Shown one piece after another: positions 1 to 27,603 of a stretch of DNA of 27,603 nt. Made by a program: the position numbers and the translations under genes. The notes beneath the pieces are model-generated. The model was not told the origin of the DNA and did no database searches. It worked only from the letters and a program-made list of their open reading frames with translations. How positions within the stretch are numbered: position 1 is the stretch's first letter; each line of letters starts with the position of its first letter. The DNA is from a virus. The stretch lies in IMG/VR virus record IMGVR_UViG_3300029787_000255, positions 1 to 27,603 of that record; one strand, given 5' to 3'.

Positions 1-1
1 A

Positions 2-3000
2 GGTGCAGCAGCTACGCAAGCCAGTGCTGCGATTGCATCGACGGGCAAATCAGCCGCCTCTGTTGCTAAAATTACAACTTCCTCTCAAGTTGCTTCAGCG
101 TCCCTCAGTAAGATGTCAGCGGCATCTACCCGTGTCGCCAGCGCACTTAAACCAGTTAGTGCGGTAGTTACTCAGTTTGGATCTCGTTTCAAGAAGTTTG
201 CTGCGGACACCACATTTGGTAGAGAGGCAATCAATGCGTATGGCGTAACTGCTGCCTCACTAAGTGCCAAAGTTAAAGCGGGACAGGCGGCACTCAAGAA
301 GCTGTCCACATCTATGAAGCGGGCGGGTGCATCTGCTGTTGCAGCGGGTACTCAACTCAAATCTATGGCGACCTCTGCCGTGCAGTCGGCGGCTAAAACA
401 AAAGCCGCGCAGATGTCTATCAAAGGATTCAATGCCGTGAGTACTAAACTCACTGCATCGTTGACCAGGGCGAAGGCATCGTTTGCAGACTTTGGTGCTA
501 AAATTTCTGCAATGGGTGCCAAGGTTGGCATCACCCGAGCTAACTTGTCAAAGTTTGGTAATGGCTTCATATCTCTGGCCGCGAAAGCAAAGTCTTCGGG
601 AGCCGCGATCCTGAAGGCAGGCATGAATGCGATCAAGACCAGCCCGATGTATCTGAAACTAACAGCGAGCTTGAAAGGAGCGGGGACTAGTTTTGTAGCG
701 TTGGCAGCTAAAGCCAAAGCAGCGGGAGCTTCAATGAAGGCGGCGGGCATGGCTGCAATGATGGCGGGCGGTATTATTCTCGCAGCCCTTTCTCCAATTA
801 TTATGGTAGGGGCAAAATTCCAGCAATCGATGGCAAATGCTTTTGCTGTGATTGGAGACTCAAGAGATATCAACGAAGGCGTTTCCAACATGGAGCGTCT
901 GGAAACCACTGCCAAGAATTTAGGAAAAACTACAGAGTTCACTGCCACCCAAGTAGGCGAAGCCTTCAAGTTCATGGGCATGGCAGGTATGGAAACCAAT
1001 GACATTATTGCGGCAACTCCCAACATTCTTGCACTAGCTACTGCGGGCAGCATGGAGATTGGTCGAGCGTCCGACATAGCTACCGACACGATGACAGCCT
1101 TTGGACTGTCAATGCAAGATACGGGTCGAATCGTGGATGTAATGGCAGCGGCAACTTTGAACTCGAACATGACTCTGGAGCAAATGGGCGAGTCCCTGAA
1201 GTATGTATCTGCGGCGGCAAGAGGTGCAGGTATTCCTATAGAACAGGTGTCTGTTGCATTAGGTACTCTTGGAAGTGCAGGCATCAAAGGTAGTCAAGCG
1301 GGTACTAGCTTGCGGATGTCAATAATTAAACTTACGGAGGTAACCGACAAAGGAAAAGACATCCTAACGGCATACGGTCTGACCTATGACGACATCAATC
1401 CAAAAGTCCATGGTCTTGAAGGCGCACTCATGGCGTTGAAAAACGCAGGTGTCCAGAGTCAAGATATCTTTGCCATGTTTGGTGCCAGAGCCGGTCAAAG
1501 TATGAACGCCCTCATCCAAAATATGGATGACTTTGATCGAATTCAAAAAGCAGTAATGGACAACTTTGGAAGTGCGGCAGACATGCAAGCACAAAAGTTG
1601 GCAACTCTTGGAGGAGAGTTCAAACTGTTCGTGTCCGCAGTTCAAGGTCTGTCATTGAGCGTGTTTGAATCTGTAGCCGACGATCTTTCAAATATGGTCA
1701 AGTTCTTCAGAGAACTTGCTCAGTCCGCTGAAGCGTGGACGCAACGGAATCAAGGACTGACAGCCAGCATCTTCAAGATGGTGGGTGGGGTAGGTGCGTT
1801 CCTGGTAATCGCTGGTGGACTGGCGATGACGATGGGAATGGTGTCTTCGATCTTCGGAACTTTAGGGGGAGGCATTGCAAAGATTGCCGTTGTCCTGAAG
1901 CCGGTAGGCGTAGCCATAGCTACATTTGTAGCGGGGCTGACCGCTGTCAAGGCTTTGATCGCTGCACTTGTTGCAGTAGTCGCAGGCGTACTGATTGCCA
2001 CTCTGATATCTGCCCGAACGATGTTCGACAATGTAGCTCGTGCAATCGGGACATTATATGACGCAACTATTGGAAAATTCGTCGAAGGGTTTATCGAAGG
2101 GTTCAGTAGGCTAGGGCAAGAGCTTGGCCCGATCATGACCGCAAGCGGACAAGCGTTTGAACAAATAGGACAGGCTATTGAATACGTTGCGGGCGTTGTG
2201 TCGAGCATGCTTGGAGACTCGTTCAAGAATCTAGGCAAGACCATTGCTAACATTGGCCTCGACATTCTTGTCGGCACTTTTGAATTAGTTCGACAAGGGG
2301 CGACCGCAGTTGCCGAAATGATTACGAGCGTAGTAGACACCTTCATCTATTACGGTAAAAAGCTGGGACTTGTTAGCGAAGACACGGAAACTTTTGCAGA
2401 ACAGCAGAAACGACTAAAGACCGAGTTTGAAACTATTAGACCGTTATTGATGGAGCAAGTTAGCAATTTTGAAGACAATCAAAAAGCAATTAAAGAAGCA
2501 GGAGTCGAGCTTGGTACTTTAGTTGACACGTTAGGTGACGCCAGTGAAGCCTCTTCGTTTCAACTTCAAGCCGCTGCAAATTTAAGAGATAAATACGGTG
2601 ATCTGGGTCAGGCTATACAGAAGAACATCGGGATTATTCAAGATGAAATTAAAGGTCGCGAGCAACTTTTGCAGAGTGAAACTTTATCAGCAAGCAAACG
2701 GCAAGAGGTAGAGGCTCAACTCAAAAAACTTCGGGCGCAGCTGTCAAACATGCAGCAAACACAGCAGCAGTACAACGAAGCTTTGAAGAACGAAAACAAT
2801 CAGCTAGACTCAACCAAAGCATCGCTTGAACAACTTACAAATAAAAGAAAAGAAGAGCAGAAAGCACTTGAAGATTTAAAAGCGGCACACTCCTCTCACG
2901 CCGACAATGTGAAAAAGCTGCATGAGCTTGAAAAAGAAATGGCGGGTGACCCAACCCTTGAGAACAAATATGACGAGCGAATCCGACTAATTGAAGAGGA

Positions 3001-4252
3001 GAGTGATGCTCGTAATGAACTTTTACAAGGTATGCGAGAGCAGTTTGTTCTAGAACTAGAGCATGCTAAAACAAGAAAAGACTTGTCTCAAAAAGAGCTT
3101 GATAATCTTCAAAAGCTTATTGATAAAACAGATGCCGCTATTCAAAAAAATAACGAGTTTACGCAGTCGAAAATTGATGACGCAAACGCAGCCCGAAAAG
3201 AAGATCAAAAAGCATTTGAAACTCAGCAGAAGATTGACGCAGCGAACCGACGAGGCGACACTGTCGAAGCCGCTAAACTCCAAGCACAGGCCGAGTTTGA
3301 CGAGAAGAAAAAGAAGATCGATGAGTTGTACGATCTTGAGGATGCCGAGCAAGCAGCTGCCCATGCCACGGCGATGCAGAATCTTCGAGAAGAGCGGGAC
3401 GCTAAAATTGACGCAGCGAAGCAAGCCGGTAACGAAGCTAATGTGCAGGATCAGGCTCAACAGCAAGACAACCGAGCAGACAAAGCCCGCGAGCAGATTA
3501 AACACGAACAGGCAATCTTCGGAGAAAAAGCCAAGCAAGCTCGAACGGTCGGAACCCTGCTCCAACTTGAGCAGGCACGGATGGCAATCGAGGACAAGCG
3601 ATTCCAACGACTGAAGGAAGCTCAAGATAAGGCAGTGCGGGCCGAGAACAGCATTGCTGCAATCCGCGAAAAGCTAGAGAACGAAACCGATCCAGAAGAA
3701 AGACAGCGTCTACAGAAACTGTTGAACGAGCGAGAGTCCGACCTTGCTTTCGAGAGAGGGCGGGCCGACAGACTTGCAGCGGATGCGGGTGTTGAGATTC
3801 ACCAAGAGAAGCTGGATCAGCTAGAGTCACAAAAAGCAAAGATCCAACAAACTCTCGACGACATCCTCGCACTGAAAGCAGGACTTCAAACCAGACTCGA
3901 CGAGTTTGTCATGGTGTTCGGAGATGCGGGTGGTCGTATGGCAACCGCTATTTATGACGGAGGGGGAGGAGAGAGTGGCTTTGCCGCTAAGTTTGTCGGA
4001 AGCAAAGAGCAGATCAACGCAGCCCTGAACGCATGGACTCCGAGTGTGCAGACGTGGGCAGACGGATTCGCAATGATTTTTGAAAACTTAGCCACTGCCA
4101 TAGAGCAAGATCTTCAGAGAATAGTGTCTGCGGTGAATCAAGCAAATGCTGCAACTAGTTCATCGGGATCAGGTGGAGGTGGTAATACATTTATATCTAA
4201 CAACTTCGGAGGAGGTGCCGGAGCAGGTGGGGGAGGACCGGCCCGACCATAG
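2..4252 (+). CDS. Phage tail tape-measure protein (5' end outside window)
   Basis: This is the scaffold that sets tail length and helps DNA pass during ejection. The reading frame is open from base 2 with no stop, so the ATG at 113 is probably internal and at least 1,416 residues are encoded here. Numbered from base 2, residues 1-270 are Ala/Lys/Ser-rich with imperfect repeats. Residues ~272-480 match the TP901-type tape-measure core (an alpha-helical block starting KFQQSMANAF). Residues ~590-670 hold several hydrophobic, probably membrane-active segments. Residues ~790-1300 are Lys/Glu/Gln-rich coiled coil, followed by a Gly-rich C-terminus ending GPARP. At the usual ~0.15 nm per residue it would specify a tail of about 200 nm or longer. 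It opens the tail module, with structural genes directly downstream. The identification is firm; the true N-terminus is unseen. Confidence 0.92.
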   Translation, partial: GAAATQASAAIASTGKSAASVAKITTSSQVASASLSKMSAASTRVASALKPVSAVVTQFGSRFKKFAADTTFGREAINAYGVTAASLSAKVKAGQAALKKLSTSMKRAGASAVAAGTQLKSMATSAVQSAAKTKAAQMSIKGFNAVSTKLTASLTRAKASFADFGAKISAMGAKVGITRANLSKFGNGFISLAAKAKSSGAAILKAGMNAIKTSPMYLKLTASLKGAGTSFVALAAKAKAAGASMKAAGMAAMMAGGIILAALSPIIMVGAKFQQSMANAFAVIGDSRDINEGVSNMERLETTAKNLGKTTEFTATQVGEAFKFMGMAGMETNDIIAATPNILALATAGSMEIGRASDIATDTMTAFGLSMQDTGRIVDVMAAATLNSNMTLEQMGESLKYVSAAARGAGIPIEQVSVALGTLGSAGIKGSQAGTSLRMSIIKLTEVTDKGKDILTAYGLTYDDINPKVHGLEGALMALKNAGVQSQDIFAMFGARAGQSMNALIQNMDDFDRIQKAVMDNFGSAADMQAQKLATLGGEFKLFVSAVQGLSLSVFESVADDLSNMVKFFRELAQSAEAWTQRNQGLTASIFKMVGGVGAFLVIAGGLAMTMGMVSSIFGTLGGGIAKIAVVLKPVGVAIATFVAGLTAVKALIAALVAVVAGVLIATLISARTMFDNVARAIGTLYDATIGKFVEGFIEGFSRLGQELGPIMTASGQAFEQIGQAIEYVAGVVSSMLGDSFKNLGKTIANIGLDILVGTFELVRQGATAVAEMITSVVDTFIYYGKKLGLVSEDTETFAEQQKRLKTEFETIRPLLMEQVSNFEDNQKAIKEAGVELGTLVDTLGDASEASSFQLQAAANLRDKYGDLGQAIQKNIGIIQDEIKGREQLLQSETLSASKRQEVEAQLKKLRAQLSNMQQTQQQYNEALKNENNQLDSTKASLEQLTNKRKEEQKALEDLKAAHSSHADNVKKLHELEKEMAGDPTLENKYDERIRLIEEESDARNELLQGMREQFVLELEHAKTRKDLSQKELDNLQKLIDKTDAAIQKNNEFTQSKIDDANAARKEDQKAFETQQKIDAANRRGDTVEAAKLQAQAEFDEKKKKIDELYDLEDAEQAAAHATAMQNLREERDAKIDAAKQAGNEANVQDQAQQQDNRADKAREQIKHEQAIFGEKAKQARTVGTLLQLEQARMAIEDKRFQRLKEAQDKAVRAENSIAAIREKLENETDPEERQRLQKLLNERESDLAFERGRADRLAADAGVEIHQEKLDQLESQKAKIQQTLDDILALKAGLQTRLDEFVMVFGDAGGRMATAIYDGGGGESGFAAKFVGSKEQINAALNAWTPSVQTWADGFAMIFENLATAIEQDLQRIVSAVNQANAATSSSGSGGGGNTFISNNFGGGAGAGGGGPARP

Positions 4253-4263
4253 GCCAATTTGAT

Positions 4264-4677
4264 ATGTCTACAATACATGAACAAAGAGCGTTGCTGAAGG
4301 ATGCGGGGGGATCGAGTACCTTGATCACCTGCCCGCCTCAGTTGTCATACAACCCTTATGTCCCTGGGAAACGGATGACTGTGACCCCTACAGCAAACGC
4401 TGTGTTCGTACAGTCTTCCAACCCGCAATACATTGCAGGCGACGATGTGATTCAGTTCACTATCGAAGCGGCATTCCCTTCCGAGTATCAGAGTTTTAGT
4501 GATCGGTTCTTTACAACCACCCCAGTTTTGTATAGGTTTGTGGGGTATTGGAACGATGACTACAGTGTCTATTTTACGAGCTTATCTCCCCCAACTGTGA
4601 GAGGCAGGTCGTTTGATTTCCAAGGTACTTTTCGGATCATGAAAGTGAATTCGTTACCTTCGGGACTGACTTGTTAA
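4264..4677 (+). CDS. Small unknown tail-module protein (137 aa)
   Basis: I do not recognise the family. It lies 11 bases after the tape-measure stop and 3 bases before the fibre-type gene, so a structural or tail-tip role is likely from position alone. The sequence looks like a compact beta-rich protein with many Ser/Thr/Pro/Phe/Tyr residues, no signal peptide, no membrane segment and few charged helices. A distal-tail or minor tail protein would fit this slot, but no motif proves it. No clear Shine-Dalgarno precedes the ATG, so expression may depend on coupling to the upstream gene. Confidence 0.65.
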   Translation: MSTIHEQRALLKDAGGSSTLITCPPQLSYNPYVPGKRMTVTPTANAVFVQSSNPQYIAGDDVIQFTIEAAFPSEYQSFSDRFFTTTPVLYRFVGYWNDDYSVYFTSLSPPTVRGRSFDFQGTFRIMKVNSLPSGLTC

Positions 4678-4680
4678 ACT

Positions 4681-6804
4681 ATGAGTGTGCCAAGTGGACT
4701 AGGTGGTTCGTTTGTTAGTCAGGTGCTGTATACATACATGCAGTTCCCAGTTCTTGAGTGGCGAAAAGACACCCTCTTCACGAACTACGACTTTCATCTT
4801 GGGGACTTTAATGTTTACGAACCAACAGGCAGTTCAGGTGACGGACAGAAGTGCGGCAAAGAGGAGCCTTCTGGCGGTGGGGGAGAAGGAGGAGGCGGTG
4901 GGGGAGAAGGCAGAGGACCGACAAAATGCCCTCCTTGTGGTCAACCAGTTCATCACGGTCAAGGCAGTGTTCAACTGAATTGGAACGCAGTACCAGATGT
5001 AAAGAGATACATTGTTCAGTGGTCTCGTTCTCCGAACTGCCGTGGACGAGGAACCCGTGCTACTTCAGTCGGCCCAGGCCAAACTACCTACGCATTGCGG
5101 ATTGGCGTTGACGTTGTTCCTGGTGAACAGATTTGTTATCGAGTCACGGCTATTGGTAACAATGGACAAACCTCCAGCGGAGATTGCAAATGTCTGGGCG
5201 TGTGTCCTGTTCAAGTTGACAACATGGAGCAGATGGGCGACTTGTGGGTAAAATGTTGCGAAGATGCAGGTGTTGAAATAGAGATCGAGGGGCCAGACAC
5301 CATCGACTGCTGCTGCAACCCCGAGACGTATCAGGCTAAGATTACTATGAAGGGAGGCGGGGGTGGCGGTGGTGACGGACAAAGCAAGTACGAACTAGTA
5401 GCGGAGGGTACATCATGGAAACTGACTTCGAATGAAGGTAAAGCTAAACTTGAAGGGGAAAATACGGGAGAGTCTTGTAGCGTTGTTGGGATTGGTAGAG
5501 CGGGCCAGCCGAGACCGAATCGTCCTGGGGAATCAACGGGATACGAGCCAGAAGGGGGAGGAGAACCTAAAAAGTTCGATCTTGAAGTTTCGGTTGCAGT
5601 AAAAAACACCACGACAAATGAAGAGTTTCAGTGTGGCAACCTGAAAGAGATTACGCTCGACTGCAAATCTTCCAACATCGAGAAGAAGCCTTGGCTGGGT
5701 CAGAACTCTCAGCTGCATCAACTTCGTCAGCTACATCCAAGCTGCCTAACTATTTGGAAGTCTTTGTGCGCCCAGTTGATGCGGGGCAACATACAGCTAG
5801 AAAATCCTGTGACTGGTGAACCACTATTTGAAGACATGGGTCCAGGCGGCAAATCTTTCGGATTTACTAGCCCCCTGAACAGGTTTGGATCTGCTCCTAG
5901 TATTTACACTGGGTATCGATATGATCCGTGGGCAGGTACTAACTTCTATGGTTACTCTGGATATGGGTACTTTAGTAATTACTGGGCTAACTACCAAGTG
6001 ACTAAGTTTGGCGGTGCGTTTATGTTGGACTTCCAGCACGACCCAGTCGCTCAAGCCGTCGACGGATCTTCTCGACCTTCATCTCCAGCAGCATCTGGAG
6101 AGGGTCCGGCAAATATCCGAACTTTAGGAATTGCTGGTGAATTTTTAGGTCCGTACACAGTTCAGAGACTTAGCGGTATGCGGTCCGCAATTGTAATGAA
6201 GCCAACAGAGACTCAGTGGGAATCTCAATACGGAGTCACTTGGGGTCCACCAGTCCGAGCATTAAAGTCATTTTTAACAAATGACTTATATCTTGACCAA
6301 GTAAGCACCGCTGGAGGCTGGGAGACCGGAGTCAATCAAACACTGGATGGTAGTTATTTCAGTTACTCGTTGAACCTTGGTGATGTCGGAATGAACGCAG
6401 GTGCATTGACAATCAAGCAGCCAGGGCGATACTGGGTCACCGCAAACATTGAAGCCGAAGGACAACACACCATTGGCAATTTTACCGGAGGGTTTTCTGG
6501 CATAGATTGCAAGATTGGGTTTGAGGCTCACATCACAAAGAATGGAATCGCACAGCTGGAGTCGCAAGTCTTGACAAAAGCATTCACAGGTACAACAAGA
6601 GAGACTCAAAGAATTACTTCGTCCAAGAAGATACTTATGCATTTGGAAAGAGGAGATGTGTTGGGACTTGTTGTAAGAAAACGGACAGGATCGTATACGA
6701 TTTCAGGTTCGGGTGGCTCTTTCAATGATCAATGGATGAGTCCAACGATTAAAGGAACGAACACTTTTATAACCTTGGAACCGATTTCAAGTGTTAATTA
6801 TTAG
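4681..6804 (+). CDS. Fibre/tip-like structural protein with FN3-like and C1q-like domains (707 aa)
   Basis: Probable virion surface protein. Residues ~64-80 are a Gly/Glu linker. Residues ~88-177 resemble a fibronectin type III fold: strand pattern SVQLNWNAVPDVKRYIVQW, then a Cys-Tyr-Arg-Val strand. A Cys-rich part with CC and CCC clusters follows at ~195-215, and a second glycine run at ~225-232. A long middle part is rich in Tyr, Gly, Phe and Ser. The last ~125 residues (from GRYWVTANIEAEG to the terminal TFITLEPIS strand) have the strand order and LxxGD turn of a C1q/TNF-like jelly roll, which often forms trimeric receptor-binding tips. It follows the tape measure and precedes glycosyltransferase genes, so it is a candidate glycosylation target. 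FN3 is fairly convincing, C1q is by pattern only, and host-recognition function is inferred. Confidence 0.7.
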   Translation: MSVPSGLGGSFVSQVLYTYMQFPVLEWRKDTLFTNYDFHLGDFNVYEPTGSSGDGQKCGKEEPSGGGGEGGGGGGEGRGPTKCPPCGQPVHHGQGSVQLNWNAVPDVKRYIVQWSRSPNCRGRGTRATSVGPGQTTYALRIGVDVVPGEQICYRVTAIGNNGQTSSGDCKCLGVCPVQVDNMEQMGDLWVKCCEDAGVEIEIEGPDTIDCCCNPETYQAKITMKGGGGGGGDGQSKYELVAEGTSWKLTSNEGKAKLEGENTGESCSVVGIGRAGQPRPNRPGESTGYEPEGGGEPKKFDLEVSVAVKNTTTNEEFQCGNLKEITLDCKSSNIEKKPWLGQNSQLHQLRQLHPSCLTIWKSLCAQLMRGNIQLENPVTGEPLFEDMGPGGKSFGFTSPLNRFGSAPSIYTGYRYDPWAGTNFYGYSGYGYFSNYWANYQVTKFGGAFMLDFQHDPVAQAVDGSSRPSSPAASGEGPANIRTLGIAGEFLGPYTVQRLSGMRSAIVMKPTETQWESQYGVTWGPPVRALKSFLTNDLYLDQVSTAGGWETGVNQTLDGSYFSYSLNLGDVGMNAGALTIKQPGRYWVTANIEAEGQHTIGNFTGGFSGIDCKIGFEAHITKNGIAQLESQVLTKAFTGTTRETQRITSSKKILMHLERGDVLGLVVRKRTGSYTISGSGGSFNDQWMSPTIKGTNTFITLEPISSVNY

Positions 6805-6813
6805 GAAACGGAT

Positions 6814-7854
6814 ATGTACGGATATGATGATCTCACTCCCCCACAATGCGATTGGTCACAATACGAAATAGACATCAGTCATTTCTGTGAGAAACGTGCA
6901 GACGTATGCACTGCCATCGCTGTCATCGGGGCCGACAGGCTAACCTACTACAAGAGAACTTTGAGATCTCTTGCAAAAAATAAGCTGGCCCATCAGCTAC
7001 CTGTCTATGCTTTTTTGGATTGGCCCCCTTATTCCGCAACGCCGGAAGAAGATCAGAAGGCGATGGTTGCCGAGACCCTGACGCACTTTCCAAATGCTCA
7101 TGTAATTTGTCGAGATGTAAACTTTGGATGTGGTCGGAACATAATCGATGCACGGCGGCAGTTGTTCGATCACCTGGAGTATAAACAAGTATTTATCATC
7201 GAAGACGACATGTTGCTCAGTGACAACTACCTGCAACTGTGTATGAACATGATGGAGTGGGCCGAGTCTAAATGGTCGAACATCGGGGTTGTCCAAGGTT
7301 GGAACAAATGCTTCCTGACCGAGGCTCAAAAGAAAGAAAGGCTGTCTGAAGTTCTGCCTACTATGACGAACTGGTGGGGCTACCTGATGCACAGATCGTG
7401 TTGGACATCCATGCGAGAAGGCTTGTACAGGTACGAACGGAAGTGGTTGGGATGGGAATACAATGCTCGACCTCATCAGCCGATTGCCGACTGGTTAAAA
7501 AAAGAACTTTTTGATTTCCCTTTGAGATTGAATGCACTTGCCCCAGGTCAGACATGGGAAGAGGCACAGCAGAAGTTTTGGAATGCGCCCGCGACCGGAC
7601 AGGACGCAGCGACTATGTTGGGCATGCACAACGGGGGATGGTTGCGATTGGCTCCGGTGGTGAACCGAGGGCAGTACATCGGACGAATGGGAATACACAT
7701 GAACCCAAGTTGGTTCATCAATGATAGATTTGACGAGATCCTACTTCATCAGTTTGAAGAGGATCAATCTTTGACTTCGTTCTCTACGGATCACTTGCCT
7801 CCTCCCGAGGAGGAAGACGAAGAGTTTGAAGGAATGCGATCTATAAAAGCATAG
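6814..7854 (+). CDS. GT-A fold glycosyltransferase (346 aa)
   Basis: Predicted to transfer a sugar from a nucleotide-sugar donor. The N-terminus (~residues 32-56) has the family's opening strand and helix (AIAVIGADRLTYYKRTLRSL). An acidic metal/nucleotide-binding motif E-D-D-M sits at residues 130-133 after a hydrophobic strand (VFII), as in GT2/GT13-like enzymes. A Trp-rich acceptor region with NWWGYLMHRSCW follows near residue 190. The C-terminus is strongly acidic (EEEDEEFE). A Shine-Dalgarno-like AGGA at 6803-6806 lies 7 bases before the ATG and overlaps the fibre gene stop. It heads a three-gene cassette within the tail genes. The target may be a virion protein or host envelope glycan; the sequence does not say which. 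Confidence 0.82.
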   Translation: MYGYDDLTPPQCDWSQYEIDISHFCEKRADVCTAIAVIGADRLTYYKRTLRSLAKNKLAHQLPVYAFLDWPPYSATPEEDQKAMVAETLTHFPNAHVICRDVNFGCGRNIIDARRQLFDHLEYKQVFIIEDDMLLSDNYLQLCMNMMEWAESKWSNIGVVQGWNKCFLTEAQKKERLSEVLPTMTNWWGYLMHRSCWTSMREGLYRYERKWLGWEYNARPHQPIADWLKKELFDFPLRLNALAPGQTWEEAQQKFWNAPATGQDAATMLGMHNGGWLRLAPVVNRGQYIGRMGIHMNPSWFINDRFDEILLHQFEEDQSLTSFSTDHLPPPEEEDEEFEGMRSIKA

Positions 7855-7863
7855 GAGACTGTC

Positions 7864-8148
7864 ATGGGGATAGATTGGAAAAATCCTAAAGCAGTCATGA
7901 AGGCGACCATGAGTTTCGCCTCCGCACTGCTGACAGGAGAAGATGTGTCGAAGGATCGACTGGCTAAACGACTAGAGATATGCGCAGCGTGTGACCTTGT
8001 CGAGATGGACGGCGATCAAATGGTCTGCGGGATATGTGGGTGTAAGATAAAAGAAAAAGGTCTCCAAAACCTAGCAAGGTACGAGGAGACAGCAGGGTAC
8101 GGATGTAAGCACCCTGACGGAAGTAAATGGAAAGCAAACGGAGTGTGA
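7864..8148 (+). CDS. Small cysteine-rich zinc-ribbon-like protein (94 aa)
   Basis: Six cysteines are arranged C40-x2-C43-x11-C55-x2-C58-x-C60 with a sixth, C81, in a YGCKHP context, which strongly suggests zinc (or another metal) binding. The N-terminal ~35 residues are helical and basic. It sits between two glycosyltransferase genes, 9 bases after the first and one base before the second, so all three are probably co-translated. A role as a glycosylation accessory protein is inferred from position only. The AGGAG in front (at the stop of the previous gene) supports the ATG. Confidence 0.78.
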   Translation: MGIDWKNPKAVMKATMSFASALLTGEDVSKDRLAKRLEICAACDLVEMDGDQMVCGICGCKIKEKGLQNLARYEETAGYGCKHPDGSKWKANGV

Positions 8149-8149
8149 C

Positions 8150-9910
8150 ATGTACAAGATTGTTATCGTGGGGGAAAGCCCGAACAACCCTTCTGGGTTT
8201 GGGCAGCAGGTACGGATGCTTGCAGAGGGATTCCAGAAACGAGGACATGAGGTCAACTGCATATCAGTCAACCACCCACTGAACAACTTGCAGCATGAGA
8301 TAGCCGAGTGGCGAGTGCCGGACATTATGGATGTCGATGTCGTGGACCGGACTCTTCATCAACTCCAGCCGGACATCGTGATCAACTTCTGGCATACAGC
8401 TGGGGTACAGCGGGCCGCTGCATCGCAGTGGTCGCCTGCAAATGCCCAGTCCTATTACTGGCTACCGTGGGAGGGCAGTAGCATCCCCAACGATCTAAAA
8501 GAATGTTTTTCAAAAGTTGAAACTAACAGGATAGTTCACCTGTCCGAGTACGCGAATGATCTATGGCGTAATTACACAGACACTACTGTGGTCATACCTC
8601 ACGGAGTGGATCCCGACATCTTTAATCGTGAACCTATCGAGCGGGCCGCTATCAGGAAAAAGTGGTCCGAGAAGTTTTCAGGAGTTATCTACGAGGAAGA
8701 CATTGTCATCCTGAGCGTCGATAGAAATATCTGGCACAAGCGGTGGGATGCCACTATCGATTTAGTTCGCAGGGTGCAGGAGAAGACTACAAAGAGAGTC
8801 AAGCTACTGGCTCACTGTCGAAAGAAGGAAGATGCTCCTGCTCCGATCAATGGCTACAACATACCCGAGCTAGAGGTGGTGTACGGACTAAAGCCAGGGA
8901 CTATCGTGTTCACAGATTTTGATTGGATTAATCCGCTGACCCGAGAAGAGTTGTGTGAGTTGTACAAAGGATGTGATATCCGTGTCTCTTGTTCCCAGGG
9001 CGAAGGGTTTGGCATCCCGACTGTCGAGGCTGCATTCAGTGGGTGTCTCCAGGTCGTCAATGATACGACCACGATGCCGGAGTTGTTTCCCGAAGACAGT
9101 CCGTGCAGGGTGACTCCCGCGATGACCGAGGCACCTCGACATGTGCTGTACCACGTTCCCGATGTTAAAGAGATGGCGAACCGAGTCTGTCATTTTCTGT
9201 TCACTCTGACAGACGAACAGCGGGACGGCATTCGAGACATAAACGAGGAGCATGCCCGAGGGAGGTACTCGTCATCGCTGATCATCGACAAATGGTGTGA
9301 CCTGTTCGGTCGGAATCGGATCCTGTCGTACAAAGATAGATGGTATAAGTACTGGCGTGGGTACAATCACCAACTCTGGATCGACTACCAAAGTCATCAC
9401 TTGATCACGATGCTGAAGGAACTCGTCGACGACAAGAGTCAGCCTCTCGTCTTCGAGGTGGGATCACAAGACGGTAGATTCGTGAATGATTGTCAGGTGA
9501 GGGGTATCAATATCAAGGGGCTAGAGCCAGACCTCGAAGCTCACGCTCGAAGTCATGAGCAGGCTAGGCAACTGATCCTTCAGCAGTCCGTGGACAAATC
9601 ATGGCCGAAAGCGGACATCATCGTGGTAAATGATACATTCACGTACTGGGACTGGGAAGATGTGGTGATGGCGGCAACCAAGATCCAGAATCATGAGTGG
9701 CTTGTGATCCGAAATAAGACTGTGTATCGGAGAGAAAGTCAGTATAATGAGCCTGGAAATATAGAGACCCTCTTGAAGGATCTAGGGGGAGTTCGACGGC
9801 ACGACCTTGAGTACATTGCCAAGGAGAAACTTGTTTCCAAAGACATGTCCCATGAGATATGGAACTTTGGAGAGAATGCCGAGACCACACTACCGGAAGG
9901 ATTCCAATAA
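8150..9910 (+). CDS. GT-B glycosyltransferase fused to methyltransferase-like domain (586 aa)
   Basis: The N-terminal two thirds is a GT4-type GT-B glycosyltransferase. It has an N-terminal Rossmann start with a Gly-rich SGFGQQ loop near residue 17, IPHGVDPDIF at ~149-158 in the linker, and the donor-site E-x7-E signature in QGEGFGIPTVEA at ~283-294. Residues ~432-586 look like a SAM-dependent methyltransferase Rossmann domain: motif I VFEVGSQDGRF, an acidic end of strand 2 (GLEPD), and a motif IV-like strand (ADIIVVNDTF). Its product would be a glycan that may also be methylated. It follows the Cys-rich gene and ends in a TAATG overlap with the hub gene. The GT domain is firm; methyltransferase activity is a fold-level inference. 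Confidence 0.88.
   Translation: MYKIVIVGESPNNPSGFGQQVRMLAEGFQKRGHEVNCISVNHPLNNLQHEIAEWRVPDIMDVDVVDRTLHQLQPDIVINFWHTAGVQRAAASQWSPANAQSYYWLPWEGSSIPNDLKECFSKVETNRIVHLSEYANDLWRNYTDTTVVIPHGVDPDIFNREPIERAAIRKKWSEKFSGVIYEEDIVILSVDRNIWHKRWDATIDLVRRVQEKTTKRVKLLAHCRKKEDAPAPINGYNIPELEVVYGLKPGTIVFTDFDWINPLTREELCELYKGCDIRVSCSQGEGFGIPTVEAAFSGCLQVVNDTTTMPELFPEDSPCRVTPAMTEAPRHVLYHVPDVKEMANRVCHFLFTLTDEQRDGIRDINEEHARGRYSSSLIIDKWCDLFGRNRILSYKDRWYKYWRGYNHQLWIDYQSHHLITMLKELVDDKSQPLVFEVGSQDGRFVNDCQVRGINIKGLEPDLEAHARSHEQARQLILQQSVDKSWPKADIIVVNDTFTYWDWEDVVMAATKIQNHEWLVIRNKTVYRRESQYNEPGNIETLLKDLGGVRRHDLEYIAKEKLVSKDMSHEIWNFGENAETTLPEGFQ
9895..9901 (+). promoter_or_regulatory. Ribosome binding site that sets the hub gene start
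   Basis: GGAAGGA lies 8 bases upstream of the ATG at 9910, which overlaps the preceding TAA as TAATG. The frame is also open upstream to a start at 9859, but that start lies inside the glycosyltransferase gene and has no such site, so 9910 is preferred. Confidence 0.75.
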
Positions 9911-12900
9911 TGTCGGACGGGTTGTTTGCTAGTAGCTTACACAACAACATCATCAGTTGGGAGGTGTCTGCCTCCATTGATGGTGATTACTCCGCAAGCT
10001 TTTCTTTGTCGAATGAAGAGGGGCAGTATGATGCCTCTATAATCCCTGCGATTTACAGCAGCGACAACCATCTGCTGCAACGAGCTTGTGCGATCAATTG
10101 GTCTCCGGTCGAAGCTTTTCTGGATGTCAAACTTGTTGATGTCAGCAACGCTGGGGGTATCACTTCGTTAGTTAGTACGGATCTACAAACTGCAAGCACC
10201 AACGCTCCTCCGTCTTTAATCCCCGACACTAAACTTCAGGCGGGTGGGGCGCGGCGGCACGTCTTTGGTTTGGTAGAATCTCACGGGCGGGCCGAGAACG
10301 ATAGAAGTAACGAGCTATCACTAGACATCGTGTCTTTCACGTCTCGTCTAAGAAAAAAAGATCTCACGGATTTTGTTACCACTGGGTCTACAGTAAAAGT
10401 TGCCATCGAGCAAGTTCTCGACGACATCGCTACGTTGCACACTTCTTTGTGGGACACTTCGACATGTCCTACTGAAGACTTTGTAGGATTTATTGACGGC
10501 GACAATATCATTGAGTGTGTGCGAAAGCTGGCACAAGTCGCAGGTGCAGACGTATTCACAAATGAATTTGGGATCTTGGTGGTAGAACCTTGGAAGGATC
10601 ACACCAGTTCCGTTGACTATGTCATCCCCGATGCGTTCATTCGCACAGTTAGCAAAGAGATTCCTATTGGTGACGCTCCTTCTGTTGTAACTGTGTCCGG
10701 CAAAGATAAAGAAGAAGTCGATCAGCCGGATGAGAGTACAGATGCCACGGATGAAAGTGTAAACTCCGATTCAGAGCAAGAACAAAATTGCGGAGGTAGC
10801 GGAGACGACTCTAACACAGACCAAGGTGACGCAAACGATTCCGGCACCTCAGAGGTAACCCTAAAGGGGAACGCTGCTGCGGAACAGTTTGAGATCAGCG
10901 ACCGAGACAGCTTACTCTCTTACATGAATACGGTACACAATGGTCCGTTTCTGGACGAGGCTGTTGGCGTTCCGGTCATGCACACCAATCCCTTTGAGGC
11001 GGTAGGTCGAGGGAGTGCAGGAGGTGGTGATAAAAAAATGATCATCGCTGTCCGAGACATACCTCAAAAAACTATCGCACTCGCGGACAGAAAAGTCATT
11101 GAATATGAAAATCTTTTGTATGCATATCAGTATGGTTGCACAGCAAACTGCGGCACGGTAGGGAATTCTCAAGGTGCTGCGGCAGGGGATTCGGGCGCAT
11201 TTCTCAGAGTTTGGGATCACTGCATGTTGGAACTCCTGAACCAGAATGATCCCAGCAAGTTCGTGGCGTCTGATAATGCAGCTGAAGAAGAAGATCACCC
11301 AGGGCATGGGAGTGTCATCGAATGCAATGATGACAATTTGCCGTATCCTTCCGGCGGGAACAGGCTTGTTCTGGATAATGTTGCAAACACTGCTCACTTG
11401 CCGGACGGTCATAAGTACAAGGGTCGAGATGATATTCATCCTGGCATGGCGATCCAGCCGTACAACCAACCATGGAGGCTCAACGGCACCATAGTAGTAA
11501 AAGCCAACGAGATGCTGGAAGGATTCGGCGGCAACAATCGGTATCAAAATGGAATGAAGAACTGCGTACAGTTGCACTACTTACCATTCGATCCTGCGAC
11601 TGGATCGGGAGGAACAGAGTTCCTCAATCATTACGCAAATGTAAACAACCAGACCACTGGATGCTTTGTGGATGTAATCGGACAGCAAGTGGACGTGTAC
11701 TATACGGGATGGTGTCAAGTCATTGAGGTCGTGGACGCTATCAATGCCCATGGGAAAGCTCAGAAGCTGGTCATAGTTGAGCATGGTAGAGAATACGACA
11801 GTAGTGAATGGATGTGTAACGAAGCTCATGGAGGGCAAGCTTCAGACTACCCCAGCGTGGAGAACGCCGACTATATATCAGACGGATCGGGGTTTTTGCC
11901 CACACGCCAAGGCGGTTTGCAGTTTGACCCTGTGCGTGTCAAAGCGATGTGTCGGGAAGGTAACGATCCGCGAGTTGCAAGAGGTGACGGGATGACGGGA
12001 GACGGAGCAGGGTTCCCGAATAATTACTTCAGTGCGACTGCTTTTTCTTCTCCAATTTACTTTTGCGACGACCCTGAAGAGGTTACGGAAGACCAGATCC
12101 GCAAGATCACCTTTGACATAAAAGCACCAGGAGGGTTTGATCCTAGTCGAATACGGATGGAAGAAACCGCTCCTCGTCAAAAAGTAATCACAGGGCGAGA
12201 TGCTTGGACGATTCGGAACATGAGCGAGATCTTGTCCAAGCAGAATGAACTGGCCGAGCAGCTGAAAGCTCTTGAAGATAAAGTCGAGGAAGAGAAAGAA
12301 GCGGCAGAAGCAGAAAAGTCAGGAGGCGGCAAAGGCGGCGGGGGCAAAGGCGGTGGTGGTACAGGTCAATCTGCGGTGCCACAGGTGACTGCGGAGGAAG
12401 CACTCCAGAAGACCCGTCAAGCTTTACGAGAGTCCGGTGGCATCATTCAACCAGGAAGCGGCAGCGGGCAACGAGGAGGTCATGAAAAAGATGTGGGTCT
12501 ACAAACACAAGAGCATCCTACCAAGATCCAAGGAACAGCCCATGACAGTTTCCTTCGGGACCAGTTTGGGTATGTAGGTCAGGAGTTCACAAACGAGTTC
12601 ATTGCACACCGTTACCAAGCTACGAAGATCGCGGCCCGAGTATTACAAGAAGCCAAAATGAACAGGCGTCGATACTCTATTGATATGATGTACTCGCCCA
12701 AGGTCGGACTGAACAGAGTTGTAAAGTTCAACACCCCCTACAGTGCTGAAGAAGTGACGGGCCGTGTTGTTTCCATATCAATTGCCTACGACAAGAGTCC
12801 AGCTGCAACGATGTCCATTACCGTTGAATCGTTTGAAGATCTAGGTAAAACATCGGCCTCGTCTAACATTCTTGGCAACCCTGCACTTCGTCAGCTAGAT

Positions 12901-13725
12901 GGCAAGAACTGGAAGAGCGAAGCTACCGATGCCGCACAAGCAAGAGTTCTGTCCGCTACAGATCTCACGTTCTTAGAAGATGGAATCAATTCAACATCCA
13001 CGGATTTCCTGGCCGCTGGGTTTATACCAAAACAGTGGGTGGCTATTGAAGGATCGACTAGTCGGTACAACAATAGTGACAAGTGTATTCGCAGTGTGAC
13101 AGCTAACAACATTACTTGGAGGCTGAATGATACGGGAGAGCTTACTGCGGCAAATGATCACGACACCACTGACGCTATCGACGGGATCAACATATACAAT
13201 GTCAACATTCCGTATCAAAAGAAACAAGAGGCTCGTATAGATGACGGATACATTACCCTACAAACTTTTGACTCTACTCATCGGGGTCACGTCTTAGACA
13301 CTCTACAGGGAGAGGATGGTCAGGCCGACTACAGCTACAATCGTCCGCGAGGCGATTGTCCTGGGGGGACCGCAGAACTTTGGCAAGAAATAAAACTACA
13401 AGCTGGGTTTTATCGCTTGCTATTTAATGCGAGGGACGATATGATTTCCGGCGGCTTTGACAATCTAGAATTTCATGTCGATTCATCTACCGGAGGGTTG
13501 ACCATCGGATTAGTAGATACATGGACGCACAATGATTTGCACAGTGATCCTCGCGCTCCGTCAACTATGAAACAGCGAAGTAACATAAGTTCGACATTTA
13601 TAATTGCAGAGGCAAAAAAATATAAACTTAGATTTAAAACTTCGAGAACGGGCGGCATCTCTACGGGAGTCGGCAATCGAATTCAAATCTCTAACGTAAG
13701 GCTATTCACCGAAAATACGATATAA
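9910..13725 (+). CDS. Large tail hub/baseplate-type protein with inserts and C-terminal jelly roll (1271 aa)
   Basis: Residues 1-~265 read like a tail hub (gp27 / gene D type) protein: beta-rich start, then ECVRKLAQVAGADVFTNEFG at ~200-220 and an EPW strand. A second hub-like beta block (NRVVKFNTP ... SISIAYDKSPAATMSITVESFEDL) appears only at ~935-980. Between them are an acidic Asp/Ser/Glu stretch (~267-317), a ~450-residue unrecognised domain, a coiled coil (~770-800) and Gly/Lys repeats (~800-818). The last ~120 residues resemble a carbohydrate-binding jelly roll (WQEIKLQAGFYRLLFNAR). As a hub it would cap the tail tube and anchor fibres. It closes the structural module, 3 bases before the replication genes. 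The hub assignment is moderately sure; the insert function is unknown. Confidence 0.75.
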   Translation: MSDGLFASSLHNNIISWEVSASIDGDYSASFSLSNEEGQYDASIIPAIYSSDNHLLQRACAINWSPVEAFLDVKLVDVSNAGGITSLVSTDLQTASTNAPPSLIPDTKLQAGGARRHVFGLVESHGRAENDRSNELSLDIVSFTSRLRKKDLTDFVTTGSTVKVAIEQVLDDIATLHTSLWDTSTCPTEDFVGFIDGDNIIECVRKLAQVAGADVFTNEFGILVVEPWKDHTSSVDYVIPDAFIRTVSKEIPIGDAPSVVTVSGKDKEEVDQPDESTDATDESVNSDSEQEQNCGGSGDDSNTDQGDANDSGTSEVTLKGNAAAEQFEISDRDSLLSYMNTVHNGPFLDEAVGVPVMHTNPFEAVGRGSAGGGDKKMIIAVRDIPQKTIALADRKVIEYENLLYAYQYGCTANCGTVGNSQGAAAGDSGAFLRVWDHCMLELLNQNDPSKFVASDNAAEEEDHPGHGSVIECNDDNLPYPSGGNRLVLDNVANTAHLPDGHKYKGRDDIHPGMAIQPYNQPWRLNGTIVVKANEMLEGFGGNNRYQNGMKNCVQLHYLPFDPATGSGGTEFLNHYANVNNQTTGCFVDVIGQQVDVYYTGWCQVIEVVDAINAHGKAQKLVIVEHGREYDSSEWMCNEAHGGQASDYPSVENADYISDGSGFLPTRQGGLQFDPVRVKAMCREGNDPRVARGDGMTGDGAGFPNNYFSATAFSSPIYFCDDPEEVTEDQIRKITFDIKAPGGFDPSRIRMEETAPRQKVITGRDAWTIRNMSEILSKQNELAEQLKALEDKVEEEKEAAEAEKSGGGKGGGGKGGGGTGQSAVPQVTAEEALQKTRQALRESGGIIQPGSGSGQRGGHEKDVGLQTQEHPTKIQGTAHDSFLRDQFGYVGQEFTNEFIAHRYQATKIAARVLQEAKMNRRRYSIDMMYSPKVGLNRVVKFNTPYSAEEVTGRVVSISIAYDKSPAATMSITVESFEDLGKTSASSNILGNPALRQLDGKNWKSEATDAAQARVLSATDLTFLEDGINSTSTDFLAAGFIPKQWVAIEGSTSRYNNSDKCIRSVTANNITWRLNDTGELTAANDHDTTDAIDGINIYNVNIPYQKKQEARIDDGYITLQTFDSTHRGHVLDTLQGEDGQADYSYNRPRGDCPGGTAELWQEIKLQAGFYRLLFNARDDMISGGFDNLEFHVDSSTGGLTIGLVDTWTHNDLHSDPRAPSTMKQRSNISSTFIIAEAKKYKLRFKTSRTGGISTGVGNRIQISNVRLFTENTI

Positions 13726-13728
13726 CAT

Positions 13729-14595
13729 ATGGATAAATTCACCTCTGAGTTGTTTGCTCAACCTCTGCCACTGACTGCCGAGCAAATTTGTGTATACCTT
13801 TGCATGCGTAGTGACATTGTCCGAAACGAGACAGTGACCGCTCGTATGGCTAAAGCATCCGGTGCGTTGTGCAGCGGACTGGCGTGTGCAACAATTGCCG
13901 AACGTCTTAACATCCCCGAGCTAACTGTTGCCGCACATCTACGGAAGCTGTCCGATCTGAAGTGGATTAAATTAAGATCCGACACTTCGGGGGATACGTT
14001 ACAACTGGGAACGAAAGACGGCATCGAGATAACTTGGTATTGTGATATACCCGAGCCTCCTCCTGTGAAAGAAAAACCAGAGGGTACGATAGATCAGATC
14101 CGTGCATTGGCTCAAGAGAAGTCCGAACAAAGCAAAGTAAAGCGTGTGAGGATCTCTTCAAAGGCTAAAAGGAAGCTAGTCGATGACACCATAGGCGGTC
14201 TTGTTTCGGACGAGAAATCTTCTACACTAATCATCGATCACATAATTAGTGAAACACAAAGATTACACAAGACTCGTCCTACCTTTGACGACCATGCGAT
14301 TAAATTTGTATACGCTAACAGGATTGTAAAGTACTGCGGAGATCTGGACGCTGCTAAAGAAGTTGTCACCTGGACGTTTGAAAACTGGGACAGCCTCAAA
14401 AAACCTTTGAAGCTAGACATGGACTACCCACAGCTGCAACTGTTTGCTACACGATCCATTTGTGACCGACTAAGCAATTACATTGCCAAGGGGATTCCCA
14501 CAGAAAAAGTTGACCGAAGCGGACTGGCTACCAGGGCCGACTCGCAAAGCATTGAGGAGGCACCCGATGAAGGTTGGGGAGATGCAAATAACTGA
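13729..14595 (+). CDS. Winged-helix replication-initiator-like protein (288 aa)
   Basis: Residues ~45-80 form a helix-turn-helix with wing (TIAERLNIPELTVAAHLRKL then a WIKLRSD strand). A charged, Lys-rich linker (~100-140) and a helical C-terminal domain follow. It is the first gene after the tail module and stands directly before a DnaC-type ATPase and DnaB-type helicase. That is the place of phage O/DnaD-like initiators that bind the origin and recruit the loader. Initiator function is inferred from this order; a transcription regulator is the main alternative. The ATG follows the hub stop by 3 bases with no strong Shine-Dalgarno. The end overlaps the next gene by 29 bases. Confidence 0.66.
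   Translation: MDKFTSELFAQPLPLTAEQICVYLCMRSDIVRNETVTARMAKASGALCSGLACATIAERLNIPELTVAAHLRKLSDLKWIKLRSDTSGDTLQLGTKDGIEITWYCDIPEPPPVKEKPEGTIDQIRALAQEKSEQSKVKRVRISSKAKRKLVDDTIGGLVSDEKSSTLIIDHIISETQRLHKTRPTFDDHAIKFVYANRIVKYCGDLDAAKEVVTWTFENWDSLKKPLKLDMDYPQLQLFATRSICDRLSNYIAKGIPTEKVDRSGLATRADSQSIEEAPDEGWGDANN
14554..14560 (+). promoter_or_regulatory. Ribosome binding site deciding the helicase-loader start
   Basis: GAGGAGG, 6 bases before the ATG at 14567, is one of the strongest Shine-Dalgarno sites in the window. It supports the 14567 start over the longer open frame from 14483, which would overlap the previous gene by 113 bases. Confidence 0.75.
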
Positions 14596-15160
14596 AGAAC
14601 ATCTGAGGCGTATTAGGATTCCGAAGTGCCACTGGCGGGCCGAGCTAAACAGGATCCCAGAGTCCTGCCGTCACAAGTCCACTATTGTCCGGTACTGCGA
14701 TGACATCTTGAACAAGGTCTGGGAGCCGACAGGTCTCCTCCTGTTCGGGGAGTATAGCAGCGGCAAGTCTGCCATTGGATCCATCTGCCTGAAAGCGGCA
14801 GCGGCCCATGGGGTAATCGGGTACTGGATATCAGCCGGAGATCTTCCCAGGTATCAGATCGAGAAGGAGATGTTTGACGATGAGCTAACTTGCTACGAGC
14901 GAGCCAGGACATCCTCCCTGCTGGTCATCGACGAGTATTACATGCGGGCAGAGATGAAGTGGACAGAGGATGCCGTCGATGCTTTGGTCCGTGCCAGGAT
15001 CGACGAGGAGAAGTGTACGATCATCACAACAAACCACACCCCCCAGGACATCGAGAGAAACCGGCCCGCGATGGGGGCAGCGTTGCACCAAGCAACCTAT
15101 CCGATCAAAGTCCTGGGACACGACTTCCGAAAGGACATCGGGAAGGAGATGAACATCTGA
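14567..15160 (+). CDS. DnaC/IstB-like AAA+ helicase loader (197 aa)
   Basis: A compact P-loop ATPase. Walker A is GEYSSGKS at ~residues 57-65, Walker B LLVIDEYY at ~118-125, and a sensor-1-like strand TIITTNH follows at ~150. Size and motif spacing match DnaC/IstB loaders, which open or deliver the replicative helicase at the fork. The next gene is that helicase, joined by a TGATG overlap, which makes the assignment stronger. There is no N-terminal zinc finger. It uses GC-ending codons much more than the genes before it. Confidence 0.82.
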   Translation: MKVGEMQITEEHLRRIRIPKCHWRAELNRIPESCRHKSTIVRYCDDILNKVWEPTGLLLFGEYSSGKSAIGSICLKAAAAHGVIGYWISAGDLPRYQIEKEMFDDELTCYERARTSSLLVIDEYYMRAEMKWTEDAVDALVRARIDEEKCTIITTNHTPQDIERNRPAMGAALHQATYPIKVLGHDFRKDIGKEMNI

Positions 15161-16443
15161 TGGATAGTGTAGGTCTGCGACTAATTAACACCTTGATCGA
15201 AGCCCAGGACATGGGGATCCTGGCCGACTACCACCTGACCAGGGACGACCTGTTCGAGGAGGCAGGCAAAGCCTTCGAGTGGATCAAGCAATACATCAAG
15301 GACACTGGCGACTGGCCTTCTAGGAAGTCGGTCGAGGAGAACTGCATGGTGGATCTGCCCGACGAGGTAGACAATCCCAAGTACATCTGTGACGTAGTCC
15401 GCAAGCGGTCGATGGGAAAGATGATGCAGTCCCAGCTAAGGCGGGCCGCAGAGAAGTTAGAAGATCGAGATCCTGACGAAGCCCTGAAGATCGTGTCGGA
15501 AGCCACGATGCAGATTAAGCGAAAGCAAGTCCGCAGAAGTTCGGTGGTTAGTTATCGAGAAGATGGTGAACGTCGAATCGACACATACGACTCTTTGAAA
15601 TCCTTTGGAGGATATCGAGGCGTACCGACTCCGTGGGAAGGATTAGACAACTGCATCCAGGGGTGGGTAAATGGTACGTTCAATGTAGTCACTGCGATGC
15701 AGAACACAGGCAAGACTTGGTGGTTAGCTAAGTGTGCGAACAACGCACTAAGTCTGGGGAAGCGTGTCGGGTTTATAACTTTGGAGATGTCGGCAGACCG
15801 TATCGCCAGACGACTCGATGCTGTACAATATCAGATACCGTTTCGCAGACTTAGAGATGGAGATCTAGATGTTGCAGCCGAAGCAGATTGGAAGTCGAAA
15901 GTTAGACGAGATACTAAAGGATCTGGAGACATCTTACTTGCCGACAAGATGCTCATTAAGTCGGTGGATGACGCAACAAACTTTGTACTCGAACACCGGC
16001 CCGACATCCTCTTCATCGATGGCGGCTACCGATTTGAAGTTGTCGGACGCAAAGGTTCGTGGGAACAACAAGTCGAGATCGTTCGCCACTTACAGATTTC
16101 AGCGGAAGCAACCGACATTCCGTGGATCGTCTCGACCCAACAAGGGGATGCCAATGAGACTGGCAGAGAAAAAAAGCGAGGTCCGCACATGCGCGCTTGG
16201 GGTGTCCGTTACGGAAAAGAATGGGTCATTGACCCAGACGTGGTTCTCGGACTCTACGCGAATGAGGATCTCAGGCTTATTAACCAAATGGAAATTCACG
16301 TCCTCAAAATGAGAGACAATGCTGGTGATCATGCCGGTGAGTTGAAGATCAACTGGAACACGACAGAGATGGATTTTTCCGAAGTGCCGATGTCTGCACC
16401 TTCTACCTCAAGCCCTGCGTCCAGTCCGGCTGTCTCGTTTTAG
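15160..16443 (+). CDS. dnaB: DnaB-family replicative DNA helicase (427 aa)
   Basis: Hexameric SF4 helicase that unwinds DNA at the fork. The N-terminal helical domain (residues ~1-110) is short. The RecA-like domain follows: TPWEGLDNCIQGW at ~155-167, Walker A ending NTGKT at ~183-187, ITLEMS at ~207-212, and Walker B DILFIDGG at ~283-290. The C-terminal LKMRDNAGDHAGELKINW matches the conserved end of DnaB (KxRxGxxG). The start at 15160 overlaps the loader's TGA. GGAAGGAG at 15141-15148 lies 11 bases upstream. An open frame upstream of 15160 is only read-through of the loader gene. The tail is Ser/Pro/Ala-rich. Codon use changes from GC-ending to mixed near 15480. Confidence 0.93.
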   Translation: MDSVGLRLINTLIEAQDMGILADYHLTRDDLFEEAGKAFEWIKQYIKDTGDWPSRKSVEENCMVDLPDEVDNPKYICDVVRKRSMGKMMQSQLRRAAEKLEDRDPDEALKIVSEATMQIKRKQVRRSSVVSYREDGERRIDTYDSLKSFGGYRGVPTPWEGLDNCIQGWVNGTFNVVTAMQNTGKTWWLAKCANNALSLGKRVGFITLEMSADRIARRLDAVQYQIPFRRLRDGDLDVAAEADWKSKVRRDTKGSGDILLADKMLIKSVDDATNFVLEHRPDILFIDGGYRFEVVGRKGSWEQQVEIVRHLQISAEATDIPWIVSTQQGDANETGREKKRGPHMRAWGVRYGKEWVIDPDVVLGLYANEDLRLINQMEIHVLKMRDNAGDHAGELKINWNTTEMDFSEVPMSAPSTSSPASSPAVSF

Positions 16444-16492
16444 CCTATAAAACAAGGGTAAAAAAAACTTTTTAATTTTCTCTAAATCCCAC

Positions 16493-16520
16493 TTGACAAT
16501 GTAACCGATAAAGGTACAAT
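16493..16520 (+). promoter_or_regulatory. Sigma70-like promoter P1
   Basis: TTGACA (16493-16498) and TACAAT (16515-16520) are separated by 16 bases. An A/T-rich tract lies upstream (eight A at 16460-16467, then CTTTTT and more T), resembling an UP element. It occupies the 125-base gap after dnaB and would start RNA near 16527, about 40 bases before the ATG at 16569. The same layout recurs at P2. This is the clearest kind of promoter in the window. Confidence 0.85.
16505..16514. promoter_or_regulatory. Candidate operator in P1 spacer
   Basis: CCGATAAAGG within the spacer forms an ACC-6-GGT inverted repeat with its flanks and shares CCGATAA-x-GGTA with P2. Conservation inside a promoter spacer that is otherwise free to vary suggests a protein-binding site. 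The factor is unknown. Confidence 0.35.
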
Positions 16521-16568
16521 AAGAGACATACAAGTTACTAACAAACTTTGAAACAAGGAAACAAACCA

Positions 16569-16910
16569 ATGCTTCACCTCAACCCCGCAGAACAAGAAGA
16601 AGCAAACTTTCAAGTCGCCACCGATGCCGATTGGGATCGGGAGGAAGCCCGCGAGCTAGGTCAGTTGCATCCAGAGAAACCTTGGATCTTAACGGATCGA
16701 GATGCTTGGCATAAAAATCCAAATTACACTGGGCCTGCCGTGCCTCATCCCGAAGACGAGTGCTGGGAGCGTGAGGGTGAAGCACCAAGTTGCGATTGCC
16801 CCGAGACCCCTGCGTGTCATCAAGAACTTTGCGACGAGTGCCGCGCGGCATTCGAGCAAGATATGCTGAACCGAGAGCGAGTTGAAAATCCTGTCGATCC
16901 TCCCTTTTAA
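16569..16910 (+). CDS. Small acidic unknown protein behind P1 (113 aa)
   Basis: Not recognised. It is acidic, rich in Glu, Asp, Pro and Trp, with a cysteine cluster near residues 80-100 (C-x-C-x5-C-x4-C-x2-C) that could bind zinc. AAGGAA at 16555-16560 lies 8 bases before the ATG; the frame also opens at a TTG at 16548, but the ATG fits the ribosome site. It has its own promoter, P1, and is followed by a second promoter, so it may be expressed separately from the replication genes. Small, acidic, promoter-proximal phage genes often interfere with host functions, but nothing here proves that. Confidence 0.72.
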   Translation: MLHLNPAEQEEANFQVATDADWDREEARELGQLHPEKPWILTDRDAWHKNPNYTGPAVPHPEDECWEREGEAPSCDCPETPACHQELCDECRAAFEQDMLNRERVENPVDPPF

Positions 16911-16945
16911 GGGAGGCGGCGGGAAAAAAACTTTTGAGATTTTAC

Positions 16946-16973
16946 TTGACAACATTTCCGATAACGGTATAAT
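16946..16973 (+). promoter_or_regulatory. Sigma70-like promoter P2
   Basis: TTGACA (16946-16951), a 16-base spacer, then a perfect TATAAT (16968-16973). Seven A and CTTTT at 16924-16935 lie upstream as in P1. ACTTGACAA, CCGATAA, GGTA and AATAAGA are identical in P1 and P2. The leader also resembles P1's, with ACAAGGAA or CAAGGAAC before the start codon. It drives the gene at 17016 and probably the primase operon beyond. Confidence 0.88.
16958..16967. promoter_or_regulatory. Candidate operator in P2 spacer
   Basis: CCGATAACGG, an inverted repeat CCG-4-CGG directly before the -10 box. It shares CCGATAA-x-GGTA with P1 at the same distance from the -10 box. A regulator bound here would cover the promoter. 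Confidence 0.38.
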
Positions 16974-17015
16974 AAGAAAAGACAACAACGAACATTTGAA
17001 CAAGGAACCAAAGCT

Positions 17016-17420
17016 ATGATCAACAACATCTCACTCATCAACGATGGTCGCGTCCGAACGGAACTGATGACGGACATGGGAGGCGTTGCAGTCTTTTCCG
17101 ATAGTCCCACGGAAGACCAACTCCGCATCGGAGTTCTCTTCCGAGTTGCGATGCCCTTCCTCCAGTTGGCAACGAGGGGGAAGATCGTCATGGACGATGT
17201 CGTTCTTCTTGACGACGAAGGAACGGAAGACATCCATGTGGATGTCAAGTTCACGGATGCGAAGGGGAACATCGAGTGGCTCTGCTTTGTAGTGGATCGT
17301 AATACTTCCGACATTGAGCGTTGGGATTTTCAAGGAGGTCCGTTCTCCTGGGGAAGCATTGATCCGAGAATGGACAATGATCGTTTTGACACCAAGGTAA
17401 TGGAGGCATGGGGGGAATGA
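17016..17420 (+). CDS. Unknown protein behind P2 (134 aa)
   Basis: Not recognised. It is an acidic, mixed alpha/beta soluble protein without cysteine motifs, signal peptide or membrane segment. The middle has alternating hydrophobic strands (KIVMDDVVLLDDE, then DIHVDVKFTD). AAGGA at about 17002-17006 precedes the ATG by 9 bases. It is the first gene after P2 and overlaps the next gene by 4 bases (ATGA), so it probably leads the operon that carries the primase and later replication genes. Confidence 0.72.
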   Translation: MINNISLINDGRVRTELMTDMGGVAVFSDSPTEDQLRIGVLFRVAMPFLQLATRGKIVMDDVVLLDDEGTEDIHVDVKFTDAKGNIEWLCFVVDRNTSDIERWDFQGGPFSWGSIDPRMDNDRFDTKVMEAWGE

Positions 17421-17704
17421 GTGATAAGCAATTACTATTGTTCGCAACTAAGAAGGGGGCCGCTCTCCAGGTGGAGATGCCCCAGAGATTTGACGAATGG
17501 CGAGAGTGCAGCAAGGGTGTGTGTCGGGCCGACATGCAGCACGGCGAGAACAGCAAAGAGTTCAAGCTAGCCAAACAGCGGTGCGACAAACTATTCAAAG
17601 AAGTTCTGGAGGAACTTCGTCAGAACATCATCAATGCCCAGTTCGAGACGGAGATCGTCGAGGGCGGCTATTACAACAAGGAATCAATCTATGCTGAAGA
17701 TTAA
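17417..17704 (+). CDS. Unknown small protein (95 aa)
   Basis: Not recognised. It starts in an ATGA overlap with the gene before; GGAGG at 17402-17406 is 10 bases upstream and would be too close to the alternative ATG at 17408. The second half is a charged helix (EFKLAKQRCDKLFKEVLEEL). Two cysteines near residues 30-36 are spaced C-x4-C. It is probably co-translated with its neighbours in the P2 operon. Confidence 0.65.
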   Translation: MSDKQLLLFATKKGAALQVEMPQRFDEWRECSKGVCRADMQHGENSKEFKLAKQRCDKLFKEVLEELRQNIINAQFETEIVEGGYYNKESIYAED

Positions 17705-17852
17705 GAAAGGCAGGCGGGGGTACTACGTTGGACCCTTCGAGAAGATGGACTGCCGGTTCCGCTGGGTCGGTCCGTACAGTACAAAGGCAGATGCAGGTGA
17801 GGACATGCGTGGACTCGCTAGGTTCTTAAAACTCAAGCTGACGAAGAAATGA
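17691..17852 (+). CDS. Very small basic protein (53 aa)
   Basis: AAGGA at 17678-17682 lies 8 bases before the ATG, and the gene fits exactly between its neighbours: 14-base overlap upstream, ATGA overlap with the primase. The product is very basic, rich in Lys, Arg, Gly and Tyr, with GRRGYYVGPF and FRWVGPYSTKADA motifs that look like short repeated strands ([VY]GP[FY]). It may bind nucleic acid. The open frame reaches back to 17634, but that start has no ribosome site. Confidence 0.6.
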   Translation: MLKIKKGRRGYYVGPFEKMDCRFRWVGPYSTKADAGEDMRGLARFLKLKLTKK

Positions 17853-18841
17853 CATTCAACGATCTGATGATCGTCTTGGACAAGATGGGTGTGGACACCA
17901 GCGGGATCTCAGCCAGCAGGCCAAACCAGATCCTGATCCCATGCATCCTGGCCGGACATACACACAAGTCGGGGTCGGACAGCCACCCTAGTCTCTCGAT
18001 CCGCTACGGAGATCCAGGGAAGTGGACGGTGTTCAAGTGCTTTGCCTGCAAGAACCAGGGCAGGCTGTGGCAACTTGTGGACATGCTGGGACACTTCGAG
18101 GACAACGAAGAGATCAAGCAGCTAGCTAACAAGCTGGCGGTAGACGACAAGCCCACCCTGACTAGCCAGATCGATAGCATCCACGGGATGGACGACTGGT
18201 TTTATGAAAGCAAGGGAGGCATGCTCACAGTCCTGAACGAGGAGATCCTTGATCGATGGACTCCGGCCTGGGGATCGGACCGAGCAAGGGAATACCTTCA
18301 ACTTCGCAAGGTGTCCGAGGAGGTCTGTGCGGAGTTCGACCTTCGATACGATGGTCGGTCCGACAGAGTGCTGTGTCCAGTCCGGCAGAAGAGCGGGAGC
18401 CTAGTCGGTGCGGTCGGTAGATTGCTGAAGCAGGGCGAACCGAGGTACTGGAATTATCTGGGATTCCCTGCGGGCAACACCCTGGGAGGTGTTCACAAGG
18501 TCCGGCCCGAGGACTCGACCGTGGTGGTCGTCGAAGGATTCTTCGACATGCTGCGGGCATGGCCGACGATGCAGCAGCTAGGTGCTAGCGTGGTGTGTAC
18601 ATGGCGGGCCGAGATGACAAAGATTCAAGCGGGGATCCTGGCGGGTCTGGACAAAAATATACAGTGCTGGTACGATCAAGATTCAGCTGGTGAAGCGGGC
18701 TACAAAATGGCCCAGCAGCAACTAGCAAATACCTATGGATTGCGACGAGCAACCTGGGGAGACCGTGATCTTGATGTGGGCGAAATGCCTGAAGATGAGA
18801 TCGTTTCCATTTTTAAATCTCTAAAGGGAGATCTGTTATGA
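17849..18841 (+). CDS. DNA primase with zinc finger and TOPRIM domain (330 aa)
   Basis: Makes RNA primers for lagging-strand synthesis. The N-terminal zinc-binding region holds C32-x4-H, then DSHPSLSI and KCFACKNQG (C-x2-C), like CHC2 primase fingers. The TOPRIM domain at ~residues 220-290 has the catalytic Glu in VVVVEGFFDM and the metal-binding D-x-D in WYDQDSAGEAG. There is no helicase domain; the helicase is the separate DnaB-type gene. At 330 residues it is about half of bacterial DnaG, closer to the primase half of T7 gp4. It overlaps the genes on both sides by 4 bases (ATGA). Codons are strongly GC-ending until about 18640, then mixed. Confidence 0.88.
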   Translation: MTFNDLMIVLDKMGVDTSGISASRPNQILIPCILAGHTHKSGSDSHPSLSIRYGDPGKWTVFKCFACKNQGRLWQLVDMLGHFEDNEEIKQLANKLAVDDKPTLTSQIDSIHGMDDWFYESKGGMLTVLNEEILDRWTPAWGSDRAREYLQLRKVSEEVCAEFDLRYDGRSDRVLCPVRQKSGSLVGAVGRLLKQGEPRYWNYLGFPAGNTLGGVHKVRPEDSTVVVVEGFFDMLRAWPTMQQLGASVVCTWRAEMTKIQAGILAGLDKNIQCWYDQDSAGEAGYKMAQQQLANTYGLRRATWGDRDLDVGEMPEDEIVSIFKSLKGDLL

Positions 18842-19518
18842 GTAAGCCTTGGGAATCTGGGGGCGGGCTAAACACCGGCCTGGGTTCAGACAACAAAAGT
18901 TCAAGAGGGTCGTCGAACCTTCGCTATTGGATGCCGAAGGGGGAAGAAAGAAAAATCATCTTTCTGACCGAAGGCAACAAAGCCCCCATCGTCTGGGAGC
19001 ATCAAGTTCGATTGAGCGGAGACTGGAGGAACTGGTTTCCATCCTTGGAGTGGCTGGGCATCTCGCCCGATCCGCTGAAGGAGTTCAGCGAAGAGACCAA
19101 CCAGTTCAAGCGTTACACGGGTTATGCGTTCACGATCATCGACACGCATGAGTTCACGGATCGTCAAGGTAACAAGCGAAGCAATCTAAAAAAGATCATG
19201 ATTGCCAAGCGTGACACTGCCGAGATCCTCAAGCGTTTGTATCAGAAGCGTCTCGATAATGACGAGGGACTTCGTGGTGCAATGTTCAACGTCTATCGAA
19301 CCAACTCCGACAAGAGTGCAGCAGTCGGTGAACAGTTTGAGTTCGAGAAGATGGTCGATCTTTCCGCATTCGAGGACACAGAGGAATTCGATTGGAGCGA
19401 AGTCTTTGCTCCGAATGCCGAGAGGCAGGCCGAGGTAGTTGCCCAACTCCGAAGGGAAATGGGTATGTCATCGGGAGACAAGACTCCCGAAGGCACAACT
19501 TCCAAAGTCGAATACTAG
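18838..19518 (+). CDS. Probable single-stranded DNA-binding protein (226 aa)
   Basis: The N-terminus is Gly/Ser-rich and basic, followed by RYWMPKGEERKIIFL, a strand typical of phage gp32/gp2.5-like OB-fold proteins. Aromatic residues in NWFPSLEW and the strand FTIIDTHEF are candidates for base stacking. Near the C-terminus is an acidic EDTEEFDWSEVF patch, although the last residues are not strongly acidic. Its place between primase and polymerase and its size support an ssDNA-binding role; no catalytic motif was seen. It begins in an ATGA overlap with the primase. Assignment is moderate and rests on pattern and context. Confidence 0.6.
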   Translation: MSKPWESGGGLNTGLGSDNKSSRGSSNLRYWMPKGEERKIIFLTEGNKAPIVWEHQVRLSGDWRNWFPSLEWLGISPDPLKEFSEETNQFKRYTGYAFTIIDTHEFTDRQGNKRSNLKKIMIAKRDTAEILKRLYQKRLDNDEGLRGAMFNVYRTNSDKSAAVGEQFEFEKMVDLSAFEDTEEFDWSEVFAPNAERQAEVVAQLRREMGMSSGDKTPEGTTSKVEY

Positions 19519-19525
19519 AACCTCC

Positions 19526-21442
19526 TTGTTGAAGGGTGGGTCGGTCGGTGTTTTGGAATGGCCGCCGGACCGGCCCACCTTATTTTCTCGAAAGTCACGG
19601 ATGCAAAACTTTGTAGATGCGGCCCGCGCCGAAGGTATGTTCGCCTGGGATATTGAACACAATCCCGACATCGGCCCGCATGCTGAAAACTTTGAACTCT
19701 ATGGGATCTCTTTCGCAGCGGGTGACATCTCGTTCTACGAAAGGGACATCGACAAGGCGTTTGGATATCTGGATGTTTTGTTTCCCGAAGACATCGAAGC
19801 CATCGCCTGGAATGGCAAGTACGACATCAAGTGCATCCACGCAGCGGGGTTCAAAAAATACCCGAAGCGATTTGTTGATCCGATGGTCGGACGCAATCTT
19901 CTTGACGACAACCTCAGTCCGCATGAGCTAGGACTCAAGCCGTCAACTCTTGAAGTGTTCGGTCATAAGATGGCTAGCTTCCAAGACTCTATCTCAGCCG
20001 GACCGGACAGTGAGCAGTTCGCAACCTACGCCATTGAAGATGCCGTCTGGGAATTGCGGCACTGGAAAAAGATGAAGCCGGACCTGGAGGAGCAAGGACT
20101 GATCAAACTCTTCGAGAAGATCCTGATGCCTGCGGCACTGGTCTTCTCCGACATGGAGCGGGCAGGGATCGGGTGGGATCTAGAAGGTGCCAGAAGATTG
20201 CTTCGAGGGTTCCAGGTACTCAGACGCAAAACGGAAAAAGAGATCTATGCAGACATTGGAGAACTCAATATCGATTCGGGGGATCAAGTAGCAACTCGAT
20301 TGTTCAACGAGCTAGGGTACTCCACCAAGGGGATCGAGATGACCAAGAGCGGGAAGCGGTGGTCGGTCGATACAGCAGCGATGAACACCCTGGCAGCTAG
20401 GTATCCAGTGTGTGAAAAGATCCGAACCTATCGAACAGCCACCAAGATGATCAACACCTACATCGAACCGCTGACCAGGATGCACCTCGCAGATCCGCAT
20501 GGCCGAGTACATCCCACCTACTGGTTGGTATCTGCTACGGGCCGCACTCGATGCGAGAAGCCTAACTTCCAAAACATACCGAAGTGGTTGACAAAACAAA
20601 AGCAGTTCAAGCATCTGTCTCTTCGCGGCAACGTGATCGCACAGAACAACCGGAAGCTGATCATTGCCGACTTCTCACAGATCGAGTTGAGGCTAGTGGC
20701 TCACATCGCAGAAGACGAGAAGTTCCTTCATGCGTACAACTCCTGGCACTGCAAGACCTGCGGGGAGTCTGGAAGCCACAGCACCATTCTGCACAACTGT
20801 CCGAAGTGTGGAGTGTTCGAGGACGAGCAAAACGGATTCTGGCATGGGGAAGACATTCATCAGCAGACCACGGATCTTGTTCCGGCCCTGAGAGGAGATC
20901 GTCAGAAGGGCAAGACTGCAAACTTTGCTTTGGTTTACTTTGCAACTGCATTCCGCTTGGCGTATGAATATCCCGAGTTCAGCAAAGACAAGTGGCAGCA
21001 GGTTATCGATCAGTACTTCGACAAACACACAGGCTACATCGGAGTGCATCAATGGCATCTTCGCATGCAAGATGTGTTGTGGCGAACCGCCGAGTGTCAA
21101 GACATTTTCGGTAGGCGTAGACGTATCCCGATGCATTCAGTTAAGAACCACACAAAGCATGCACTGAACCAACTGATTAATTTTGCCCCGCAATCTAGTG
21201 CATGCGGAATGATGTTGTTGTCGATGTCTAAACTTCGGCAAGAGTTTATCGACAAAGGATTGTGGATGACGCAAGTGTTCCCAACCAACATGGTACATGA
21301 CGAAGTCGTTCTTGAAGTGGACCCTGATCTGGTGGATGAGGCTGTGGATATAACTAGGAAGCACATGGAGAACTGTGTACAATTGCGTGTTCCTGTTCGG
21401 GCCGACATTGATGTATCAACCAGATGGGTAGAAGAAGAGTGA
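19526..21442 (+). CDS. polA: Family A DNA polymerase with 3'-5' exonuclease and zinc-ribbon insertion
   Basis: Replicative DNA polymerase. Exonuclease motifs: D-x-E in AWDIEH (~19642), WNGKYD (~19808) and YAIEDAVW (~20029), so proofreading is probably intact. Polymerase motifs: SATGRT (~20530), motif A IADFSQIELR (~20664), motif B RQKGKTANFALVY (~20902) with Phe at the E. coli 762 position, and motif C MVHDEVV (~21292). A C-x2-C-x12-C-x2-C zinc ribbon (20750-20809) is inserted between motifs A and B. There is no 5'-3' exonuclease domain. The start is unsure: the frame is open from a TTG at 19439 inside the previous gene, TTGs at 19526, 19529 and 19553 lie after its stop, and the first ATG is 19601, close to exonuclease motif I. 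Confidence 0.92.
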   Translation: MLKGGSVGVLEWPPDRPTLFSRKSRMQNFVDAARAEGMFAWDIEHNPDIGPHAENFELYGISFAAGDISFYERDIDKAFGYLDVLFPEDIEAIAWNGKYDIKCIHAAGFKKYPKRFVDPMVGRNLLDDNLSPHELGLKPSTLEVFGHKMASFQDSISAGPDSEQFATYAIEDAVWELRHWKKMKPDLEEQGLIKLFEKILMPAALVFSDMERAGIGWDLEGARRLLRGFQVLRRKTEKEIYADIGELNIDSGDQVATRLFNELGYSTKGIEMTKSGKRWSVDTAAMNTLAARYPVCEKIRTYRTATKMINTYIEPLTRMHLADPHGRVHPTYWLVSATGRTRCEKPNFQNIPKWLTKQKQFKHLSLRGNVIAQNNRKLIIADFSQIELRLVAHIAEDEKFLHAYNSWHCKTCGESGSHSTILHNCPKCGVFEDEQNGFWHGEDIHQQTTDLVPALRGDRQKGKTANFALVYFATAFRLAYEYPEFSKDKWQQVIDQYFDKHTGYIGVHQWHLRMQDVLWRTAECQDIFGRRRRIPMHSVKNHTKHALNQLINFAPQSSACGMMLLSMSKLRQEFIDKGLWMTQVFPTNMVHDEVVLEVDPDLVDEAVDITRKHMENCVQLRVPVRADIDVSTRWVEEE

Positions 21443-22839
21443 AGATTGCACGACTCGACAGAATGTTGTGGCTACCGCTTCGATTGGTAGACGACAAAAA
21501 AATAAAAGACGAGACTACGCTAGTCACCAAAAGTGATTACGCAGGTCGCCCTAAAAAACTAATTTTGTGGGAAACTAAAACTCTGGACGAGGAGACTTGG
21601 ATTGGAGTCCCTCGACGATGGGGCTTACAACAAAAGTGGTTGACCCAAGGTTTCCGAATTATTGACGAGACTATTTCCGACAGTCGAGGATGGCCCGAGA
21701 TACAGATTGACAGATACTGGAAGGGTCAAGAAGAATCTATCAACTCGATTGTTCGTCACTACAGTGGCAGCAGCTACAGTGGAGCATTGTTGGAGGCACC
21801 GTGTGGGTCAGGGAAGACCCTCATGGGGTCGGCTATCGCTGCAAAGTTACACGCCCCTACGCTGGTGGTTGTTCACAAAGAAGACCTTGCGTGGCAGTGG
21901 CACAAAACTATCAAGATGTGTTTTAGAGGAGCAAAGCTGGGTCACGTTCAAGGAGACAAGTGGAACTTCGCAGAGCGGCACATGGTCACAGCTACCGCAC
22001 AAACTTTGTACAGACGCATGGATCGGTTGCCTCCTAACTTTCTTGATTCCTTTGGAATGGTTATCTACGATGAAGGGCATCGATACCCTGCACAAACTTT
22101 CGAGCGTGTGTTGAGAATGTTTCCAAGTGCGTATCGCCTGGGCGTGTCTGCGACTTGGAGACGGAAGGACGGAATGGAGTGCATCTGGGATTGGCATGTT
22201 GGTCGGGTCGAATGGCGAACCGCAGCTACAAGGCTGACGGGATCATTTGCACAGATCCCTTGGAGTACTCGATTGTATGATTCGATGTTTAAGACCTACG
22301 GCAGGATCAACCACACCAGCTGGGTCAGTGCCATCTCTGAGAATGATGCATACAACGCATGGCTAGCCGAAGAGCTATCAAAGGGAGCCGAGGCGGGCAG
22401 GAAGTTGTTGCTAGTTAGTGACCGGATCGATCAACTTCGGAACTTACAGCAGCGGATCATACGCAAAGGGGGAGGGGTCACGGTTGGATTGTATGTGGGA
22501 GCTATCGACAACAAGCGACTAACTACTGAGGAACTTGACACTGCAAAAACTTGTGATATCATTCTTGCCTCGTATGGCATGATGGCTGAAGGCACCGACA
22601 TTCCGAGCCTCGATACTTTGTTCCTGGGTACTCCGAGAGTAGATGTGGAGCAGGTGGTGGGTAGGATCCAAAGGCACAAGGATGGTAAGAAGAACCTATT
22701 GATTGTGGACCCTGTATTTCAAACTCCGTATTGCATTGCCTTGGCTCGCAAGCGGAGACGTATCTATGAAACTCTAGATTTTAAGGATCATACGCATGGC
22801 AAAAAAAGTTGCACCCAAGACTCCGAAACCCTCGAATGA
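21439..22839 (+). CDS. Superfamily 2 DNA helicase (DEAD/DEAH-like, UvsW type)
   Basis: All SF2 motifs are visible: I EAPCGSGKT, Ia VVVHKEDL, II VIYDEGH, III GVSATWR, IV LLLVSD, V GMMAEGTDIPSLD, VI QVVGRIQR. Such phage helicases remodel forks and recombination intermediates and help switch origin use. An N-terminal ~100 residues before motif I are not recognised. The GTG at 21439 overlaps the polymerase TGA (GTGA), with purine-rich AGAAGAAG just upstream; the ATG at 21424 is the alternative and lacks a ribosome site. The end overlaps the next gene by 44 bases. Confidence 0.88.
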   Translation: MKIARLDRMLWLPLRLVDDKKIKDETTLVTKSDYAGRPKKLILWETKTLDEETWIGVPRRWGLQQKWLTQGFRIIDETISDSRGWPEIQIDRYWKGQEESINSIVRHYSGSSYSGALLEAPCGSGKTLMGSAIAAKLHAPTLVVVHKEDLAWQWHKTIKMCFRGAKLGHVQGDKWNFAERHMVTATAQTLYRRMDRLPPNFLDSFGMVIYDEGHRYPAQTFERVLRMFPSAYRLGVSATWRRKDGMECIWDWHVGRVEWRTAATRLTGSFAQIPWSTRLYDSMFKTYGRINHTSWVSAISENDAYNAWLAEELSKGAEAGRKLLLVSDRIDQLRNLQQRIIRKGGGVTVGLYVGAIDNKRLTTEELDTAKTCDIILASYGMMAEGTDIPSLDTLFLGTPRVDVEQVVGRIQRHKDGKKNLLIVDPVFQTPYCIALARKRRRIYETLDFKDHTHGKKSCTQDSETLE

Positions 22840-23155
22840 GGGCGGGGTGTTTGTTAGTCGAGTCTACAAAGATCACGGCATTGTTAAGTCGGAAGAAAAC
22901 CAAGTGACCGAGATGATCGAGGTGCAGACGTATGCACCCAACATCCCCCTGGCTCATGTTGAGTTCGCATCCCAGATGACGCTGAACCTGGGAAACTTTG
23001 AGAGTGTGCAATGTAGAGTTGCGGTGACTCTCCCCTCTCGATTGGAAGAGGTAGATGAGGCGTACCTGTCCGCAAAGCAGTTTGTAGAAGAGCGGCTGAC
23101 GAAGGAGATGGATGAGATCCGAGAGTATCGAGCAAGCAAACAGGAGAAGGAATGA
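22796..23155 (+). CDS. Unknown protein upstream of recA (119 aa)
   Basis: Not recognised by name. It starts 44 bases inside the helicase gene in another frame; AAGGA at 22783-22787 lies 8 bases before its ATG, and it ends in an ATGATG overlap with recA. The N-terminus is basic (AKKVAPKTPKP). A beta-rich middle (VEFASQMTLNLGNFESVQCRV) is followed by an acidic helix (RLEEVDEAYLSAKQFVEERL) and a charged C-terminal coiled coil. Tight coupling to recA suggests a recombination accessory role, by position only. Confidence 0.75.
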   Translation: MAKKVAPKTPKPSNEGGVFVSRVYKDHGIVKSEENQVTEMIEVQTYAPNIPLAHVEFASQMTLNLGNFESVQCRVAVTLPSRLEEVDEAYLSAKQFVEERLTKEMDEIREYRASKQEKE

Positions 23156-24237
23156 TGGACGAGCAATCACCCAAGGATGAATTTATCGAGCAGATCAACA
23201 AGACCTACAAGTCGGAAGGCATCGCAGACGTTGGCAACAATCTGCAAGCCCTGAACCTCCCGCGATTCTCCAGTGGCATCTTGTCCCTGGACTGCGCCCT
23301 GGGCGGGGGATGGCCCTTTGGCCGGATCGCAATCATTGCAGGAATGGAAAGCACAGGGAAAACCTTGACAAGCATTCACGCGATGAAGGAGGTCATGAGC
23401 TACGATCACGCTACCAAGCAACACATCGATTGGTTCCATGACCCCAAGGAGTTCAGCCCTGGCACAGCCCTGTTCGTCGATGTGGAAGGATCCTTCGATG
23501 TGGACTGGGCAGAGGCCAATGGTTACCAGTCCGATCATCATGTCGTAGCGCGGCCCGAGTACAGCGAGCAGGCTATCGACATCGTCACATCTGCTATCGA
23601 ACAGAACGTCTTCGACCTGATCGTGGTGGATTCCCTGGCCGCACTCGCCCCGACAAAAGAGTTGGAGTCTAGCACTGAGGAGTGGCAGATGGGTCTTGCG
23701 GCCCGACTGATCAACAAAGCGATGCGGAAGTGGGTCGGCAAGCTGAACAAATGCACGACTGACCACGGCACTGGCCCCGCTATCCTTTGCCTGAACCAGT
23801 TCCGAATTAACATCGGACAGTTCATGGGAGATCCGCGAGTGTTACCTGGGGGCAAAGCACAAAACTTTGCGGCCAGCGTGATCATGTACACCAAGTCTCC
23901 CGACTACAACGATTCCAAAGACAAAGAGTTGTCGATGGTCAAGCTGTCCGGCGAGATCAAGAAGAACAAGACCTACACCCCGAAGCGGAACTTCACCTAC
24001 GGGTTGCACCTGGAGGACGAAGAGATCGCAAAGAAGGGGGAGATCGACAACCTCAAACAGATGCAGTCCCTGGCAAAGAAGTTCGGTCTGATGAAGGTCG
24101 AGTCCGGCAAAGTACACTGGGGAGATAGAACTTGGAAGACGCAGAAGGCACTCATGGAAGAGGTCGCAGGCGATCCTGAAATGTACAGGACGATGTGGCG
24201 GTCAATCATTAAAGCAGCTACGGGGAAGATAGTATGA
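23152..24237 (+). CDS. recA: RecA-family recombinase (361 aa)
   Basis: Forms filaments on ssDNA and drives strand exchange. Walker A is AGMESTGKT at ~63-71 (GPESSGKT in E. coli). The catalytic Glu lies in FVDVEGSFD at ~104-112, Walker B is FDLIVVDSLA at ~155-164, and NQFRINIGQFMGDPRVLPGG (L2 and flank, ~215-234) matches RecA closely. The N-terminal oligomerisation helix is short, and a C-terminal domain of about 90 residues differs from bacterial RecA. Two tandem ATGs at 23152 and 23155 are possible; AGGAG at 23142-23146 is 5 or 8 bases away. It overlaps the next gene by 4 bases. Confidence 0.92.
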   Translation: MMDEQSPKDEFIEQINKTYKSEGIADVGNNLQALNLPRFSSGILSLDCALGGGWPFGRIAIIAGMESTGKTLTSIHAMKEVMSYDHATKQHIDWFHDPKEFSPGTALFVDVEGSFDVDWAEANGYQSDHHVVARPEYSEQAIDIVTSAIEQNVFDLIVVDSLAALAPTKELESSTEEWQMGLAARLINKAMRKWVGKLNKCTTDHGTGPAILCLNQFRINIGQFMGDPRVLPGGKAQNFAASVIMYTKSPDYNDSKDKELSMVKLSGEIKKNKTYTPKRNFTYGLHLEDEEIAKKGEIDNLKQMQSLAKKFGLMKVESGKVHWGDRTWKTQKALMEEVAGDPEMYRTMWRSIIKAATGKIV

Positions 24238-25079
24238 AAAAGGGACAAAAGACCTGGGACTCGAACTACCCGAAGATGGGGATTGCGATATCGACATACG
24301 CACCCGCGATGAAATTTGACAAGCGTCTAACCAACTGCATGCGAAGCCTGCGGGAAAGCGGGTTCCCTGGCTACGTTGTGATCGTGGACGATGGATCCCC
24401 GATTGACAGGAAGTTCCCCAGCGACGAATCCCGTGGCAAGAAGGTCTATTGGGAAACAGGTATATCTAAAACCAAGCCGACAATTGTTCAACTGCCAGAG
24501 CGTCGAGGCATTGCATACTGCAAGAACATGTGCATGTGGTCACTTCGTACTTACCACGGGATTGCAGGAGGCCGATTGACTTCTTCGATTGGGTTCCTGG
24601 CCGACGATGATATTCTTTTTCAGAAAGGGTGGTGGGAGCCATACGTCCAAGCTATTCGACAGACTAAGATCCCACACTTCTGTTGGACTCGTTCAGATGT
24701 TTCGTACACCGAAGGGAAGCTCAACGAGTTGTTGATTCGCCGGACCGATGCGGTCAACGGATGCCTGATGACGTACAACAAAAAAGTTCTTGACAAGGTT
24801 GGCGGTATGGCAGTGCATCCCGAATCTTTGTGGGGATGGGATCACGTTCCGTGGTCGAATCGGATCTATCGAGTATTCGGGGGAGCCGAACGCAACCAGG
24901 GTCTCGATGTGGTCGGGTCGGAGAATTTGATTTCTTTGCAAGACACTCCTTCGCCTGTTTCGTCAGAGGAGAGAGACAAGAACAAGAACTTTAAATTCGG
25001 AACGGAACACACACATCTCGACCTGTGGGAGTTGGTGGATGATTGGGAGAAGGAAACTTTGAAAACAGAACGGAGGTGA
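24234..25079 (+). CDS. GT2-like (GT-A) glycosyltransferase inside the replication operon (281 aa)
   Basis: Opens with the GT2 strand AISTYAPAMKFDKRL. YVVIVDDGS at ~47-55 binds the nucleotide, and FLADDDI with Asp124-126 is the DxD metal site. A GGM...WGWDH block near 190-205 resembles the acceptor/catalytic region. It starts in an ATGA overlap with recA and ends at the ribosome site of the next gene, so it is translated with recombination genes, away from the tail-linked glycosyltransferases. Its acceptor could be DNA bases, a host polymer or a protein; the sequence does not decide. Family identity is strong, target unknown. Confidence 0.83.
   Translation: MKKGQKTWDSNYPKMGIAISTYAPAMKFDKRLTNCMRSLRESGFPGYVVIVDDGSPIDRKFPSDESRGKKVYWETGISKTKPTIVQLPERRGIAYCKNMCMWSLRTYHGIAGGRLTSSIGFLADDDILFQKGWWEPYVQAIRQTKIPHFCWTRSDVSYTEGKLNELLIRRTDAVNGCLMTYNKKVLDKVGGMAVHPESLWGWDHVPWSNRIYRVFGGAERNQGLDVVGSENLISLQDTPSPVSSEERDKNKNFKFGTEHTHLDLWELVDDWEKETLKTERR
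25072..25079 (+). promoter_or_regulatory. Strong ribosome binding site for a GTG start
   Basis: GGAGGTGA, nearly perfect against the 16S 3' end, contains the TGA of the glycosyltransferase gene and lies 3 bases before the GTG at 25083. It is the main reason to accept this GTG. Confidence 0.75.
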
Positions 25080-25082
25080 CCT

Positions 25083-25448
25083 GTGCCTGCTGGAGACAAA
25101 CAACCTAAGAAGTCGGCAATGGGTCGGCCCGACAAATCCCTGAAAGCAAAAACTCTGGAGAGCGAAAAGCAATCAGCCGAGTACCTGGGCGGCAGGCCGC
25201 AGCCCGTGTCAGGTGCATTGTCTGCACACAAGGGCGACATCAAGCTCGATGATTTCCTGATCGACAAGAAGGAGACGGCGGGGGCGAGCATCCTTGTGGC
25301 GGGCAAGGATCTCACTAAGATAACCCGCGAGGCAGACGGGGAGGGACGCTGTCCGGCCCTGCTGATTCAGATCGAGAAGTTACCTATGACGGTGAGCAAT
25401 GAATGGGTATTGCTGCCAATCGAAAAATTTGCAGAGGTGTTCAAATGA
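25083..25448 (+). CDS. Unknown protein (121 aa, GTG start)
   Basis: Not recognised. The first ~35 residues are basic and probably unstructured (Lys, Pro, Ser, Arg). The rest is a small alpha/beta domain ending in two strands and a helix (ALLIQIEKLPMTV, then WVLLPIEKFAEVF). It overlaps the nuclease gene by 4 bases (ATGA) and is read with it. The basic tail could contact DNA, and an accessory role to the nuclease or RecA is possible by position only. Confidence 0.7.
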   Translation: MPAGDKQPKKSAMGRPDKSLKAKTLESEKQSAEYLGGRPQPVSGALSAHKGDIKLDDFLIDKKETAGASILVAGKDLTKITREADGEGRCPALLIQIEKLPMTVSNEWVLLPIEKFAEVFK

Positions 25449-26458
25449 GTATCAAGGATGTCATTGCACGGCATGATGCCCAACGAGTCGAGGCGGCAGA
25501 TCCATCCAAGTTCAAACATCTGGTGAGTGCGGTCAAGTCTTGGATGGGGGCATGGCCCGCACAGAGTACATACACAGATCGTCTGAGAGCCTCTCAGCTG
25601 TTCTTCACCTGCCCGCGAGAGTTCGTCCTGAACTACTGGCAACCTACCGCGAACAGGGACTTCGACATGCGGAGCTACTTGTTCATGTCTACCGGCACCC
25701 ACCTGCATCAATACGCACAGGATTATATCCTTGGCCCGATGGGGATCCTGTCCGGCACCTGGGTACACAATGAGACAGGGGACGATGTGAAAGGATTCCA
25801 TCCGAATCCCGAGGAGGCTATTCTTCAGATTGCTCATCAAGAGCGACTGACCTGGACGTACATCGAAGATCGATTCTTCGATAAACAGTATCGAGTTGGT
25901 GGTCACATTGACGGGCAGGTTGATCTAAGTCGGATCGAGTGGTTGCACGAAAACCCTCATCTAGCAAAGAAGGAACCTGTCAAGGCTATGATGGAATTGC
26001 AAGACCTTCCCCTGGTTGAAAATAACCTGATCAATTTAGAGATAAAAACCTGCGGAAATTATGTGTTTGAAAATCTTATCGACTCAAACACGATACCCGA
26101 GTATTATAGAATGCAAGCTGAGATCTATCAGCACATGACAGGTAAGGACAAAACAGTGTTTTGGTACATCAACCGAGACACCATGAACAGCAAACTCATC
26201 CTTTACGAGAACACCACCAAGTGGTGGAAGGACGCAAAACGGAAGGCCAAGATTATCTGGAAGTCTATCAGAGACGAAACACTTCCAACGTCTGGCATGG
26301 CGTGTTTTACGCCAAGAGATAAACGTGCAAAGGAATGTGCGTTTCGCGGCCCGTGTTTTGAAGAAATGGATTTCGCTGATTATGTCCGAGCCGGAAAAGA
26401 ACGAGCAGCCCGAGAAGGGCGACGACTCCTTGACCTCTCGAAAGCTACGTTCGATTAG
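25445..26458 (+). CDS. PD-(D/E)XK exonuclease with probable Fe-S cluster, Cas4/AddB-like (337 aa)
   Basis: Predicted to degrade or resect DNA ends for recombination. Active-site residues: D156 and D160 in HIDGQVD, E199-x-K201 in LEIKT, and Q224 in RMQAEIY, the RecB-type set. C56 (TCPREF) near the N-terminus and C287-x10-C298-x5-C304 at the C-terminus resemble the iron-sulfur staple of Cas4 and AddB nucleases, with a wider first gap than the usual C-x2-C. The ATG at 25445 overlaps the stop before it and has AGAGGT 6 bases upstream; an earlier start at 25403 has none. Codons shift from GC-ending to mixed near 25900. Confidence 0.87.
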   Translation: MSIKDVIARHDAQRVEAADPSKFKHLVSAVKSWMGAWPAQSTYTDRLRASQLFFTCPREFVLNYWQPTANRDFDMRSYLFMSTGTHLHQYAQDYILGPMGILSGTWVHNETGDDVKGFHPNPEEAILQIAHQERLTWTYIEDRFFDKQYRVGGHIDGQVDLSRIEWLHENPHLAKKEPVKAMMELQDLPLVENNLINLEIKTCGNYVFENLIDSNTIPEYYRMQAEIYQHMTGKDKTVFWYINRDTMNSKLILYENTTKWWKDAKRKAKIIWKSIRDETLPTSGMACFTPRDKRAKECAFRGPCFEEMDFADYVRAGKERAAREGRRLLDLSKATFD

Positions 26459-26699
26459 CGTAGCACTAGAGTGGCGAGTCAGTATCCCCCTGATGATCCA
26501 AGGAAAACAATATCATTTTAGTTTGGAGGATATGCCCTGCCGAATTGGAGTGTTCGATAAGAAAAGCAAGGTCACAATTCACGAAGCCATCGGGCCGGAG
26601 TGGTTAGTTCGACTAAGAGACGGAACTGTAATCATCGAGCGACAAATCATGGCAATAAGGAAGTTCAGTGAATACACTCTTTTTACGACACTTGAATGA
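26382..26699 (+). CDS. Unknown small protein between nuclease and resolvase (105 aa)
   Basis: Not recognised. It fills the only gap between two sure genes and overlaps the nuclease end by 77 bases in another frame. The first ~25 residues are charged (EPEKNEQPEKGDD), then a beta-rich part (EWRVSIPLMIQGKQYHFSLED, and WLVRLRDGTVIIERQIMAI) like a small barrel. No clear ribosome site marks the ATG at 26382; the ATG at 26493 would give a 68-residue product outside the overlap. That the gene is real is likely because its strand pattern continues to the stop; the start is open. Confidence 0.58.
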   Translation: MSEPEKNEQPEKGDDSLTSRKLRSISVALEWRVSIPLMIQGKQYHFSLEDMPCRIGVFDKKSKVTIHEAIGPEWLVRLRDGTVIIERQIMAIRKFSEYTLFTTLE

Positions 26700-26712
26700 C
26701 TGGCCGGAGCAG

Positions 26713-27183
26713 ATGCGGAAATGGAGGAAAGGCAAAGTGACACACCGACTTGAAGATGCCGCTGCCGCGATAGTCCGCACTGAATTTCTTGAGGTGATGA
26801 TCAAGCCTCAAGCAAAGCAATCAACTCGATTCACTAAGTTCGGCCATGCATTTACGCCAGCAAAGAAACGTCAGTATGTTGAAGATCTTGTTGAGTGTTT
26901 CAAGTCTCATGCGATCAAACAGTTTGAAGGTCGTCTTCGCGTGACGGTCGTGTACTCATTCGCATGGCGAAAGTCGGACGCAAAGATTGCGAAGAAACAA
27001 TCTTGGGCGTACATGGACAAGCGGCCTGACATCGATAATCTTTTCAAGCCAGTTGCCGATGCTCTTCAAGGCAGCAACGTGATCAAAGATGATGGGCAGA
27101 TTGTCGAAGTCCGAGTCCGCAAGATCCGCAGCCCGCAGGATGGGATTGCAATTAAGATCGAGCAGATTTCCGAACACGTCTAG
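26713..27183 (+). CDS. rusA: RusA-family Holliday junction resolvase (~156 aa)
   Basis: Cuts four-way junctions produced by recombination and stalled forks. The family signature KRPDIDNLFKPVADALQG with the D-x-D-N acidic pair, then VIKDDGQIVEVRVRK with the third acidic position, is plain (from ~27022 to ~27123). The leading strand EFLEVMIKPQAK fits the family's start. Start choice is open: ATG 26713 with a close GGAG, or GTG 26737 with GGAGG 9 bases upstream; both keep the whole fold. A GTG at 26668 would overlap the previous gene. It is the last + strand gene and completes the RecA/nuclease/resolvase set. Confidence 0.9.
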   Translation: MRKWRKGKVTHRLEDAAAAIVRTEFLEVMIKPQAKQSTRFTKFGHAFTPAKKRQYVEDLVECFKSHAIKQFEGRLRVTVVYSFAWRKSDAKIAKKQSWAYMDKRPDIDNLFKPVADALQGSNVIKDDGQIVEVRVRKIRSPQDGIAIKIEQISEHV

Positions 27184-27235
27184 TGATGTAAAGCGGACAG
27201 GCATACTATAGTTTGGACCGGCAACTACATCTCCT

Positions 27236-27603
27236 CTAGCGGCAAATATGAGCCTCCTGCCGCACACCCCCCTCGACTTTTTCTGCAAAAAAGTCTCCGC
27301 TAAAGTTTTGATATTCTGCTCCTAGCAATGGTCCTGTTGTACCTAAGTGTTTATATAAGGTTTTAAAATCTACAGGATAATCGCAGTTATAAATTGATTC
27401 AGTTTCCCATAGTGTTGTGTTGTTGTTTGGATCTCCTCCCATGTTTGCACTAAAGAAAGTTCCTGCTCCGTCAACAATGACTGCAACTGCATCTTCAAAT
27501 CCACTATTGTAAAAACTTAATGCGGCGTGTAATTTGTGATGGAAATAACTCAAGTCAACAACTTGTGGGTGTTTAGGTAACAATTTAGGATTGCGATCAA
27601 TTA
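27236..27603 (-). CDS. Carbamoyltransferase fragment, NodU/CmcH family (incomplete at window edge)
   Basis: On the - strand the frame is open to the window end; its first track start, a TTG at 27583, is probably internal, with IDRNPKL before it. SYFHHKLHAALSFY carries the HHxxHA metal-binding motif of Kae1-like/NodU carbamoyltransferases, followed by AVIVDGAGTF and a family-like FKTLYKHLGT. These enzymes normally exceed 500 residues, yet this frame stops only about 100 residues after HHxxHA, at 27236. So the C-terminal part is missing or frame-shifted. Composition is about 30-35% GC over 27301-27420, against roughly half in the genes before it. It converges on the resolvase gene. It may be a degraded acquired gene or an assembly join; the family assignment is good. 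Confidence 0.72.
   Translation of the reverse strand, partial: IDRNPKLLPKHPQVVDLSYFHHKLHAALSFYNSGFEDAVAVIVDGAGTFFSANMGGDPNNNTTLWETESIYNCDYPVDFKTLYKHLGTTGPLLGAEYQNFSGDFFAEKVEGGVRQEAHICR

Follow-up and report, generated by a model that had tools for sequence, protein, structure and literature searches.

The window analysed here comprises 27,603 nucleotides (the whole stretch of DNA, positions 1 to 27,603 of IMG/VR virus record IMGVR_UViG_3300029787_000255), and it carries two similar promoter regions, designated P1 and P2, each located ahead of a small gene (Table 1). P1 (16493-16520) and P2 (16946-16973) lie 453 bases apart. Both contain a 16-bp spacer between the -35 and -10 boxes (ATGTAACCGATAAAGG and ACATTTCCGATAACGG, respectively), AAGA directly after the -10 box (TACAAT in P1 and TATAAT in P2), an upstream A-tract/CTTTT tract, and a leader ending in AACAAGGAA(A/C)C ahead of the ATG codons at 16569 and 17016. 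An earlier note on this DNA had described two promoters at this distance with a common tract, spacer element and leader, and this description is borne out by the sequence.

Table 1. Features of the P1/P2 region of the window, and positions of the related cassettes in the contig G001 (see text).
Feature	Position	Strand	Basis or remark
P1 upstream A-tract/T-tract, UP-element-like	16460..16486	+	sequence; A/T tracts also ahead of most G001 and G009 cassettes
P1 -35 box TTGACA	16493..16498	+	sequence, promoter scoring
P1 spacer element CCGATAAAGG	16505..16514	+	sequence, compound pattern, conserved in relatives
P1 -10 box TACAAT	16515..16520	+	sequence, promoter scoring
P1 leader GACATACAA ... AAACAAGGAAAC	16521..16568	+	leader-family similarity above controls; unit 16469-16568 repeated at G001 3240-3337
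P1 small gene, 113 aa, phrog_36991 (function unassigned there)	16569..16910	+	ORF, profile match
Hairpin CCTCCCTTTTAAGGGAGG over the stop codon of the P1 gene, upstream of P2	16899..16916	+	sequence; possible terminator without a U-run directly after; present in G001 too
P2 upstream A-tract/T-tract, UP-element-like	16924..16943	+	sequence
P2 -35 box TTGACA	16946..16951	+	sequence, promoter scoring
P2 spacer element CCGATAACGG	16958..16967	+	sequence, compound pattern, conserved in relatives
P2 -10 box TATAAT	16968..16973	+	sequence, promoter scoring
P2 leader AAGAAAAGACAAC ... AACAAGGAACC	16974..17015	+	leader comparison
P2 small gene, 134 aa	17016..17420	+	ORF; followed by a primase/SSB-like/polymerase/RecA run
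G001 cassettes	78862, 75305, 74917, 65640, 64561, 54933, 54690, 14547, 14103, 3701, 3301		in addition, HTH_17 promoter at 73591

Promoter-like sites were scored by their match to -35 and -10 boxes of the sigma-70 type (maximum 12). Eight such sites were detected in the 12-22 kb part of the window, the top two (12/12 and 11/12) being P1 and P2, with scores of 9-10 for the other six. The compound pattern of the two promoters was found across the window at P1 and P2 only, and there were no matches in 100 dinucleotide shuffles.

The genes behind the two promoters, as called by a simple ORF caller, are unrelated to each other. The P1 product contains a motif of 40-55 aa common to hypothetical proteins of Xanthomonas, Brevundimonas and Erythrobacter phages, and its presence in these unrelated phages makes it likely that the P1 gene is one of the small mobile genes of phages. 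For the P2 product there was no match, and no relatives are known outside the clade. The replication module of this lineage includes a PolA-type polymerase and DnaB/DnaC.

A nucleotide search of the window against annotated phages gave no match, and a host search by terminase, RecA and tRNAs revealed nothing close. The compound motif search identified one IMG/VR contig, IMGVR_UViG_3300030102_004647 (78,953 bp; hereafter G001), whose DnaB is 99% identical to that of the window. Comparison of related intergenic regions had been suggested as a check, and both P1 and P2 are kept at the same place in G001. A second close relative, IMGVR_UViG_3300029787_000068 (G009; 53,348 bp), shares 82-94% identity with G001 over the principal blocks of the alignment. 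Three further contigs (G004, G005 and G008) are collinear and more distant, with DnaB proteins 61%, 55% and 47% identical, respectively. At the right end of the window (27296-27603) the similarity to G001 ends at 27296, beside the hairpin GACTTTTTCTGCAAAAAAGTC; the position corresponding to the G001 cassette at 3701 would follow after about 60 bp. The DNA beyond 27296 is AT-rich and carries a carbamoyltransferase-like fragment on the opposite strand. This segment reflects either the exchange of a module at a cassette or a chimeric assembly.

Analysis of G001 revealed approximately 10-12 cassettes resembling the P1 and P2 units, located ahead of unrelated small genes (Table 1); one of them, at 65640, is without the usual leader. 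In G009 there were 11 pattern matches (one site matched twice), as opposed to none for the reversed control, and 13 sites were recognized on wider inspection. The family was also detected from k-mer counts in promoter spacers, evaluated against a random-window null. Among 22 G001 promoters found by their boxes alone, CCGATA was the commonest 6-mer of the spacer (9/22), and no 6-mer exceeded four occurrences in 300 random-window trials. The box-only promoters of G008 gave the same 6-mer independently of G001 (5/11, null maximum 3). The element was present in 9 of the 14 intergenic sense-strand promoter-like sites of G001 compared with 0/8 of those in coding or antisense positions, and at least 10 of the 12 element sites in this contig are in or beside promoters. 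Scans of viral contigs yielded 14 matches with the true element, versus 1 and 4 with scrambled-element controls.

The similarity extends beyond the promoters. A/T tracts precede most cassettes in G001 and G009, and leaders of cassettes with unrelated genes had a mean local pair score of 15.3; the corresponding scores were 8.7 when the leaders were shuffled at constant composition and 6.6 when other upstream regions were compared. A search with the leader only revealed no CCGATA-free leader at a plausible gene start; matches devoid of the element appear inside coding sequence. When the cassette was scanned together with its start region, multi-copy matches were obtained only in G001 and G009. 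Clear stems were observed at P2 and at the G001 cassettes 54690 and 75305, with a weaker one at 74917 and none at P1 and five others. That the upstream gene is terminated at each cassette would hold for some of them only, a clear hairpin being present at about 3-4 of 10 G001 cassettes. Among the small genes of G001 there is one (53455-53748) encoding a CsrA-like protein with an insertion after the first strand (MLVLSRKPEEKVVIS ... CsrA positions 13-52).

Several lines of comparison point to mobility of the cassettes. In the self-comparison of G001 (same strand, E<1e-3) all nine repeat pairs corresponded to cassettes, and nearly all repeats of G005 and G008 were cassettes or leaders. The 100-bp P1 unit of the window recurs elsewhere in G001 (3240-3337), where it precedes an unrelated gene (82% identity over 102 bp, E=1e-16). 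Comparison of G001 with G009 revealed 16 events of gene gain, loss or replacement, defined as gaps of at least 50 bp between collinear blocks, and in 7 of these a cassette is no more than 63 bp away, against an expectation of 1.36 (P=0.0002). Several of the 7 bear the signature of recombination. A 99-aa gene of G001 and one cassette (together 74948-75245) are missing from G009, and the single G009 cassette at 44182-44271 aligns to both G001 cassettes flanking this extra gene. Another G001 gene (64268-64497) is bounded by a 30-bp leader repeat and has no counterpart in G009. At G001 78862 and G009 47977 the cassettes are 95% identical, and the gene behind has been replaced. These comparisons support the view that recombination between cassettes mediates gene gain, loss and exchange. 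The earlier suggestion of a regulatory cassette duplicated with its leader fits the relatives as well, on a larger scale (about 10-12 copies in G001 and 11-13 in G009). Judging from these genome comparisons, P1 and P2 are not an isolated twin; they very probably belong to a dispersed family of recombining cassettes.

The part of the spacer that characterizes this family is asymmetric and always oriented along transcription. The dyad proposed in the earlier note (ACC-6-GGT; CCG-4-CGG) is present in both P1 and P2, and the family-wide constant part is instead the oriented asymmetric CCGATA--GG: in the cassette set defined by leaders, the two middle bases of the element vary and its right half is weaker. 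We consider it probable that CCGATAnnGG is an operator, i.e. a predicted protein-binding site, although a classical dimer operator does not require asymmetry and a fixed orientation, which counts against this reading. We infer that all the cassettes may be under the control of one factor. In two cassettes of G008 (57529-57631 and 63247-63346) the spacer copy is accompanied by another CCGATTTCGG, located about 30 bp farther upstream, as though the pair of sites were used jointly.

The best candidate for the reader of CCGATAnnGG, proposed tentatively from its gene sequence and promoter, is a small HTH_17/MerR-like protein of 89 aa encoded in G001 (73273-73542) and by an orthologue in G009 (97%). 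Its similarity to HTH_17 is weak (E=2.5e-5, narrowly missing the Pfam cut-off), and the HTH_17 family itself matches MerR profiles weakly. The promoter of the G001 gene has CCGATATCAG in its spacer, and that of the G009 orthologue has CCGATAACAG; the spacer pattern in both is CCGATA(T/A)CAG, and the leader is unrelated to that of the family. Other candidates were rejected: no link to the element was found for the ParB-like and replication-initiator HTH proteins, which are conserved in most or all relatives, and no orthologue of the DNA methyltransferase was detected in G004, G005 or G008. An N6/N4 DNA methyltransferase gene (G001 75790-76650) adjoins two of the G001 cassettes.

HTH_17 genes were also encountered outside this lineage. 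An unrelated phage contig (G011) contains three promoters (6650, 8876 and 9662) with CCGATAGCGG before the -10 box, and at one of them a second copy is located just downstream, ahead of an HTH_17 gene. In a Dehalococcoidia genome TTGACATATTAACCGATAACGGTTATAAT occurs eight bases before a 57-aa HTH_17 gene. A search with this 57-aa protein revealed homologues in 26 of 197 Dehalococcoidia genomes, and all 16 of their own promoters that were examined have a 17-bp spacer. A dyad with at least 5 of 6 pairs was present directly before the -10 box in 10 of these 16 promoters, compared with 3.6% of control sites, the controls being promoter-like sites rather than proven promoters and the homologues being related by descent. 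The arms of the dyads vary from gene to gene yet stay complementary (ACCG/CGGT, ACTG/CAGT, AGCG/CGCT, CCAG/CTGG and AGCAC/GTGCT). The tiny Dehalococcoidia proteins have K/R-rich tails, and their promoters are near-consensus, many of the genes being almost leaderless, with the dyad up to about 40 bp upstream. As the arms of the spacer dyads change together, autoregulation is supported, which suggests that the Dehalococcoidia HTH_17 proteins may regulate their own promoter through the spacer dyad.

The element could also be the operator of a regulator encoded by the host, the phage genes then following a host signal. An HTH_17 gene was not found in G005 or G008 (both of which have CCGATA promoters, and whose records may be incomplete), and ACCGATATCGGT-like dyads occur at the same place in some bacterial promoters, some of them ahead of regulator genes. 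These observations are set against the restriction of full-leader cassettes to the clade, with multi-copy matches confined to G001 and G009, and against the presence of the element in the promoter of a phage-encoded candidate. We regard a host regulator as unlikely.

We also think it improbable that CCGATAnnGG determines promoter strength, the host RNA polymerase or sigma factor recognizing it as an extra spacer contact or a DNA-shape element. It is indeed restricted to the transcribed strand and to strong promoters, it is common to phages whose DnaB proteins are only 47-55% identical, and in G008 its offset to the -10 box is fixed. However, among the G001 copies its first base is 2-7 bp from the -35 box and 10-14 bp from the -10 box, with the spacer near-constant at about 16-17 bp, so the geometry of such a contact would change from one copy to another. 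Since the position shifts by about 4 bp at a constant spacer length, direct contact with RNA polymerase seems unlikely and a protein-binding site is better suited. Moreover, the element is absent from other promoter-like intergenic sites. A general bacterial promoter element was rejected, as the collection scan gave only 44 scattered genome matches, mostly clostridial and several evidently within coding sequence; some of the 44 are in regulatory promoters with doubled operators.

The operator reading also agrees with the pattern of substitutions. Across nine pairs of orthologous cassettes, none of the 72 sites in CCGATA and GG differed, compared with 7/74 at the remaining spacer positions, among which the two middle bases were counted (one-sided Fisher P ~0.007). 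The -35 box did not differ (0/54) and the -10 box differed once (1/54); divergence reached 21% in the upstream region and 9% in the leader. The earlier note had tied its interpretation to conservation of the spacer element in relatives, which these 72 unchanged sites confirm. That P1 and P2 are alike by recent copying, the spacer element having no function, is very unlikely: many cassettes are recent copies, but the element is conserved while neighbouring spacer bases change, its position in the spacer differs among copies, and it is found again in distant relatives as well as in G011, an unrelated phage.

On balance, we favour the interpretation that a cassette of promoter, element and leader occurs in dispersed copies, P1 and P2 being two of them, that homologous recombination would swap the cargo behind it, and that CCGATAnnGG is most likely an operator. 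The predicted cassette, of about 100 bp, would consist of an A/T tract, a -35 box, CCGATAnnGG in a 16-17 bp spacer, a -10 box, the conserved start region GACATACAA and the leader AACAAGGA. On entry, the host sigma-70 RNA polymerase would read all cassettes as strong and probably early promoters, as the near-consensus boxes and UP-like tracts suggest. The copies appear, from sequence comparison, to have multiplied across the genome, and by homologous recombination from one copy to another small cargo genes would be inserted, lost or exchanged behind an unchanged switch, as the comparison of relatives also indicates. Since sequence identity among the cassettes would promote recombination, cargo genes would turn over under a common switch. 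A regulator, as it accumulates, might then cover the spacer and close every CCGATAnnGG promoter together, for example in early-gene shut-off or superinfection control; the HTH_17/MerR-like protein would regulate its own gene too.

It is conceivable, and we offer this as a speculative extension, that a changing cargo set is coordinated via one 10-bp oriented spacer operator on mobile cassettes, read by a very small protein of the HTH_17/MerR fold that is part of a wider, apparently undescribed class of minimal regulators acting through a dyad directly before the -10 box. Such an arrangement would show a way for a phage to exchange accessory genes and yet keep them under common control. A definite prediction follows from the spacer element, namely one regulator for about 10-13 promoters, and the additional findings on HTH_17 proteins with spacer dyads may point to the role of a widespread class of tiny regulators that lack annotation.

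Some features of the cassettes recall known systems. In promoters controlled by MerR-family proteins the operator dyad is located in a spacer of 19-20 bp, and these promoters are activated. The cassettes likewise have an operator-like element between the -35 and -10 boxes, and the candidate HTH_17 protein is weakly MerR-like; however, their spacers are 16-17 bp long and, unlike the activated MerR promoters with 19-20 bp, would be expected to be repressed on binding.

In cluster A mycobacteriophages (L5, TipsytheTRex), operators and stoperators are short asymmetric sites, distributed genome-wide and oriented with transcription, and are the presumed targets of a single phage repressor (PMC9283540). 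CCGATAnnGG resembles them as an asymmetric repeated site oriented with transcription; stoperators are also intergenic outside promoters, whereas nearly all copies here lie inside promoter spacers. The SAS/ESAS elements of cluster K mycobacteriophages are repeated, oriented and clade-specific, precede small genes, are read as protein-binding sites, and form an imperfect inverted repeat with stronger conservation on the left side (PMC3203893). The element described here is likewise repeated, oriented and clade-specific ahead of small genes, and its imperfect inverted repeat has the better conserved half on the left. SAS is found directly at translation starts; CCGATAnnGG lies between the promoter boxes, some 60 nt ahead of the start codon.

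The closest working likeness appears to be with the promoter early stem-loops (PeSLs), reportedly described by Arbiol in 2010 and Comeau in 2014. In PMC4503421 and PMC3950731, which cite that work, PeSLs are presented as 'mobile regulatory cassettes' of T4-type phages. The resemblance lies in the strong sigma-70-like promoters, the many dispersed copies before small variable genes, and the shuffling of genes by recombination between copies (indicated here by sequence comparison). Unlike the phages that carry PeSLs, the present lineage is not T4-type (about 79 kb, with a PolA/DnaB replication module); stem-loops that might serve as terminators accompany some of the cassettes and not others, which leaves the analogy incomplete, and what is constant beyond the promoter is a spacer element of 10 bp plus a leader. 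A promoter-like motif with an inverted repeat, located before most ORFs of one genome arm of the haloarchaeal virus HGTV-1, has also been likened to PeSLs (PMC3950731). It is comparable to the cassettes as a repeated promoter-like element with an inverted repeat, but it is an archaeal TATA-box with no sequence in common. By analogy, the cassettes of P1 and P2 would be a variant of this kind of arrangement and not PeSLs themselves, and with them the idea of a 'mobile regulatory cassette' would reach an unrelated uncultured lineage, together with direct comparative signs of cassette-to-cassette recombination.
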